Below, in pieces: positions 1 to 64,000 of a stretch of DNA of 64,000 bases (within the stretch, counting starts at the first letter, position 1; each line of letters begins with the position of its first letter). The stretch lies in the NCBI RefSeq assembly GCF_014653175.1, contig NZ_BNAG01000003.1:434001-498000 (forward strand), written 5' to 3'. The position numbers and the translations under genes are program-made. The notes below the pieces were generated by a model. That model saw only the letters and a list, made by a program, of their open reading frames with translations, was not told where the DNA came from and searched no databases. Origin of the DNA: Roseivirga thermotolerans (GTDB lineage: Bacteria > Bacteroidota > Bacteroidia > Cytophagales > Cyclobacteriaceae).

Positions 1-1927
1 TTAGTCCGTTAGTTATTTCACTGCTTTTCATAAATAGGTTCCACAGCAAGCCTGTCCTGTGATTTTCTATCATCAGTACAATAGGCCCCTGGTCAATGGC
101 CAGATATGAGCTGGCAACCCAGCTTTCAGTCAGGTTAAAGGCATCGTAGAAGCCATATTCTCCCCAAAGCATATCGCCCATAATGTAGTAGAAGTGTTTA
201 AGTGCCTTCATGGATTCATCGGGTGTATAGGGGAAAGACGAAAGGGCGGCTGTGGGGGTAATTACCCCCAGGTCGTTGGTGGGAGAGTGGGCAGAGTAGC
301 CCTGATGGTTGTCGCTGGCGGTAAGTCCCCAGGCGTTTTCATTATAGCCAACAAAGTTTTTGGGGTTGGCAACAGCGTATGCATAATTTATCTTGCTGTG
401 GGCTACGTTTTGATCCCAATAGTTGGCGTATTGATCTTCGAGCTGCCGCGGATCCAAGCCAAGGAAAGAGTAGTGGCTAAAGAATAGTGGCCCTCCATAG
501 GAGTAGCCTAGTGGCAAGGTGGTCCCAAAGTATTCTTCACCATTAGCCATATTGCCATTTCTGGCCCAACCCTCATGGTATACATTGGCTGAAATAGGGT
601 GGGTGGGAGAAGAAGCGGCCAGTACATAGACTATTAGCGATTCGTTCCAGCCCTGAATTTTCAGGTTCTTTTCCCAGCCTACATTGGGCGACCAATGCCA
701 GTACAATACGTTCTGGCCGCCTCTGGTGTACCAATCCCATTCTACCTCTTCCCAAAGTTCTGTAATGGTATCTATAATGGCTTTTTCCTGAGTATTGGAG
801 CCGTTGAGGTATTCTCTAACGGTGAGGAGCCCCTGAATCATAAAAGCCGTTTCTACAAGGTCGCCTCCATCGTCTGTAGCACTAAAAGGAATAGTCTTAC
901 CGGTATTGCCGTTCATCCAGTGAGGCCATACCCCATGAAAACGATCGGCATTTTTTAAGAAGTTCACAATGGTCTGGAGCCTGTCTATTCCTTGTTGCCG
1001 GCTAATAAAACCGCGTTCTATGCCTACCAGTATGGCCATAACACCAAAGCCCGAACCTCCAATGGTTACAGTATTGCCACTGCTGTTGCGCTCTCTGGCC
1101 AATCCGCTGGTAGGATGAGCAAAATCCCAGAAGTATTTAAAGGTTTGCTCCTGAACCTTGGTGAGTAATTCGCTTTCAGAGATTTGCGGAAATTTATTGG
1201 CCGGGTTTAATTGTGTGTAGAACTCCAGGGAGTACCCTTCAAAGTCTCTGCCTTCGCTGCTCTTTAATTCTTCTGAGAGGGTGATTTTATATTTTTTAAT
1301 GTAGTCTAGGGCTGTGGTTGGGGTAACGGAAACCACTCTGTTTTCATCAGAACTGCTTATGCTCACGGAGCGTCCTGTTAGCCTAAATGCTTTCTGAAAA
1401 CTTTGAAGGCTTACCCCGGTGCTAAAATTGAAGGTAATAGTGGGTTGCACACCAATGTCTTGTACTCTGGGGTTGTTGCCTACCGTTTCTCCATCTATTT
1501 CAATGGAGATTAGGCTGAGGGCTCCTGCCAGTGTTTTGAATTGAATAGTGGTGGGAGTTGTGCTTGCTCCCGCGGTGCTTTTTAGGTTTTGGTTGATGGA
1601 TATGGTGTATAGGGTGTTGTCTTTAAGTGTACCGTTAACGAGTAGTAGGGCTGATTTGCCTTGGGATGAAAGGGAGATGGTTTTTGAAACTTCGTTGTCG
1701 TTTTCACTCAATAGTATTCCTGATTGAGTAGTAGACTCATCGAGGGCAGCAGAAAATACCAAAGATATAGTTCGGTCTACAGGAACTCCTTCTGTAACAC
1801 TACCAGTGCTCAGTTCAAGGTCACCGGCAAAGGCATTTTTGAGCACAAGGGGTTCTGCGCCAGGCTCATCTTTGCTACAGGCTAGCATGCTTAAAAACAC
1901 TAAAGACAGAAGGTAGTGGAGCTTCAT
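1..1927 (-). CDS. Glycoamylase-fold lipoprotein (candidate GH144-like endo-beta-glucanase), 3' end cut by window
   Basis: Open for 642 codons with no stop before the left edge, so only the last few residues are missing. The N-terminus is a lipoprotein signal with lipobox LSMLAC (Cys17), predicting an outer-membrane lipoprotein. Two Ig-like segments (about 35-120 and 130-225) of the SbsA type, with TLYTISI and KYKITLSEELK strands, precede a glycoamylase domain (PF10091) from about residue 240 (KYFWDFAHP). That domain ends with the family hallmark YGFYDAFN near residue 591 and MIENHRTGLLW. Characterised members of this fold in Bacteroidota include GH144 endo-beta-1,2-glucanases, so cleavage of imported or surface-bound beta-glucan is inferred, not proven. 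It is the last visible gene of the SusCD locus and follows the LamG lipoprotein by 77 bases, which contain a strong hairpin. A GH3 beta-glucosidase might lie beyond the edge. Confidence 0.85.
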   Translation of the reverse strand, partial: MKLHYLLSLVFLSMLACSKDEPGAEPLVLKNAFAGDLELSTGSVTEGVPVDRTISLVFSAALDESTTQSGILLSENDNEVSKTISLSSQGKSALLLVNGTLKDNTLYTISINQNLKSTAGASTTPTTIQFKTLAGALSLISIEIDGETVGNNPRVQDIGVQPTITFNFSTGVSLQSFQKAFRLTGRSVSISSSDENRVVSVTPTTALDYIKKYKITLSEELKSSEGRDFEGYSLEFYTQLNPANKFPQISESELLTKVQEQTFKYFWDFAHPTSGLARERNSSGNTVTIGGSGFGVMAILVGIERGFISRQQGIDRLQTIVNFLKNADRFHGVWPHWMNGNTGKTIPFSATDDGGDLVETAFMIQGLLTVREYLNGSNTQEKAIIDTITELWEEVEWDWYTRGGQNVLYWHWSPNVGWEKNLKIQGWNESLIVYVLAASSPTHPISANVYHEGWARNGNMANGEEYFGTTLPLGYSYGGPLFFSHYSFLGLDPRQLEDQYANYWDQNVAHSKINYAYAVANPKNFVGYNENAWGLTASDNHQGYSAHSPTNDLGVITPTAALSSFPYTPDESMKALKHFYYIMGDMLWGEYGFYDAFNLTESWVASSYLAIDQGPIVLMIENHRTGLLWNLFMKSSEITNGL

Positions 1928-1946
1928 TATTAACTGGTTTAGATGA

Positions 1947-1981
1947 AATTGGGGATTTCAGCCAGGCTGAATTCCCCAATT
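1947..1981. terminator. 17-bp near-perfect hairpin between LamG lipoprotein and glycoamylase genes
   Basis: Arms AATTGGGGATTTCAGCC and GGCTGAATTCCCCAATT pair over 17 bp with one mismatch around a single central base. It lies between two co-directional genes and has no long U-tract on the minus strand. It may be a partial terminator or mRNA-stabilising element that sets different levels for the uptake genes and the enzyme. Confidence 0.5.
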
Positions 1982-2004
1982 CATAGTAATTATTCGATTG
2001 CTAC

Positions 2005-3780
2005 TTAGCGAGCATTAATGATTGTCTGTATTTCTGTTTGTGTAATTACACGGTCGAAAATGCGCAACTCGTCCATCACACTATGGTCGGCATTGTGTCC
2101 CCATCCGGTAAAGCGCGGAGCCCCCGACATAATGGACATAATATCGCAATCGGTCCAGTCTATGCCATCGAAAGTGCCTTCGCTTACCAGCTGACCATTG
2201 ATATAGACCTTAGCTTCTGTTTGCGATATGGTAAAGGCCATGTGAATCCAGTCTGTATTGGTAAGGGGAACATCGGCTGCATCGCCTCCATCGAACCAGC
2301 TGTCGGAGGCACCGGTACCTATATTGAGTTTAAAACGCTGCTCTCCACCCGCATTTTCTCTAAAGAATCTAAAGCCGCTGGTGCGCTTGTTCTGTGCTGT
2401 GGGGTTGGCATCGTCCGGAGGTCCTATTACCAAAATACCGGCTCTGTCCGGATCGCCATTTACCTTATACCAGAAAGAAGCGCTAAACTCATCGTTTTCA
2501 AGTGCCTCCGAAGGGAATGTCAGGTAAGAGTCGGCCGCTCCTTTGTAGGCATTGGTTCCTCTCAAACCCGATCCGGCAAAAGAAGGAGATCCCACTGCAG
2601 TAGCGTTACTGCCAGATGCTGCCTCTGTATAGTTGCCATCGAATGGCATATAGAAAATTTCACCAAATTCCCCCTGATAAGGCACATTGCCTCCTTCGTC
2701 TCTAATAATGTTCTGAATTTCGGTTTGCGAGAGTGCCTTGTTGAATAAACGGAGCTCATCCATAAAGCTTTGATCTGAAAGGTGGTTCCACGCGGTGAAC
2801 CTTGGAGCTCCTGACATAATGGATATAATGTCGCAGTTGGTCCAGTCTACTCCTGCAAACGCTCCTGTTTTCACTACCTGACCGTTTATGTATACGGTGG
2901 CCTCTGACTGAGAAATGGTAAAGGCCATGTGCACCCATTCGTCTTTGGTGGGGTCTACATCGGCCGCAGCGCCTCCATCGAACCAGCTATCGGAGGCACC
3001 GGTACCCACATTGAGTTTAAAGCGTTGTTTGCCTCCTGCATTTTCTCTGAAGAAACGGAAACCGGCCTTTCTGTTGTTCGGGTTGGTAGGGTTGGCTTCA
3101 TCGGGTGGCCCAATAACCAATACACCGGCTCTGTCAGGAGTTGCATTTACCTTCATCCAGAAAACAGCACTGAATTCATCTTCCAACAGGCCATTGGTTG
3201 GGAAAGTAAGGTACGACCCGCTGGCACCTGCAAGAGCATTACCACCAACTTTCCCCTGTCCGGCAAAGCCCATGTTGCCTACTTCCGTAGGGTAGGTTAC
3301 GCTTACCAGCTCTATGTTGTCACCATCAAAAGGCATGTAGAATATTTCTCCATCATATTTGGCCTGATAAGGTGGTACTTTGGAGAAATTCACGCTTCTG
3401 GTAGTGGTTTTACCGTCAATGTCGGTGGCTACTATAGAGAGTGTATGATCACCGTCTACCAATTCTTCGTAGAGGTATTCGCCTACAAAACGTCTGTAGT
3501 CTTTAAAATCGCTGTAGCTAACAATTTCGTTGTCGTTCAACCTCACTGAGATGTTGTCTACTTCGATGTCGTCAGTCACCTCAAATTGAATGTTTATGGA
3601 GGTTACCGATTCGTAGACCTGAATTTGGGTGCCCTCAGTAGGGTAGGAGATGGTGACGGCCGGTGCCGACTCGTCTGCACCGGGGTCAACCGCCTCTATT
3701 TCGTCTATAAAGCTGTTGTCGCAACCCACCAATACGAGTAGCAGGGCGAAGCTTGTTACGATTGATTTAAATAGTTTCAT
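2005..3780 (-). CDS. Surface lipoprotein with Ig-like domain and two tandem LamG domains (SusE/SGBP position)
   Basis: The start at 3780 gives a clean lipoprotein signal (MKLFKSIVTSF, lipobox LVLVGC, Cys20) and leaves 16 bases to the susD stop; an in-frame start at 3807 would overlap susD. Mature order is an Ig-like domain (about residues 35-125, APAVTISYPTEG to TTTRSVNFS) and two concanavalin-like LamG_3 domains (about 140-365 and 375-591). The LamG copies are strikingly alike, sharing FRFFRENAGG, GTGASDSWFDGG and SIMSGAPRF, and each ends in a MDELR/F strand. The position right after susD is where surface glycan-binding proteins are found in Sus-like systems, so a role in capturing the glycan at the cell surface is inferred. 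LamG can also be a catalytic laminarinase-like fold, but no E-x-D-x-x-E glucanase motif is evident. Confidence 0.85.
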   Translation of the reverse strand: MKLFKSIVTSFALLLVLVGCDNSFIDEIEAVDPGADESAPAVTISYPTEGTQIQVYESVTSINIQFEVTDDIEVDNISVRLNDNEIVSYSDFKDYRRFVGEYLYEELVDGDHTLSIVATDIDGKTTTRSVNFSKVPPYQAKYDGEIFYMPFDGDNIELVSVTYPTEVGNMGFAGQGKVGGNALAGASGSYLTFPTNGLLEDEFSAVFWMKVNATPDRAGVLVIGPPDEANPTNPNNRKAGFRFFRENAGGKQRFKLNVGTGASDSWFDGGAAADVDPTKDEWVHMAFTISQSEATVYINGQVVKTGAFAGVDWTNCDIISIMSGAPRFTAWNHLSDQSFMDELRLFNKALSQTEIQNIIRDEGGNVPYQGEFGEIFYMPFDGNYTEAASGSNATAVGSPSFAGSGLRGTNAYKGAADSYLTFPSEALENDEFSASFWYKVNGDPDRAGILVIGPPDDANPTAQNKRTSGFRFFRENAGGEQRFKLNIGTGASDSWFDGGDAADVPLTNTDWIHMAFTISQTEAKVYINGQLVSEGTFDGIDWTDCDIMSIMSGAPRFTGWGHNADHSVMDELRIFDRVITQTEIQTIINAR

Positions 3781-3796
3781 AATGCTTTGTGTTTTC

Positions 3797-5338
3797 TTAG
3801 TTGCCATTGAGTTGGGTTAACAGATCCAATTGAGCCAATGGATAAGGAATGAATCGCGCAGCAGGCGTATAGGTTCTTCCATCGTGAGTCAGCTCTGAGG
3901 TGCGCTCGTAGCGCGCCAAATCGTAGAAGCGAATACCCCATTCCATCCCAAACTCAGCGAATTTTTCGTTGAGTACTTCATTGAGAGTTACTCCGCTAAT
4001 ATCGGGCAGCCCGGCTCTGTTGCGTACTTCGTTCACGGCATCATCGGCCGACATAACAGTGCTTGTGGCTCCATTCACCAGTGCTTCGGCATGCATGAGC
4101 AGAATTTCTGCATAGCGTATAACCAGGAAGTTCTTGTTTTCACCATATCTGGTTCTGCCCGGAGTTAACTGATTTGAGGGCAGGTAGTGCTTTCCGCTGG
4201 AGAAAATGGCTCGCGGGTTAGGCTGGTTGTCTGTTCGGCCTATTACATCGCCATCTCTGGTGGTATTGGAAACGAAGGCTGGCAGGTTGGCATAATTGGG
4301 GTCTTCCTGAATGCGCTGAATACCTTCTCTGGTAAATAAAACGCTTGTTTCCAGTCGTACAGTCTCGTTTCGGTCCAGCATAAACTTGATGTACTTCATG
4401 GTAGGCTCCCAAAAACCCCATCCACCGCTGGAACCGGCTACTGCAGGGGTCCAGTTGTTTGGTCCAAAGAAGGCATGAAGGTAGTATTCGGCTTCGCCAG
4501 AGCTCTGACCAAAGTCTGAGTACTGGAACTCCAGGAGGCTTTCGTTGCTTAGTTTCCCCGGAATTTTGAATAGCTCATAAAAATCAGGGTATAGCTCAAA
4601 GGCATTGGAGCTAATGATGGCTCCGGTGGCATCGGCAACGGCCTGGTAGTTTTTAAGCTCCAGATTGGCCATGGCTTTTACAGCCAGAGCAGTGTATCGG
4701 GTAATTCCACCCTTAATATCAGTGCGCTGGTTAGGGCGAACATTCGGAAGGAGAGGGATAGCGGCATCCATTTCTTCAGAAATGTGGGTCATTACCTCTT
4801 CGAAGCTAGAAACCGGGGTCGTATAGAGTCCATCGGTTTGCGAGCTGGTAGGGAGCAATATATTGCCCCAGAGCCTGGCTAGCTGAAAGAGTTCAAAGGC
4901 CCGCATTACGCGAATCTCTGCAATGTACTGGTCGGCCGTGGCAGGGTTGGCGGCAAACTCCTTGTACTTCTCAATTTCTTCCATTGTGGCATGAAACTTA
5001 ATGATGTCGTCATAGAAGTTGAGCCATGTGGAGTTGTACATCCAGAAAGATCTGTCGTAGCGGAAAAAGTCGGTTTCTGTGAGTGGAAACTGGTCTCCGG
5101 CTGCGTTTACATCATCGCCTCTTACGGATAGCAAAGGGAAGGTTTCCCATTGCAGAGCGTAGAGCAATTCGTAGGCTCCTGTAATAAGCTGAGCCATGTT
5201 TTCCGTTTTGGTGTAGTCTGTGTCTTCTACTAACACACGTTGTTCCAGCGGATCGTTGAGCTTGTCGTCACAGCCGGTTGCCAGTACCATGGCCAGGCTT
5301 AGTGCTGTGAGCTTCTTAACTATATTTAATGCTTTCAT
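3797..5338 (-). CDS. RagB/SusD family nutrient-uptake outer-membrane lipoprotein
   Basis: A 513-residue protein, the usual SusD size, with lipoprotein signal ending in LATGC (Cys23). The N-terminal TPR-rich SusD-like part (TKTENMAQLITGAYELLY, then IAEIRVMRAFELFQLARLWG) is followed by the C-terminal SusD/RagB domain with the typical RYAEILLMHAEA helix, AVNEVRNRAGL, and FGMEWGIRFYDLARYER. SusD proteins form the lid on the SusC barrel and bind the oligosaccharide before transport. It starts 17 bases after the susC stop, so the two are almost certainly co-transcribed. The final PLAQLDLLTQLNGN is typical of the family end. The substrate cannot be read from the sequence; the neighbouring glycoamylase suggests a beta-glucan. 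Confidence 0.96.
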   Translation of the reverse strand: MKALNIVKKLTALSLAMVLATGCDDKLNDPLEQRVLVEDTDYTKTENMAQLITGAYELLYALQWETFPLLSVRGDDVNAAGDQFPLTETDFFRYDRSFWMYNSTWLNFYDDIIKFHATMEEIEKYKEFAANPATADQYIAEIRVMRAFELFQLARLWGNILLPTSSQTDGLYTTPVSSFEEVMTHISEEMDAAIPLLPNVRPNQRTDIKGGITRYTALAVKAMANLELKNYQAVADATGAIISSNAFELYPDFYELFKIPGKLSNESLLEFQYSDFGQSSGEAEYYLHAFFGPNNWTPAVAGSSGGWGFWEPTMKYIKFMLDRNETVRLETSVLFTREGIQRIQEDPNYANLPAFVSNTTRDGDVIGRTDNQPNPRAIFSSGKHYLPSNQLTPGRTRYGENKNFLVIRYAEILLMHAEALVNGATSTVMSADDAVNEVRNRAGLPDISGVTLNEVLNEKFAEFGMEWGIRFYDLARYERTSELTHDGRTYTPAARFIPYPLAQLDLLTQLNGN

Positions 5339-5355
5339 TGTCTGTTTCTTTCGTT

Positions 5356-8300
5356 TTAAAACTTAATGTTCAAACCAAGGGTGTATACCGCAGGAATTGG
5401 GTAAGTCTGTCTGTCTATTCCGTTGGCTACTTCCGGGTTAAATCCATTGTAGTTAAAGACAGTTAATGGACGCTCTGCCGTAAAGGTTATGCGGGCGTCA
5501 GGGATATCCGTGCCTAATACGGTTTTGTTACGAATGTTGTAGGCCAGGCGCACGTTCTGAATTCTGAAGTATGAACCGTCTTCCACGAAATAATCGCTCA
5601 TGCTCTGGTTCCAGCCTTTTCTTAAACCTGCGGCCGAAGGATACTTGTTTGAAGTACCCTCGCCTGTCCAAAGGTTGGTGGCCAGTTCTGCATCAATGTT
5701 AGTATCGGTAGTGAAAATGATTTCACCTCTTTTACGGTTGAGAATGCTATGTCCTGATTGTCCCTGGAAATCGGCCGAAAAATCGAAGTTCTTATAACTA
5801 ACCGCCAGGTTGAATCCATAGGTTAGCGTGGGTAAGAAAGAGCCCAATACCACACGATCCTGATCGTCTATCACACCGTCACCGTTCTGATCTTTGTATC
5901 GGAAATCTCCGGGCTCAATGCCCGAATCGTTAATGAACTCAGCGGTATATCCACTGTTGTTGATTTCGTTCTGGTTTTGGAAAATACCATCGGTTTCATA
6001 TCCAAAGAATGCCTGTAGAGGCTGCCCTACAATAGAACGCTGACGGAATTCGGCCTGACCACCATCGAGGTATTGAGGGCCGCCAAGTGTGAGCACTTCG
6101 TTGTTTAGTGTGGCAAAGTTTCCGCCAACACGGTAGCTGATTCCGTTGGCGAGCTCATCGGACCAGTTCATGGCCACTTCAATACCGGAGTTTCTTATTC
6201 CGGCCGCACTTCTTCTTACATTTTCTCTAATGAGTGGGAGAATGATGGTTACGGCTGCATCTTTAGTGTCTCTCTGAAAATAATCAGCTTCAACTGATAG
6301 TCTTTCGTTGAACATTCTTGAGCTTACACCTATATTAAGTTCTTCGGTTGTTTCCCAACGATCCACATAGTCATAGGTAGGAATAACCACATTACCCGGA
6401 ACTCTCACTCCATCTATAGCCAGGAATCTCTGTTCTACTGTTGGGGCACCTACAGATGGTGTAACGCCTGCGTTGCCAAGTTGTCCCCAGCCACCTCTTA
6501 TTTTAAGGAAGTCTACACCGGAAAGGTTAAAGAAGTTCTCCTCTGAAAGTACCCATCCGGCACCAATGGTAAAGAAGTTGCCCCACTTTTGTTGGAAAAT
6601 GTTGGTGCCATCTCTTCGGTAAGTTCCGTAAAGAAGATATCGGTCGTCATAGTTATAGGCCAAACGGGTAAAATAAGATGAACCGTAGGTTTTAGCACCA
6701 AAGTCGCCAACTCCACCCTGATCGATAACATCGGCCAGAGAAATGTACCACAGTTCTTCCTGAATACGGCTTGGTGAAGGGTCTAACTCCGTACCTCTGG
6801 CAAAGAGCCCTTCAGTACTTTCGCTTCGGAAAGAATAACCGGCCACTGCAGTAATGTTGTGCAGGCCAATGTTTTGCTTGTAAGTAAGGTAATTGTCCCA
6901 AATTTGGTTGAATGATGTAGCGTGGCTTCTTCTTATAGAAGACTGAAAATCAGTAACTCCATCGCTATACTCAAAATTGACATTTCTAGAGTTGATGTTC
7001 GAATAGCTGTAGTTATAAGCGGTTCGGAAAGTCAGGCGATCTGGAATAAGGTCTGCCTCTGCATAGAAGTTGGCCAGAAATTTACCGATTTTATTACGGT
7101 TGTCATTGTAGAGGAGGTCGTACATTGGGTTTTGAGAACCTCTATAACCAAGGGTTTGGGCATTGGAAAGCCTAACCGGAGTTGCGGCAGTGTTCAGGTC
7201 GTCATATACAGGCAATATGGGTACAGCAAAGTAAGTCTTAAACCAAACCGAGTTTTCGGCCACATATTGGGTTCCGTTGCTTATGTTAATGTTTCCACCT
7301 ACTCTCAGGTTTTCGTTTACATCGAAGTCTATTTTAGACCGTAGGTTTAACCGCTCATATTCATTGCGGGTGCTTTTGAGTAGGCCGTCTTGCTGAAAAT
7401 AATTGACTCCCAGTGAGTAACGTGTGTTGTCACTACCTCCGCTTACTGTTAAGGAGTGGTTTTGAATGGGGGCAGCAGTTTCCAAAACCTGGCCGTACCA
7501 ATCGGTATTTACATTGGGTACGTTGGGGTTAATGCGGCTGCGACCAAAGCGCTGGAAGGCGTTGTCTATAAAGGCTGCATCGGCACTGGATCCAGTGGCC
7601 AGAGCATACTCCGTAAATTGTTGGGCATTGGCCAGCTTAAGTACATTTTGGGCAACTTGCACACCGTAGTATCCATCGTACACTACCTCGGCCTGCTTAT
7701 TATAGCTACCCGACTTTGTTTCGATAAGTATAACTCCATTGGAAGCTCTTACCCCATAAATTGCCGAAGCCGAAGCATCTTTTAGAACTGAAATGGTTTC
7801 AATATCCGCTGGGTTAAGGAAGTCTATGCTTTCGAAGAACATTCCATCTACCACATAAAGAGGGGCTGCATTGCCTTCAAGCGAGCCAATTCCTCTCACC
7901 CTAACGGTTGGGGCTGCTCCGGGAGCACCACTACTTACTATTTGCAAGCCGGGCACTTTACCCTGAAGGGCCTGCATAGCCTGGGCAGTAGGTGTTTTAT
8001 TTATTTCATCGGTTTTTACGGTTGAAATGGAGGAGGTAAGGTCTTTTTGTTCCTGACTACCATAACCAATAACTACCACCTCGCCCAATTCGCTAACATT
8101 GGGGTTAAGTGTAATGTTGATGGTGGTTTGATTACCCACTACCACCTCTTGTGTTACAAAGCCAACAAAGCTAAAGACCAATACTGCGTCTTTGCCAGAG
8201 ACCGTTAACCGATACCGACCATTCATATCGGTTGTCATACCATTGTTAGTGTTCTTTTCGCGTACCGTTACTGTAGGCAACGGCTGTCCGTCTTCCGAAG

Positions 8301-8409
8301 ATATGACGGTTCCCGTTACTACCACCGATTGTGCCCAGGCTGGCTGTGCCAGCGCACACATCAGCAGTACCGGGAGTACTTTTAAGTACGAGCGTAGAGT
8401 TTTTTTCAT
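5356..8409 (-). CDS. SusC/RagA family TonB-linked outer-membrane transporter
   Basis: 1017 residues. A signal peptide (about 1-26, ending AQPAWAQ) is followed by a CarboxypepD_reg-like domain (about 28-110, TGTVISSEDGQPLPTVTVREK), the family signature EVVVIGYG, and a plug domain (about 120-235) with LQGKVPGLQI, VRVRGIGS, APLYVVDGM and ISVLKDASASAIYG. The rest is the 22-strand barrel, ending in an aromatic-containing strand (VYTLGLNIKF). There is no N-terminal STN (secretin/TonB short) domain, so it is not of the type that signals through a FecR-like anti-sigma factor. With SusD it would import oligosaccharides energised by TonB. It lies 260 bases downstream of the receptor-like gene at 8670-10523 in the same direction, and that gap holds several dyads, so it is probably the regulated promoter of the locus. 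Confidence 0.97.
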   Translation of the reverse strand: MKKTLRSYLKVLPVLLMCALAQPAWAQSVVVTGTVISSEDGQPLPTVTVREKNTNNGMTTDMNGRYRLTVSGKDAVLVFSFVGFVTQEVVVGNQTTINITLNPNVSELGEVVVIGYGSQEQKDLTSSISTVKTDEINKTPTAQAMQALQGKVPGLQIVSSGAPGAAPTVRVRGIGSLEGNAAPLYVVDGMFFESIDFLNPADIETISVLKDASASAIYGVRASNGVILIETKSGSYNKQAEVVYDGYYGVQVAQNVLKLANAQQFTEYALATGSSADAAFIDNAFQRFGRSRINPNVPNVNTDWYGQVLETAAPIQNHSLTVSGGSDNTRYSLGVNYFQQDGLLKSTRNEYERLNLRSKIDFDVNENLRVGGNINISNGTQYVAENSVWFKTYFAVPILPVYDDLNTAATPVRLSNAQTLGYRGSQNPMYDLLYNDNRNKIGKFLANFYAEADLIPDRLTFRTAYNYSYSNINSRNVNFEYSDGVTDFQSSIRRSHATSFNQIWDNYLTYKQNIGLHNITAVAGYSFRSESTEGLFARGTELDPSPSRIQEELWYISLADVIDQGGVGDFGAKTYGSSYFTRLAYNYDDRYLLYGTYRRDGTNIFQQKWGNFFTIGAGWVLSEENFFNLSGVDFLKIRGGWGQLGNAGVTPSVGAPTVEQRFLAIDGVRVPGNVVIPTYDYVDRWETTEELNIGVSSRMFNERLSVEADYFQRDTKDAAVTIILPLIRENVRRSAAGIRNSGIEVAMNWSDELANGISYRVGGNFATLNNEVLTLGGPQYLDGGQAEFRQRSIVGQPLQAFFGYETDGIFQNQNEINNSGYTAEFINDSGIEPGDFRYKDQNGDGVIDDQDRVVLGSFLPTLTYGFNLAVSYKNFDFSADFQGQSGHSILNRKRGEIIFTTDTNIDAELATNLWTGEGTSNKYPSAAGLRKGWNQSMSDYFVEDGSYFRIQNVRLAYNIRNKTVLGTDIPDARITFTAERPLTVFNYNGFNPEVANGIDRQTYPIPAVYTLGLNIKF

Positions 8410-8470
8410 GCCTTAATCATTTTGTTTCAAATAGGTAATGTCGTTTCAGTAAATCGATTGATATACGTAG

Positions 8471-8486
8471 AGTAATTGTAATTACT
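8471..8486. promoter_or_regulatory. Perfect 7-2-7 dyad upstream of susC
   Basis: AGTAATTGTAATTACT is a perfect inverted repeat (7-bp arms, 2-base centre) centred about 70 bases upstream of the susC start. Position and symmetry fit an operator for a dimeric regulator. No clear TAnnTTTG element was found in this gap. Confidence 0.45.
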
Positions 8487-8533
8487 TTCTTAGAAAATGC
8501 GCAAGTTCTCTGGTGTGAAAAGTTGATTTTTGG

Positions 8534-8547
8534 CCCTTAAATAAGGG
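8534..8547. promoter_or_regulatory. Perfect 6-2-6 dyad upstream of susC
   Basis: CCCTTAAATAAGGG is a perfect dyad in the middle of the regulator-susC gap. It could be an operator, or the stem of a weak terminator of the regulator gene, but no U-tract follows it on the minus strand. Confidence 0.35.
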
Positions 8548-8615
8548 GTAAAAAGATTGTTTTTTTGCGCGTTAGTCACATTAAAAAATTAGCTTTTAAA
8601 GCATTTTCAAGGGGA

Positions 8616-8626
8616 AAACGTTTGCA
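8616..8626. promoter_or_regulatory. LacI-type operator-like core upstream of susC
   Basis: AAACGTTTGCA contains the self-complementary core AAACGTTT with a central CG, the form typical of LacI/GalR-family operators. The same 11-mer occurs upstream of the alanine dehydrogenase gene (12743-12753). No LacI-family gene is in the window. Confidence 0.3.
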
Positions 8627-8669
8627 TGTTGCGCTTAAAAAACAAAGTGAGAATGTCAACCAGAAACGA

Positions 8670-10523
8670 CTAGTTGAGATGCGAGCTAAAGAGATTGTGG
8701 ATGAGCACGGTTGAGGAGTTTTTAGAGTCGCCATCATATACCTTTTCAATCTTCTTCTTGAAGTTCCAAATGGTGTTCCTTCTCAACTCCAACATTTCCG
8801 AAAGCTGATCGAGCGTATACTCCTTCTGCCGGTTGTTGGTAATGTACAGAATGAAGAAAGCCTTTTCAATGGGGAATTTTATTCTATGGAATATGGTGTT
8901 GCTGGTTACCGACTCGTTGTAGCCGCACTTGGAGCAGCGTCTCATAAACTTGGTCTTACCTTCAAAGTATTTGGTATTGCCGCATTTGGAACAGTGATAG
9001 CCATTGCCCCATTTTAGTTTTTCTAAAAAACGATAACAGGTGAGCTCGTTCGGGAAAATTTTCTGGAATTGCTCCAGGTTTAGGTTCTTGTTGATGAGCC
9101 TGTCTTGCAGAATCTCTTTGATGTTGTTTTTGAGCTTCCAGTTGTCCAGATCGAGTTTGGAATTGATGGCGTTGATCTCCTTGGTTTGCTCAATGAGCTT
9201 TTGGTTGGTGTTGGCCAGAAGCAGGTTTTTTTCTTCGAGCTGCCGCGTTCTTTCTTTGATTTTTTCTTCCAGTTCTTTGTTTACCCGGTCTTTGAGTTCG
9301 GCATTTTCCTTTTGCTGATTAATTATGCGTTTGAAGGCTTTATCGCGGTTTGATTTCAGAATTCGCACTCTGTCGCTAAGTGCAAAGGTGAGAAAGATCA
9401 TCTCTAGCAAGAAACAAATATGCAAACTGTAGTAGGTGATGGTGGTAAACGGAATAACCGACAAATAGAGTAAGGCCTTGGCCAAAAATCCCAAAAAGAG
9501 CACGCCATAGGCCACAACGAAGAAACGGGCCGGCTTGTAACCTTTTTTCCATACGTGAATACTCGAGTAGAATATAAGCGAAAGGGGAATGATTTCTATG
9601 TTGCGGTATTCGAACAGGCTATGATCGAAAAGCAATACGTATATAAACAGTGCCGTGCGCAATACCAGTGCCCAGGTGAGTGCTCTATCGATTATAGGGG
9701 CCTTTATGTTGGTGCTTAAAAAGCGCTTGGAAAAGAGCAACGACCAGAAAATCAATGAAAACAGTGCTGTACCATAGGCAATCTGATTCCATTCGGGCCA
9801 TTGAGGCCATAAGAACTGATAAGCAATACCATCGACACACATGGCATATACGCCTACACTAAGAATGTAAAAAGTGTAGAAGAGGTACTTCTGCTCGCGG
9901 ATGGCAAAGTATATGAGCATGTTGTAAATGGATATGATGAAGATCATACCATAGAAAATACCATAAAGAAAGTACTCATTGAGCGAATAGCGCACAAACG
10001 CATTGACCGTACGAATGTTGATGCGCACATCGGCATAGGTGTGCGATTGTATTTTGAAGTAGAGATTTTGCTGGCCTTTTATGCTCGTGTCTATGATCCA
10101 CTGAAAGTTTTTGTGCTCAAAAGGTTTTTGGTTGAAGGCTATGGCATCTCCAACGTGGTCTTGCTCGTAGCTACCGTCTGCCGTAGGGAAGTAGGCCCAG
10201 ATATGGTCTATGGTTTGGTCGTAGAACTCCAGCATCCACTGTTTGTCCAGGCTGTTGGCAATGAGCAGAGGTACTTTTACCCAATAGGTGCAGTCTACAC
10301 AATAATCCTTGGGTTTATAGCCCGGATTAATAATGAATTGTTTTTGTGAGTTGACTACCTCCTGAAATGTCATTGTGCCGGTGCTGTCTACCAAAATGGG
10401 GAGGTCATTGAAGGCGAGCAACACCTGTTCGCTGGAGTTGTCTATAAAGATGCGTTCTCTTTCATTGCCCTGAAAGAGGAGCATTACGAACATGCCAAGA
10501 AAACCACTTTTAATCAATGCCAT
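8670..10523 (-). CDS. 7TMR-DISM receptor fused to coiled coil and IS1595-type transposase zinc-ribbon/HTH head
   Basis: 617 residues. Residues 1-18 are a signal or anchor segment. About 25-175 resemble the extracellular DISMED2 sensor domain (YWVKVPLLI, WMLEFYDQTIDHIWAYFP, NLYFKIQSHTYADVRI). About 183-385 form the seven-helix 7TMR-DISM membrane block (YGIFYGMIFIISIYNMLIYF). About 387-475 are a charged coiled coil. The C-terminus is not a kinase or GGDEF domain. It matches the N-terminal head of IS1595-family transposases: CYRFLEKLKWGNGYHC, a zinc ribbon with Cys511, Cys514, Cys530 and Cys533 (two CSKCG knuckles), SVTSNTIFHRIKFP, and a helical segment LDQLSEMLELRRNTIWNFKKK (about 571-591). The DDE nuclease domain is absent. 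It precedes susC in the same direction, so a membrane-bound regulator of the locus is inferred. The domain calls are by eye, and DNA binding is untested. Confidence 0.85.
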   Translation of the reverse strand: MALIKSGFLGMFVMLLFQGNERERIFIDNSSEQVLLAFNDLPILVDSTGTMTFQEVVNSQKQFIINPGYKPKDYCVDCTYWVKVPLLIANSLDKQWMLEFYDQTIDHIWAYFPTADGSYEQDHVGDAIAFNQKPFEHKNFQWIIDTSIKGQQNLYFKIQSHTYADVRINIRTVNAFVRYSLNEYFLYGIFYGMIFIISIYNMLIYFAIREQKYLFYTFYILSVGVYAMCVDGIAYQFLWPQWPEWNQIAYGTALFSLIFWSLLFSKRFLSTNIKAPIIDRALTWALVLRTALFIYVLLFDHSLFEYRNIEIIPLSLIFYSSIHVWKKGYKPARFFVVAYGVLFLGFLAKALLYLSVIPFTTITYYSLHICFLLEMIFLTFALSDRVRILKSNRDKAFKRIINQQKENAELKDRVNKELEEKIKERTRQLEEKNLLLANTNQKLIEQTKEINAINSKLDLDNWKLKNNIKEILQDRLINKNLNLEQFQKIFPNELTCYRFLEKLKWGNGYHCSKCGNTKYFEGKTKFMRRCSKCGYNESVTSNTIFHRIKFPIEKAFFILYITNNRQKEYTLDQLSEMLELRRNTIWNFKKKIEKVYDGDSKNSSTVLIHNLFSSHLN

Positions 10524-10615
10524 AGACCTGAGTTAGGCTGTGCTTTGCAAAATACAAATTTTGAAAGCATCCTGTTTTTTGGAACAGAATGTCTGTGAAA
10601 AGGCCGAATGGCTAT

Positions 10616-11428
10616 TTATATGGCTACACGGGCCTTGCCGTCTTGCCGCTTTGCATGATTTTTACGCTGAATATTCCCTACCATTTTTGTTACTCTTCCT
10701 CGTGAAAGCAGGCGTGGCAAGAAAGCGCTCAACTTATTCCAAATGCCAGGGACCAATACTACTTTACCGTGCATGAGCCCCTGGAATCCGAAGGTGGCAA
10801 CGGTGTGTGCATCGGCAATATTGAATTTTATATTAGGGTTTTCGTTGCCATTGGCTTTGGCAAAATTGGTACGGGTCATGCCGGGGCAAAGTACACTCAC
10901 ATGTATGCCATGCGAGCGAACCTCATTGGCCAATGCTTGCGAAAAGTTGAGTAAATAGGCTTTAGAAGCGTGATAAGTAGACATGAGCGGCCCGGGTACA
11001 AATGCCGCTACCGAGGCATTGTTGAGAATGTAGCCTTTGCCTCTTCGAATCATGCCCGGTAAAAATCGCTTAATCAGATCTGTGGCAGTAACCATATGTA
11101 CCTGAAGCATGGCCCGATCTTTTTCCCAACTGCTTTGGGCAAAATATCCAAAGTTACCAAAGCCGGCATTGTTGAATAGCAGCTCTACTTCAATCTCCTG
11201 AAACTGTGCAAAACCGAAGATATTGGAGGCAGCGTCTTCGGTAGAAAGGTCTTGGGTAAATACTTCAATCTGAACAGAGAAAGAGCTTAGTAGCGTTTCT
11301 TTGGTCTGTATAAGGTGGGGTTCATTTATATCTACTAAAAGCAAATTGTAACCTTGAGCGGCAGCAATTCTGGCAAACTCAAATCCAATACCTCCAGCGG
11401 CTCCGGTAATTAATGCCGTCTTTTTCAT
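10616..11428 (-). CDS. Short-chain dehydrogenase/reductase (SDR)
   Basis: 270 residues with the classical SDR layout. The cofactor motif TGAAGGIG is at residues 8-15, NNAG at 86-89, and the catalytic set is Ser139, Tyr152 and Lys156 (YHASK). CPGMTRTNF follows at the usual distance. After the core there is a basic tail rich in Arg and Lys (SRGRVTKMVGNIQRKNHAKR). The substrate cannot be predicted; this subgroup (DltE-like, ketoreductase-like) includes enzymes acting on lipids and small ketones. A TAnnTTTG-like box (TATTTTTG) sits only five bases upstream of the start, which would give a near-leaderless transcript if used. Confidence 0.93.
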   Translation of the reverse strand: MKKTALITGAAGGIGFEFARIAAAQGYNLLLVDINEPHLIQTKETLLSSFSVQIEVFTQDLSTEDAASNIFGFAQFQEIEVELLFNNAGFGNFGYFAQSSWEKDRAMLQVHMVTATDLIKRFLPGMIRRGKGYILNNASVAAFVPGPLMSTYHASKAYLLNFSQALANEVRSHGIHVSVLCPGMTRTNFAKANGNENPNIKFNIADAHTVATFGFQGLMHGKVVLVPGIWNKLSAFLPRLLSRGRVTKMVGNIQRKNHAKRQDGKARVAI

Positions 11429-11439
11429 CGAACAAAAAT

Positions 11440-11554
11440 AAAGAGGGTTTCTTAAAAGTACCGTTTCTTTTTGTTTTTCGTGTCGGCTATAGCCCGGGTC
11501 GAGCTATAAAGAGTTGAAAAACCAGTTTTGCGGTGTTTTTTAGAAACCCTCTTT
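11440..11554. repeat. 115-base element with 18-bp terminal inverted repeats and a nested hairpin
   Basis: Outer arms AAAGAGGGTTTCTTAAAA (11440-11457) and TTTTTAGAAACCCTCTTT (11537-11554) match as an inverted repeat at 17 of 18 positions. The interior holds a second dyad (TATAGC, 8 bases, GCTATA) and the palindrome GGCTATAGCC. It lies between the ald stop and the SDR gene. It could be a large bipartite terminator or a small non-autonomous mobile repeat; the sequence alone does not decide. Confidence 0.55.
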
Positions 11555-11575
11555 CGAAACTATTTTCTGTCTGGC

Positions 11576-12691
11576 TTAGGCCAGGTATTTTTCTACTGGC
11601 ACGTATGGAAGATCAAACGCTTCGGCAACGGCCTTGTAAACTACTTCACCTCCAATAACGTTCAGACCTTTTTCCAGTTCTTTATTATCCTGACAAGCCT
11701 TTTTCCATCCTTTATTAGCCAATTGAATGGCATAAGGAAGAGTAGCGTTGGTTAGGGCTATAGTTGAGGTGTAAGGCACTGCCCCAGGCATGTTGGCTAC
11801 GCAGTAGTGTACAATGTCATCGATGATGAACGTTGGGTTTTCATGAGTGGTTGGTGTACATGTTTCAATACATCCGCCCTGATCTACTGCTACATCAACC
11901 AATACAGTACCCGGTTGCATTTCCTTAAGCATATCGCGAGTAATTAACTTAGGTGCTTTGGCTCCAGGAATCAGTACCGCACCAATAATCAGGTCCATGT
12001 GAGGGATTAACTCTCTGATGTTAACCTCATTAGAGTAGCGAGTTACTACGTTTGGAGGCATTACATCGTTGAGGTACCGCATGCGGTCCAGGTTCACATC
12101 CATAATAGTTACCTGAGCCCCAAGGCCAGCGGCCATTTTAGCGGCTTGAGTACCAACAACTCCACCACCTAGAACCAATACCTTACCGGGAGATACACCA
12201 GGAACACCGCCCAGAAGAACTCCTTTACCCATAATTGGTTTTTCAAGGTATTTGGCTCCCTGCTGAGTTGCCATTCTGCCGGCTACTTCCGACATTGGAA
12301 TAAGAAGAGGGAGGCTACCATCTGCTTTTTCAACGGTTTCATAGGCCAGACAAACAGCTCCACTTTCTACCATTGCATGAGTAAGTGGTTCGTAAGAGGC
12401 AAAGTGGAAATAGGTAAATACCAATTGATCTTTTTTGATGAGTTTGTACTCAGGTTCAATTGGCTCTTTTACTTTCATGATCATTTCGGCCTTCTCATAG
12501 ACAGCCTCAATGGATGGTAAAATTTTAGCGCCAACTTCTTCGTAGGCTTCATCTGGGAATCCACTGTTTAGACCCGCATTGGTTTGCACGTATACTTCGT
12601 GACCACGCTTAATGAGCTCCAGTGCTCCACCTGGTGTTAGAGACACCCGGTTCTCGTTATTTTTGATTTCTATTGGAACGCCAATGATCAT
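11576..12691 (-). CDS. ald: Alanine dehydrogenase
   Basis: 371 residues, the family length, beginning MIIGVPIEIKNNENRVSLTP. The conserved pyruvate and catalytic residues are present: Arg15, Lys75 in KVKEP and His96 in FTYFHFA. The NAD-binding Rossmann loop GGGVVG is at 175-180, followed by Asp in TIMDVN. The C-terminal part has GAVLIPGAKAPKLIT and DVAVDQGGCIET. The enzyme interconverts L-alanine and pyruvate plus ammonia with NAD in the cytoplasm, hence alanine catabolism or nitrogen assimilation. It is transcribed alone, divergent from the E1 dehydrogenase gene, whose reaction type also uses 2-oxo acids. Confidence 0.97.
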   Translation of the reverse strand: MIIGVPIEIKNNENRVSLTPGGALELIKRGHEVYVQTNAGLNSGFPDEAYEEVGAKILPSIEAVYEKAEMIMKVKEPIEPEYKLIKKDQLVFTYFHFASYEPLTHAMVESGAVCLAYETVEKADGSLPLLIPMSEVAGRMATQQGAKYLEKPIMGKGVLLGGVPGVSPGKVLVLGGGVVGTQAAKMAAGLGAQVTIMDVNLDRMRYLNDVMPPNVVTRYSNEVNIRELIPHMDLIIGAVLIPGAKAPKLITRDMLKEMQPGTVLVDVAVDQGGCIETCTPTTHENPTFIIDDIVHYCVANMPGAVPYTSTIALTNATLPYAIQLANKGWKKACQDNKELEKGLNVIGGEVVYKAVAEAFDLPYVPVEKYLA

Positions 12692-12719
12692 GTTTTGAAC
12701 TGTTTAAATTTTTGAGTGG

Positions 12720-12753
12720 CAAATATAGCAAGCGGAACCAACAAACGTTTGCA
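12720..12753 (-). promoter_or_regulatory. ald promoter -7 element with overlapping LacI-type dyad
   Basis: On the minus strand TATATTTG (12720-12727) fits the Bacteroidota TAnnTTTG -7 element and would give a leader of roughly 20 bases. A perfect 10-bp palindrome CAAACGTTTG (12742-12751) sits where the -33 region should be; no TTTG at 19-21 bases spacing was found. An operator overlapping the promoter is plausible. Confidence 0.45.
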
Positions 12754-12955
12754 AAACGGCCTAAAAACCCTGTTTTCATTGATAATCAGAAGTATATATT
12801 TCCAAATGTGGAAATCAGGAAATTATCTTTCTTGTAATTACTTTTCAGAGGAATGAAATTCTGATATAAATAATATGGCAGACTAAAACATAAGTTATGA
12901 CTATTAATTCGATATAATATTTGTTCAAACTCAAAAAAAATAAGGGTTTACCAAA

Positions 12956-12986
12956 TTTGATTTGTCTTGGAACTGTATTACATTTG
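12956..12986 (+). promoter_or_regulatory. Bacteroidota-type promoter of the E1 dehydrogenase gene
   Basis: TTTG (12956-12959), exactly 19 bases, then TACATTTG (12979-12986) is a full match to the -33/-7 consensus. Predicted start of transcription is near 12993, giving a leader of about 35 bases before the GTG start. Confidence 0.7.
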
Positions 12987-13026
12987 TTAGACGTAGAAAT
13001 GTCTATTAACCATTAAATTAATTCGT

Positions 13027-15432
13027 GTGGGAGTATCAAAGGCTGTGAGCAAAAAGAAGATCAATGTGGAGGAAGTATTGGCCGATTATCGATTGGCCGT
13101 TGAGAGTCGCGAGGCAAGTATAATAGGTAGAAAGGAAGTGTTTATGGGGAAAGCCAAGTTTGGCATTTTCGGAGACGGTAAAGAGCTTCCTCAAATAGCT
13201 ATGGCCAAGGTTTTCAGAAATGGTGATTTTCGTTCCGGTTACTACAGAGATCAGACTTTCATGTTTGCTATTGGAGCACTCACGGTGCAGCAATACTTTG
13301 CTCAGCTCTATGCTCATACCTCCATTGAGGCCGATCCCGCTTCAGGCGGCCGATTAATGAATGGGCATTTTGCCAATCGCTTGCTCGATGAATCGGGAAA
13401 GTGGAAGGCGCAAACTTCCATGAAAAACTCCAGTGCCGACATTTCTCCTACAGCCGGCCAGATGCCCCGATTGGTTGGCTTGGCCTATGCCAGCAAACTA
13501 TACCGCCACATTGACGAGCTCAAAGACCTTTCTGATTTTTCGATCAACGGAAACGAGATTGCCTTTGGAACCATTGGCAATGCCTCCACTTCAGAAGGTC
13601 ACTTCTTTGAAGCCATAAATGCTGCCGGAGTACTTCAGGTGCCAATGGTTATGGCCGTTTGGGACGATGATTATGGTATTTCGGTGCCTAAGGAATATCA
13701 TACTACTAAAGGAAGCATTTCAGAGTTTCTGGCAGGTTTGCAACGTAATAAGGATGGCCAGGGCTATGAAATCATCAAGGTGCATGGCTGGGACTATGAG
13801 GCCCTGATAGCCGCTTTCCAAAAGGCAGAACAAATTGCCCGCAATGAACATGTACCGGTATTGGTTCATGTAGATCAGGTTACCCAACCGCAAGGGCATT
13901 CAACCTCCGGTTCTCACGAACGCTACAAGTCGAAGGAGCGTCTGGAGTGGGAGAAAGAACATGACTGCCTTGTGAAGTTCCGGGAGTGGATATTATCCAA
14001 TGAACTAGCTTCTGAAGAACAACTCGATGAGTTGGAGAAAGACGCTAAAGAATCGGCTAAGACAGCCAGGGTTAATGCCTGGAACGCCTTTATAAATGAT
14101 ATTAAGAAAGATCAGGAGACCGCTGTGGTTATTCTTGAAGCCCTGGCTGAAGAGAGTGAGCACGGAGGACAAATCATACAGATCATTTCTGAATTAAAGA
14201 AGACGCTAAATCCTATTCGCCTAGATACATACAAGGCCGTGAAAAAAGTGTTGCGTATTACCCGCAACGAACAAACCTCGGCCAGAGCTTCTCTGGTTGC
14301 TTGGTTGAAAAAGGCCGATGAAGAGAACTTTAAACGGTTTAGCTCCCATGTAATGAGCGAATCGGAAGAAGCTTCGTTGAAAGTGCCGGAAGTAAAGCCG
14401 GTGTTTTCTGAGAACTCTCCTTTAGTTGATGGCAGAGAGGTGCTCCAGGCCTGTTTTGATGCTGCTTTGAGTCGCGACCCCCGAGTGTTTGCTATTGGAG
14501 AAGATGTGGGTAAAATTGGCGATGTGAACCAGGCTTTTGCCGGTTTGCAGGAGAAATATGGTGAGCTACGAGTTACAGATACCGGTATTCGTGAAACAAC
14601 CATTATTGGCCAGGGAATTGGTGCCGCTTTGCGTGGCTTGCGTCCTATTACGGAAATACAATATCTGGACTATTTACTGTATGCCATACAAACTCTGAGT
14701 GACGATTTGGCCACTCTACAGTACCGAACCGTAGGGGGACAGAAAGCTCCACTCATAATTAGAACTCGAGGCCATAGATTAGAAGGGGTTTGGCACTCAG
14801 GTTCGCCCATTGGCATGATATTGAACTCTTTGCGTGGAATTAATGTGTTGGTGCCGAGAGACATGACACAAGCGGCCGGTTTTTACAACACCATGCTGCA
14901 GTCTGACGATCCCGCGCTTATTATAGAATGCCTGAACGGTTATCGTCTTAAAGAGCGTATTCCAGACAATATCGGTGAATTTACAGTACCTGTTGGAGTA
15001 CCTGAAGTCATAAGAGAGGGAGCCGATGTGACGGTAGTTACCTATGGTTCTATGTGCCGCATTGTTATGCAGGCAGCTGAGGAGCTGGCCGAGTATGGCA
15101 TCTCTGTAGAGATTGTAGATGTTCAGTCGCTTTTACCTTTCGATGTTCACCACACCATAGTAGAGTCGTTGAAGAAGACCAATAGAGTGGTGTTTGCCGA
15201 TGAAGATGTGCCGGGTGGAGCTTCTGCGTTTATGATGCAAAAGGTGCTGGAAGAACAAGGGGGATATTACCATTTGGATTCTCAGCCGGTTACTATTACC
15301 GCTGCAGAACACAGGCCTGCCTATGCTTCTGACGGAGATTATTGGTCTAAGCCCAATGTTGAAACGGTGTTCGACAAAATCTACGAATTGATGAGTGAAG
15401 CGGAGCCTGACCGATTTCCACCTATTTATTAA
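13027..15432 (+). CDS. 2-oxoacid dehydrogenase E1 component, alpha and beta subunits fused
   Basis: 801 residues from a GTG start. The first half is the E1-alpha thiamine diphosphate domain, with GRLMNGHFANR, GTIGNASTSEGHFFEA and WDDDYGISVP. The second half (about 470-801) is the E1-beta transketolase-like domain (FAIGEDVGKIGDVNQAF, VTDTGIRETTIIGQGIG, EIQYLDYLLYAI, YGSMCRIVMQAAEEL). A helical linker joins them. The Bacteroidota fused enzyme is usually assigned to branched-chain or pyruvate decarboxylation and works with E2 and E3 subunits, which are not in this window. The alpha-half motif reads GNA rather than the GDG common in separate E1-alpha chains; this appears normal for the fused form. 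Catalytic decarboxylation of a 2-oxo acid with acyl transfer to lipoyl-E2 is the expected role. Confidence 0.92.
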   Translation: MGVSKAVSKKKINVEEVLADYRLAVESREASIIGRKEVFMGKAKFGIFGDGKELPQIAMAKVFRNGDFRSGYYRDQTFMFAIGALTVQQYFAQLYAHTSIEADPASGGRLMNGHFANRLLDESGKWKAQTSMKNSSADISPTAGQMPRLVGLAYASKLYRHIDELKDLSDFSINGNEIAFGTIGNASTSEGHFFEAINAAGVLQVPMVMAVWDDDYGISVPKEYHTTKGSISEFLAGLQRNKDGQGYEIIKVHGWDYEALIAAFQKAEQIARNEHVPVLVHVDQVTQPQGHSTSGSHERYKSKERLEWEKEHDCLVKFREWILSNELASEEQLDELEKDAKESAKTARVNAWNAFINDIKKDQETAVVILEALAEESEHGGQIIQIISELKKTLNPIRLDTYKAVKKVLRITRNEQTSARASLVAWLKKADEENFKRFSSHVMSESEEASLKVPEVKPVFSENSPLVDGREVLQACFDAALSRDPRVFAIGEDVGKIGDVNQAFAGLQEKYGELRVTDTGIRETTIIGQGIGAALRGLRPITEIQYLDYLLYAIQTLSDDLATLQYRTVGGQKAPLIIRTRGHRLEGVWHSGSPIGMILNSLRGINVLVPRDMTQAAGFYNTMLQSDDPALIIECLNGYRLKERIPDNIGEFTVPVGVPEVIREGADVTVVTYGSMCRIVMQAAEELAEYGISVEIVDVQSLLPFDVHHTIVESLKKTNRVVFADEDVPGGASAFMMQKVLEEQGGYYHLDSQPVTITAAEHRPAYASDGDYWSKPNVETVFDKIYELMSEAEPDRFPPIY

Positions 15433-15457
15433 TGATTCAGATAAGGAGTAAGGAAAA

Positions 15458-16219
15458 TTACCTTTCTACCCGAATACCCTGAAGTGTAAATTCAGGGGTT
15501 TCTCCCACATTACTGGTGTGCAAGGCTCTGTCGCGAATAATGAATTGCAATTTCAGTGTGTCGGTTCGGAAAATAGGTAGGAATATCCCAGACTTCATAT
15601 CGTAGGTAATTACACCTTCAATAGGTCGTTTGTTATTTCTCACCACGGCACAGGGATTTTCTTCGGAAGAAAGACAAGGGAATCGTCCATCGAAGCTAAT
15701 GCCACAAAGTGTGCTTTCGTTGGCACTTCCCCTGGGTTGAGCCCTCAGGTCTACCTCCTGAAAGGTGCCATTGCGTTTCACAAAGAAGTCAACCTCTATA
15801 TTGTATTGGTTTCTGTTAAAGTCAATGAGAAGGGTGTCTAGCAAATCATTGTCTCCATTGATGTCTTGGTTCTCCCGGTCTTCAATTATGTAGTCCAGGC
15901 AAGTAAACGGAGGGTCGTTGGGCCGCTGTCCAAATTCCACCGGCTGGTTGTTTTCCAATACCAGGTGGTAGGGAGCATAGGGGCCAAAGTCTTCGTCACC
16001 ATCTAGCCCAAGGTCGCCATCTCCATCTTTCACATTTATGGATAAACGGAGAATGTTCTCCTCGAACAGCGGGTCGCCTGCATTTCTAACTTCAAATTCA
16101 ATGTTAGAAAAGCTTACTTCCGGTTCAATGGGTAGGTCTGGTGGGCGGTTGCAGGCAACACCCAATGCCAGAGCAAACACTAATACCAAAACTTGAGAAG
16201 ACGATAGCTTTATTCTCAT
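15458..16219 (-). CDS. Lipoprotein of unknown function
   Basis: 253 residues with lipobox ALGVAC (Cys23). The mature part begins NRPPDLPIEPEVSF and contains an acidic Gly-Asp repeat (KDGDGDLGLDGDEDFG) that could bind calcium, plus ENQDINGDNDLLDTL. Four cysteines occur in the mature part. This pattern is common in uncharacterised Bacteroidota outer-membrane lipoproteins; I do not recognise a functional domain. It is convergent with the E1 gene, 25 bases from its stop, and divergent from the LuxE-like gene. Confidence 0.85.
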   Translation of the reverse strand: MRIKLSSSQVLVLVFALALGVACNRPPDLPIEPEVSFSNIEFEVRNAGDPLFEENILRLSINVKDGDGDLGLDGDEDFGPYAPYHLVLENNQPVEFGQRPNDPPFTCLDYIIEDRENQDINGDNDLLDTLLIDFNRNQYNIEVDFFVKRNGTFQEVDLRAQPRGSANESTLCGISFDGRFPCLSSEENPCAVVRNNKRPIEGVITYDMKSGIFLPIFRTDTLKLQFIIRDRALHTSNVGETPEFTLQGIRVER

Positions 16220-16291
16220 GGATTACTTTATATAAGTACAATTATAGCAATATTTGCCCTAAGTGAACGGAAAACACCAGCTCTATAACGT

Positions 16292-17281
16292 ATGGCCGAA
16301 ATCAATAGTTTAATCGATCGGATAAAAAGCGTTTCAGAAGAGGAATTTAATGCGCTTGCTCTCGATGTTTATCGGTTTCAGTATCGGTATAACAAGGTGT
16401 ATCGAGCCTGGTGCAATCATTTGAAGCGCAGCCCACAGCATGTGAGCCGGCTGGAAGAGGTGCCTTTTCTACCCATTAGTTTTTTTAAAGCATTTGAAAT
16501 AAAAACAGGGCAATGGCAAGCTGCATCTGTTTTTGAAAGTAGTGGAACCACCGGAACAGAGCCGAGCAGGCACTTTGTGGCCGATAATCAGCTCTATTTA
16601 GATAATTGTAAAAAGGCCTTTGAGGCTATCTATGGTCCTTTGAATGACTACGTTATTCTTGCTCTTTTGCCTTCTTATCTGGAGAGGGGCAATAGTGGTT
16701 TGGTGGCTATGGTCAATAGATTTATAGAATGTACTGATGACACCCAGTCAGGATTTTACCTGAATAATTTAGAGCAACTGGCTCATCAACTCCAGACTTT
16801 GAACAAGGGAACTAAAAAAGTGCTTCTTTGGGGAGTTACTTTTGCCTTGCTCGATTTTGCGGAGCAATATTCAATGCACTTTCCGGAGTTGCTGGTTATG
16901 GAAACTGGCGGCATGAAGGGCAGAAGAGAGGAGTTAGTTCGGGAAGAGGTACACGACCGCATTAAACGTGCATTTGGTGTAAAAGAGGTGCACTCGGAGT
17001 ATGGCATGACCGAGCTTTTCTCTCAGGGCTACTCCACCGGCAATGGGCTCTTTAGACCTTCGGAAACCCTCAAAGTAGTTGGGCGAGAATTAAATGATCC
17101 ACTATCTTATCCCAGTTTTCAGCATACTGTGGCTTTCAATATTGTGGATTTGGCCAATGTACATACCTGTTCATTTATAGAAACCAAAGACATTGGTCGG
17201 GTGCTTCCTGATGGTCGTTTTGAGGTAAAAGGAAGGATGGATAACTCGGATCTTCGGGGTTGTAATTTGATGGTGGTCTAA
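16292..17281 (+). CDS. LuxE-like acyl-protein synthetase / adenylate-forming family protein
   Basis: 329 residues. The early part has LPISFFKAFEIKTG and the phosphate-binding loop SSGTTGTEPSRH (about residue 85) typical of AMP-forming enzymes. Later come ALLPSYLERGNSGL, ETGGMKGRREELVREE and HSEYGMTELFSQGY, the last a good match to the adenylate-forming A5-like motif. LuxE-family proteins (PF04443) activate fatty acids or transfer acyl groups to a cysteine. No lux genes are nearby, so the acyl substrate is unknown. It is followed on the same strand by a tiny lipoprotein gene. Confidence 0.88.
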   Translation: MAEINSLIDRIKSVSEEEFNALALDVYRFQYRYNKVYRAWCNHLKRSPQHVSRLEEVPFLPISFFKAFEIKTGQWQAASVFESSGTTGTEPSRHFVADNQLYLDNCKKAFEAIYGPLNDYVILALLPSYLERGNSGLVAMVNRFIECTDDTQSGFYLNNLEQLAHQLQTLNKGTKKVLLWGVTFALLDFAEQYSMHFPELLVMETGGMKGRREELVREEVHDRIKRAFGVKEVHSEYGMTELFSQGYSTGNGLFRPSETLKVVGRELNDPLSYPSFQHTVAFNIVDLANVHTCSFIETKDIGRVLPDGRFEVKGRMDNSDLRGCNLMVV

Positions 17282-17378
17282 AATTTTCCGGCCAACCACC
17301 CGTTGAAGGGTAAGATAAATGCATTCAATAGATTAAAAACACGATTGAATTTTTATCTTTAACGCTCAAATTTACATC

Positions 17379-17519
17379 ATGAATAAGAAGAAAATCTTTC
17401 TTTTGTTGATTGCCGTGTCCTTTTTAGGTATTACCTCTTGTGCCCAATCTATTTGTGCTGCCTATGCCAAGGCCGATACTGAAGAGGTAAAGAAGGAAAA
17501 AAAGGAAGGGCAGTTCTGA
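17379..17519 (+). CDS. 46-residue lipoprotein
   Basis: A short reading frame with basic start MNKKKIFLLL, hydrophobic core and lipobox LGITSC (Cys21), then a 25-residue tail that is Ala-rich and ends in a highly charged KKEKKEGQF. It starts 98 bases after the LuxE-like gene; TATCTTTA just upstream differs by one base from TAnnTTTG. Its stop abuts the convergent regulator stop. The signal-like composition supports a real gene, but function is unknown. Confidence 0.6.
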   Translation: MNKKKIFLLLIAVSFLGITSCAQSICAAYAKADTEEVKKEKKEGQF

Positions 17520-17520
17520 T

Positions 17521-18675
17521 CTAAATCAGATACTTTTTTACGTCCTCTTCCCCAATTTCATCTCCACACATAATCACGAGTCGTTCCGTAACATTACGTA
17601 ACTCCCGAATGTTGCCCGACCAATCATAGGCCTGAAGAGCCTTAAGTCCATCGGCCGATACTTTCTTTTTCTTGGTTCCGTACTCATCGGCTATGTCGTC
17701 CAGAAATTTATCCACCAACATTGGAATGTCTTCTTTACGGTCTTTTAGAGGGGGAACCTGAATGACAATGACGCTGAGTCTATGGTATAGGTCTTCACGA
17801 AAACGATTCTCCGCAATTTCTTTTCTTAGGTCTTTGTTAGTGGCTGCCAATACCCTCACATTCACATTGATATCTTTGTCGCCACCCACCCGGGTAATCT
17901 TATGTTCTTGTAGTGCCCTTAACACCTTGGCTTGAGCAGAAAGGCTCATGTCACCAATTTCATCAAGGAAAAGAGTGCCTTCATTGGCTTGTTCAAACTT
18001 GCCAATGCGCTGTTTGTGAGCCGAAGTAAATGCGCCCTTTTCATGCCCAAAAAGTTCGCTTTCTATGAGTTCGGCAGGGATAGCCGCACAGTTAACCTCC
18101 ACAAAGGGAGTGCTGGCCCGATTGCTTCGCTCATGAATTCCTCTGGCTACCAGTTCCTTGCCGCTGCCATTAGGGCCGGTAATCAGAACCCTGGCATCGG
18201 TAGGACCAACTTTGTCCATCATTTCCTTTACTTCAGCAAGGGCTTTGGATTCGCCCACCATCTCATATTTCTTAGAGAGTTTTCGTTTGAGAGTTTTTGT
18301 TTCGGTAACTAACGAAGACTTGTCAAGCGCATTTTTTACCGTAAGTAGCAAACGGTTCAAGTCGGGCGGTTTGGGCACAAAGTCAAAAGCGCCCATTTTG
18401 GTGGCGTCTACTGCGGTTTCAATGGTGCCGTGGGCCGAAATCATGATGAATTGCGTATCTATTCCAGCCATTTGCACTCGTTCCAGCAACTCAATACCAT
18501 CCATTTTAGGCATTTTCACATCGCATAGCGCAATATCGAACTTATCGGCAATCAGTTTTTCCAGCCCCTCTTGCCCATCTTTGGCTTCTTCTATTGAGTA
18601 TTTTTCATACTCTAGTATTTCCCTAAGAGTGCTGCGAATACTTTGTTCGTCATCGATGATCAGAATTTTTGCCAT
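17521..18675 (-). CDS. Sigma54-type response regulator (NtrC family) lacking the Fis-type HTH
   Basis: 384 residues from MAKILIIDDE; an upstream in-frame start at 18735 adds 20 unconserved residues. The receiver domain has Asp8-Asp9, the phosphoacceptor Asp52, Ser80 and Lys102 (PKP). The AAA+ domain has Walker A GPNGSGKE (167-174), the sigma54-contact loop as GAFTSA (214-219, Ser in place of the usual Gly), Walker B GTLFLDEIGD and RVGGD. The protein stops shortly after the AAA+ lid (GDEIGEEDVKKYLI), where NtrC proteins normally carry a Fis-like DNA-binding domain. It may therefore act without sequence-specific DNA binding or on another partner. No histidine kinase is adjacent. Confidence 0.94.
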   Translation of the reverse strand: MAKILIIDDEQSIRSTLREILEYEKYSIEEAKDGQEGLEKLIADKFDIALCDVKMPKMDGIELLERVQMAGIDTQFIMISAHGTIETAVDATKMGAFDFVPKPPDLNRLLLTVKNALDKSSLVTETKTLKRKLSKKYEMVGESKALAEVKEMMDKVGPTDARVLITGPNGSGKELVARGIHERSNRASTPFVEVNCAAIPAELIESELFGHEKGAFTSAHKQRIGKFEQANEGTLFLDEIGDMSLSAQAKVLRALQEHKITRVGGDKDINVNVRVLAATNKDLRKEIAENRFREDLYHRLSVIVIQVPPLKDRKEDIPMLVDKFLDDIADEYGTKKKKVSADGLKALQAYDWSGNIRELRNVTERLVIMCGDEIGEEDVKKYLI

Positions 18676-18834
18676 GCTTTTTAGTGGATTAGGAAAATGG
18701 GTAATTAGTGAATTGGTTCTAACTCGTTCTTTCAAGCGAAAATAGTGCTAAAATTGAAATCTGGCAGATAATCAAGTGATCATTTCCTAATTAACCAGTT
18801 GCCCAATCACCAAATTCACTGAAAGGAAAAAAAA

Positions 18835-19152
18835 GATATAGACCTGTAAGCCGGGTTCTGTCTACTCCTCTTTTGAGGATGATCTTATCATTTATCTGGC
18901 CGCGGTATTACTACCGAAGTCTATCTGCCTACCCTCCTGCATTGGACGGGAACCCTCAAACGCAAGTATACGTGGCATTTCACCGCATAGAGTTTACCTG
19001 ATTTCACTACAGCATTACCTGTACATACTTTCTGTTGCACTTGTCCTCTCCGTCAGTTGACGGATGACGGCCGTTAGCCGCTATGCTTCCCTGTGGTGCC
19101 CGGACTTTCCTCACTCCCGATAAATCGGGAGAGCGATAAGACGGTCTATATC
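18835..19152 (-). ncRNA. rnpB: RNase P RNA (class A)
   Basis: The minus strand carries the conserved GAGGAAAGTCCGGGC near the 5' end and GACAGAACCCGGCTTACAGG near the 3' end, with the P1 helix GATATAGACC pairing GGTCTATATC. A U-rich run follows the 3' end (18827-18834). A hairpin CTCCCGATTTATCGGGAG lies in the 5' third. It encodes the catalytic RNA of tRNA 5' maturation. Confidence 0.96.
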
Positions 19153-19156
19153 GCGG

Positions 19157-19164
19157 CAAAGATA
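19157..19164 (-). promoter_or_regulatory. -7 element of rnpB
   Basis: TATCTTTG on the minus strand matches TAnnTTTG and ends five bases before the predicted rnpB 5' end, the expected spacing. No TTTG at -33 was seen. Confidence 0.55.
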
Positions 19165-19180
19165 CAATAAATGATGCGAT

Positions 19181-20053
19181 TTAAAGGCTCTCGCGCAAAT
19201 CGTGAAGAACTGGGATTCCATTTTCAGATTGCCAGTAAAACAAGAAGTCACAAGCATTAGTGTTCAGGTCTATCTGCAAGGTAGTTTCTCCATTGTCGAC
19301 CTGCAGACTCCCTCTGGCCGGGAGGTATACTTTGTGGAGCCAACAGCTAAAGGTACTCAGGTTAGGGCCTGTGTTAATGAGCTCAAAGGTTGTACCTGAG
19401 GGAAGAGTAAAATGCCATGAGTTGGAGGTCAGGTAGTTGGCCTTGGTGTCAAGATGATCGCGTCCATTGGTTTTTTCATATTGAATGTTGCGACTTCCTT
19501 CAAAAGGAGTGCTTTTGCCTCTCAGCGTTAGCATTAAATCATCGAATTCGAGCCTATAGCTTTTTTGTGTATCGCTATTGTTTTCTGAGGTGTTGGTTAG
19601 TTCCAACACTCCATTTAGAGAAATATTATTGAGTTCAAAATCAGTAAGAGTAATGCGTATGGTGTTTCCCGGAGTGTCTGCCGGGTGATCGTAGTCTAGT
19701 AGAATAGAGCCTTTTAAAGTATAACCAGTGCCATCAATACATCCTTTGCCAAAACTAAGCAACAGTTGATTGTTGGAAGTATCCAGAAACTGACCTCCAC
19801 ATGTTCCTCTGTCGGAAAAAATATTAAAGTTGATGTGTGTGTTGGCTGCGCCCCGGTCTCTTTCGCTAAGGGAGTGCAACACATTGAGAGTGGTGCTTTC
19901 TACCTGATGAACGAGTAGTTCAAAAGCGAGGGCTTCTGAAATACCTTCCGGCAAGGGAATATTAGGTTCGTTGAGTACCACCACATCGTCCTTATTGCAA
20001 GAGGCGAATAACAGGGCCATAATCAATGGTAAAAACAAGATCCTTGTGCGCAT
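19181..20053 (-). CDS. Lipoprotein of unknown function
   Basis: 290 residues with signal MRTRILFLPLIMALLFASC (Cys19), then a mature beta-rich protein (FNIFSDRGTCGGQFLD, YTLKGSILLDYDHP, ITLTDFELNNISLNGVLELTNT). Alternating hydrophobic strands suggest a beta-sandwich or barrel-like fold on the cell surface or periplasm. I do not recognise a domain. It lies between rnpB and a DUF2279-type gene on the same strand, 47 bases from the latter. Confidence 0.85.
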   Translation of the reverse strand: MRTRILFLPLIMALLFASCNKDDVVVLNEPNIPLPEGISEALAFELLVHQVESTTLNVLHSLSERDRGAANTHINFNIFSDRGTCGGQFLDTSNNQLLLSFGKGCIDGTGYTLKGSILLDYDHPADTPGNTIRITLTDFELNNISLNGVLELTNTSENNSDTQKSYRLEFDDLMLTLRGKSTPFEGSRNIQYEKTNGRDHLDTKANYLTSNSWHFTLPSGTTFELINTGPNLSTFSCWLHKVYLPARGSLQVDNGETTLQIDLNTNACDFLFYWQSENGIPVLHDLRESL

Positions 20054-20100
20054 ATTATGGTGTTTGTCTCATAAAACGTGAATTACCGGTTTTAAGTGCA

Positions 20101-20994
20101 TCAGTGGTATAGCCAGTGGCCGGTAATTTTTCCTTGTTGTAGTTGTATAGCCGGGGCAGGTAGCCTAATGAAGTCTGCCAGAAAGAGAATGGTTTTTAAG
20201 AACTTGCTGTTGGTTTGTATGTAGCTCAGGTCAAAGTCTAATCCAAGGAAATACTGTCGGGAATTGCTATAGCCGGCAGATGCATTTTCTCCATTGCGCG
20301 CAAAAACCATTCCTTCGGCACCGTATCCTATGGCCAGGTTGAGCCATTTGGGCCAGTAGGACTCTTTAGCAAAAGCGTGAATATCGAAAGAAAACCAGTA
20401 GCTCTGTCCATTGTAGTCTTTGAGTAGCTGTTCAGGTAAGGACTTGCCAAGAATTTGAGGCCGCATGTCTGGGTATGCCGTGCTTCTAAAGCTAAACTTT
20501 GGTTTTATACGCTGTTCTTTCCAGCTCTTTTGTTGAATAAAAAACAGGGCCGAACCAGCTGCATTGGCCAACATATCGCCATAAGAAAATCCGTAGTCCG
20601 GTGAAAACCCATCGAGTACTTCAATTGGCAAAAAGAGCGCTGTACTTAATAGCGAGGACCACATAAGGGCTTTGTTGTGGGTCAATTCTGTTCGGCTTAG
20701 TAGCTCATAGTTTACCCGAGAAAAATGATAAGTGCTATAGGTATGCCCCAATTTATCTACCTGAAGCCACTCTGCATTGTCGTTAAAAAACTTGAAGCGA
20801 TCGAAGCCGTTTTCGGCATACCAGGCCTGACTCAACACCAGAAGGCCTGTGCCATAACCAATGCCTCCATAGAGTTTTACTTTATTTAAAGGCAGGCGAT
20901 GTGTTGCTTCTGCCGGACTAACGGGTTCTGTTTGGGCATGAACAAGATTGCCCATAAGCCCCAAAAGAAAGATCAGAAGCAACTTTTTGTACAT
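20101..20994 (-). CDS. DUF2279-like envelope protein
   Basis: 297 residues with a signal peptide (MYKKLLLIFLLGLMGNLVHA). The core holds WLQVDKLGHTYSTYHFSR, then LPIEVLDGFSPDYGFSYGDMLANAAGS, the His/Asp/Gly-rich signature of the DUF2279 (YfiM-like) family. A C-terminal extension ends in QQGKITGHWLYH. The function of the family is unknown; a periplasmic or outer-membrane place is expected. It precedes the photolyase stop by only 17 bases on the same strand, so co-transcription is possible. Confidence 0.85.
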   Translation of the reverse strand: MYKKLLLIFLLGLMGNLVHAQTEPVSPAEATHRLPLNKVKLYGGIGYGTGLLVLSQAWYAENGFDRFKFFNDNAEWLQVDKLGHTYSTYHFSRVNYELLSRTELTHNKALMWSSLLSTALFLPIEVLDGFSPDYGFSYGDMLANAAGSALFFIQQKSWKEQRIKPKFSFRSTAYPDMRPQILGKSLPEQLLKDYNGQSYWFSFDIHAFAKESYWPKWLNLAIGYGAEGMVFARNGENASAGYSNSRQYFLGLDFDLSYIQTNSKFLKTILFLADFIRLPAPAIQLQQGKITGHWLYH

Positions 20995-21011
20995 GCCGAA
21001 AGATACACAAA

Positions 21012-22310
21012 CTAGTTAGCCAAAGCTTGTTTGTAGGTATCAATTGCGCGTTGGCGTGCTAGTTTGTGGTCTACAATGGGCGCAGGATATGCATCTGTTC
21101 CATACTCAGGAACCCACTTTTTAATGTATTCTAGTTGAGGGTCGAACTTTTCTGTTTGAGACTGTGGGTTGAACACTCTAAAGTAGGGTTGAGCGTCAGT
21201 GCCCGTACCTGCCGCCCACTGCCAACCTCCATTGTTAGAGGCCAAATCAAAATCGAGCAGTTTTTCAGCAAAGTAGGTTTCTCCCCAGCGCCAATCTATG
21301 AGCAAATGCTTGGTTAAAAAACTAGCCACTATCATTCGTACCCGGTTGTGCATGTATCCGGTTTGGTTAAGTTGCCTCATGCCAGCATCTACTATCGGGT
21401 AGCCGGTTTTTCCTTGGCACCACTTCTCAAAACCTTCTTCGTCTTGTCTCCAGGGTATCCTGTCATATTCCGGTTTAAAGGCTTGGTCTATTACTCTTGG
21501 GTTGTTGGCCAGAATCATGGCATAGAAATCTCTCCAAATCAATTCATTTAGAAAGGTTTCGTTCAGATTCAAAGCTTTTTCGGCCAGTTGCCTGATGCTA
21601 ATGGTGCCAAAGCGTAAATGAATACCTAGTCTGGAAGTAGCATCCAGGGCGGGAATGTCTCTTTTTTCGCTGTAGTGCTTTATTATCTCTTCGTCTACCG
21701 TGTTAGATGGAATGGTTATGTCCGTATGTCTGAAGCCCATGGCCTCAAGGGAATGTACTTTTTCTTCTTTCAGGGGTACCCAATTATCGAAATAGAGCGC
21801 ACTGGGCTTGGTTTCAGGCGGATTGGCTTTGTATTTCTCTTTCCAGCTTTTACTATACGGGGTAAAGACCTTGTAGAAACTGCCTGAGCCGGACACAATT
21901 TCTTCTTTCTCGTAAATCACATGATCTTTGAAAGTGAAGAAGCTCACACCCTGTTCCTTAAGAAAGTTCTCTATTTCCCTGTCTCGCTCAAGGGCATAAG
22001 GCTCATAGTCTCTGTTGGTGTATACTGCCTCGAGGGTATATGTTTTGCTAAGTTCTTTGAAGGCTTCAATGGGAGTGGTGTAAAAGGTTTTTATCCCACT
22101 GTTTTTATCCTTAAGGGGTTTGTTTAGCTGTTCCAGAGTGCGTTGAATAAATTCAACTCTTGCATCGGCCTTGGGTAGTTTATCTAATATGTTTCTATCG
22201 AAAATGAAAATAGGGAGTACCGGATTTCTCTCGCTCAAAGCATAATAGAGGCCGGTGTTATCTATGAATCTAAGGTCTCTCCGAAACCAAAAAATACTGA
22301 TCTTTTCCAT
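21012..22310 (-). CDS. phrB: Deoxyribodipyrimidine photolyase
   Basis: 432 residues, normal for class I photolyases. The N-terminal alpha/beta antenna domain starts ISIFWFRRDLRFIDNTGL. The FAD domain has LIWRDFYAMIL, GKTGYPIVDAGMRQL, HNRVRMIVASFLTKHLLIDWRWGE and the FAD/DNA-binding DFDLASNNGGWQW, followed by the typical FRVFNPQSQTEKFDP. The electron-transfer tryptophans appear to be present. It repairs UV-induced cyclobutane pyrimidine dimers in blue light. It lies just upstream of the DUF2279 gene and downstream of tamB on the same strand. Confidence 0.96.
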   Translation of the reverse strand: MEKISIFWFRRDLRFIDNTGLYYALSERNPVLPIFIFDRNILDKLPKADARVEFIQRTLEQLNKPLKDKNSGIKTFYTTPIEAFKELSKTYTLEAVYTNRDYEPYALERDREIENFLKEQGVSFFTFKDHVIYEKEEIVSGSGSFYKVFTPYSKSWKEKYKANPPETKPSALYFDNWVPLKEEKVHSLEAMGFRHTDITIPSNTVDEEIIKHYSEKRDIPALDATSRLGIHLRFGTISIRQLAEKALNLNETFLNELIWRDFYAMILANNPRVIDQAFKPEYDRIPWRQDEEGFEKWCQGKTGYPIVDAGMRQLNQTGYMHNRVRMIVASFLTKHLLIDWRWGETYFAEKLLDFDLASNNGGWQWAAGTGTDAQPYFRVFNPQSQTEKFDPQLEYIKKWVPEYGTDAYPAPIVDHKLARQRAIDTYKQALAN

Positions 22311-22350
22311 GAAAGAGTGTTTCCAATAAACCTAACCCTCTAAAGGTATT

Positions 22351-25300
22351 TTAGTTTGTGTTTCCTTCAGTATTGTTATCCTTCTTTTCTTCTTTTCTCT
22401 TTTTGCGGCTGTTATTTACACCATTAAAGAATTCGCGAAGATTATTGAAACTGGTGGTTTGCGAAATGCTCACGCCTTGTGTTTGATTGGTGGGCTGTTG
22501 GCTCAGGGCACGGTCGGCCGGGTTATAGTTGTTTTGCGAAAATACCTTTACTTTATATTTCCCATCTGTAGTAAGCAGGTACTCTGCGGTAATGTCTCCG
22601 GCAATGTTGTTAATATCTCCTGAGATGGCTCCTTCACGAGTTACCCTCAATCGTCCATCGAGAAAGGTGTAGCTCAAGCGGAGCCTGAAGGTGTTAAAGG
22701 CATCCTGATCCAAATCGGCCAGGTCGAAGTTGACTTCCAGGTTTTCATCGAGCTGGGCTACCAGTTGGCTCAATTGGTTAGAAAGCAACTGACTTACGTT
22801 TTGGGTGGTGGTTCTGCCTCCAATGTTGCGAAGCCCGCCTTGTTCTGAAAAGCGGTTGAGTACAATAAGGCTAAGAACCTGCCGGTTTAGCTCCTGCTCA
22901 TCGCTCTGTACCCGGTTTTTAAAGGCATTGATGGCCGTGGTTAGCTGGTAGTCGTTTACGTTCAGGTCGGTAAAGTCAATATCGAAACCAATGTTTGGAG
23001 AAAGCATTGGGCCGTCTAGGTAGAGCAGCACTTTGGTGGGCACTCTGCGGCTTATACCACCATTTTGGCTTACACTTCCTCCCGATTGCTCCAAAAGAGG
23101 AGCCAGAGAAGTGTTTTGGGTATAGGAGGCTTTAATGTCCATGACAGCTGCATAGGGGTCGCCATACCAGGTTATGGTACTGGGCTGTTCTATTTGAAAC
23201 TCTTTGGTAATGAGGTTGTACAGACTGAAGTTGTAGGCGCCTTCGGTAATGTCTAGTTCACCGGTCATTTGAAAATCGCCCTGCGTATCGATGAGCAGGC
23301 GAAGCTGTCCATCGCCTCTTCCTCTGATAATATCGCCTGTGCGCGGATCGATGATAATTTCTACGTAAGCTTCCGGTGTTACTTCTATGTCAAGGTCTAG
23401 TTTTAGACCCTCTATTTTTATTTTATTTACTTCATTGATCAGCGAATCCTTGGTGCTGGTAGTGTCTTGAACAGTGCGGTCTACAAAAGTGATGTATTCG
23501 GGCACATCGTTGTTGCCGGTATCTTCTGTAATGGGTATGTAAATGCGGGTGTCTCTTTCGGTTTTTACCTTGGCCGAAATATTGAGGCTGGAAGCCTCTC
23601 CGCTCAACGATACCTGACCTGTAGCTATGGCACTTCCATAATAAGCATCGCCATTATCGACATTGGTATTGAGCACCTGAAACTGATTCAACTGCCCGAT
23701 AAGGTCTAAGCGAAAGTCTTTGAACGAATTATGGCTAATACGCCCTCCGAATTGTGCCGTCTGATTTCGGGCATCTACAAACTGCAGGTTTTCCAGGGCT
23801 ATTACGTCTTTACTAAAGTCTATACCGCCTTCAAAATTATAGCTTGTGTTGAGGTAGTTAATCTTCATTCTACCTTCTTTTATAGCTCCCTGGCCTTTCA
23901 TTAGGGGTGAGTCTATGTTGCCGCTTATGGTGTACCGACCATCAATAAATCCGCCCAGGTTCGAAAAGTAATCGTCTATATATGGTTCGGCTATGTTCAG
24001 GTTGGCTTCGTTGAGACGCAGGTTGATGGCCAATTGGTTTTCAGATCGGGCCGGATAAAACTGGCCATTCATTGCAATGATTCTTCGGTTGAGCCGGTTC
24101 ACCTCAAAGTCTACATCGAACCGCTGGCGAAAGTCGTTCCAGGTAATACTGCCGTCCAGATTGCCTACCAGAAACTCGTTGATTTTGAAGTCTATGACTT
24201 CTATATCGCCAAAGATAATGGGGTTGTAATAAAGGTTCTGAGCATTGACAGTGCCACTTAATTTACCGGTGTACGACTCGGAGGTAAGTGGATTGATATT
24301 GGCCACTTCCACATCGCTAAAGTTTACGGTTAGGGTTTGCGAACTGTCTTGGGTAATGGCAATTTGACCGTTGAAGCTAATGGACTGATCGGTATTGTAT
24401 ATGCTCAGGTTTTCGAAGTCTATGCGCTGGTTGCCAAACACAACTACATTTTCTTCGGTGATCTTCCAGGTTTCATTAAGAGCGGTAATGTTCGAGTCTT
24501 CAAACCTCAGTTCAGTTCGGTCCGGGTAGAAATTTATGCCGGCACTAATTTCAGCATAGTTGCCTGTGCTTGCCTGGGTAAGTGTTTGCTTAATATCCAT
24601 GCGCTTTCCATCCCATACGGCTTCCAATACCAGCTTATTGGTTTCTGAAGAGTTCGAGAATATTTGTTTTTCGCTGGAAAGGTAGCCTTGTGCAAAGACC
24701 TTTTCCGGGTCGCGAATGTCTTTGGTGTTGATATATAAATCGTTTTCGAGCATGTAAATTTTACCAAACTGAACGGTATCTACCTGCGAGCTGAGCACAA
24801 GCGACTGCCCTTGCCTGTTGTCAAAGCGGCCTTCTATTTTGGTGTTTTTAGCTACATAAATGGTGCTATCAAAAAGCTGTATGAGTGGGCTAATATTGTG
24901 CAGATCGACCGAGTAGTTGAGGTTAAATTTTTTCTTTGTTGGTGGGCTTCTGCGCAAAAAAGAATTTACCTCTTCCGACCTGCTGGAAAACTGCAATCTG
25001 TATTGTTCGTTGATGTTGGAGAGTTCTTTGGCAATACCTGTAAATTCGAAATCGCCACTGAAGTCGGCATCAAATAGGTCAGAAACGATGGTGAACTTGC
25101 GGCCGTTGCTGTTTCTGGAGGCTTCAAAAAACACCGAGTCCAGTTCTATATCTTTTTGTTTAAAGCGATAGTAGGTATCGGAGAGGCTAATACTTCCTCT
25201 AATACTATCTAACTTAAGTCCGGTGATGTCCAGGTTAAAGTTGGTAGAGACCAACATTTCTTCTTCAGTGAGCTCTACCTCTTTTAAAAGTGCAGTGTCT

Positions 25301-26889
25301 AGCCTACCCCTGAGCTTAAAGAGCTTATTGCCTTCCCGCAAGTCTACCGAACCGGTAGCAAAGAGCTTAAACATAGGGTCGTCTACATCAATTTGACCAG
25401 AGAAGAACGACTCTGCAAAAGCACCATCGGTTTCTATATTGGTGTAATTGTAGCCATTAATACCCACTTTTGGAATTACTGCGTCTAGTTCAAAGTTGGC
25501 GGTTTCCAGAGTAAATCCGGTGCCTTCTACCCGACCATCTAAATCAATTTTCTGAAAATTGCTTACCTCCGTAAATCGACCTATATCGAAGTTTTGTAAA
25601 AACAGATCGCCCCGGTAATATGGGGCTTCACCTTCTATAATCCGAATCTGGATGTTCGATTCAAGTCTACCAATTCGGGTTTGAAAGGAGCCATCGGCCA
25701 CAAAATCGTTCAGCAGACCATCGAACTGTCCGGACATTCGGATGAGCCCAAACTTATTAGAGATTCGAAAGGCTTCCGGCCCTATGTATTTACGCAGGTC
25801 CGTTGCTTTTAGGGTAGACTCTCTCAAGGTTAGGCCAAAGATGGTCTGATCAATATTCGGCAGTCCTTCAATGTCTATGGCTCCTTTAAAACGGCTGTCT
25901 TGTCCGAAAGAAATGGAAAAATTGTCGGAGAAAAACTTATTTACGCGTCCCTGAAACAGTCCGTTTATGTTGACGGATTGATTGTATTTTTTTAACTCCG
26001 GAACAAAAAAGCCCAGCTCATCTGTATGGATGCGTGTCTCATCAAAATCAGCTTTAATGTTTACGCTGTCTACGAAGTAGCCCATTTGTGAAGGCCTTTC
26101 ATGTCGAAGTTCAATGAAGTCTTTAATGTGTGTATTACCCATTTTCAGATCCAGATCGAAGAAAACAAGTCCTTTGCTGGAGTTCCTGAAAAATGTTTGA
26201 AGATTATCGATCGTCAAGCCGGTAACAGGATCCCGGGTAGAAAGGCTTTTTACATCGATCTGAAAGGTGTCAGACACTACTTTAAGGTTTAACAGGTCTG
26301 CATTCAGGTCTACCAGCTGAAAATGGTTGTAATCGAACCCGTTGGTTATACTGTCTTTGCGACTGTCAGATATACTAAACCGGGAATCTAGCAGCGTAAT
26401 CTGGTCGATGGAAAAAGTGCCTGCGGGAGCATCAGAAGGAGTGTCAGAGGCGGTGAGTTTTCCAATTCGGTCGGCCCATTCGTCAATATTCAGCCCTCCG
26501 GTGGAGTCATCGCGCAGATTCACATTGGCTCCTTTTAGCCATGCTTCGCGTGTTCGAATGTTCTTTTTTCCAATTAAGTCGGCCAAATCGAAAGTGACTA
26601 CCAACTCATCTACACCAATCATTAGCACCTCGTTCTGATCATAAATTTGAGTGTTGTCGAGTGCTATGGCATTGAACCACTTGATGTTAGCATAGCCAAT
26701 TTCAGTTCTAAAGCCGGTGCCTTCGGTGAGGTAGGCGGTAGCCTTTCCTACAATGTAATTTTGAACCGGAGGTAGGTGAATAAGAATAGCGGCAAGGATA
26801 AGTAAGATGAATGGAGTGGCAAGCATCCAAAGGATTGATTTCACAATCCGTTTTTTAATAACTTGCGATCTTTTAATTTTCTCCTTCAA
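22351..26889 (-). CDS. tamB: Translocation/assembly module TamB (DUF490)
   Basis: 1512 residues. One N-terminal membrane anchor (SILWMLATPFILLILAAILI) is followed by a very long beta-taco repeat region with many short amphipathic strands (LDLIGQLNQFQVLNT and similar). The C-terminal DUF490 domain has GDIIRGRGDGQLRLLIDTQGDFQMTGELDITEG split over adjacent strands, then QVLSLIVLNRF and ITAEYLLTTDGKYKVKVF. TamB-like proteins span the periplasm and help move lipids or assemble outer-membrane proteins. The frame opens with TTG at 26889, which shares its last base with the tsaD ATG on the other strand; a GTG 13 codons later is an alternative. The C-terminal tail is Lys/Glu-rich. Confidence 0.93.
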   Translation of the reverse strand: MKEKIKRSQVIKKRIVKSILWMLATPFILLILAAILIHLPPVQNYIVGKATAYLTEGTGFRTEIGYANIKWFNAIALDNTQIYDQNEVLMIGVDELVVTFDLADLIGKKNIRTREAWLKGANVNLRDDSTGGLNIDEWADRIGKLTASDTPSDAPAGTFSIDQITLLDSRFSISDSRKDSITNGFDYNHFQLVDLNADLLNLKVVSDTFQIDVKSLSTRDPVTGLTIDNLQTFFRNSSKGLVFFDLDLKMGNTHIKDFIELRHERPSQMGYFVDSVNIKADFDETRIHTDELGFFVPELKKYNQSVNINGLFQGRVNKFFSDNFSISFGQDSRFKGAIDIEGLPNIDQTIFGLTLRESTLKATDLRKYIGPEAFRISNKFGLIRMSGQFDGLLNDFVADGSFQTRIGRLESNIQIRIIEGEAPYYRGDLFLQNFDIGRFTEVSNFQKIDLDGRVEGTGFTLETANFELDAVIPKVGINGYNYTNIETDGAFAESFFSGQIDVDDPMFKLFATGSVDLREGNKLFKLRGRLDTALLKEVELTEEEMLVSTNFNLDITGLKLDSIRGSISLSDTYYRFKQKDIELDSVFFEASRNSNGRKFTIVSDLFDADFSGDFEFTGIAKELSNINEQYRLQFSSRSEEVNSFLRRSPPTKKKFNLNYSVDLHNISPLIQLFDSTIYVAKNTKIEGRFDNRQGQSLVLSSQVDTVQFGKIYMLENDLYINTKDIRDPEKVFAQGYLSSEKQIFSNSSETNKLVLEAVWDGKRMDIKQTLTQASTGNYAEISAGINFYPDRTELRFEDSNITALNETWKITEENVVVFGNQRIDFENLSIYNTDQSISFNGQIAITQDSSQTLTVNFSDVEVANINPLTSESYTGKLSGTVNAQNLYYNPIIFGDIEVIDFKINEFLVGNLDGSITWNDFRQRFDVDFEVNRLNRRIIAMNGQFYPARSENQLAINLRLNEANLNIAEPYIDDYFSNLGGFIDGRYTISGNIDSPLMKGQGAIKEGRMKINYLNTSYNFEGGIDFSKDVIALENLQFVDARNQTAQFGGRISHNSFKDFRLDLIGQLNQFQVLNTNVDNGDAYYGSAIATGQVSLSGEASSLNISAKVKTERDTRIYIPITEDTGNNDVPEYITFVDRTVQDTTSTKDSLINEVNKIKIEGLKLDLDIEVTPEAYVEIIIDPRTGDIIRGRGDGQLRLLIDTQGDFQMTGELDITEGAYNFSLYNLITKEFQIEQPSTITWYGDPYAAVMDIKASYTQNTSLAPLLEQSGGSVSQNGGISRRVPTKVLLYLDGPMLSPNIGFDIDFTDLNVNDYQLTTAINAFKNRVQSDEQELNRQVLSLIVLNRFSEQGGLRNIGGRTTTQNVSQLLSNQLSQLVAQLDENLEVNFDLADLDQDAFNTFRLRLSYTFLDGRLRVTREGAISGDINNIAGDITAEYLLTTDGKYKVKVFSQNNYNPADRALSQQPTNQTQGVSISQTTSFNNLREFFNGVNNSRKKRKEEKKDNNTEGNTN

Positions 26890-27902
26890 TGCCTTCCTCT
26901 GATATCAAAATCCTGGCCATCGAATCATCTTGTGACGAGACATCTGCGGCTGTTGCAGTCAACGGCAAAGTACTTAATAATATAGTCGCAACACAATCTG
27001 TACACGAAAATTATGGTGGTGTTGTGCCTGAGCTGGCCAGCCGTGCCCATCAGCAAAACATTGTGCCAGTTGTAGACCAGGCGCTCAAAAATGCTGCCAT
27101 AAGTAGAGAAGAGCTTACGGCTGTGGCTTTTACCCGCGGACCAGGGCTTATGGGAGCCTTACTGGTGGGAACTTCTTTTGCCAAAGGCCTTGCTCTGGCA
27201 CTGGATATTCCGCTTATAGAGGTAAATCATATGCAAGCACATATACTTGCTCATTTTATCGATGATCCTAAGCCTAAGTTTCCATTTCTCTGTTTAACGG
27301 TGAGTGGAGGACATACACAAATAGTGTTGGTAAAGGACTACAATCTTATGGAGGTTGTGGGCGAAACTCAAGATGATGCCGTTGGAGAGGCTTTCGATAA
27401 GGTGGCCAAGATGCTCGGTCTGGGCTATCCTGGCGGGCCAAAAGTCGATCAGTTGGCGCAGAAAGGGAATCCTAAGGCATTTCAGTTTCCTGAAACCGAA
27501 ATGCCGGGTCTGGACTATTCATTTAGTGGTATAAAAACGGCTGTGCTTTACTTCTTGAGAGACCAGCTAAAGCAAAACGAAGGTTTTATTGAGGAAAATA
27601 AGGCCGATTTAGCAGCTAGCATTCAGAAAACATTGGTGGCTATGCTCTTGCAAAAACTGAGAAAAGCCGCCAGACAATATGGAATTCATCAGATAGCCAT
27701 AGCCGGAGGCGTATCCGCCAACTCTGGCCTGAGGAATGGCTTGGAGCAAATGGCCGGTAAAGAAGGGTGGGAGGTGTATATTCCTGCTTTTGAGTATTGC
27801 ACTGATAATGCCGGAATGATAGCTATGGCTGGACATTACAAGTTCCTGGCCAATGAGTTTGTCGACCAAGGTGTTAGTGCTTTACCGCGAATGAAGTTCT
27901 GA
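26889..27902 (+). CDS. tsaD: tRNA N6-adenosine threonylcarbamoyltransferase
   Basis: 337 residues, the usual length. The N-terminus has LAIESSCDETSAAV; metal ligands are in NHMQAHI (HxxxH), and nucleotide-binding motifs include LTVSGGHTQIVL, DDAVGEAFDKVAKMLGL, SFSGIKTAV and AIAGGVSANSGLR. It joins threonylcarbamoyl-AMP to A37 of ANN-decoding tRNAs together with TsaB and TsaE. The gene starts back to back with tamB, with the start codons touching. Confidence 0.98.
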   Translation: MPSSDIKILAIESSCDETSAAVAVNGKVLNNIVATQSVHENYGGVVPELASRAHQQNIVPVVDQALKNAAISREELTAVAFTRGPGLMGALLVGTSFAKGLALALDIPLIEVNHMQAHILAHFIDDPKPKFPFLCLTVSGGHTQIVLVKDYNLMEVVGETQDDAVGEAFDKVAKMLGLGYPGGPKVDQLAQKGNPKAFQFPETEMPGLDYSFSGIKTAVLYFLRDQLKQNEGFIEENKADLAASIQKTLVAMLLQKLRKAARQYGIHQIAIAGGVSANSGLRNGLEQMAGKEGWEVYIPAFEYCTDNAGMIAMAGHYKFLANEFVDQGVSALPRMKF

Positions 27903-28008
27903 TAGGCGTTTTATCAACCCGAGTTTGGATGATCCAGAGAAGGGTTCGTTTTAGTTTTTACAGTAGTCTATTGCTTGGTTAGGCCAGAATATTGATAAGT
28001 GTTGAATC

Positions 28009-28416
28009 ATGAAGAATATTTTCAAACCCGGAGATATCAAAACACACACATACACAGTGAAGCCATCCGATGTGGCCGGTTTTGAATCGGGCGTAGTACA
28101 TCCGGTTTGCTCTACTTTTGCTCTAGCCAGAGAAATGGAGTGGGTGGGTAGACTTTTTGTACTGGAGTTAAAAGAGGAAGATGAAGAAGGTATTGGTACG
28201 ATGGTACACATTGAGCACAAAAGTCCGGCTCTTGTAGGGAACCAATTGACCCTTCAGGCAACTATCCATAAATTAGAAAAGAATGAATTGCTCTGTGGTG
28301 TTGTGGTAAAGTGTGGTGACAGAGTAATTGCCGAGGGGAGTACCGGACAAAAAGTACTGCCAAAACAAAAGATAAATAAGATTTTCAGTAGTTTAGAAGA
28401 GCATGGCAAAAGATAA
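28009..28416 (+). CDS. Hotdog-fold thioesterase family protein (FlK-like)
   Basis: 135 residues. The motifs [39 protein letters not shown] and [13 protein letters not shown] match the single-hotdog FlK-like thioesterase family, where Thr/Ser, Glu and His near these places form the active site. It probably hydrolyses a small acyl-CoA; the true substrate is unknown. It overlaps the smpB start by 14 bases, so the two are likely translated together. Confidence 0.85.
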
Positions 28417-28870
28417 GAACAGGTTTTCGAACAGTATTAATATAAAAAACAGGAGAGCCAGTTTTGAATATGAACTGATTGATAAATATGTGGCCGGAAT
28501 GCAACTGATGGGCACGGAAATAAAATCGATCAGAGAGGGAAAGGCAACACTTAGCGATGCCTACTGCTATTTTAAAAAGGGAGAATTGTGGGTAAAGCAG
28601 ATGCACATTTCGCCTTATGCCCAAGGGTCTCATTATAACCACGACCAAACCCGTGAGAGAAAACTGTTGCTCAATAAACGGGAGTTGGAAAAGCTACTTT
28701 CTAAAACGGAAGAGAAAGGGATGTCTATTGTGCCCACCCGACTTTTTATTAGTGAGAGGGGTTTTGCCAAATTAGAAATAGCCTTGGCCAAAGGTAAAAA
28801 ATTGCACGACAAGCGTGACTCCATTAAGGAGCGCGATGTGAAACGAGATTTACAACGAATGAAATTCTGA
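28403..28870 (+). CDS. smpB: SsrA-binding protein
   Basis: 155 residues with the SmpB beta-barrel signature: [56 protein letters not shown] and the basic tail [17 protein letters not shown]. It delivers tmRNA to stalled ribosomes. It overlaps the thioesterase gene upstream and shares one base with the NlpC/P60 gene downstream (TGATG), which points to one operon. Confidence 0.98.
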
Positions 28871-29655
28871 TGGAAGCATTAGGTTATGGTGTTACCCGGT
28901 TGAGTATGGTGCCTGTAAGGGGTGAGCCGGCAGATGCTGCTGAATTGACCTCTCAGTTGCTTTTTGGTGAGCACTATACCGTGTTGGAAGAATCGGAAGA
29001 CCGCAAATGGCTTAAAGTGGTCAATGCCTTTGATAGTTATGAAGGGTGGATTGACAGAAAGCAGCATCATTCGATTTCCAAAGAATATTACCGTCAGATT
29101 AGTGAAACAGAATACAAGATATGCACCGATCTGGTTGCCAAGATTTTGTTCAAACAGCAAATCAATCATATCGTAGCAGGCTCCATTCTACCCCTTTTGA
29201 ATAATCCTATATTTAAGGAAGAAGAAAATGTGGCGTTCAACGGTACAGCCAAAAGTATGCACCAAAAGTGGGGAGTAGCCACTTTGCTCAACCATGCGGA
29301 AAAATATTTAAACAGTCCTTATTTATGGGGAGGAAGGAGTCCGTTTGGTATAGACTGTTCCGGCTTTACTCAAGTGGTATTCAGAACAGCCGGTTACACC
29401 TTGCCGCGCGACTCTTCTCAACAGATAGCAAAGGGTAAGGAGGTAGATTTTGCCGATAGAAAAGCGGGCGATTTAGCCTTTTTCACGAATAGCAACGGTA
29501 AAATGAACCATGTAGGTTTACTTACCGAACCGGATAGAATCATTCACGCATCAGGAAAGGTTCGCATCGATGTATTCGACCAAAAGGGAATTAAAAACTT
29601 AGAACAAAATACTTATACACATCATTTCTTTAAGTTAAAACGGATTATAACCTAG
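28870..29655 (+). CDS. C40 family peptidase (SH3 + NlpC/P60)
   Basis: 261 residues. The first part (about 1-65) is SH3-like (VPVRGEPADAAELTSQLLFGE, then WLKVVNAFDSYEGWID). The C-terminal NlpC/P60 domain has the catalytic Cys in FGIDCSGFTQ, the His in NHVGLL and a third polar residue in IIHASG. Such enzymes cut gamma-D-Glu-diaminopimelate links in cell-wall peptides. There is no evident signal peptide, so it may recycle muropeptides in the cytoplasm or be exported by another route. It shares a base with smpB and is followed two bases later by the HNH gene. Confidence 0.92.
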   Translation: MEALGYGVTRLSMVPVRGEPADAAELTSQLLFGEHYTVLEESEDRKWLKVVNAFDSYEGWIDRKQHHSISKEYYRQISETEYKICTDLVAKILFKQQINHIVAGSILPLLNNPIFKEEENVAFNGTAKSMHQKWGVATLLNHAEKYLNSPYLWGGRSPFGIDCSGFTQVVFRTAGYTLPRDSSQQIAKGKEVDFADRKAGDLAFFTNSNGKMNHVGLLTEPDRIIHASGKVRIDVFDQKGIKNLEQNTYTHHFFKLKRIIT

Positions 29656-29656
29656 T

Positions 29657-30154
29657 ATGAGGAGAGTATTGGTATTGAATCAGGACTATTCGCCACTCTC
29701 AGTCTGTTCGGCCGAACGGGCGTTCCTGCTTCTTTACCTGGAAAAAGCCGAGTTGGTTCATGATGCTCCCGGACATAAGTTTCGCAGTGTCAATGCCGAT
29801 TTTCCCATGCCATCTGTCATCCGTTTACAACGTTATATCTTTATGCCCTACAAAGGGGTGTTGCTCAACAGGCAGAATATATTTAAGCGCGATGGTCAAC
29901 AGTGTCAGTATTGTGGAAGGAGCAAAGACCTTACGCTAGACCATGTGCTGCCCAAGTCTAGAGGAGGGAAGTCATCTTGGAGTAATTTGGTAACGGCATG
30001 CCAGCGTTGCAATTCGGTTAAAGGTGATAAGACCCCGGAAGAGGCCGGAATGCCCCTTTTTCAAAAGCCATTTAAGCCCTCCTATGTTATGTTTGTGCGC
30101 AACTTCAGTGGCTTCACTTCAGAGGAGTGGCTAAAGTATCTTGGGGTGAATTGA
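29657..30154 (+). CDS. HNH endonuclease family protein
   Basis: 165 residues. The N-terminal half (VLVLNQDYSPLSVCSAERAFLLL) is the conserved segment of a widespread Bacteroidota and cyanobacterial HNH family. The HNH core has zinc knuckles CQYCG and CQRCN flanking LDHVLPKSRGGKSSWSNLV. The DNA or RNA target is unknown. It closes the thioesterase-smpB-peptidase operon before a perfect hairpin. Confidence 0.92.
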   Translation: MRRVLVLNQDYSPLSVCSAERAFLLLYLEKAELVHDAPGHKFRSVNADFPMPSVIRLQRYIFMPYKGVLLNRQNIFKRDGQQCQYCGRSKDLTLDHVLPKSRGGKSSWSNLVTACQRCNSVKGDKTPEEAGMPLFQKPFKPSYVMFVRNFSGFTSEEWLKYLGVN

Positions 30155-30222
30155 TCGTGAAAGCTTTTATCTAGAGATGCAAAACTGCATGATTTCCATT
30201 GAAGTGTATCGTTTCAAAATGC

Positions 30223-30256
30223 GAAGCTCTTTAATAAATACATATTAAAGAGCTTC
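30223..30256. terminator. Bidirectional hairpin between HNH and M20 genes
   Basis: GAAGCTCTTTAATA, six-base loop AATACA, TATTAAAGAGCTTC form a perfect 14-bp stem between two convergent genes. The AU-rich inner stem and lack of a long U-run make it a weaker but plausible two-way terminator. Confidence 0.65.
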
Positions 30257-30279
30257 ACGGCTTCAGACGATATAAAATC

Positions 30280-31872
30280 TTAATCCTTTTTTTGAATGGT
30301 AGGGTATGTTACCCCCAGTTGTTCGAGATAAGTATTGAATTGCTTTTCGTCATAGTAAAACTTTTCCAGTTGGGGTCTAAATTCATCCATGATTTTCTTG
30401 TTCAGATAAACAGGCGGAAGATCATCGGCCCCAATCATGGGTTTGTATTGAGTTTCTTTGCTTTGCACGTTGTTGAAGTAATCCCAGGCCTGATCGACCA
30501 GCTCCGGATTTAGCAGAAAGTCAATAATGGTCATGGCCTCTACCTTTGCTCCGGCAGTTGCTCCTTTGTGTGCAATCGGAGTGGCCATTGCTATGGCATT
30601 GCTCCAGTGGTGTCCTTGTAGGCCGGGAATATTAGAAGGAAAGCGAAGTGTTACGGTAGGTACTTTCCAGCTTACATCGCCAATATCGTCTGAGCCACCG
30701 CTTACGGGAGACTTTACCGGAAGCCCCAAATCAGACAACGTAGTGCTTAGGCCTCGCGGGTTTGAGCCAACCTCTCGCTGTACGGCTCTGGCCAGCGTTT
30801 GGTCTTTTTCGTCCCATACAGGAAGTCCCACCTGCTTAATGTTTTCGTACATGGTTTCGGCTATTACTTTGTTGAAGTGTCTAGGCCAGGCTGTTCCCAA
30901 GATTCTGGAGCTCATCTCGGTGTCGGTCATCAGTGCAGCTCCTTTGGCAATGTTGTTGGCGGCTTCATACATTTCCATAATACCTTCGTAGGTCACATCG
31001 CGAAAGTAGTACCAGATGGATGCTTTCGAGGGTACTACATTGGGCTGATCACCTCCATCGGTTATAATGGAGTGGGATCGTTTTAGAGGGTGTAAGTGCT
31101 CACGTTTGTAATTCCAACCTACATTCATTAATTCTACAGCATCGAGGGCCGATCGGCCTCTCCATGGTGCACCGGCTCCATGAGCGGCTTCTCCCTCAAA
31201 AGTATATTCTACTGAAATAAGTCCTGTACCAGAGGCTTGTCCGTAAGAAACGGAAAGGTTGCTGCTCACATGAGTGAATATGCACAGGTCGATGTTATCG
31301 AAGAGACCATCGCGGGTATACCAGGCTTTTGCGGCTACGAGTTCTTCGGCAATTCCTGGCCACAACACTAATGTTCCTCCAATATTTTCACGTTCCATAA
31401 CCTGTTTTACAGCCAGAGCAGCAGTAATATTGAGAGGAATACCTGCATTGTGCCCTTCACCATGGCCGGGAGCTCCTTCTACCATGGGTTTGTGATAGGC
31501 CACGCCAGGGTATTGAGAGGCTTTGGGAATACAGTCTACATCGCTACCAAGAGCTATGGTAGGGCCTTCCCCGTTGCTCCATGTGGCAAACCAGGCCGTA
31601 GGGATTCCTGAAACTGACTCCACAATTTCAAACCCATTTTCTTTAAGAATACCGGTCAGATATCGGGACGATTCGAACTCCTGAAAGCCCAATTCAGCAA
31701 AGCTGAAGATTTTATCGATCATGACCTGGGTTTGTTTATGGTTTTGTTCTACCAACTGGGCCACTTCGTTTTTTAGTTTACTAATTTGCTTTGGGCTATA
31801 TTTCTTTTGGCCAAAGGCTAGTACACTGTAGCAGGTTAGGGCTAGAAGGAGGGTGTATTTTCTTACAGACAT
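30280..31872 (-). CDS. Exported M20-family amidohydrolase (AbgB-like)
   Basis: 530 residues with a signal peptide (MSVRKYTLLLALTCYSVLAFG). The metallopeptidase core shows GSDVDCIPKASQ, GHGEGHNAGIPL and LWPGIAEELV, corresponding to the di-zinc ligand regions of M20 hydrolases. The inserted dimerisation domain holds AAHGAGAPWRGRSALDAVELMNVG. The C-terminal part has GGSDDIGDVSWKVPT. The closest functional analogue is the p-aminobenzoyl-glutamate hydrolase subunit B group, which splits amide bonds in N-acyl amino acids. A periplasmic role is expected. A perfect 14-bp palindrome lies just upstream of the start. Confidence 0.9.
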   Translation of the reverse strand: MSVRKYTLLLALTCYSVLAFGQKKYSPKQISKLKNEVAQLVEQNHKQTQVMIDKIFSFAELGFQEFESSRYLTGILKENGFEIVESVSGIPTAWFATWSNGEGPTIALGSDVDCIPKASQYPGVAYHKPMVEGAPGHGEGHNAGIPLNITAALAVKQVMERENIGGTLVLWPGIAEELVAAKAWYTRDGLFDNIDLCIFTHVSSNLSVSYGQASGTGLISVEYTFEGEAAHGAGAPWRGRSALDAVELMNVGWNYKREHLHPLKRSHSIITDGGDQPNVVPSKASIWYYFRDVTYEGIMEMYEAANNIAKGAALMTDTEMSSRILGTAWPRHFNKVIAETMYENIKQVGLPVWDEKDQTLARAVQREVGSNPRGLSTTLSDLGLPVKSPVSGGSDDIGDVSWKVPTVTLRFPSNIPGLQGHHWSNAIAMATPIAHKGATAGAKVEAMTIIDFLLNPELVDQAWDYFNNVQSKETQYKPMIGADDLPPVYLNKKIMDEFRPQLEKFYYDEKQFNTYLEQLGVTYPTIQKKD

Positions 31873-31882
31873 TTTTTGTTGT

Positions 31883-31896
31883 GGTTGATATCAACC
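31883..31896. promoter_or_regulatory. Perfect 14-bp palindrome upstream of M20 gene
   Basis: GGTTGATATCAACC is fully self-complementary and ends 11 bases before the M20 start codon, a place fit for an operator or a translation-blocking stem. Confidence 0.4.
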
Positions 31897-31940
31897 AAAA
31901 TAAGAAAAAAACACTTGTTAAGTTATTGGAATGTGTTGGA

Positions 31941-31973
31941 GGGTTGTTCGGCTCATTTTTAACCGAACAACCC
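31941..31973 (-). terminator. 11-bp hairpin after the DUF4139 gene
   Basis: GGGTTGTTCGG, 11-base loop, CCGAACAACCC forms a perfect stem five bases beyond the stop of the DUF4139 gene. No U-tract follows on the minus strand, so termination efficiency is uncertain. Confidence 0.6.
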
Positions 31974-31978
31974 ATTAA

Positions 31979-33853
31979 TCAAAGATCGGTACTGAGCTTA
32001 ATGTGACTTGGGCAGTCTATTTCGTAGGCAAATTCTATCTCGCGCTTTTCGCCCGGTTGAAGAGTGATCTTCCAACTTACCAAGCCTGTTTTTTCATTGT
32101 AAATTCCATCGGTTAAATTGGTAATTCTCACTTTTACTGAGCTTAGGGCAGAAAGCGGAATTTGATCGTAAATGCTAATCGAAACTATGCTTTGCTTAGT
32201 GTTAACCACTGTAATGAGATATTTTCTTTCTTCCCGCTTTCTATTTCCAAAGAGCTTGTGTTTTTCGAACTGCTTGAGACGCTGCCTGTTCACAATAATT
32301 CCTTCGTCTTTGCCGAGCGAAAGAGACAGGGTGTCAGAGCCAAGGTTGGTGTCAATAATGGATTTGCCAACAAAGCTGTTTTCAAAGTATAGATTTGATT
32401 CACCATCCAGCAGTTTAAGGTCTTGCCAATTGGCTACTTGGGCCACCAAATAGGCGTTGGCTCTTATTTTGGGGCTGGTAGAGTAGAGGTACTCTGCATC
32501 TATTTCTTTGGTTTGTATTTCTACAGTTTCAGGAATACCTGAAGTAGGTATATCGTATGGAAGTTCTATATCGTAAGCAAAGGTTGTTTCATAATTGATG
32601 ACATTGATAGGTATGGGGTCCGATTTTTTAGTTAAACTGGAAGCGCCTCTCACTCTTATTCCTGCCACATTACCCTGAAGAGCCGCAGATGCTCCTGTTT
32701 TCATTTGTTTTTGTTCTGCCGCATAGCCAGTCACAACCACTTCATTAAGGCTTAATTCTTCCGGGTCCAACAGTATCTTAATTGGTGAATCGGATATTTG
32801 TACCTCACGGGTAGTAAAGCCCAAAAGCCTAACTATTAGAGTTGAGGAGCCGTTGGGTACCTGGAGCGAGAAGAAGCCGTTGCTGTCGGTTGTGGTTCCA
32901 ATGGTTGTGCCCTTTACCATTACCAGAGCTTGAGGTAATGGGAGCCCGTCAGAAGCATCGAATACCTGGCCGGTTATGTCTCCGTTTGCCAAGCCTGATG
33001 GCACATGGTTTTGTCCACCAATGTAATAGGGAAAGAGTTGCGGAGCAGTTCCTGTAGACGCTATATCGCCTGAGCTCAGGGTAAGTTTAACGTTCTTCCA
33101 GTCTACGCCACTATTCTGAAATACCTTGGCTTTGTAGGTGATTTGGAGTGGGGAGTTTACACTTTTGGCTCGAATGTCATAAGAGGGTATCCAACCAGCC
33201 TCAAGTGTCGAATAGCTTATGGAAAGCCATGTTTTTTGAGCTTTTTCAGATTTAATGGTGAGTAGAATTTTGGAGGTAGGGCGCTCCTTAGTGCCACTAT
33301 TTGCAGCTATTTGGTTGGTAATTGATTCCACTTCTCCGGTTAGGTTTTCAATGGCTTTTTGGGTTGAAAATATATGTTGGGCATTGGTTTTAAGTTTGGT
33401 TGAGAAGTATTCTATAGCGCTCTGATAGTCCCGGCCCGAGATGCCTTGACTACCAATGACTTTGGTGTTCTTGTTGAGGATTTCCGCTTCGTTTTTAAGT
33501 ATTGCCAGTTGCATGTTAAGTACTTCTATAGAGTCGGACAGGCGGTGTCTTTTCTTCCATAAATTTTCTATTGCCTCAGGTGTCTTTTTGTCGAGAAAGT
33601 CCATTTCATGCCTCACTGAAAGTATGGTTATGCCTTCGGCTGATATCTGGATGGTGCTTGGGTCTAATTGTCCGCTCAATTGAGTGAGTTCAATTTTTTG
33701 CGTGCCTTTTACGAGGTTAACCTGAGCTTTTCTGTAAATCTCTGCTCCCTGAGTAAATACCTTAACCGACTCAATAGTGGAGGTTATTTGGGTTTGTGCC
33801 TGAACGGAGCAAGCCAATAGGCCCATGAGGGTTAAAAATGCAATGTGTCTCAT
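31979..33853 (-). CDS. DUF4139 (MuiA-like) protein with inserted CarboxypepD_reg and SusC-like signature segment
   Basis: 624 residues with a signal peptide ending SVQAQ. The N-terminal DUF4140 part (SVKVFTQGAEIYRKAQVNL) and a coiled coil (about 90-185) lead into the first half of DUF4139 (ISYSTLEAGWIPSYDIRAK, VDWKNVKLTLSSGD). A CarboxypepD_reg-like domain (about 290-370, ITGQVFDASDGLPLPQALVMVKG) follows, then EVVVTGYA and LQGNVAGIRVRGASSL, which copy the start of a SusC plug domain. After this the DUF4139 strands resume (FAYDIELPYDIPTSG, YLITVVNTKQSIV, ITNLTDGIYNEKTGLVSWKITL). No barrel is present, so it cannot be a transporter. The function of MuiA-like proteins is poorly known; an envelope role is likely. 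Confidence 0.88.
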   Translation of the reverse strand: MRHIAFLTLMGLLACSVQAQTQITSTIESVKVFTQGAEIYRKAQVNLVKGTQKIELTQLSGQLDPSTIQISAEGITILSVRHEMDFLDKKTPEAIENLWKKRHRLSDSIEVLNMQLAILKNEAEILNKNTKVIGSQGISGRDYQSAIEYFSTKLKTNAQHIFSTQKAIENLTGEVESITNQIAANSGTKERPTSKILLTIKSEKAQKTWLSISYSTLEAGWIPSYDIRAKSVNSPLQITYKAKVFQNSGVDWKNVKLTLSSGDIASTGTAPQLFPYYIGGQNHVPSGLANGDITGQVFDASDGLPLPQALVMVKGTTIGTTTDSNGFFSLQVPNGSSTLIVRLLGFTTREVQISDSPIKILLDPEELSLNEVVVTGYAAEQKQMKTGASAALQGNVAGIRVRGASSLTKKSDPIPINVINYETTFAYDIELPYDIPTSGIPETVEIQTKEIDAEYLYSTSPKIRANAYLVAQVANWQDLKLLDGESNLYFENSFVGKSIIDTNLGSDTLSLSLGKDEGIIVNRQRLKQFEKHKLFGNRKREERKYLITVVNTKQSIVSISIYDQIPLSALSSVKVRITNLTDGIYNEKTGLVSWKITLQPGEKREIEFAYEIDCPSHIKLSTDL

Positions 33854-33936
33854 AAATTTTGTCTTTAGTTAGGGGTTCCTGATAGTTGAGATGCACAAGC
33901 TTTAGTGTTTCCATAACTATCAGTAGAAAAAATATG

Positions 33937-33960
33937 AGACGGCCGTCTTACCGTTAAGAC
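33937..33960. promoter_or_regulatory. Two interlocked dyads upstream of the DUF4139 gene
   Basis: AGACGGCCGTCT (33937-33948) is a perfect palindrome, and GTCTTA-CCGT-TAAGAC (33945-33960) is a second dyad sharing the GTCT half-site. Three alternating copies of one half-site suggest cooperative binding of a regulator. It lies about 85 bases upstream of the DUF4139 start and 145 upstream of the plus-strand gene. Confidence 0.4.
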
Positions 33961-34105
33961 AATCTATTTGCCATATAACCCCTAATTGAGTCCGATTTTA
34001 TAATGTAAAATGCTGTCTGGCTTTTGATTTGGGCTGGTTTGGGAAAGCACTAAAGAATACCTTAACTTATGAGAAATTTATGTTCAACGCGAAAACACCA
34101 CAATT

Positions 34106-34414
34106 ATGGCGATTAAGCAAAGTTTAATAGAAAATAAGAGTTTTATACTTGAAAGCTTACCTACCCAGGAACTGAAAGATGAGTTTTTAAAGAGCCTGGA
34201 AAATGCTCCAGATAAGGTTGCCTCCCCAAGTGTAGAAGATCAGTTGAAAGAAGCCCAGGCCCCTGAGCATGTAGGAGAAGAGTTATATGATTCAATTAAA
34301 AAGGAGTTGGAGAACTACAAGCCTGCCGCCCCAATGTCTAAAGAAGATGAAAAGAAGGCCATTGAAGAAGAACTCAAGCATGTGTCTAAATCTGATGCCA
34401 GCGAGGAGAAGTAG
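34106..34414 (+). CDS. Small acidic/basic helical protein of unknown function
   Basis: 102 residues, almost entirely helix-forming and charged (LPTQELKDEFLKSLENAPDK split by loops, EELYDSIKKELENYKP, DEKKAIEEELKHVSK). No signal peptide, cysteine or membrane segment. Good coding character and a long frame between two regulatory-looking gaps support it. I do not recognise a family. It is followed by a structured element that probably ends transcription. Confidence 0.7.
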   Translation: MAIKQSLIENKSFILESLPTQELKDEFLKSLENAPDKVASPSVEDQLKEAQAPEHVGEELYDSIKKELENYKPAAPMSKEDEKKAIEEELKHVSKSDASEEK

Positions 34415-34496
34415 TTTGAGGTATTAAAGCTCTAAATTCCTGATTAGATTATTGGCTGTACCGGGTTTTAGTTATTGTGTACAGCATGGCTAGAAG

Positions 34497-34571
34497 AAGA
34501 CCTCTTAAAAGCATTGCTTGCCCCGAACCAAAGTATTGAGTAACCGGGCATGGATTTTTGAGAGGTCTTTT
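34497..34571. terminator. Long stem-loop between the 102-residue gene and hutI
   Basis: Arms AAGACCTCTTAAAA (34497-34510) and TTTTGAGAGGTCTT (34556-34569) pair at 13 of 14 positions, followed on the plus strand by a T run. The 45-base interior holds TGCCC and GGGCA, able to form a second stem. It lies between convergent genes, so a two-way terminator is most likely; the stacked stems are unusual for that. Confidence 0.55.
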
Positions 34572-34579
34572 CATTGGTG

Positions 34580-35821
34580 CTAGATTGTAGGTTTACTAAA
34601 AAGCTCCCCGTTAATATATACCCTGTCTATCCAGTCAACACCAAAATTATAGCTGATGGAGTTGAGATTTTTACCCGCTTTGGCCACTATAAAATTGGCT
34701 CTTTTTCCTTCAGTAATACTACCAACTTCGTTTTCCAATTCCAGAGCGTAGGCAGCATTGTAGGTTGTGGCATTGAAGGCCTCTTCGGGGAGAAGTCCCA
34801 TGTTTACTGCGGCCAGGCTATTGGCCAGGCTTAGGTTGAAAGAGGGCGCGGAACCCGGATTAAAATCGGAAGCGATGACAAGTGGCAAACCGCTATCAAT
34901 AATTTTGCGACCTGGCGTGTAGGGAATTCGGATAAAGAAGGAGCAGCCGGGCAAGGCAACCGGTATGGTGTCTGAATCTTTGAGTAGGTTGATTTCGCTT
35001 TCGCTCAAAACCTCCAGATGGTCTACTGTTAAGGCGTTGTATTCTATAGCCTTTTCTATACCTCCGATTGAATTGAATTGGTTGACATGAACCTTGGCTC
35101 TAAGGTCAAATTTTTCTCCTGCCTCCAGAATTCTGGACATTTGCTCTACAGTATAGTATCCTTCTTCGCAAAAACAATCAATATAGTCGGCCAATTGCTG
35201 GGAGTATATTTCGGGTAACATTTCTTGAATTAGGCTACTCATGTATTTTTCCTTGTCCTTATCGGGAAAGGCATGGGCGCCCAAAAAGGTGGCTTTAATG
35301 GGAATAGGGAACTGTTGTGCCAGTTGATTTACTACTTGCAGCATTTTAATTTCTGCTTCCATGCTTAGTCCATAGCCACTTTTTATTTCAATAGCCCCGG
35401 TTCCCGAACCAATAGCTTCTTGTAGCCTGAGAGAAGCCCGTTCTGTTAACTCAGAAAGGCTCATTTTCTGCAGTTTTCTGGCCGAGTTGAGTATGCCGCC
35501 ACCTGCTTCAGCAATCGACTGGTAGTCCATGCCCTTGATTTTCATTACAAATTCTTCATCCCGGTCTTCGGCAAAAACAAGGTGAGTGTGCGAATCTACA
35601 AATGTGGGGCAAACCATTCTGCCATTCAGGTCTATGATTTCGGTAGCAGCCGATGCAGCAAAATCATCCATTGAACCGTATGAGGAAATAAGACCGTTTT
35701 CTACGGCCATCCAGGCATTTTCTATAGTAGGTACATCGGCCATCATGGCACCCCTTAATATGTTAGTGCCCGATTCTCTTACCTGAATAAGCCGGCCAAT
35801 ATTGATAAAGGTTTTTGTCAT
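34580..35821 (-). CDS. hutI: Imidazolonepropionase
   Basis: 413 residues. The metal-binding start DSHTHLVFAEDRDEEF (His78, His80) and later motifs EIKSGYGLSMEAEIKML, TFLGAHAFP, DCFCEEGYYTVEQM, VHVNQF and ASDFNPGSAP match HutI throughout. It opens imidazolonepropionate to N-formimino-L-glutamate, the third step of histidine degradation, in the cytoplasm. It is the most distal hut gene, separated from hutU by 175 bases with inverted repeats. A formiminoglutamase is not in the window. Confidence 0.97.
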   Translation of the reverse strand: MTKTFINIGRLIQVRESGTNILRGAMMADVPTIENAWMAVENGLISSYGSMDDFAASAATEIIDLNGRMVCPTFVDSHTHLVFAEDRDEEFVMKIKGMDYQSIAEAGGGILNSARKLQKMSLSELTERASLRLQEAIGSGTGAIEIKSGYGLSMEAEIKMLQVVNQLAQQFPIPIKATFLGAHAFPDKDKEKYMSSLIQEMLPEIYSQQLADYIDCFCEEGYYTVEQMSRILEAGEKFDLRAKVHVNQFNSIGGIEKAIEYNALTVDHLEVLSESEINLLKDSDTIPVALPGCSFFIRIPYTPGRKIIDSGLPLVIASDFNPGSAPSFNLSLANSLAAVNMGLLPEEAFNATTYNAAYALELENEVGSITEGKRANFIVAKAGKNLNSISYNFGVDWIDRVYINGELFSKPTI

Positions 35822-35918
35822 AAGCTTGGGTTTGGTTGCATACGAATTGCGTACAACTCAATGATTAGATGAAACCTGATTTTAATTTACAATTAATCGA
35901 CTCTCTTATCTAAGAATG

Positions 35919-35994
35919 GCAGCAATTTGTAGTTATACTGCTTAAAGTCTAATGTCGGATTAAGGCGTTTTTCATCATTGACATACATTGCTGC
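35919..35994. repeat. Nested inverted repeats in the hutU-hutI gap
   Basis: GCAGCAAT (35919-35926) and ATTGCTGC (35987-35994) are perfect 8-bp arms; ATGTC and GACAT pair inside them. It lies directly after the hutU stop. It could be an RNA processing or partial termination signal within the hut operon. Confidence 0.4.
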
Positions 35995-35996
35995 AA

Positions 35997-38015
35997 TTAC
36001 TCAAAGAGTCCGTTTAGCAACTCCTTGTCTACTAAATTTGGTTGAGTAACTTTTAGTTTCGGTTCGGCCTTCATGGCTCTTTCAATGGTACTCATTGCGT
36101 GTGGATTTCTGGCCCAGTTTCTTCTGGCAATTCCGTTGTTTACATCCCAAAAAAGCATGCTTTTTAGTTTGTCATCGGCTTCTGAACTGCCATCGAGTAG
36201 CATGCCAAAACCTCCGTTGATTACTTCACCCCAGCCAACGCCACCGCCATTGTGTAGCGAAACCCAGGTGGCTCCTCTAAAGGCATCGCCCACAAAGTTG
36301 TGAACGGCCATATCGGCCGTAAACTGCGAGCCGTCATAAATATTGGAAGTCTCGCGGTATGGAGAGTCGGTACCCGATACATCGTGATGATCTCTTCCTA
36401 AGACCACAGGTCCAATTTCTCCTTTACGAATGGCCTCATTAAATGCTGAAGCTATGCGCATGCGCCCTTCTGCATCGGCATAGAGAATTCTGGCCTGAGA
36501 GCCTACAACGAGCTTATTTTTCTTGGCCTCTTTAACCCAGTGAAGGTTGTCAGAGAGTTGTGGTTTAATTTCTTCTGGTGCTTCATTGAGCATTTGTTGT
36601 AGCACCTTAGCGGCAATGGCATCGGTTTTGTCTAAATCTTCCGGTTTGCCAGAAGTACATACCCATCGGAAAGGCCCGAAGCCATAGTCGAAACAGAGCG
36701 GTCCCATAATGTCTTGTACATAACTTGGGTATTTATATCCTCCGCCTCCAACTCCTTCTCCGGCCGTTGATGTACTAAACACATCGGCCCCGGCTCTTCC
36801 GGCTTCTAGCAAGAAGGCATTGCCATAATCGAAGAAGTAAGTACCATTGGAGGTGTGTTTATTGATGGCAGCGGCATGTCTTCGCAAACTCGCGTATACG
36901 GCCTCTTTGAATTGTTCAGGGCCGCTGGCCATTAGGTTGTTGGCTTCTTCATAGTCCATGCCTACGGGATAATAGCCTCCGGCAAAGGGATTGTGCAAAG
37001 AGGTTTGATCAGACCCGATATCGATTTTTATACCGGCCTCATGAAATCCCTCCCAAACCTCAACTATGTTGCCCAGATAAGCAAATGAAGTGTTTTGGCC
37101 ATTCTTTCTAGCTGTTTCTACCTGGGCAATTAGTTGGTCAATTCTATCAATAACCACATCTACCCAGCCTTGTTCCTGCCGTTTGTACGCAGCCTTTGGG
37201 TTAACTTCTGCCGTTACTGAAACGAGTCCGGCAATTTTGGCGGCTTTGGGCTGGGCTCCGCTCATTCCTCCTAAACCGGAAGTCACAAACAGTAATCCGC
37301 TAAAGTTGCCATCGGGACGTTTCATACGGGCTGCATTGAGCACCGTAATGGTTGTGCCGTGCACAATACCTTGCGGGCCAATGTACATGTACGATCCGGC
37401 TGTCATTTGTCCATACTGGGTTACGCCCAGTGCATTGAATTTTTCCCAGTCATCCGGTTTGGAGTAGTTGGGAATCATCATACCATTAGTTACTACCACT
37501 CGCGGGGCATTTTGGGAAGAGGGGAAAAGTCCCATGGGGTGACCGGAGTACATAACCAATGTCTGTTCATCGGTCATTTCGGCCAGGTATTGCATAGTGA
37601 GCCGGTATTGCGCCCAGTTTTGGAAAACTGCCCCATTGCCGCCATAGGTAATGAGTTCGTAAGGGTGTTGGGCAACCCGATGGTCCAGGTTGTTCTGAAT
37701 CATGAGCATGATGGCCCGGGCCTGGTCCGATTTGCCCGGATACTCCTTTAGGCTTCTGGCTTTAATCTCATGTTTGGGCATAAACCGGTACATGTAAATA
37801 CGGCCGAATTGGTTGAGCTCTTGCAGAAACTCAGTGGCCAGAGTTTTGTGCCATGCCTCAGGAAAATAGCGAAGGGCATTTTGCAGTGCCAGCTTTTTCT
37901 CCGGAGCGTTCAGTATTTCTTTTCTCTTAGGGGCTCGGTTTACAGAAGCGTCTAATGTCGGATTTTCAGGCAGCTGAGAAGGAATTCCCTGCAATATTTC
38001 TTCTTGAAAAGTCAT
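35997..38015 (-). CDS. hutU: Urocanate hydratase
   Basis: 672 residues from MTFQEEILQGIP. This start leaves 10 bases after the hutH stop, while an upstream frame start at 38048 would overlap hutH by 23 bases. Urocanase motifs include YSGHPMGLFPS, GQMTAGSYMYIGPQGIVHGT, VTSGLGGMSGAQPKA, GSDQTSLHNPFAGGYYP and the active-site region FDYGFGPFRWVCTSG. It adds water to urocanate to form imidazolonepropionate, using tightly bound NAD. It is longer than the approximately 550-residue proteobacterial enzyme, as is usual in this phylum. Confidence 0.97.
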   Translation of the reverse strand: MTFQEEILQGIPSQLPENPTLDASVNRAPKRKEILNAPEKKLALQNALRYFPEAWHKTLATEFLQELNQFGRIYMYRFMPKHEIKARSLKEYPGKSDQARAIMLMIQNNLDHRVAQHPYELITYGGNGAVFQNWAQYRLTMQYLAEMTDEQTLVMYSGHPMGLFPSSQNAPRVVVTNGMMIPNYSKPDDWEKFNALGVTQYGQMTAGSYMYIGPQGIVHGTTITVLNAARMKRPDGNFSGLLFVTSGLGGMSGAQPKAAKIAGLVSVTAEVNPKAAYKRQEQGWVDVVIDRIDQLIAQVETARKNGQNTSFAYLGNIVEVWEGFHEAGIKIDIGSDQTSLHNPFAGGYYPVGMDYEEANNLMASGPEQFKEAVYASLRRHAAAINKHTSNGTYFFDYGNAFLLEAGRAGADVFSTSTAGEGVGGGGYKYPSYVQDIMGPLCFDYGFGPFRWVCTSGKPEDLDKTDAIAAKVLQQMLNEAPEEIKPQLSDNLHWVKEAKKNKLVVGSQARILYADAEGRMRIASAFNEAIRKGEIGPVVLGRDHHDVSGTDSPYRETSNIYDGSQFTADMAVHNFVGDAFRGATWVSLHNGGGVGWGEVINGGFGMLLDGSSEADDKLKSMLFWDVNNGIARRNWARNPHAMSTIERAMKAEPKLKVTQPNLVDKELLNGLFE

Positions 38016-38025
38016 GACGGATGGT

Positions 38026-39582
38026 TTAATAGTTTTCAAATTCAACATGGAATGGGCTTTCTTTCTGAGCCATTTCAGATTGCGTCAATGCAATTAGCTT
38101 GCGTTCTGTAATAATGGTACGAGCCTTCTGAATATCGTCTGCGAAGATGCGGTCTTTGTCGGCATGGTCTATTTTGGTTCTTACATAGGCGTGGCAGGCC
38201 TCTAAGGCAGGACCCGACCTGAGTGGTCTTCGGAAGTCGAAGGCCTGAGCGGCACAAAGTAATTCTATGGCCAGTATTTGTTCCAGGTTGCCTATAATCT
38301 GTAGTGCTTTTCTTCCACTAATGGAGCCCATGCTCACATGGTCTTCTTGGCCAAGAGAGGTTGGAATGGAGTCGGCACTGGCCGGAAAGCACAGGCTTTT
38401 ATTTTCTGAAACCAAAGCAGCCGATGTGTATTGCGGAAGCATAAAACCGGAGTTTATGCCTGTGTCGTTCATAAGTAATTGAGGCAAGCCCTCTACTTTA
38501 CCTTCCAGAGACAGATAAATTCTTCGATCTGAAATGTTGCCAATTTCAGCAGCCGCTAAAGCGGCATAGTCCAGCGGCAGGGCCATTGGCTGACCATGAA
38601 AGTTTCCCCCACTAATGGTTTCTTCAGCACTAAGTATAATAGGGTTGTCTGTTACCGCATTGAGTTCTACTTCCAACAGCTCTTTTAGGTGCAGCCAAGC
38701 GTTGCGTGAGGAACCATGCACCTGGGGTATACACCGCAAGGAGTAGGGGTCTTGTACACGGCCACAGTTTATATGAGCATTTAGAATTTCCGATCCTTCC
38801 AATAGCACTCTTATTCTATGCGCAACGTGCCGGTTGCCCTTAAAAGGTCTTATTTCATGAAGTCTGGGGCTAAACGGTTTTGCACTTCCCATTAGTGCTT
38901 CAATCATCATTGCACCTATGATATCGGCATGGCTCAGGCAGTTGTACAGCCGGTCTACCACCATTACGGCATGTGCAGCTATAAATTGGGTACCGTTAAT
39001 GAGGGCCAAACCTTCTTTGGGACCTAGAGCTACGGGTTGGAGTCCGGTAATCTGAAAAAGACGCTCAGTGCTCATTCTTTCACCCTTAAAATATACCTCG
39101 CCCAGTCCAATTAAGGGGAGGAAAAGATGGGCAAGGGGAGCTAGATCGCCCGAAGCTCCTACCGAGCCTTGCTCAGGAACAACCGGGATGGCTTGATTGT
39201 CGATGTGCCAAATAATGCGCTCAATAGTGCTTAATTGGATACCTGAAAAGCCTTGAGCCAGGGAGTGGGCCTTAAGAATAAGCATGAGTTGGGCAATGGT
39301 GGGGTCAATTGGTTTGCCAACGCCTACACTATGACTTTTCAGAATGTTGTATTGAAGTTCCCTGGTGTCTTTGGCCGATATTTTAGTGGTGCACAGTGGG
39401 CCAAAGCCTGTATTGATGCCATACACGGTTCGTTCTCCGGAAACAATATCTTCTACGGCCTGAGCGCTCTTCTCAACCTGTTCGATCGATGATGCCGACA
39501 AGGTGCCTTTTGTTTCCCCTTTTGCTATTTGAAGTGCCTTTCCTACAGTGAGAAAGTCAATTCCGTAATTAAAATGTTCCAT
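38026..39582 (-). CDS. hutH: Histidine ammonia-lyase
   Basis: 518 residues. The Ala143-Ser144-Gly145 triad in VGASGDLAPLAH forms the MIO electrophile; other family motifs are VYGINTGFGPL, KEGLALINGTQF, NPIILSAEETISGGNFHGQP and SLGQEDHVSMG. It deaminates L-histidine to urocanate. As first gene of hutH-hutU-hutI it should carry the operon promoter. Its leader holds a 50-base inverted repeat, and a LysR-type gene is divergent 239 bases upstream. Confidence 0.98.
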   Translation of the reverse strand: MEHFNYGIDFLTVGKALQIAKGETKGTLSASSIEQVEKSAQAVEDIVSGERTVYGINTGFGPLCTTKISAKDTRELQYNILKSHSVGVGKPIDPTIAQLMLILKAHSLAQGFSGIQLSTIERIIWHIDNQAIPVVPEQGSVGASGDLAPLAHLFLPLIGLGEVYFKGERMSTERLFQITGLQPVALGPKEGLALINGTQFIAAHAVMVVDRLYNCLSHADIIGAMMIEALMGSAKPFSPRLHEIRPFKGNRHVAHRIRVLLEGSEILNAHINCGRVQDPYSLRCIPQVHGSSRNAWLHLKELLEVELNAVTDNPIILSAEETISGGNFHGQPMALPLDYAALAAAEIGNISDRRIYLSLEGKVEGLPQLLMNDTGINSGFMLPQYTSAALVSENKSLCFPASADSIPTSLGQEDHVSMGSISGRKALQIIGNLEQILAIELLCAAQAFDFRRPLRSGPALEACHAYVRTKIDHADKDRIFADDIQKARTIITERKLIALTQSEMAQKESPFHVEFENY

Positions 39583-39605
39583 GTTTTTCCAGATTACTTT
39601 CGGTC

Positions 39606-39655
39606 ATTCCGGAAATCTTCTTCTTGAAATTTCAAAAGAAGAAATTGCCCGGAAT
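39606..39655. promoter_or_regulatory. 50-base imperfect inverted repeat in the hutH leader
   Basis: Outer arms ATTCCGG (39606-39612) and CCGGAAT (39649-39655) enclose CTTCTT/AAGAAG and a central palindrome TTGAAATTTCAA (39624-39635). It ends 24 bases before the hutH start codon. It may be a LysR-type binding region or, as RNA, a large hairpin controlling hut expression. Confidence 0.5.
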
Positions 39656-39752
39656 CTCAGTATCGATTGAGCTACCGTATGAAATAGGCCATTTGAAAAG
39701 ATATGGTCTGTTTTTCCGGCATGACTTTCTAATACTTTTATCAAGTTTTAAT

Positions 39753-39760
39753 CAAAATTA
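39753..39760 (-). promoter_or_regulatory. Candidate -7 element of the hut operon
   Basis: TAATTTTG on the minus strand fits TAnnTTTG. Use of this site would give a leader of roughly 165 bases containing the 50-base inverted repeat. No -33 TTTG at the standard spacing was found. Confidence 0.35.
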
Positions 39761-39821
39761 CCTTCTTCACTTAATTCTTAAAAATGATTTATTTTTATGT
39801 TTTAATAACTAATAGTGATTA

Positions 39822-40694
39822 ATGGAATTAAGGCATTTAAGGTATTTTCTCACACTGGGTAAGGAGTTGCATTTTGCCAAAGCTGCTGAGAAGCTGTACA
39901 TCACTCAACCGGCTCTTACCAAGCAAATTCAGCAGTTGGAAGAGGAGTTAAAGGTGAAGCTTTTTGAGCGCACCAAACGAAGGGTTAAGCTTACGGTAGC
40001 CGGTGAATATTTACTTACCGAAGCGGAGTACATGCTTAATCATTTAGAGCAGGTAGTAGAGGCTACGCAACGGAAGGCGGAAGGTGAGGAGGGAGAAGTT
40101 CGGATTGGCTTTGTGGGGTCGGCTATGCAAAATATTATTCCCAACTTGCTTGAAAAACTTCACCAGAAGCACCCAGGAATTCATACTTCTTTGCAGGAAT
40201 TGAACAATAGAGACCAGTTGGATGCCCTTAGGCATGATAAGCTCGATATTGCCTTTGTGCGCTTAGTTACTGTGCCGAAAGAGCTGGAAACCCAAGTGGT
40301 TTTTGAAGATTCCTTTTCGCTGGTAGTGTCGAAAACACATCCGGTGAGCAGAAGTAATTTTTCCAGCCTGACGCAATTCAGAAAAGAAAATTTCATTCTT
40401 TTTTCGAATGACTACAGTCAGGAGTATTACGACAACATCATGAGTATTTTCACCGATCATGGATTTGAGCCCAAGGTCTCCCATCGGTCAGTTCAGGCCA
40501 ACAGCATTTTCCGTTTGGTAGAAAAGCGATTGGGTGTAGCTATTGTGCCCAGTGCTTTGCAAAGCGGTGTAAACCTGGATATTGAGTTTATTTCATTGGC
40601 CCACCTGAGGCAAAGAACGCAACTGATGGCGGTTTGGCATAAACAGAACCGAAATGAAGCTTTAGGCAAGTTTTTGGAGTTATTGTCTGACTAA
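39822..40694 (+). CDS. LysR family transcriptional regulator
   Basis: 290 residues. The winged HTH is at about 1-60 (MELRHLRYFLTLGKELHF, then ITQPALTKQIQQLEEEL) and the effector domain at about 90-290 (GEVRIGFVGSAMQNIIPNL, LDIAFVRL, GVAIVPSALQSG). It is divergent from hutH, the classical arrangement for a LysR regulator and its target, so control of histidine degradation, perhaps sensing urocanate, is inferred. Hut operons elsewhere more often use GntR-type HutC or HutP. The gap contains the inverted repeat at 39606-39655. Confidence 0.94.
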   Translation: MELRHLRYFLTLGKELHFAKAAEKLYITQPALTKQIQQLEEELKVKLFERTKRRVKLTVAGEYLLTEAEYMLNHLEQVVEATQRKAEGEEGEVRIGFVGSAMQNIIPNLLEKLHQKHPGIHTSLQELNNRDQLDALRHDKLDIAFVRLVTVPKELETQVVFEDSFSLVVSKTHPVSRSNFSSLTQFRKENFILFSNDYSQEYYDNIMSIFTDHGFEPKVSHRSVQANSIFRLVEKRLGVAIVPSALQSGVNLDIEFISLAHLRQRTQLMAVWHKQNRNEALGKFLELLSD

Positions 40695-40824
40695 GGTCTA
40701 CTTCTTTGAAAGAGAGCACTCTTGGGGCATCGCATGCCATAAGTTATTGATCTAACTACCGTTTTTAGAATGGATAATAACCAGAAATGCATTTTAAACT
40801 ACTGCATTTAAGGAACGAACTGAT

Positions 40825-40832
40825 TAAATTTG
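40825..40832 (+). promoter_or_regulatory. -7 element of the desaturase gene
   Basis: TAAATTTG fits TAnnTTTG and lies 43 bases upstream of the start. The palindrome AAATGCATTT (40785-40794) and a half copy TGCATTT (40803-40809) lie just upstream and could bind a lipid-responsive regulator. Confidence 0.45.
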
Positions 40833-40875
40833 TGTGTTACTAACTCATAGAATAATTTAGAATACCATCTGTTTC

Positions 40876-41925
40876 ATGCAGCATTCACCTTCAGAAAGAA
40901 TAGTACTAGCCAAAGAGAAGATTCTGGCTTTAAAAAAATACGCACAGGAACATAAAGCCAAGGCTACTATACAAATCATCAATTCGTTTTTACCTTTTCT
41001 TGGCCTTTGGACGTTGATGTACATTAGCCTAGATTACAGTTATTGGATTACCCTTGGGCTGGGAGTAGTTAATGCCTTTTTCCTGGTTCGAATTTTCATC
41101 ATTCAGCACGACTGCGGTCATCAGTCTTTCCTGAGAAACCGAAAGGCTCAGAAAATCATTGGCTACATATGCAGTTATTTCTCCGCTATACCATTCAACT
41201 ACTGGTCCAAGTCGCACAATGTGCACCACAAGCACAATGGTCAGTTAGAAATGAGAGATATAGGGGATGTGACCACCATGACTGTTGAAGAATTTAAGCA
41301 AATGAGTCGATGGGGCCGACTGAAGTACAGAATTTACAGATCGCCCATTGTAATGTTTTTGATTGGCCCGGTGTATTACCTTTTTATTCATAACCGCATT
41401 GCTTTTATTAAACTACCCATGTTTCAGAAAGCCAAAAAGTGGTTGGTGCTCAACAACTTTGTAATGCTGGCCATCTTTGTGTTTTTTGGGTTCTTACTGG
41501 GCTGGGAAAAATTCCTGCTGGTACACCTGACCATATTGGTGTTGTTTTCCATTATCGCCATCTGGTTTTTTTATGTGCAACATCAACATGAGTATACCTA
41601 CAAACAGTGGATGAAAAATTGGGACTATGTGACCTCTGCACTCAAAGGCAGTACTTACTATAAGGTTCCCCGATTGTTCAATTGGCTAACGGGAAACATT
41701 GGTATACACCATGTGCATCATCTAAACCCGTTTATTCCCAACTACAATCTCAAGAAATGTATTGAGGAGAACCCATGGTTGAATAAGTACACCACCACTA
41801 TCAACTTTAGGCAAAGTTTAACGCTCATTACCAACAAGCTTTGGGACGAAGCCGAGCAGCGCATGATTAGCTTCCGCGAGTTTTACCGTAAGGAAAAAAT
41901 GCAGGCTATAAGGGTTAGATCTTAA
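40876..41925 (+). CDS. Fatty acid desaturase
   Basis: 349 residues with several membrane helices (about 32-75, 155-175, 200-240). The three histidine boxes of membrane di-iron desaturases are present: HDCGH (78-82), HNVHHKH (114-120) and HHVHH near residue 280. It would insert a double bond into membrane acyl chains, using oxygen and a reduced electron donor, as in cold adaptation. It stands alone; a downstream terminator is not obvious. The regiochemistry cannot be read from the sequence. Confidence 0.93.
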   Translation: MQHSPSERIVLAKEKILALKKYAQEHKAKATIQIINSFLPFLGLWTLMYISLDYSYWITLGLGVVNAFFLVRIFIIQHDCGHQSFLRNRKAQKIIGYICSYFSAIPFNYWSKSHNVHHKHNGQLEMRDIGDVTTMTVEEFKQMSRWGRLKYRIYRSPIVMFLIGPVYYLFIHNRIAFIKLPMFQKAKKWLVLNNFVMLAIFVFFGFLLGWEKFLLVHLTILVLFSIIAIWFFYVQHQHEYTYKQWMKNWDYVTSALKGSTYYKVPRLFNWLTGNIGIHHVHHLNPFIPNYNLKKCIEENPWLNKYTTTINFRQSLTLITNKLWDEAEQRMISFREFYRKEKMQAIRVRS

Positions 41926-42058
41926 CCTGATTGAAAAGGGGGGCTGTAGTTGTTGACTTTATAGCTCAGCAATTTGGCTTAGGCTAGCGAACTTCTTTTT
42001 TTGATACCCCTCACTTTCTCTGCCTTATTGCTCACGTTTCGGGTGGGTTAACGCACAG

Positions 42059-42514
42059 TTAGTCCACAATGACCGCAATACACTCCACCTCAACAGAAGC
42101 GCCTAAGGCCAAACCTTCGGCTCCAAAGGCTGACCGGGCCGGTTTTTTACCGGGAAAGTACTCCACATAAACCTTGTTGAAGTCGCTCCAACGATTAATA
42201 TCATCTATAAAAACTGTGAACTTAATGGCATGTTCCAGTGAGCTGCCATGTGCTTCCAGCACTTTTTTAATATTCTCCATGGTTTGTCGTGCTTCTGCCT
42301 CCAGCCCGCCTTCAACCAACTCCATTTTGCCCGGTTTCATACCAATAACTCCTGAAAGGTAAAGCATGTTATCTACCCGAACAGCATCGCTAAAGGGCAA
42401 GCCTAAAGCCGCCATTTCTTCCGACTGATAGTGTTCAATTATTGGGCTGCGACTGGCAGTGTTACAAGACATAAAGAAAATTAATACAAACGATAGGCTG
42501 AAGAGTGGTTTCAT
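42059..42514 (-). CDS. RidA family lipoprotein
   Basis: 151 residues from MKPLFSLSF, giving lipobox FFMSC (Cys17); an upstream in-frame start at 42541 adds nine residues before the signal. The mature part is a YjgF/RidA domain: YLSGVIGMKPG, MENIKKVLEAHGSSLEHAIKFTVFI, then PARSAFGAEGLALGASVEVECIAV, which keeps the Arg and Glu typical of enamine/imine deaminases. RidA proteins are normally cytoplasmic; a lipid-anchored exported form is less usual. It is divergent from glpK with 56 bases between the start codons. Confidence 0.9.
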   Translation of the reverse strand: MKPLFSLSFVLIFFMSCNTASRSPIIEHYQSEEMAALGLPFSDAVRVDNMLYLSGVIGMKPGKMELVEGGLEAEARQTMENIKKVLEAHGSSLEHAIKFTVFIDDINRWSDFNKVYVEYFPGKKPARSAFGAEGLALGASVEVECIAVIVD

Positions 42515-42570
42515 AGGTTTCTTGAGATCATTTAAAATCATAATTTAGGAATTGATCAATAAAACTTCCC

Positions 42571-44058
42571 ATGTCTGACTATATCATTACCATTGATGCC
42601 GGTACAACCAGCGAAAGGGCCATACTTTTCGATAAAAGGGGGCAAGTTGTGAGCACCTCACAGCGTGAATTTCAACAGTTTTACCCAAAGCCCGGTTGGG
42701 TAGAACATAGCCCATTGGAGATATGGGAGACACAGAAGTTTACCATCAATGATGTACTGGAAAAACAAGGAGTATCGGCTCAGGATATTGCGGCAATTGG
42801 TATTACCAATCAGCGCGAAACCACCCTGGTGTGGGACCGGAAAACAGGCAAATCCATATATAAAGCCATAGTATGGCAAGACAGACGAACCGCAGGGTAC
42901 TGCGAAGAGCTAAAGGCTGCAGGACATGCCGAGCTCATTCAGCAAAAAACGGGCTTGTTGATTGACGCCTATTTTTCTGCATCTAAAATTCGCTGGATTC
43001 TTGATCAGGTGGAGGGTGCCCTGGAACGAGCAGAAAACGGGGAGTTAGCCTTTGGTACGGTAGACTCCTGGTTGCTGTGGAAGTTGACCAACGGAAAGGT
43101 GCATGCTACCGATGTTAGTAACGCCAGCCGCACCATGTTGTTTAATATACATAATTTGACATGGGACGATGAACTACTCGACTTATTTGATATTCCTAAG
43201 GCCATGTTGCCGGAAGTGAAGCAGAGCAGCGACCTCTATGGGCATACCGCCAAAGAACACTTTGGAGCAGAAATACCCATTGCCGGTATTGCAGGAGACC
43301 AACAGTCTGCCCTTTTTGGGCAAATGTGTACTGAGCCGGGCATGGTAAAAAACACTTATGGTACAGGCTGTTTCTTAGTAATGAACACCGGAAAAAAAGC
43401 TATAACCTCTAAACATAAACTACTTACCACCATAGCCTGGCAGGTAAATGGAGAGGTAAGTTATGCTTTGGAAGGCAGTATTTTTATTGGAGGTGCCATT
43501 GTGCAGTGGCTCCGCGATAATGTGCATTTTGTGGAGTCTTCGGCTGAGATAGAATCTCTGGCGCGCAGTGTAGAAGACAACGGTGGAGTATATTTTGTAC
43601 CCGGTTTTGTGGGGCTGGGTGCTCCCCATTGGGACCAATATTCTACGGGACTAATGATTGGGTTAACCAGGGGTACTCAAAAAGGGCATATAGCCCGAGC
43701 CGCTCTGGAAGCTCTGGCTCTTCAAAGTATGGAGGTGATCACTACAATGGCGCTAGATTCGGGGATTGACTTAAAGGAATTGCGGGTAGACGGAGGGGCA
43801 TCGGCCAATGATTTATTAATGCAGATCCAGAGCGATGTGACCGGGCTGGATATTGTTAGGCCGGAGATTGTAGAGACCACCGCTCAGGGAGCGGCATTTT
43901 TGGCCGGATTGGCCGTTGGCTTTTGGGAGAATATGGATGAGATCAGAGCCATCTGGAAAGCCGATAAGCACTTTAGCCCTTCAGGAAAAGACGTAGAAAA
44001 ATTAAAACACAACTGGACACGGGCAGTTGAAAGAGCAAAAGCGTGGGTGGAAGAGTGA
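42571..44058 (+). CDS. glpK: Glycerol kinase
   Basis: 495 residues, the family length. FGGY-kinase motifs include [53 protein letters not shown] and [12 protein letters not shown], with the C-terminal signature [11 protein letters not shown] and [15 protein letters not shown]. It phosphorylates glycerol to sn-glycerol 3-phosphate with ATP. It is followed 123 bases later by glpD, making the two-step glycerol pathway. No glycerol facilitator gene is seen next to it. Confidence 0.98.
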
Positions 44059-44181
44059 TAGTTGAAATGCCTCGATTTATGGTCAATAGCGGTATTCTTA
44101 CCACCAGGCCGAATTTGATTAGCGGGGAATTTAATTCTTGACATTAGGTGTTAGATCGCTGGAATATAAAGTAGGGCAATT

Positions 44182-45753
44182 ATGAAACGGGAGAAAATGG
44201 TAAAGCGGCTCAAGAAACAAAAGGAGCCCTGGGATATAGTAGTAATTGGCGGTGGAGCTACCGGCTTGGGTGTGGCGGTAGATGCGGCTTCTCGTGGGTA
44301 TAAAACCCTACTACTGGAACAGCACGACTTCGCCAAGGGTACATCGAGCCGAAGTACAAAGTTGGTGCATGGAGGGGTTCGGTATTTGCAACAAGGTGAT
44401 ATTTCGTTGGTGCTTGAAGCCCTGAAAGAACGAGGACTCATGATCAAAAACGCTCCCCATCTGGTCAAAAATCAGGCGTTTGTTATTCCCAACTATGAGT
44501 GGTGGGACGGCCCCTTCTATCAGGTAGGTTTGAAGGTTTACGACCTGATGTCCGGCAAATTAGGCATTGGTTCTTCAAAAAAGCTTTCTAAAGAAGAAAC
44601 TATAAAATACATACCCACTATTGGGCAGCATGGCCTCAAGGGAGGTGTGGTCTATTACGATGGCCAGTTCGATGATGCCCGAATGGCTCTTTCCCTGGCC
44701 AAAACAGCCCGTCAGTTCAATGGTGTAGTACTCAATTACTTTCCCGTGATAGACCTTATTAAAAATGAAGAAGGGATAATTTGCGGTGTAAAAGCCAAAG
44801 ATCAGGAAACGGGTAAAGTTCACGCCATAAAGGCCCGGGCAGTTATTAATGCTACAGGTGTTTTTGCCGATAAGGTGAAAAAAATGGATGAGCCTGAAGT
44901 GAAAGACATGATTCAGCCCAGCCAGGGTATTCATTTGGTGGTGAGTAAGGAATTTTTGCCCGATAAGTATGCCATTATGGTTCCACAAACCAAAGATGGG
45001 AGGGTAATGTTTGCCGTGCCCTGGCACGATAAGGTGGTGTTGGGAACTACCGATACCATGCGCGAAAAGCCTGAGTTGGAGCCTAAGGCTCTGGATAGTG
45101 AAATAGACTTTATTTTGGAAACCGCAGGGCAGTATTTGTTAAAACAGCCTACCCGTGCCGATGTGTTGAGCGTGTTTTCCGGCCTGCGCCCACTCGCCAA
45201 ACCCGAAGGGGAGGGCAAGTCGACCAAAGAGATTTCGAGGCATCACAAAGTCATGATTTCGCAGTCGGGGCTTATTACGATTATTGGGGGCAAGTGGACC
45301 ACCTACAGAAAAATGGCCGAAGACACTGTAGACAATGCCATACTTATTGGAGCCCTGCCCGAGCGTAAATGTATAACCTATAACCTGCCTGTCTATGGTT
45401 ACGATAAGAACCTGGATATTACCTCAGACCCTCTGGCTGTTTATGGCATAGAAAAATATTCGCTTTTAGAGATGGAGGAAGAAGACCCGACCCTGGCCGA
45501 AGTACTCAGTGAAGACTTGCCCCTGAGAAAATCGCAGGTGGTGTGGGCAGTGCGCAACGAAATGGCCAGAACACTGGAAGATATGCTGGCAAGACGAGTG
45601 AGAGGACTTTTTCTAAATGCCAGAGAGAGCTTAAGAGTGGCTCCTCAGGTAGCTGCTATTATGGCTGCCGAACTGGGGAAAGACGATGAATGGATTGATG
45701 ATCAGTTGGAAGAGTTTTCGGAGGTTGCCCGCAACTATATGATCATGAGCTAA
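44182..45753 (+). CDS. glpD: FAD-dependent glycerol-3-phosphate dehydrogenase
   Basis: 523 residues. The FAD Rossmann motif IGGGATGLGVAVDAASRG is near the start, followed by TSSRSTKLVHGGVRYLQQGD, the GlpD signature. Later motifs are GGVVYYDGQFDDARMALS, NATGVFADKV, VLGTTDTM and GGKWTTYRKMAED. The C-terminal cap (VWAVRNEMARTLEDMLARR) completes it. It oxidises glycerol 3-phosphate to dihydroxyacetone phosphate at the membrane, passing electrons to quinone. A highly basic start (MKREKMVKRLKKQKEPWD) may help membrane association. Confidence 0.98.
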   Translation: MKREKMVKRLKKQKEPWDIVVIGGGATGLGVAVDAASRGYKTLLLEQHDFAKGTSSRSTKLVHGGVRYLQQGDISLVLEALKERGLMIKNAPHLVKNQAFVIPNYEWWDGPFYQVGLKVYDLMSGKLGIGSSKKLSKEETIKYIPTIGQHGLKGGVVYYDGQFDDARMALSLAKTARQFNGVVLNYFPVIDLIKNEEGIICGVKAKDQETGKVHAIKARAVINATGVFADKVKKMDEPEVKDMIQPSQGIHLVVSKEFLPDKYAIMVPQTKDGRVMFAVPWHDKVVLGTTDTMREKPELEPKALDSEIDFILETAGQYLLKQPTRADVLSVFSGLRPLAKPEGEGKSTKEISRHHKVMISQSGLITIIGGKWTTYRKMAEDTVDNAILIGALPERKCITYNLPVYGYDKNLDITSDPLAVYGIEKYSLLEMEEEDPTLAEVLSEDLPLRKSQVVWAVRNEMARTLEDMLARRVRGLFLNARESLRVAPQVAAIMAAELGKDDEWIDDQLEEFSEVARNYMIMS

Positions 45754-45775
45754 TGGTTCATTACATAGCAGTGCT

Positions 45776-46228
45776 TCAATGAATCTCTACCAAGTTGCGC
45801 ATATCAGTAGTGCCCAGTCGTTTCACAACAATTTCTCCATCTTTAAATTCTAAGAGAACGATGGCCGAAATTTTATCCGATTGACCCTTCCACTTCAGGT
45901 TTTCATTCACATTAGCTTCCAGATTCATTTTTTTAAGCTTCATATTGGTGTCGTTTCTAACACTCATTAGGCACGACCCACCCTTGCGGTCTACGAGAAT
46001 TTGCAAGCCCAGAAAACCTTCTGCTTTTTTAAGCATTTTATAGTCCCAACCGGAGGTAATCACCGATTTGAGTTTTTCATTGTCTATTTCAGCAATTATT
46101 CTGGTTTCCTCATACTTAAACTCGTCCAGGTAGCAGTTTTCAAACCGCTCAGGATATACATACTGACCATAAAGGCCGGGAAGACATAAAAATGTAAATA
46201 GCATGCCGTAAAAAGCTGATCGTCTCAT
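45776..46228 (-). CDS. Exported protein of unknown function
   Basis: 150 residues from MRRSAFYGMLFTFLC, giving a signal peptide ending in GLYGQ; an in-frame start at 46282 adds 18 residues without signal character. The mature part resembles a small alpha/beta or TonB-C-like unit (FLGLQILVDRKGGSCLMSVRND, then MNLEANVNENLKWKG, LLEFKDGEIVVKRLG) seen in uncharacterised Bacteroidota exported proteins. It is convergent with glpD, 22 bases away. Confidence 0.75.
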   Translation of the reverse strand: MRRSAFYGMLFTFLCLPGLYGQYVYPERFENCYLDEFKYEETRIIAEIDNEKLKSVITSGWDYKMLKKAEGFLGLQILVDRKGGSCLMSVRNDTNMKLKKMNLEANVNENLKWKGQSDKISAIVLLEFKDGEIVVKRLGTTDMRNLVEIH

Positions 46229-46607
46229 AAAATAAAGTTCGGAAGTTTCCGGCTTATGGCAAAACCACTTTCCAAATACCAAAAATTACGATCGGTTTTG
46301 TCCCCGAAGACGGGCACGCTTCGCTCGTCAAATGAAGATTTGTCCGGATGTCAGAAAAAAAAACATAACCCAATAAAATTTTTACAAAGGGGATTTTGGA
46401 GGTTGATGCCTATTGAAAAACTGTATTTGTGTAATCTGAATGACGATTTAGTAACCAGTTAAGAAGAATTTTATTTGGTGTAGTAAATCGTTTGCAAAGA
46501 AAAATTTTGAAAAAAAGTGAAAATCCCTTGAACCATTTACTGGTTATGTGCGTCTATCAGGAAGTTGGAAACTTTGGGTAACCTTAAAGTTTCCCTAGTA
46601 TCAAACC
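46229..46607. other. Control region upstream of the TetR-efflux operon
   Basis: 379 bases with no credible gene; a 68-codon open frame on the plus strand has no family features. It holds two related dyads at 46452-46461 and 46538-46547, and CGTTTGCAAA at 46489-46498, which also occurs upstream of ald. Confidence 0.6.
46452..46547. promoter_or_regulatory. Pair of TAACCAGTWA sites upstream of tetR
   Basis: TAACCAGTTA (46452-46461) and, inverted, TTACTGGTTA (46538-46547) share nine of ten bases and are 86 bases apart. The TAAC-GTTA symmetry fits a TetR dimer site; self-regulation by the adjacent TetR protein is inferred. Confidence 0.4.
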
Positions 46608-47240
46608 ATGGAAGTAAGAGATAAGATTGTAGAAAAGGCCGGAGAACTCATGTTAATGTACGGTATTCGTACGGTAACAATGGACGATATCTCCAGAGAT
46701 CTCGGCATTTCGAAAAAGACCATTTACCAATATTTTAAGGATAAGAAAGACCTGGTAAATACCATAACAGCCCTGCATCTGGATATTGAGAAGTCTCGGT
46801 TCGAATCTACCGAACTAAGAAGCGAGAACAGTGTGCATGAACTTATACTTATTTCTCAATGCCTGCGCGAGTCTATCAAAGACATGCGTATGAACGTGCT
46901 CAACGACCTGCAGAAGTTTTATCCGGAAGCCTGGAAAATGTTTGAAAACTTTAAACGCAATACCATGCTTTGTTCCATTACCCGGGTAATTATAAAAGGT
47001 CAGGAAGAGGGGTATTTCAGGAAAGAGATAGACCCACACCTAATTTCTATAATGCGCATGGAGCAGGTACACACATTTATTATTAACCAGAATCTTTATC
47101 CAAAAGAGAAATACACCCTTGCAGAGGTGCAAATGCAGTTGTTCGATCATTTCGTGCACGGCCTGTTCACCCCTGCAGGTTATCAACTTTTTAACCAGTA
47201 CACAACAGCAAAACTCAAATCAAATGAAACGCTCAGTTAA
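46608..47240 (+). CDS. TetR/AcrR family transcriptional regulator
   Basis: 210 residues. The N-terminal HTH is at about 1-50 (IVEKAGELMLMYGIRTVTMDDI, ending in LGISKKTIYQYFKDKKDL, quoted in parts). The C-terminal ligand domain is all-helical. It is the first gene of an efflux operon; the tolC start lies 17 bases inside its 3' end, so translation is probably coupled. It likely represses or activates the pump in response to a transported compound. Confidence 0.95.
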   Translation: MEVRDKIVEKAGELMLMYGIRTVTMDDISRDLGISKKTIYQYFKDKKDLVNTITALHLDIEKSRFESTELRSENSVHELILISQCLRESIKDMRMNVLNDLQKFYPEAWKMFENFKRNTMLCSITRVIIKGQEEGYFRKEIDPHLISIMRMEQVHTFIINQNLYPKEKYTLAEVQMQLFDHFVHGLFTPAGYQLFNQYTTAKLKSNETLS

Positions 47241-48570
47241 GAGAGTAAGCGCTTTACTACTGATGCTTCTTACGGCAGTTTCCGTAAGCGCTCAGGAATC
47301 ATTTTCTCTTGAAGAGGCCATTCAATATGCGCTGCAAAACAATGAGAATTTGAAAATTGCGATGGTAAATACCAGCGATGCGGAGGCCCAGGTGGGTGAA
47401 ACACGTGCCGATGGTCTGCCACAAATCAATGCCAATTTTGGCTATACGAACAATACGCAAATTCCGGTAAACATTGTACCGGCCAATGTGTTCGATCCCA
47501 ATGCTCCTGAAGGTGCCACTGCAGCCATTCGCTTTGGTGTTCAACACCAGGGGCAGTTTGGAGTAAATGCCTCTCAGATGATCTGGGATGGCTCCTTTTT
47601 TATCGGCCTCAAAGCTGCTAAAACCCTTCGCGAGAAGGTTGTGGTAGACGAACTCAAGGTTCGGGAAGATGTAATTGAGCAGGTTACAAAAGCCTATTAT
47701 CTGGTGCTGGTCAATCAGGTTCGAACCAACCTGATTGAAGCCAATATTGCCACGCTCGATTCTACCCTGAGAGAAACCAGAGCTTTGTATGAAAATGGGT
47801 TTGCTGAGAAAATTGATGTGAGCAGAATTCAGGTACAGCTCAATAACCTGAAGGCCGAACGCAGCGGAGTAGATCAGGCCATATTGGCAAGCAAAAATCT
47901 ACTCAAGTTTGCCATGGGAATGCCGGTAGAAACTCCAATTACACTATCGGAAGAGCTCGATAATTTTGATTTTGAGTATTCGGCTTCTGAGGTAGATGCT
48001 TTCTCGGTAGGCGATCGGCTGGAACTACAGCAAGTAGAGTTTCTGAAACGTTTGGCAGAGCTAGACATTAAGAATACCTATTCTCAATACATTCCTAAAG
48101 TGAGTTTTACAGCCGCCTGGGGAAGAAATACCGGAAACGATCAGTTTGGCAACCTTTGGAACGAAAACCGACAATGGTTTACCAACTCCAATATTGGACT
48201 CAATATTAGTATTCCGGTGTTTGACGGACTCAGAAAGAAGTATACGGTGGAGCGCAAGAAGTATCAGCTAGAAACGCTCAACTATCAGCAGTCGCTGCTA
48301 TCCAATAGTCTTAGACAGCAACTTATAAACTCAAAAATGGCTCTCGATGTAAACCTCGAAAGGCTGGCGGTTCAGGAAGATAATCTGGAACTAGCCCAGG
48401 AGGTAGTGGAAGTTACACGTGCAAAATATACTGCAGGTGTTGGTTCTAACCTTGAGCTCATAGATGCAGAACAATCTTACAAAGTGGCCGAGGTCAACTA
48501 CCTCACCGCCTTATATGACGCCATTGTGGCAAAAATTGATTTAGACAAAGCCCTGGGCAAACTCAACTAA
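47224..48570 (+). CDS. TolC family outer-membrane efflux channel
   Basis: 448 residues from MKRSVKRVSALLLMLL, with a signal peptide ending SVSAQ. An upstream in-frame start at 47119 lies inside the TetR gene and is unlikely. Two OEP repeats are visible, with SLEEAIQYALQNN at the start of the first and TRALYENGFAEKIDVSRI/TRAKYTAGVGSNLELIDAE as the paired helix motifs. It would form the outer-membrane exit duct of the RND pump encoded just downstream. Confidence 0.95.
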   Translation: MKRSVKRVSALLLMLLTAVSVSAQESFSLEEAIQYALQNNENLKIAMVNTSDAEAQVGETRADGLPQINANFGYTNNTQIPVNIVPANVFDPNAPEGATAAIRFGVQHQGQFGVNASQMIWDGSFFIGLKAAKTLREKVVVDELKVREDVIEQVTKAYYLVLVNQVRTNLIEANIATLDSTLRETRALYENGFAEKIDVSRIQVQLNNLKAERSGVDQAILASKNLLKFAMGMPVETPITLSEELDNFDFEYSASEVDAFSVGDRLELQQVEFLKRLAELDIKNTYSQYIPKVSFTAAWGRNTGNDQFGNLWNENRQWFTNSNIGLNISIPVFDGLRKKYTVERKKYQLETLNYQQSLLSNSLRQQLINSKMALDVNLERLAVQEDNLELAQEVVEVTRAKYTAGVGSNLELIDAEQSYKVAEVNYLTALYDAIVAKIDLDKALGKLN

Positions 48571-48594
48571 CAACAACCAAGAAAAAATTAAGCA

Positions 48595-49731
48595 ATGAAA
48601 TCGTTAAGAATCTCTACACTTTTTATCATGGCCGCTGTATTAGTAGCGAGCTGTGGGCAGGGTGAAGGCACACTTGAAGATAAAAAAGAACGCCTCAATG
48701 CTGCCAAAGAAGAAATTAAGGCCTTACAAAATGAAGTAGCTACACTGGAAAAGGAGATAGCTGCTCAAGACCCTGAGTTTGGTAAGGTAAAAGAAAACGC
48801 TACCCTTATTACTACTGTGGTAGCCAACAAAGAAGACTTCAGTCATAAAATTGAAGTTAGAGGCAATGTGCAGTCAAGAACCAATGTGTTCATTAGTGCC
48901 GAAACCATGGGACAGCTTACCGCTGTAAATGTGGTTGAAGGACAGTATGTAAACAAAGGCCAGGTTTTGGCAACCATCGATTCTGAAACTCTTGAGAAGA
49001 ACATTGAGGAGGTAAAGAATCAGTTGGAGTTTGCGACCACCGTTTTCGAAAAAAGAGACCGCTTGTGGAAGCAAAATATTGGTACCGAAATAGACTATTT
49101 GCAGGCCAAGAACAACAAAGAGTCGTTGGAGAAGTCTTTGGCTACTTTACAAACTCAGTTGGAAAAGACCAAAATTAAAGCACCGTTTTCAGGCACTATA
49201 GAGCAAGTTCCGGCCAGTGCAGGTCAGGTGGTGCAACCGGGCACTCCCATTGCTTTTTTGGTAAGCAACCAGAATATGTACATTACGGCTGAAGTATCTG
49301 AGGCCTACATTGGAAAGTTTAAGAGAGGAGATAAGGTCAAAGTAAGCCTTCCGGCTTTAGGAGCAGAGTTCGAAAGCACCATAAGCACAGTAGGTAGTGT
49401 AATCAACCAGGCCAGCAGAACTTTTACCGTAGAAGTAAAACTGCCTAACGTGGCCGAATACCTAAAAACTAACCTCGTAGCCATTGTTCAACTCACAGAC
49501 TATCAAGTAGACGAAGCTGTGGTTATTCCATCCAGAATTATACAAGAAGACTTTGAAGGCAACTTTGTATACAAAGTCAATGGAAAGAAGGCCGAGAAAA
49601 TTCATGTGACCTTAGGCAAAACCTATGATGGTAAGTCAGAAGTTTTGGCCGGACTAAATGGTGGAGAGACCATCGTAGACAAAGGCAACAGAAGTATTGC
49701 CGATGGCACCATTGTTAGTGTTCAAAACTAA
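48595..49731 (+). CDS. RND efflux periplasmic adaptor (membrane fusion lipoprotein)
   Basis: 378 residues with lipobox VLVASC (Cys20), so it is anchored in a membrane by lipid. A coiled coil (LNAAKEEIKALQNEVATLEK) precedes the HlyD/biotinyl-lipoyl-like core (GQLTAVNVVEGQYVNKGQVL, then KTKIKAPFSGTIEQV). The beta-barrel part has ITAEVSEAYIGKFKRGDKV and the end GLNGGETIVDKGNRSIADGT. It links the TolC channel to the RND transporter. It starts 24 bases after tolC in the same operon. Confidence 0.96.
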   Translation: MKSLRISTLFIMAAVLVASCGQGEGTLEDKKERLNAAKEEIKALQNEVATLEKEIAAQDPEFGKVKENATLITTVVANKEDFSHKIEVRGNVQSRTNVFISAETMGQLTAVNVVEGQYVNKGQVLATIDSETLEKNIEEVKNQLEFATTVFEKRDRLWKQNIGTEIDYLQAKNNKESLEKSLATLQTQLEKTKIKAPFSGTIEQVPASAGQVVQPGTPIAFLVSNQNMYITAEVSEAYIGKFKRGDKVKVSLPALGAEFESTISTVGSVINQASRTFTVEVKLPNVAEYLKTNLVAIVQLTDYQVDEAVVIPSRIIQEDFEGNFVYKVNGKKAEKIHVTLGKTYDGKSEVLAGLNGGETIVDKGNRSIADGTIVSVQN

Positions 49732-49753
49732 TCACACTTAAGAAATCACCATT

Positions 49754-52700
49754 ATGGCAGATGATAAACAAAAAATTGTAGATAAAGAGTTTGGGCTCAC
49801 CTCCCTCTCTCTGCGCAATAAGATCACCGTTTATGTGCTGACCTTACTAATTACTGTAGCAGGTATATATTCCTACATTACCCTACCCAAAGAGAATTTT
49901 CCGGAGGTAGAACAGCCAACAGTTTATGTAAGTACCGTACACCCCGGTAACTCTCCCGAAGATATGGAGAGCCTCATTACCCGTGAGTTGGAGAAGGAGA
50001 TCAACACCATAGAAGGGGTTGATAACATTCAATCTACTTCTGTTCAAGACTACTCAGCTATTGTTATTGAGTTTCAGGTTGGAATAGATGTAGATGAGGC
50101 GGTAATTGATGTGAAAGACGCGGTAGACCGTGCCAAATCCGAATTGCCAAGCGATCTGAAAAGCGACCCGGAAGTAATTAAGTTTAGCTTTTCAGAGAAC
50201 TTCCCCATACTTAATATTAACCTTACCGATCCCAGCAAAACTCTCGATGAGCTGAATGATATTGCTGAGTATCTGGAAGATGAAATCGAGAAATTTCCTG
50301 AAGTATCGAAAGTCAATATTGTTGGGGTAGATGAGAAGGAAGTTGAAATAAAAGTAGACCCGTTTAAACTAGAAGCCAGAAAGGTAACTTTTCAAGACAT
50401 TGAGAATGCTATTTCGGCTGAGAACGTGACCCTTTCGGGAGGAAACGTGATTCAGGATGGCTTAAGAAGAAACGTACGGGTGGTGGGAGAGTTTGATGAC
50501 CCCAGCCAGCTTGAAGAAGTTATCATTAGCAATGAAGATGGTAACATAGTCTATCTGAAAGATGTAGCCACCGTAGAGTTCGGTTACAAAGACAAGCAGA
50601 ACTATGCTCGTTTGGATCTGAACCCGGTAGTGAAAATAGACGTGATGAAACGAAGTGGCGAAAACCTATTGGTGGCCACCGACAAAATCATGAACCTGAT
50701 TCAGGAGAGCCGCGACAAAGGAGCCATACCTGAAAGTGTTAAAGTGACCATTACCAACGATCAGTCTAAAGACACTCGTGAGCAGGTAAGCTCTTTAGGT
50801 AACAACATTATTTTTGGAGTAATTCTCGTAGTTACGGTACTGCTGTTCTTCTTGGGTACCAGAAACTCTCTGTTTGTGGGTATGGCCATTCCGTTGTCTA
50901 TGTTCATGGCGTTAATGATTCTTGGGCTTTCGGGCATCACCATTAACACTATGACTCTTTTTGCCCTCATTATGGCTTTGGGTATGCTCGTAGACAACGG
51001 TATTGTGGTGGTTGAAAACGTATACCGTCTGATGGAGGAGGGATTGAGCCCAATGGCTGCGACCAGACGTGGAGTTGGAGAAGTGGCCTTGCCTATTATT
51101 TCTTCAACAGCTACTACTCTTGCGGCCTTTGTGCCACTGGCTTTCTGGCCGGGCATAATCGGAGAGTTTATGCTCTACTTGCCGCTAACACTCATGATCA
51201 CCCTGGGGTCTTCACTATTCGTGGCCCTGGTTATTAACCCTGTGTTCATTGCTTCATTTATGCGGGTGGATGGAACCAGAGTGATCGACAACAAAAAAGT
51301 GATTATAAGATCGACCATTGCTATTGTAGTGGGAGCAGTGTTTGCCCTTGGTTTGGAGCTCATAATGTTTGGCAACCTGCTCATGCTCATAGGAGTAATT
51401 ACACTTCTCAATGTCTATGTGTTGGGGCCATTGTCCAGAAAGTTTCAGGCTACTGTGTTGCCGGCTTTGGAGAATCGCTATGAGAAAATATTGAAATCGG
51501 CCGTAAGACATCCGTTCCTCTACCTGGGTGGAGCCTTTGGTTTGCTGTTTCTCTCACTGGGCATTTTTGCCACCAACACGCCCAATGTTATTTTCTTCCC
51601 TGAGAACGAGCCGCGCTATGTCAATGTGTTTGTGGAGTTTCCGGTTGGTACTGACATTGAGAAAACCAACACATTTGCCCAAAACATAGAAGAGCAGGTG
51701 CTAGAAATTATTAAGCCCTACGAGTCTATTGTAGAGTCAGTTACCACCAACGTGTCGCAAGGAGCGGCCGACCCCAACGACCCAACGGCCGTAGGTCAGT
51801 CTGAAGAGCCTCACAAGGCACGGATTACGGTGAACTTTATTGAAAGTAAGCTGCGTGGCGACCTGAATACGAAAGATGTAATGGAGGCCATTCGCGAGCA
51901 GGTAAAACTGGAGCCTGGAGTAACCCTAACTGTAGACAAGGATGCTGCCGGTCCTCCAACGGGAAAGCCCATTAACCTGGAGATAATTGGTGAAGATTTG
52001 GAAACCCTGATTAGTCTTGGCGAGCGCGTTAAACAGCGCATCGATGAGTCCGGAATTGAGGGGATTGAGCAACTTAAGAGTTCTCTTGAGTTGGGTAAGC
52101 CCGAGTTGGTTATTGAAATAGACAGAGACAATGCTCGCAGGTTTGGACTCAGTACCTATTCTGTAGCCAATGAAATCCGTACGGCTCTTTTTGGTAAAGA
52201 GGTATCGAAATACAAAGAGGGAGAAGATAGCTACGAGATTAATGTTCGGTTGAATCAGGATTACAGATACGATATAGATGCTCTGCTTAACAAGAACATT
52301 ACGTTTAGAGACCAGAGCAGTGGTCGTTTGGTGCAGGTGCCTATTTCTGCCGTAGCCGATGTGCGCTACAGCTCAACCTATGGTTCTATTAAGCGAAAAG
52401 ATCTCGATAGGGTAGTAACGCTTAGTTCCAACGTGTTGGGAGGTTATAACCCCACAGAAATTAACAACCAATTGAAAGAACTCATGGCCGATTTTCCAAT
52501 GCCCAATGGCTATAGCTATGCCTTTACCGGAGAGCAGGAAGAACAGGCCGAAAACATGGCTTTCCTTTCCAAGGCATTGTTGATTGCCGTGTTTATGATT
52601 TTCCTAATCATTGTTTCGCAGTTCAATAAAATTACGGCTCCGTTTATAATCATGATTTCCGTATTGCTAAGTACGGTGGGGGTATTCCTCGGCCTGGTAG

Positions 52701-53230
52701 CTTTTAATATGGACTTTGTGGTAATTATGACCATGGTGGGTATTATTGCCTTGGCAGGGGTTGTAGTGAACAATGCCATTGTATTGATCGACTTTATTGA
52801 GTTGACCAGAAAAAGAAAGAGACGTGAGTTGGGGCTTGATGAAGAAGATGGAAGGCTGCCTATGGAAGAGGTTGTCGACTCCATAATTATTGCCGGTAAA
52901 ACAAGGCTGCGTCCGGTATTGCTCACGGCCATTACCACCATCTTAGGTCTGGTTCCGTTGGCTATAGGTTTAAACATTGATTTTATTGGCGCATTTGCAA
53001 ACTACAATGCCGACTTCTACATAGGAGGAGATAACGTAGTCTTCTGGGGCCCAATGTCCTGGACGATTATATTCGGTCTTACGTTTGCTACTTTCTTTAC
53101 CCTCATTATAGTGCCAACCGCCTACCTCATTGCCGATAAGGTAATGTACAGGATTGCTAAATGGAGGGGAGATGTTTCCGTTTTAGATATGAGTGATCAT
53201 TCGGGCGATAAAAAAGAAGTTTTGGCCTGA
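49754..53230 (+). CDS. RND family efflux transporter permease
   Basis: 1158 residues, slightly longer than the usual 1030-1060. TM1 follows LSLRNKITVYVLTLLITVAG; the periplasmic start has LPKENFPEVEQPTVYVST. The conserved TM4 region GMLVDNGIVVVENVYR and TM10 region GIIALAGVVVNNAIVLIDF hold the Asp/Asn positions of the proton relay; the first keeps a single Asp rather than the AcrB-like pair. Loops at about 510-560 and near TM12 add extra hydrophobic segments. It expels a drug, metal or lipid substrate by proton exchange. The operon ends with a strong terminator after this gene. Confidence 0.96.
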   Translation: MADDKQKIVDKEFGLTSLSLRNKITVYVLTLLITVAGIYSYITLPKENFPEVEQPTVYVSTVHPGNSPEDMESLITRELEKEINTIEGVDNIQSTSVQDYSAIVIEFQVGIDVDEAVIDVKDAVDRAKSELPSDLKSDPEVIKFSFSENFPILNINLTDPSKTLDELNDIAEYLEDEIEKFPEVSKVNIVGVDEKEVEIKVDPFKLEARKVTFQDIENAISAENVTLSGGNVIQDGLRRNVRVVGEFDDPSQLEEVIISNEDGNIVYLKDVATVEFGYKDKQNYARLDLNPVVKIDVMKRSGENLLVATDKIMNLIQESRDKGAIPESVKVTITNDQSKDTREQVSSLGNNIIFGVILVVTVLLFFLGTRNSLFVGMAIPLSMFMALMILGLSGITINTMTLFALIMALGMLVDNGIVVVENVYRLMEEGLSPMAATRRGVGEVALPIISSTATTLAAFVPLAFWPGIIGEFMLYLPLTLMITLGSSLFVALVINPVFIASFMRVDGTRVIDNKKVIIRSTIAIVVGAVFALGLELIMFGNLLMLIGVITLLNVYVLGPLSRKFQATVLPALENRYEKILKSAVRHPFLYLGGAFGLLFLSLGIFATNTPNVIFFPENEPRYVNVFVEFPVGTDIEKTNTFAQNIEEQVLEIIKPYESIVESVTTNVSQGAADPNDPTAVGQSEEPHKARITVNFIESKLRGDLNTKDVMEAIREQVKLEPGVTLTVDKDAAGPPTGKPINLEIIGEDLETLISLGERVKQRIDESGIEGIEQLKSSLELGKPELVIEIDRDNARRFGLSTYSVANEIRTALFGKEVSKYKEGEDSYEINVRLNQDYRYDIDALLNKNITFRDQSSGRLVQVPISAVADVRYSSTYGSIKRKDLDRVVTLSSNVLGGYNPTEINNQLKELMADFPMPNGYSYAFTGEQEEQAENMAFLSKALLIAVFMIFLIIVSQFNKITAPFIIMISVLLSTVGVFLGLVAFNMDFVVIMTMVGIIALAGVVVNNAIVLIDFIELTRKRKRRELGLDEEDGRLPMEEVVDSIIIAGKTRLRPVLLTAITTILGLVPLAIGLNIDFIGAFANYNADFYIGGDNVVFWGPMSWTIIFGLTFATFFTLIIVPTAYLIADKVMYRIAKWRGDVSVLDMSDHSGDKKEVLA

Positions 53231-53304
53231 TGTTTGTTCTTAAAGATAACGTGGTGATTAGATTCCCAAGTTAGGGAGTCATTCATAGTTAAGGTTGATT
53301 TGGT

Positions 53305-53337
53305 GGCTCCCCCGAGAGGTCGGGGGAGTCTTTTTTT
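53305..53337 (+). terminator. Strong intrinsic terminator of the efflux operon
   Basis: GGCTCCCCCGA, loop GAGG, TCGGGGGAGTC, then seven T residues. The 11-bp GC-rich stem (one G-U pair) followed directly by the T tract is a textbook Rho-independent terminator. Confidence 0.93.
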
Positions 53338-53411
53338 ATTCCTTATTTTAATGTTTGATTTGATAGAATTTATCTGAACTATACCACTTCTTTGGCAGTT
53401 AGACAAAACGA

Positions 53412-54662
53412 ATGCGACCAAACCCTTTAGCCCTTCTACTTTTAATTGTTTTTTTGGCCTGGCTGGATTTTTATGCCTATCAGGCTACCAAGACCCTTAT
53501 TGACTCCTGGAAGCCCGCTGCCAAACGTGTGGTACGGTACATCTACCTGGCTCAGGCCATTGTTATGCTGGGGCTGGCGGTGTGTCTTTGGCTCATTCAA
53601 ACAGGTGCCGTAAGCTTTATGTTCATGCTTTCGATTGTCTTTATGAGCTACATGGCCAAGCTGCTGGCCGTACTCTTTATTTTCTTCGATGACATAAGAA
53701 GGGTACTCCGCTGGTTTTTTGAAGGCCGCAAGAAGCGATATGAAAAACGTGTGGCTAGCGGACAAAAAATGCCCCGATCAAAATTTCTTGCTCGTTCGGC
53801 CGTGGTGGTGGCCACCCTGCCCGTAGTTACCATGAGTTTTGGCATAGTAAAAGGAGCTTACGACTACCGGGTGAGAAGAAGGAGGGTGTTCCTACCCAAT
53901 TTACCCAAAGCTTTCGAAGGGATAAAGATTGGCCAGCTTTCTGATATTCATAGCGGAAGTTTCTTTGATAAAACAGCCGTAGAAGGTGGCATTGATTTAC
54001 TGCTTAAGGAAAAACCCGATGCCATATTTTTTACCGGAGATCTGGTGAACAATGAAACTCGTGAGGTTGCTCAGTATGTAGACTTATTTTCCCGACTAAA
54101 AGCCGATTTGGGAGTGTTTTCTACCCTGGGTAATCATGACTATGGTGACTATAAGGCCTGGTCTTCGCCAATGGCTAAAGCCCGAAATTTGCAGGAGATG
54201 ATTAAGGTACATGAGCGCATGGGGTGGAGGTTGTTAATGAACGAACACGAGGTGTTGAGGATGGGAACTGACCAGCTAGCTGTGATTGGCGTTGAGAACT
54301 GGGGAGCCGGCCGATTTGCCAAGTATGGTAACCTTGAAGAAGCTGCCCGCCACGCTGAAGGCGATGTAAAATTACTTCTTTCGCATGATCCAAGCCATTG
54401 GGACGCTCAGGTGAGAACTGAGCAACCCGATATTGACCTGATGTTTGCCGGCCATACACATGGCATGCAACTAGGGGTAGAAATAGGAGATTTTCGATGG
54501 AGCCCTTCGAAATACATTTATAAACAATGGGCCGATTTATACCAGGAGGGTAACCAATATTTGTATGTGAATCGGGGGTTTGGATTTCTGGGATTTCCCG
54601 GCCGAATTGGTATTTACCCTGAGATCACCATTCTTGAGCTTACTTCGCGTCCGTTGGTGTAG
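53412..54662 (+). CDS. Membrane-anchored metallophosphoesterase
   Basis: 416 residues. Three or four helices are in the first 100 residues (LALLLLIVFLAWLDFYAY, AIVMLGLAVCLWLI, FMLSIVFMSYMAKLLAVLFI), then a basic loop and another hydrophobic segment near 140. The calcineurin-like domain follows: QLSDIHSGSF, FTGDLVNNE, TLGNHDYGDY, LLSHDPSHWD and FAGHTHGMQLG, all five metal-binding blocks. Related YkuE/YaeI proteins act on lipid-linked pyrophosphates or UDP-sugars; the true substrate is unknown. It stands alone. Confidence 0.93.
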   Translation: MRPNPLALLLLIVFLAWLDFYAYQATKTLIDSWKPAAKRVVRYIYLAQAIVMLGLAVCLWLIQTGAVSFMFMLSIVFMSYMAKLLAVLFIFFDDIRRVLRWFFEGRKKRYEKRVASGQKMPRSKFLARSAVVVATLPVVTMSFGIVKGAYDYRVRRRRVFLPNLPKAFEGIKIGQLSDIHSGSFFDKTAVEGGIDLLLKEKPDAIFFTGDLVNNETREVAQYVDLFSRLKADLGVFSTLGNHDYGDYKAWSSPMAKARNLQEMIKVHERMGWRLLMNEHEVLRMGTDQLAVIGVENWGAGRFAKYGNLEEAARHAEGDVKLLLSHDPSHWDAQVRTEQPDIDLMFAGHTHGMQLGVEIGDFRWSPSKYIYKQWADLYQEGNQYLYVNRGFGFLGFPGRIGIYPEITILELTSRPLV

Positions 54663-55000
54663 CGGTGAAATCTTCGCGAAGCTTTTTGCCGATTTTTGAA
54701 TGCACTTGCATTTCCTCTCTTCAATGATACCCAACGTTTAAGTATCTAGCTTCAGTCGTTTGGGTGACTCTTAACCAAAGGGAAACAGAATGTCTGTGTC
54801 TATGCTCTTTAAATGAGTTATTTGTGAGGATATAAAATGGTGACATAGCGTAGAAGCATTGGCCAGGCGATTTAAGTAAGTAAGCCTTAAACTTTGTAAA
54901 CTCAATGGCTCGTATAGGATCGGGGAGCTTTTAAAGGCTCTTTTCTGTCCGCCATAATTTGGTGACTCTGAGTTCTTGCTAGCGACTGTTACCCACCGTA
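54663..55000. other. Gene-free junction between core genes and accessory block
   Basis: 338 bases with no credible gene or recognised RNA. A weak hairpin GAGC/GCTC followed by T residues lies at 54925-54944. At 54972-54988, GTTCTTGCTAGCGACTG resembles the cassette-junction motif seen at 61821, 62686 and 63673. It separates plus-strand core genes from the all-minus accessory block. Confidence 0.5.
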
Positions 55001-55507
55001 TTATTTACCATAGATTTCGTAAAGGGTGTTCCAGATTAGCCCGTTTGAATCGTGTTGCTCCCAAAGGTCGTTGATTAGAAAATTTTGTTCGTAGTTCGCC
55101 TTATATGGACCAAATTGGTAGTCAGTTAAAAAAAAGACTTTGCTTACGGGTGAGTTCCTTAGTGCAATATTCAGGAGTTGATCAATTTGATCTTTGAATT
55201 CAGGCAAGAACTGAAATCGCACCTGCTGGTTTGCTCCACGAAGTTGGTCTTCAACATGGGGTATGACAATATTCTTTGGTTCATAGTCCCAGTTGATCAG
55301 CTCACCTGCAAAGAATCCTCCTTTGGAGCCTTCAACAAATTCAGGATTACCCAAGTGTAGAATTGTTCCTTCGTTTTTCAGCAGAAAGTCGTAGAAGAGT
55401 CCACGATCACTTTCAAGTTTATGTTCTTCACGAATTGCGAGTTTGAAATTGAACTGATTGATGTTCAGTTGTTTAGAATTGATCGATACAATCTCAATAG
55501 TTGGCAC
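55001..55507 (-). CDS. Protein of unknown function
   Basis: 168 residues from a GTG start. No signal peptide or membrane segment. The sequence alternates strands and helices (TIEIVSINSKQLNINQFNFKL in parts, EGTILHLGNPEFVEGSKGGFF, SPVSKVFFLTDYQFGPYK), suggesting a compact soluble alpha/beta fold. I do not recognise a family. It lies alone at the left end of the accessory block, 60 bases from the next gene. Confidence 0.75.
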   Translation of the reverse strand: MPTIEIVSINSKQLNINQFNFKLAIREEHKLESDRGLFYDFLLKNEGTILHLGNPEFVEGSKGGFFAGELINWDYEPKNIVIPHVEDQLRGANQQVRFQFLPEFKDQIDQLLNIALRNSPVSKVFFLTDYQFGPYKANYEQNFLINDLWEQHDSNGLIWNTLYEIYGK

Positions 55508-55567
55508 AAAATTATCTTTAAACTCTTGTTGTGGACAATGACTAGTAATTGGCTAGTAGGGCATGGC

Positions 55568-56281
55568 TCAAGTTACCTCTATTCTTGTTGAATTCTCCTT
55601 TTTTAGTTTCATCAATAACCACAGTCCTATAACAACTCTTATTGCCGGTTGCAAGTAGCTGTAAACCTGTTGGTACAGCCAATCAACTACTTCGTTAATT
55701 TGTGTAAGCCCCAGGTAAAACCGAGCGAAAGAACCAAGGCTTAGAATTCCAATAAAAATCAGAGAGGCAGAAATCAATTTCCCCAAACCACTTTCACTAT
55801 TGAAAGCAAATCCAAATAACAAGGAACCCAACCCAAAACTGTAAATCACCAAGAAATACTTGCTATCGGAGAGGGCACTGCTTCCTATAATCAATGACCT
55901 ATACATTTCCTTATCAACAGAAGAAGTTGCTTCAAGATAACCCGGTCTCCAAAATTGATTGAGAGCATCAATTAATAGTGCCTGTTGCGACATTTCAGTA
56001 TAAGCCCAAACAGATAAGCCCAGAGTTCCTAAAATGACCAATAACTGATGTTTTTTATATAACAAATAGGCCACTCCCAGAAAGGCAATAAAATTCACTT
56101 GCGGATGCACAAAAAGTACCCACAATTTTGACAAATAGAGCGTATTTGAATGGAGCATAGCCCCCGCCTCAAGACCTTGAGAATTGACGCTGGGGACAAA
56201 TATTAGAAATGCAGTTGTCAATGCTCCAAGAAAGGAACAGATTGCTGTAAACGTAATGAATTTGGTAGTGCTTCGTTCCAT
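55568..56281 (-). CDS. Six-helix membrane protein of unknown function
   Basis: 237 residues with about six hydrophobic helices (ITFTAICSFLGALTTAFLIF, VNFIAFLGVAYLLY, LLVILGTLGLSVWAY, FLVIYSFGLGSLLFGFAF, SASLIFIGILSLGSFARFYLG, ILGLWLLMKL-like end). The layout and length recall DUF4386-type proteins, but that assignment is tentative. The C-terminus is charged and cytoplasmic. It is followed by the serine hydrolase gene upstream on the same strand. Confidence 0.75.
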   Translation of the reverse strand: MERSTTKFITFTAICSFLGALTTAFLIFVPSVNSQGLEAGAMLHSNTLYLSKLWVLFVHPQVNFIAFLGVAYLLYKKHQLLVILGTLGLSVWAYTEMSQQALLIDALNQFWRPGYLEATSSVDKEMYRSLIIGSSALSDSKYFLVIYSFGLGSLLFGFAFNSESGLGKLISASLIFIGILSLGSFARFYLGLTQINEVVDWLYQQVYSYLQPAIRVVIGLWLLMKLKKENSTRIEVT

Positions 56282-56354
56282 GGTTGTTTGGTTTTAGTAA
56301 TGCTCTGATTGGTGTATCTGGTAGGGAATACACCATACACCTTGTTCGTGGTAG

Positions 56355-57860
56355 TTATTTCTTCGATGCAGATAATTTGATTCCGTTTCCATAGTCGGCT
56401 TCATCGATCATCTCGAAGGTAGCGTTATCTCCATCGAAACGAATGGTCATTTGGTATTTGTGTGCATTTGAGAACTCGTTGTAATCTATGACAATGGTAT
56501 TACTATCAATCCATTGTGCTTTTGCAGCCATAGGTGTTTTAAAACGAGTTGCATTAGAAATTTTATAAGTCCCTTTCAGTCCAATAGGGACTTTTCGGTC
56601 TCCAACCTCATTCGACTTTGTTATGTTCAATCCTAAAAGCACATAGGCTGTATCAGGATCTTTTGCACATAACCTAAAATGACTAAACCCAATGTTGTTA
56701 TTGTCGAATACATAGGTTCTGGCACATAGCTCACTTGCCAAAGGCGGTATATAGACCGTATCGTCTTCTAAAGTAGGTTTTTTAGCCCTTGCCAATTCTT
56801 CTTTAAGGAGTTGATATCCCTGCTCATTTGCTGTTATTTGGGCGTCAGACTTTAATGCATTCACAATATATGATCCTAGTTGGCCAGGTTCGAATCCTGT
56901 TCCATACATTACAATGACAATTTGTTTTTCAGGTAAAATAATTAAGCGTTGACCACCTCTTCCCTGCGCTTCAATAAGGCCTCCTAAATCTTCTCGCAAC
57001 CACCATAAATAGCCATAAGACTCCTCATTGCTTAGTGCCACTTTTGGTGTGATTGATTCTTCGATCCATTTCGTGCTGACAATTTGTTTTCCGTTGTAAG
57101 ATCCCTTATTCAAAACAAGTTGCCCAATTTTTGCCAGATCAACCGCAGTTAAATATATATCTCCCGATGCATTGGTAAAACCACTTAAATCGGTTCCAAA
57201 CTTGTAATTCTCAATTTCCAGTGGGCTGAATAAGTACTCTTTTGCCAGCTGCTCCATTGTCATTCCCGAAGTTTCTTCGATGATCATCGAAAGTAACTGA
57301 ACACCTACCGAGCAATAGACAAATTTTTCTCCGGGTGGATTAGTTAGAGTTGATGCAAAAATGTCTTTAAGAGGGAAATCACTTGATTTAATGATGTCAC
57401 GCATATTTTCACCCTGTGAAAAATTGGAGCAAATACCGGATGTCATTGTTAAAAGATGCGCTATTGTTATTTCCTTTTTGCGTTCTGAATCAAAAAGAGA
57501 GGGGTTGTTCGGAAAGAAATCAGCTACTGTTTGTTCAACACTTGTTATAAAGCCTTTGTCAATGGCAATTCCTACCAGTATGGAGGTAATACTTTTGGTA
57601 ATGGAAGCTACATCATGCAAATATTCCGCTTTTTGAGGGTAGAAATGTGCATCTAAAACCGGGGCATTATTTCTTTGAATGTACACACTATTAACATTGA
57701 GATTTTCATCTCTAATGGTTTTCACTAGCTGGCTCAGTATTTCGGAATCAAACCCATAATTCTCAGGGTACTCATTCCGGATGGCTGTTTTATTTTTTTG
57801 TGATTGAGAATTTGAGCAGGAAGCCAATAGGATTAAAGCAAAGATTAAGTATTTATTCAT
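56355..57860 (-). CDS. Serine hydrolase lipoprotein (class C beta-lactamase fold)
   Basis: 501 residues with lipobox LILLASC (Cys15). The beta-lactamase/esterase domain (about 30-340) has the SxxK motif in VASITKSITSILVG, then HLLTMTSGI, the Tyr-containing second motif FVYCSVGVQLL and GYLWWLREDLGG; the third motif region is GRGGQRLIILPEKQIVI. A C-terminal beta-rich domain of about 120 residues follows. Such proteins are D-aminopeptidases, esterases or penicillin-binding relatives; true beta-lactamase activity cannot be assumed. The YxN position is YCS here, a small deviation. Confidence 0.9.
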   Translation of the reverse strand: MNKYLIFALILLASCSNSQSQKNKTAIRNEYPENYGFDSEILSQLVKTIRDENLNVNSVYIQRNNAPVLDAHFYPQKAEYLHDVASITKSITSILVGIAIDKGFITSVEQTVADFFPNNPSLFDSERKKEITIAHLLTMTSGICSNFSQGENMRDIIKSSDFPLKDIFASTLTNPPGEKFVYCSVGVQLLSMIIEETSGMTMEQLAKEYLFSPLEIENYKFGTDLSGFTNASGDIYLTAVDLAKIGQLVLNKGSYNGKQIVSTKWIEESITPKVALSNEESYGYLWWLREDLGGLIEAQGRGGQRLIILPEKQIVIVMYGTGFEPGQLGSYIVNALKSDAQITANEQGYQLLKEELARAKKPTLEDDTVYIPPLASELCARTYVFDNNNIGFSHFRLCAKDPDTAYVLLGLNITKSNEVGDRKVPIGLKGTYKISNATRFKTPMAAKAQWIDSNTIVIDYNEFSNAHKYQMTIRFDGDNATFEMIDEADYGNGIKLSASKK

Positions 57861-58240
57861 TTTGTAAGTCTTTATTTACTTAAGTCGCAAGCAGTATATT
57901 TCTGAACCTTGCCTCCATTTGTGTCTTCACAAATGGCTGTTAATAGACGCTGTGAGGACACCGCTTGTGGCTAGTATACTGGATTTAACAAATGCGATCT
58001 AAATGAGTAACCCTATTATTCATTTTGTAAGCCCTTAGTACTGCCAATACTCTCGTAGATGGTCAGTAGTGGATTTTAAACCACTAAACTGTGTGTTAGC
58101 ACCAATCTTTGATTTTTATGATTATGCTCTTATATCTAGTGCTCCTCCCACTATTGCACTTAAACAATGTCGAGTTTTTGTGCGTTTTTTGCCACTACTG
58201 GCATAGTTTCTATCCTTTTAAATTCATTTGTACGTCCATT
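57861..58240. other. 380-base spacer with hairpin and direct repeat
   Basis: No credible gene. CCATTTGTG-TCTT-CACAAATGG (57915-57936) is a perfect 9-bp hairpin about 55 bases upstream of the serine hydrolase start. TTATTCATTTTGTAAG occurs at 57854-57869, over that start codon, and again at 58016-58031. TAGTGG/CCACTA near 58066 is a further small dyad. Confidence 0.55.
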
Positions 58241-59044
58241 TTATTGTATTCTACAAGTATGTGAGCCGGTAACCTCATGAATACCCACTAAAATTAGAAC
58301 CAGCGGAACGTAGAAATACAGACTCTTAATGACAAATTCTCCGGGTTGATGAGATCCCAAAACATCAATAATCCCAAGGCTTACATTAAAGGTTAAATGA
58401 AGTATGACTATCGCTATAATGGAACCTTGTGAGTGATTATAAATAATGCCCATAAGCATGCTCAACAGGACAACATTTAAGGAAAAAGCCCAAAAAGGAA
58501 TTTTGGATTGCGGAGAATCAAGAAGCCATAAGGGTGCATGCCATAGCGACCATATTGCTCCTACGATTAAAGCACTTGCCATCCACCCATAGTTGGTTTT
58601 GATTTCAGGATAAAGCAAGCCTCTCCAGCCTAATTCCTCTCCTAATGGTCCCAAAAACAAGTTTATAAGCAAGAGAGGAATTAGGAATTTCAGTTCAAAA
58701 TTCGACCATTGGATGACGTGTCCTCTTTGTAACTCCAAGATTAGAATGGCTCCGGCAATTACAAGAGGAAGCAATGAAACACATTGCCACCATGAAAAAT
58801 CAGGGATGGAAAAGGACGTTTGCAATTTTGAAAGCAGCTCCTTCTTTACCGACCAGATTATGATAGCAGCGATATTCGGACTCCAAATGGCAATGAGCCA
58901 AATGGGCAAACCAATGGAAGATTCAGGTGTGTGGGCACCTGAAACATTTAACATCAACACCAATGATATGAGTGAGATAATAAAGGTCAATAGGAGAAAG
59001 CCTGCAATAGGGTTATCTGCCAAAAGGAGATTTATTCTTCCCAT
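58241..59044 (-). CDS. CPBP family intramembrane metalloprotease
   Basis: 267 residues with seven or so hydrophobic helices. The family motifs are present: EELGWRG (EExxxR), IWSLWHAPLWL (FxxxH-like) and a later VILHLTFNVS (HxxxN-like). CPBP/Abi proteins are related to Rce1 and are often linked to bacteriocin immunity or peptide maturation. It shares a likely operon with the alpha/beta hydrolase gene, whose stop is 10 bases upstream of this start. Confidence 0.92.
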   Translation of the reverse strand: MGRINLLLADNPIAGFLLLTFIISLISLVLMLNVSGAHTPESSIGLPIWLIAIWSPNIAAIIIWSVKKELLSKLQTSFSIPDFSWWQCVSLLPLVIAGAILILELQRGHVIQWSNFELKFLIPLLLINLFLGPLGEELGWRGLLYPEIKTNYGWMASALIVGAIWSLWHAPLWLLDSPQSKIPFWAFSLNVVLLSMLMGIIYNHSQGSIIAIVILHLTFNVSLGIIDVLGSHQPGEFVIKSLYFYVPLVLILVGIHEVTGSHTCRIQ

Positions 59045-59054
59045 AGCTATTACT

Positions 59055-59978
59055 TTATCTAATTGATGAATTTTTCAACCAGTTGTTTATTGTCTCAATT
59101 GTCTCTTCAGTTTTCTCTTCCTGAACAAAATGTCCCGCTTCAAATGCATAGGTCGAATCCTTTGAAAAGAAGCTTTTCCATTTCTCCAGGTTATCCTTTT
59201 TAATGAAGTCGTCTTTTTCACCCCAAAGAATTAATACAGGTTTGTCTTTTATTGCATCAGCTTGTTTCCAGAGTTGGCCATACCAATCTGAAGAGCCAAT
59301 CAACGATTTGCCTATGTTGAGCAAACCATACCGGCTACCTTTATTGGGGAATGGTTTTTTGTATTGCTTATGAATGTTTTTACTCAAATGCTTTTTGTTG
59401 TAAAATGCTTTTTTGAGTAAAACTGAGGGTGAAAAGTTGGTATTTAGGTATAGATAATTGCCCAACCAACTGTGAAGAATTTTATTGATCTTTTGAGCGT
59501 CTTTATCATTTTCTGTTTCCCAAAGCCATGTATTGAACATCACTATTCTCTTCACATTTTCGGGATTAGCTATGGCGTAAGCCAACCCAATGGGGCCACC
59601 AAAATCATGAACGACCAACGTTATGTTCTTTAGGTTTAAATGCTCAATGAGCAGATTTAGGTTTTTAGCGTGTTCTTGTGGTGTGCCAGCAAAGTTTTTG
59701 GGCTTGTCTGATAAACCAAATCCAATATGGTCTAGTGCAATGCATCTATAAGTACCAGACAAAGCCTTGATGTAATTTCGGTATAAAAAAGACCAGGTTG
59801 GTGTTCCATGAACAAACAGAATGACCTCGCCTTTGCCTTCGTCAATAAAATGTAGTTTACCGTGTTCTGTGGTGAGGTAGTTAGAATGAAAAGGGTATTC
59901 TGTAGTATTCAGCCAATTCTGGGCATTTGAAGATTTATACATGACAATAAGAGCTAGTGTTAAGAGTATATGCTTCAT
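59055..59978 (-). CDS. Exported alpha/beta hydrolase, haloalkane-dehalogenase-like
   Basis: 307 residues from ATG at 59978 (a TTG four codons earlier is possible), with a signal peptide MKHILLTLALIVMYKSSNAQ. The oxyanion motif HGTPTWSFLYRNY and CIALDHIGFGLSDKP match the haloalkane dehalogenase/epoxide hydrolase branch. The nucleophile elbow is VVHDFGGPIGLA with Asp as nucleophile; the halide-holding Trp that usually follows that Asp is Phe here. The catalytic His is in AGHFVQEE. Dehalogenase activity is therefore doubtful; epoxide or ester hydrolysis is also possible. Confidence 0.88.
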   Translation of the reverse strand: MKHILLTLALIVMYKSSNAQNWLNTTEYPFHSNYLTTEHGKLHFIDEGKGEVILFVHGTPTWSFLYRNYIKALSGTYRCIALDHIGFGLSDKPKNFAGTPQEHAKNLNLLIEHLNLKNITLVVHDFGGPIGLAYAIANPENVKRIVMFNTWLWETENDKDAQKINKILHSWLGNYLYLNTNFSPSVLLKKAFYNKKHLSKNIHKQYKKPFPNKGSRYGLLNIGKSLIGSSDWYGQLWKQADAIKDKPVLILWGEKDDFIKKDNLEKWKSFFSKDSTYAFEAGHFVQEEKTEETIETINNWLKNSSIR

Positions 59979-60126
59979 TTTTTTATGCAAATCTCCATTC
60001 TATTGCCAGAATATAATTGTAGAAATACGACCACTTACCTGCTACACTGCGGTTTGAGCCAGAAATCATCTTCAACCATCTTTAGCAGATATCAGCTCAT
60101 TAGAATTGTTCCGCCTGAATGACTAA

Positions 60127-60390
60127 TACCGGAGCCGTTTTTCAATTACCGGTAATTTAGAATCGGACGAAATTGAACTCCTTTTGAATATTGACTGCTC
60201 CAACGAAACTCGTAAACAAAGGGGGCGTGTTGATTTCAACAGCATTGATGGTATCGAACGGAAGGCAGAAAGCCTACCTATTACCTGCCCAACCGTATTT
60301 CTAGGGTAGAAAGGTTATATGAGAATGGTATGGCCAGAAAAAATGCCAAGAACCTTAAACGAGTTTCCTGATGTGGTTGAACTGGAGTAA
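60127..60390 (+). pseudogene. Possible decayed plus-strand gene remnant
   Basis: A plus-strand frame runs 60 codons (IELLLNIDCSNETRKQRGR, DFNSIDGIERKAESLPITC) to a TAG at 60307, then continues 26 codons (MVWPEKMPRTLNEFPDVVEL) to a TAA at 60388. The composition is protein-like and the strand is opposite to all neighbours, but no start codon or family is recognised. It may be chance. The rest of the 471-base gap has no gene. Confidence 0.25.
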
Positions 60391-60407
60391 AGCATAATCG
60401 CTTCATT

Positions 60408-60443
60408 TTTCAGGTAAAAATCCGGCTAGGTTCTTACCTGAAA
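60408..60443 (-). terminator. Hairpin downstream of the araC-type gene
   Basis: TTTCAGGTAA, 16-base loop, TTACCTGAAA is a perfect 10-bp inverted repeat ending 18 bases after the AraC-type stop codon. No U-tract follows, so it may be a weak terminator or an attC-like arm. Confidence 0.5.
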
Positions 60444-60461
60444 CTGTAGAAATTCGACTTG

Positions 60462-61268
60462 TCATTCGTTGGTATATCGGTGGTATAATGTATCCCTGTA
60501 GCTTTGTAGCTTCTTGGGAGAGAGTTTGGCAATTGATTTTACTTCATTGATGAGGTGGGGCTGATCGTGGTAGTCATACTCAACTACCAATTCCATCCAA
60601 TTAACCGACTCATCTTTAGACAGTATGAAATCGATGTAGTTGTTTACACGAATAATCTTACAGTAAACTTTTGGGGAAATTCCTATCCGTGTTTTGAATA
60701 GCCGTTGCAATTGCCTTTCTGAAACATAAACCTTCTTTGCAATATCACCTATGGTTATTTTGCCTTTTGTCTGATGGATGGCTTTAATAGCTTGTTGAAG
60801 GGGAGGGCTATTTAAATTTTGGTTTATGTTGTCCGTTAAGAACTTTTCTGCCACTATCGCTTTTTGAGGAAAGTCTAATCCATCAAGCTCTGAATGTAAG
60901 TTTTCATATTTCTGCCTTAGATCTTCCGTCAAGTGGTTTACCAGTTTAGTCATAGGCAGTCTCATTAATTTGTAAAGCCCATCACCTATAAATGAGATGC
61001 CAAATAAATCGATCTTACCTTTTTGGTTTATGATTCTACTCGTGGCAAATGCAGGAACAATAATGACCCTCGGGTTCAAATACATAAACTTTGTGGCTTC
61101 CATATATTCAATGTCTCTGCCGTAATTAAATATCAGTAAATTCTGTCCTTTGGGAAGGTACCTTGAATTAATACCTACGGCCTCATCAATATCTCCTTTC
61201 ATTTGCCAGTAGCATAGAATGTCATCTTTTAAAGATTTCTCAGCTACTAGTTTTTCTGTATAGTTCAT
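60462..61268 (-). CDS. AraC family transcriptional regulator
   Basis: 268 residues. The C-terminal two-HTH domain (about 165-268) has ITIGDIAKKVYVSERQLQRLF, split around KTRIGISPKVYCKIIR, and then YDYHDQPHLINEVKSIAKLSPKKL, close to the DUF6597-type N-terminal subgroup (WQMKGDIDEAV, NLLIFNYGRDIEY). It probably senses a small ligand with the N-terminal part. No target is obvious; the divergent side is not a gene. A repeat lies 42 bases upstream of its start. Confidence 0.93.
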   Translation of the reverse strand: MNYTEKLVAEKSLKDDILCYWQMKGDIDEAVGINSRYLPKGQNLLIFNYGRDIEYMEATKFMYLNPRVIIVPAFATSRIINQKGKIDLFGISFIGDGLYKLMRLPMTKLVNHLTEDLRQKYENLHSELDGLDFPQKAIVAEKFLTDNINQNLNSPPLQQAIKAIHQTKGKITIGDIAKKVYVSERQLQRLFKTRIGISPKVYCKIIRVNNYIDFILSKDESVNWMELVVEYDYHDQPHLINEVKSIAKLSPKKLQSYRDTLYHRYTNE

Positions 61269-61309
61269 TACCCTATTTTATCTTCTTTAGCAAGAAGCAC
61301 AATGGCCCC

Positions 61310-61381
61310 GGCTGTGCGTAGTACATGATTGATCTGGAGTACCCGGGACAAGCTAGCACGGGTGGTAGCCAAAGCTGTGGT
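61310..61381. repeat. Cassette-junction repeat, copy 1
   Basis: The junction motif GGCTGTGCGTAGT (61310-61322) is followed by a 58-bp block (61324-61381) that matches copy 2 at 57 of 58 positions. The block contains ACCCG and CGGGT arms with GCTAGC between them. It lies between the stop of the DUF2007 gene and the start of the AraC-type gene. Confidence 0.85.
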
Positions 61382-61388
61382 GTAGTAT

Positions 61389-61796
61389 TTACTTAAATTC
61401 ATTACCGCATTTTTTACATTTATAAACAGTCTTGTAGTAAATCGGAAATACCATAAACAGAAAAGAAATAATTGCAGATAATACTCCCTTTGTCCCTTTC
61501 ATCGATTTAAATGCGCTATAAATATCTTCTGACTCACATTTAGCACATTTGATCGTTTCATCCTGGTCATTTGTTAGAGCAGATTTTTCGATCTCTTCAA
61601 TGACTTCTGTTGCTTTTTCGATATCTGATTTACTAATCTTTAATTTAATTCCGCCAACAGTTACATTGTAAAGAGGGTTGAGTCCAACGATGTTTTCGTC
61701 AAACAGAAAGCATATTATGTTTTCGCTTTCAAGTTTGGACTTTACCATATGAGCCTCAATCGAATTGTCAAATGTCTTAATAGTGATTAATTCCAA
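61389..61796 (-). CDS. DUF2007 protein with zinc ribbon and membrane segment
   Basis: 135 residues from a TTG start. The first 70 residues are a DUF2007-type signal-transduction-like domain (TIKTFDNSIEAHMVKSKLES, then ENIICFLFDEN). A CxxC pair (CAKC) and a second (CKKC) near the end flank a hydrophobic helix (GVLSAIISFLFMVFPIYY). The function is unknown. It is bracketed by two nearly identical 58-bp direct repeats, as in a mobile gene cassette. Confidence 0.8.
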   Translation of the reverse strand: MELITIKTFDNSIEAHMVKSKLESENIICFLFDENIVGLNPLYNVTVGGIKLKISKSDIEKATEVIEEIEKSALTNDQDETIKCAKCESEDIYSAFKSMKGTKGVLSAIISFLFMVFPIYYKTVYKCKKCGNEFK

Positions 61797-61820
61797 GCTT
61801 AATTTTTTATACGTCCCAAC

Positions 61821-61897
61821 ATTCTGGCTATTAGCAGTGCATGATTGATCCGGAGTACCCGGGACAAGCTAGCACGGGTGGTAGCCAAAGCTGTGGT
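61821..61897. repeat. Cassette-junction repeat, copy 2
   Basis: ATTCTGGCTATTAGCAGTG (61821-61839) is the junction motif, followed by the 58-bp block 61840-61897. TGGCTA and TAGCCA inside it form a further inverted repeat. It lies 25 bases upstream of the DUF2007 start, between that gene and the lipoprotein at 62036-62665. Confidence 0.85.
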
Positions 61898-62035
61898 TTG
61901 CCTGCCTGTTGGCAGAGAGGTGTTTAATTTATTTATTTTTTGAATAAGAAGAGCTCGTTTGGAGCAATAGAAACACAGAAGATTTGGCACCACCGGCCGC
62001 ATTGCGTGTAGGGTGTGTTGCTGATAGTTCTTTGG

Positions 62036-62665
62036 TTAATTGATATACTTTGATATGGATATAACCTTTGTAAGTCCATCAACTCTGAATTCTATACCAT
62101 TATAATAGACATTGTCATTCACATCGTTGTCGGGAATCTCATACCAGATACTTGACCCCTCATTTTTAATTCTGATTAAACGGCCCTCTTGAATCATATT
62201 TGAATAGTGATCCATACGATACCTGTTGGCAATTTCACTGGCTCTTGAAATTATTGTCGAAGAATCAGCTAAGGAGAGGTTATCATTATACATCCTTAAT
62301 TCAACAAGGTAACCAAAATGATTACAGCCGCCTTTCGATATAAATATGGTATCCTTTTCGTTCGGAATTAACGCTCCGTTGAGTTCATCTTTCCAGATGT
62401 AATCTGAAATTGATAGATCTTCTAACCATTCAGAGGTAAGGCTTTTATAGTCATCATTAAAAATACAATCGCTGTTAACGAGCTCAGGTCCATCATTATT
62501 GGTTTGTTCTTTGCGCCCTGAATTTTCTTCATTTAGGAAGACAGTGTCAATAGCTAAACTTTCAGGTTCTGCTTCTGGAATCGATTCTTTGATTTCTTCA
62601 GAGGTATTCTTGCTCAAACTACAACTCAACAGGAATATTGAAAGTAATAAAATGTGGTGTTTCAT
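62036..62665 (-). CDS. Lipoprotein of unknown function
   Basis: 209 residues with lipobox IFLLSC (Cys15). An acidic linker (EEIKESIPEAEPESLAIDTV) precedes a globular part (IWKDELNGALIPNEKDTIFI, GGCNHFGYLVELRMY, ISRASEIANRYRMDHY). No known domain. Its stop codon lies inside the right end of an inverted-repeat region that pairs CTATTAGCA (61828-61836) with TGCTGATAG near 62020. Confidence 0.8.
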   Translation of the reverse strand: MKHHILLLSIFLLSCSLSKNTSEEIKESIPEAEPESLAIDTVFLNEENSGRKEQTNNDGPELVNSDCIFNDDYKSLTSEWLEDLSISDYIWKDELNGALIPNEKDTIFISKGGCNHFGYLVELRMYNDNLSLADSSTIISRASEIANRYRMDHYSNMIQEGRLIRIKNEGSSIWYEIPDNDVNDNVYYNGIEFRVDGLTKVISISKYIN

Positions 62666-62679
62666 AAGGATTAATTACT

Positions 62680-62750
62680 ACTAACGGTTCTGCTAAACGC
62701 AGTATGGGCGTGTATCTCAAATTGCCGTTTTAGCCATTGTAATACCTCAT
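62680..62750. repeat. attC-like imperfect hairpin between lipoprotein and epimerase genes
   Basis: GCTAAACGCA (62692-62701) pairs with TGCCGTTTTAGC (about 62723-62734) leaving unpaired single bases, the pattern seen in integron attC sites. The outer TAACGG pairs loosely with CCATTGTA. The junction motif GGTTCTGCTAAACGCAGT starts at 62686, 21 bases upstream of the lipoprotein start. Confidence 0.45.
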
Positions 62751-62758
62751 TTCTTTTT

Positions 62759-63640
62759 TTATTCTAAATATGGAAGAGTCTCATAATCTTCTTTGTCAAA
62801 TTGCTCAATTACATCAAGAGCTCCTTTTTTTGATTCCCAACCTATTTCTTTGGCGGAATATGATGAGTCATAAACTCGGTCGATTGATTTAGGAAATTTC
62901 CATTTTCTTTTATCGAATTCATTGGCCAGTTGTGGATGTCTTTCCCGAATAACAATTTCAGGATTCCTTGCCAATTCTTCAAGGTCAGATTTTAAGAATG
63001 GAGTCTTTCCCGATATCACATAAGTATCTATTTCTTTCGTTTTCTTTGATTCGCTTGCAAGTATATGTGCATCTGCCACATCTCTATAATCTACTCCTCT
63101 GTGCAGCCGATAAACTGCCATTTTCTGAACAGGTTCCGGAAAACATCTTGACATCCTAATTATGCTGACCTTTAGTTTGTCACCTGCATATTGATTGAAT
63201 AATTTTTCAGCCTCTAATTTGGTTTTATGATAGATGGTTTTTGGTTCAGGAATTGTTTGTTCATTGACCCAAACGGCTTTTTCTTTTCCGTGACTCGCAT
63301 ATCCGTATAAAGCTGTGGTACTTGTAAAAATAATTTGTGAAACGCCACAAGCTAAGGCAGCTTTGCAAATATTTTCTGTCGCATGAACATTTATTTCATA
63401 GAATTTTTTTTCTGAACTATAGGCTACATGTGGAGCATGTAATGCTGCTGAATGAAAAACAGTTTCTACGTTTTCAAATGATTTTAAGAGATTTTCGTAA
63501 TCGCAAATATCTCCAATTATTGATGTTGCCGATGAAGGAGATAAGTCAAGTCCTTCTGTTTTATATTTTTGGCTTAACTTCCAATGCAATGCTCTCCCAA
63601 TTCTTCCACTGCTTCCTGTAATCAAGACTTTTTTTGTCAT
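62759..63640 (-). CDS. NAD-dependent epimerase/dehydratase family protein
   Basis: 293 residues from MTKKVLITGS; an in-frame start at 63727 lies in the repeat and is rejected. The Rossmann motif TGSSGRIGRAL is at the N-terminus, with DICDYENLLKSFENVETVFHSA and the active-site pair Tyr/Lys in YHKTKLEAEK, Ser/Thr in FTSTTALYGYASHG. The domain order is that of extended SDRs that act on nucleotide sugars or related carbonyl compounds; the true substrate is unclear. It is shorter than sugar epimerases (about 320-340). Confidence 0.9.
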   Translation of the reverse strand: MTKKVLITGSSGRIGRALHWKLSQKYKTEGLDLSPSSATSIIGDICDYENLLKSFENVETVFHSAALHAPHVAYSSEKKFYEINVHATENICKAALACGVSQIIFTSTTALYGYASHGKEKAVWVNEQTIPEPKTIYHKTKLEAEKLFNQYAGDKLKVSIIRMSRCFPEPVQKMAVYRLHRGVDYRDVADAHILASESKKTKEIDTYVISGKTPFLKSDLEELARNPEIVIRERHPQLANEFDKRKWKFPKSIDRVYDSSYSAKEIGWESKKGALDVIEQFDKEDYETLPYLE

Positions 63641-63672
63641 TGGATTTCGTCTTCTTTTTGATGTGGTATAAC

Positions 63673-63738
63673 GTTCTGGCTGCTCGTAGTGTGTAATTAA
63701 TCCGGAGTACTCGGGGCAAGCTAGCACCGGGGGTAGAG
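63673..63738. repeat. Cassette-junction repeat, copy 3 (diverged)
   Basis: GTTCTGGCTGCTCGTAGTG (63673-63691) followed by a diverged form of the 58-bp block, keeping ATCCGGAGTAC and CAAGCTAGCAC. It lies 33 bases upstream of the epimerase start, the same relation as copies 1 and 2 to their downstream genes. Confidence 0.75.
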
Positions 63739-63776
63739 CTTAATTTTTACTTCTTATTTTTCCATTCTTTGCTTGC

Positions 63777-63886
63777 GTCCAACTAAAATGAGTATGCGCC
63801 CTCGCTGCTAGTTGCTCTGAAATGTCTTATTCGCATTGTCGTATCAAAGGGCTCTGTTCGCATATTCATTTTAGTATTTGTTGTGG
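63777..63886. repeat. attC-like 110-base inverted repeat
   Basis: GTCCAAC (63777-63783) fits the integron core RYYYAAC, and GTTGTGG (63880-63886) is close to the opposite core GTTRRRY. Between them, CTAAAATGAGTATGCG (63783-63798) and CGCATATTCATTTTAG (63859-63874) pair at 15 of 16 positions, with GCCCT/AGGGC inside. It lies four bases after the stop of the partial gene at the right edge, as attC sites do. Confidence 0.5.
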
Positions 63887-63890
63887 AGCG

Positions 63891-64000
63891 TTATTCAAGA
63901 TATAGCTCAATTTGATCTTTCTTATTATAGTATTTATTTTCAATCGCGGGCATTGCCGATTTTGCCTTCTCAATTCGTGAAATCTGCTTTGAATCTTGAA
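63891..64000 (-). CDS. C-terminal end of a gene cut by the right edge
   Basis: The minus-strand frame ending at TAA 63891-63893 is open to the window edge: its last residues read AMPAIENKYYNKKDQIELYL. Charged, helix-like, no family recognisable in about 36 residues. The attC-like repeat begins four bases past its stop. Confidence 0.5.
   Translation of the reverse strand, partial: QDSKQISRIEKAKSAMPAIENKYYNKKDQIELYLE

Follow-up and report, generated by a model that had tools for sequence, protein, structure and literature searches.

The window, by which is meant the whole stretch of 64,000 nucleotides of Roseivirga thermotolerans DNA that was analysed, carries on its minus strand, in this order, a regulator gene, susC, susD, a gene for a LamG-domain protein and one for a PF10091 enzyme. 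The regulator gene (positions 8670–10523, stop codon included), whose strand the initial annotation did not give, starts with ATG and encodes 617 amino acids in one open frame that is uninterrupted throughout. The next gene, at 5356–8409, encodes a SusC-like TonB-dependent receptor with the domains PF07715, PF13715 and PF00593, and is likely the first target gene of the regulator; as a measure of scale, the 4.2 Mb of the whole genome contain 32 susC-like matches. Further downstream are a SusD-like protein (3797–5338, PF07980), a LamG-domain protein (2005–3807, PF13385 in two stretches and PF17957) that is inferred to be a probable surface glycan binder, and an enzyme whose gene extends beyond the window (2–1927, PF10091 with E 6.3e-78, and PF13205), all on the minus strand. 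We take the PF10091 enzyme to be of the GH144 type. Enzymes of GH144 are beta-1,2-glucanases (PMC12102758). A search of positions 8300–8750 against Rfam gave no RNA element match at E≤1.

Three Pfam domains are found in the regulator, all scoring over their cut-offs. The N-terminal part is a 7TMR-DISMED2 periplasmic sensor (PF07696, residues 41–170, positions 10014–10403, E 6.4e-21) followed by a 7TM core (PF07695, residues 183–385, positions 9369–9977, E 1.7e-43), and together with the seven TM-type helices in the AlphaFold2 model this agrees with the initial annotation, which had described a 7TMR-DISM receptor. The third domain is an IS1595-type zinc ribbon (PF12760 Zn_ribbon_IS1595, residues 491–535, positions 8919–9053, E 4.7e-10, 39.7 bits against a cut-off of 25.4), found inside residues 485–600 where a match of this kind had been foreseen, and the ribbon cysteines Cys511, Cys514, Cys530 and Cys533 are at the positions given to them beforehand. 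Between core and ribbon, residues 386–477 (9093–9368) form a helix in the AlphaFold2 model and are inferred to be a coiled coil. HTH-like helices are predicted at residues 549–600 (8724–8879), a part that corresponds to the start of IS1595 transposases in NCBIfam transpos_IS1595 (NF033547), with E 0.0013 and under the cut-off of that model. No DDE, kinase, receiver, GGDEF, AraC or LytTR family was matched in Pfam at E≤1, the DDE nuclease PF12762 included, and the claimed layout of an IS1595 transposase N-terminus lacking the nuclease is thus upheld. PF19904 (DUF6377), which we take to stand for SusR, gave no match either at E≤1.

The AlphaFold2 model of the whole regulator (54 sequences, pLDDT 81, pTM 0.60) has a beta-rich sensor, the seven TM-type helices and an unbroken helix 366–477, whose beginning is TM7 and which includes the presumed coiled coil. 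At the C-terminal end there are ribbon strands at 519–538 and helices at 552–563, 571–578 and 582–598, and this end modelled alone (142 residues) reached pLDDT 82 and pTM 0.75. A fold search with the head gave 394 matches at E≤10 and none at E≤1e-3. The best of these non-significant matches are to NudC zinc ribbons, and LuxR-type HTHs rank further down. A search of the PDB by sequence gave no relevant match. Two other proteins of the same genome (L002 and L003) match the 7TM part of the regulator with 21–26% identity, and their match ends ahead of the head.

The regulator belongs to a conserved family. It is 82% identical to a protein of Roseivirga spongicola (Bacteroidota, Cytophagales), and 90 full-length members were found in the fetched loci with the one in the window counted, the other 89 being 594–703 aa long. 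A frameshift fusion was rejected on this ground and on that of the single frame, in line with the earlier reading of the region as one gene. An alignment of 147 proteins, which leaves out the two shorter members L207 and L208, has seven invariant columns, and four of them are the ribbon cysteines. Members with at least 43% identity to the regulator are here called clade A. PF07695 and the PF07696/DISMED sensor are each present in 36/36 clade A and 23/23 clade B relatives, and PF12760 at E≤1e-3 in 31/36 of the former but only 8/23 of the latter. The last 233 residues are matched in 87 of 148 family genomes, some of these matches being transposases; a full-length member occurs in 10/395 genomes of a phylum sample, in four family groups, and the head is matched in 78/194 genomes of an order sample, with at most 14 matches per genome, some of them transposase-sized. 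From a GTDB scan the best 80 of 493 relatives were kept. Paralogue expansions are seen in G639, G708, G588 and other genomes, with up to 14 head matches per genome, many of them in frames of 600–670 residues.

The head is 40–47% identical to living IS1595-family transposases, and PF12762 was present in 7/8 short relatives checked. For a tree of the head, 188 domain sequences were reduced to 135 at 80% identity and compared over 122 columns; it is midpoint rooted and has many weak forks, with the bootstrap not fully settled. One branch, with support 100/92 and present in 100% of 200 bootstrap trees, groups 107 receptor heads with a free-standing protein (L142, positions 1194–1607 of its locus) of 137 residues, which has its own start and stop and contains nothing beyond the zinc ribbon and helices of the IS1595 type, without DDE. 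The 27 transposase-type rows fall outside this branch in successive layers; they were labelled transposases by length, and in the five rows that were checked (L126, L131, L141, L143 and L209) a DDE domain was found in all five. The free-standing protein was at first also labelled a transposase by length, which requires two changes in the tree, and the receptor heads constitute a single clade because it is read as a non-transposase. With the heads as one clade nested among IS1595 transposases, one capture suffices, so a single domestication of a transposase head would be enough on the present tree but is not proved. The tree, a comparison of sequences, backs the view that the DNA-binding head goes back to transposases of the IS1595 type, as had been inferred for this part of the protein.

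The identity to living transposases speaks for a recent chance fusion or a decaying transposon copy, and such an event was weighed. It is refuted by the conservation of the family, with 90 full-length members and a wide spread, and we can hardly entertain it any longer: the head lacks a DDE domain, none of the 20 inverted repeats found in 8400–10800 flanks the regulator gene, and no further PF12760 match exists in the genome.

The head also occurs with other sensors. In three proteins of about 1000 residues (L222, positions 6506–9709; L223, 6403–9393; L225, 8829–11873), Reg_prop repeats and a Y_Y_Y domain precede the IS1595 ribbon, without kinase and AraC domains; the ribbon of L225 is under its cut-off, and L224 is of like length. 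The first of them is followed by susC and susD. Reg_prop and Y_Y_Y presumably represent the sensor set of HTCS regulators, and this swapping of sensors speaks for a role of the head as an output module.

In clade A, susC is the next gene on the same strand in 47/56 family loci and in 70/78 GTDB loci that have a next gene, two sets that overlap and in which ORFs under 150 aa were skipped, and the proposed link of the homologues to susC-type loci therefore holds for this clade. The tie to susC is looser in distant members than in the close clade: below 35% identity it is the next gene in 6/38 order members and in 0/24 family members with a next gene. The enzymes differ as well, with names of enzyme clusters assigned from representatives. 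PF10091 enzymes are found in 49/56 clade A loci and 0/27 clade B loci, GH10 in 13/27 clade B loci against 0/56 clade A loci, and GH43 in 11/27 clade B loci. Several clade B receptors (L104, L112, L114, L115 and others) adjoin genes for GH10, GH43 and esterases. Of ten genus genomes searched, two have a full-length regulator; the susC search took in nine of them, G057 being left out, and a full-length susC of 77–100% identity is present in the same two, while the other seven have no near-full-length susC match above 36%.

A new observation is a direct repeat in the gap between regulator and susC, TTGTTnTTaAaGCG, that is present in two copies 64–66 bp apart in most gaps. In the window, copy 1 (TTGTTTTTTAAGCGCAACAT) is at 8626–8645 with 22.3 bits and copy 2 (ATGTGACTAACGCGCAAAAA) at 8562–8581 with 15.0 bits, both on the minus strand and spaced by 64 bp, and the end of copy 2 is 152 bp ahead of the susC start codon. 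The pair falls inside 8410–8669, which the initial annotation had put forward as DNA for a binding assay. A motif search on 50 regulator-to-susC gaps (one of 51 was dropped as a near-copy) reached 344.7 as its best score, at a width of 24, compared to 109.4–122.6 in four shuffled sets, the real search having used 150 starts and the shuffles 80. In 90 whole loci, 1.56 Mb in all, a scan for pairs found 34, each at most 400 bp after a regulator; shuffled loci yielded none. Of the 34 pairs, 33 come from gaps that trained the motif model, and the only untrained one (L087) is ahead of a GH30 gene. Of 80 GTDB loci, 32 were removed for sharing a 24-mer with the training set, and the 48 left still include relatives of the training loci. 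A pair reaching the 20-bit threshold is present in only 18 of these 48. The second-best site is 63–67 bp from the best in 25/30 independent regions that could be anchored, compared to 39/47 in training, and 19/49 independent regions had no anchor. Three close relatives (L252–L254) miss the threshold with a pair that is visible but has one low-scoring copy. A strong pair of sites accompanies the regulator of Roseivirga pacifica (L264), which is 78% identical to that of the window.

Transposon ends were considered as a source of the motif and rejected: the IS ends of L123 and L126, which have end repeats, are unlike the motif and do not match its model, and the five longest repeats listed for L124 and L125 included no convincing ends. 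An AACGTT or AATCGTTT core, presumably LacI-like, is located at 8615–8626 in the window and in the gaps of L036, L040, L041, L048 and L054; it occurs at most 18 nt after copy 1 in 6/51 gaps and never follows copy 2.

Outside clade A the repeat is less evident. Members under 43% identity have pairs in 3/91 loci (L087, L112 and L114), which is no enrichment and not clearly above other spacings. When the whole of the intergenic DNA in 27 clade B loci was searched, the start from the clade A motif scored 78.2, without signal, below the six best random starts (85.9–90.5). In 21 divergent upstream regions of clade B and order members a score of 79.9 was reached, against 53.5–64.4 in eight shuffles, with 150 starts for the real search and 60 for the shuffles. 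A TTTAAGCG-like motif is seen in some divergent upstream regions of clade B loci. This related clade B core TTTAAGCG, from the search of the 21 regions, counts as weaker evidence.

The pattern of the window's own pair, with at most three mismatches, occurs once in its genome of 4.2 Mb. Patterns made from the consensus were run across 148 genomes at 65 and 64 bp only, and gave 10 matches at 65 bp and four at 64 bp, and reversed patterns none in the same genomes. Directly after a regulator lie 12 of the 14 matches, mostly in training loci. One of the others, in G034, lies within a coding sequence of 277 residues and is probably due to chance. The remaining match, the single one in G036 and spaced at 65 bp, is 133 bp ahead of the likely start codon of a susC that is 35% identical to that of the window, in a gap outside the training set; the regulator of this genome (L034, 62% identical) has a next gene other than susC and is half a megabase away from the match. 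The sister genome G142 has an orphan regulator like that of G036, and neither the 64-bp nor the 65-bp pattern matches in it.

These matches bear on whether the head binds the repeats at all. It might have lost DNA binding, with the receptor signalling through protein contacts and another regulator using the repeats. There are no binding data for the head, and as regulator and susC travel together (the same two of nine genus genomes hold the regulator and the close full-length susC) the repeats might be part of the susC locus instead; the clade A orphan regulators L256, L260 and L261 have no pair nearby. Against such a loss, the zinc-binding cysteines are invariant, the head is found on unrelated sensors and alone, 12 of the 14 genome-wide matches lie directly after a regulator, and the pair of G036 precedes a different susC with the regulator far off. 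We therefore find a head without DNA binding unlikely.

The reading that we prefer, and hold with good confidence, is that the regulator controls transcription of a glycan-uptake locus as a one-component protein tethered to the membrane, and uses a domesticated transposase DNA-binding domain to do so, with binding, ligand and sign of control being inferred. The evidence consists of sequence and models, and there are no binding, expression or ligand data. The DISMED2 domain would bind an oligosaccharide in the periplasm, perhaps a beta-1,2-gluco-oligosaccharide as inferred from the GH144-type enzyme, and the ligand would change the 7TM core. The continuous helix of TM7 and coiled coil might transmit the signal in a dimer, the cytoplasmic zinc-ribbon/HTH heads of which could hold both repeats, about six turns of DNA apart on one face, and the bound heads would then switch on susC, susD and the enzymes without a phosphorelay.

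The same binding is compatible with a repressor of the locus, or with a regulator whose signal is not a glycan, since the position of the repeats leaves the sign of control unfixed; ligand data for DISMED2 are lacking, and clade B and order members are often without an adjoining susC. The family loci carry PF10091, GH3, GH10, GH43 or GH30 enzymes, however, and the nearest analogues, SusR and HTCS, activate on oligosaccharides (PMC3878776), so that repression or a non-glycan signal is possible but improbable, although less so than a head without DNA binding.

For the activating glycan regulator that we favour, a wider proposal can be made, with a confidence that is only somewhat better than even: the IS1595 head may have been domesticated once and then have spread as an exchangeable output part, both joined to 7TMR-DISM and Reg_prop/Y_Y_Y sensors and standing alone, with a TTAAGCG-like core as its target. 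The clade of the window gene would have converged on SusR-like direct repeats spaced by six turns, and the proteins with this head would constitute a further class of regulators of Bacteroidota glycan loci beside SusR, HTCS and ECF/anti-sigma. If this is true, a large family of membrane-tethered regulators, with a possible role at many glycan loci of Cytophagales, goes back to a bacterial transposase DNA-binding domain that was converted perhaps only once, and a head of 140 residues with a site of 100 bp makes a small system for testing it.

Known 7TMR-DISM receptors have outputs such as kinases, cyclases and the like. The regulator shares with them the DISMED2 sensor and 7TM core, both over cut-off, but its output is a transposase head. 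No paper on this combination was found in the open-access literature among the matches listed, a weak test of absence, and it may already be present in domain databases. With IS1595-family transposases it has the zinc ribbon and following helices in common, at the identity given above, but not the DDE nuclease or the terminal repeats. The ALOG regulators of plants are likewise a family that arose from a mobile element's DNA-binding domain (PMC3537659), but of another element, fold and kingdom, and without a membrane sensor. HTCS regulators do the same job at glycan loci, but the window regulator has no histidine kinase, receiver or AraC domain of their type among its matches at E≤1, and its repeats are spaced by 64–66 bp compared to an average of 21 bp for HTCS (PMC3878776). 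The closest likeness is to the SusR-like regulators of Bacteroides, which according to the same source span the membrane. Their predicted sites are direct repeats with a spacing of 67 or 77 bp, from which its authors infer dimers placed on one side of the DNA at a distance of six or seven turns, and the DNA-binding domain of SusR is said there to resemble no other known one (PMC3878776). Both are membrane-spanning one-component regulators of susC loci with long-spaced direct repeats ahead of susC, at almost the same spacing, and they differ in the 7TMR-DISM sensor and IS1595-derived head of the window regulator. By this analogy, the best reading is that the regulator may work like SusR without being shown to be a relative of it, and the near-equal spacing would suggest that membrane-bound regulators follow a geometric rule at susC promoters.
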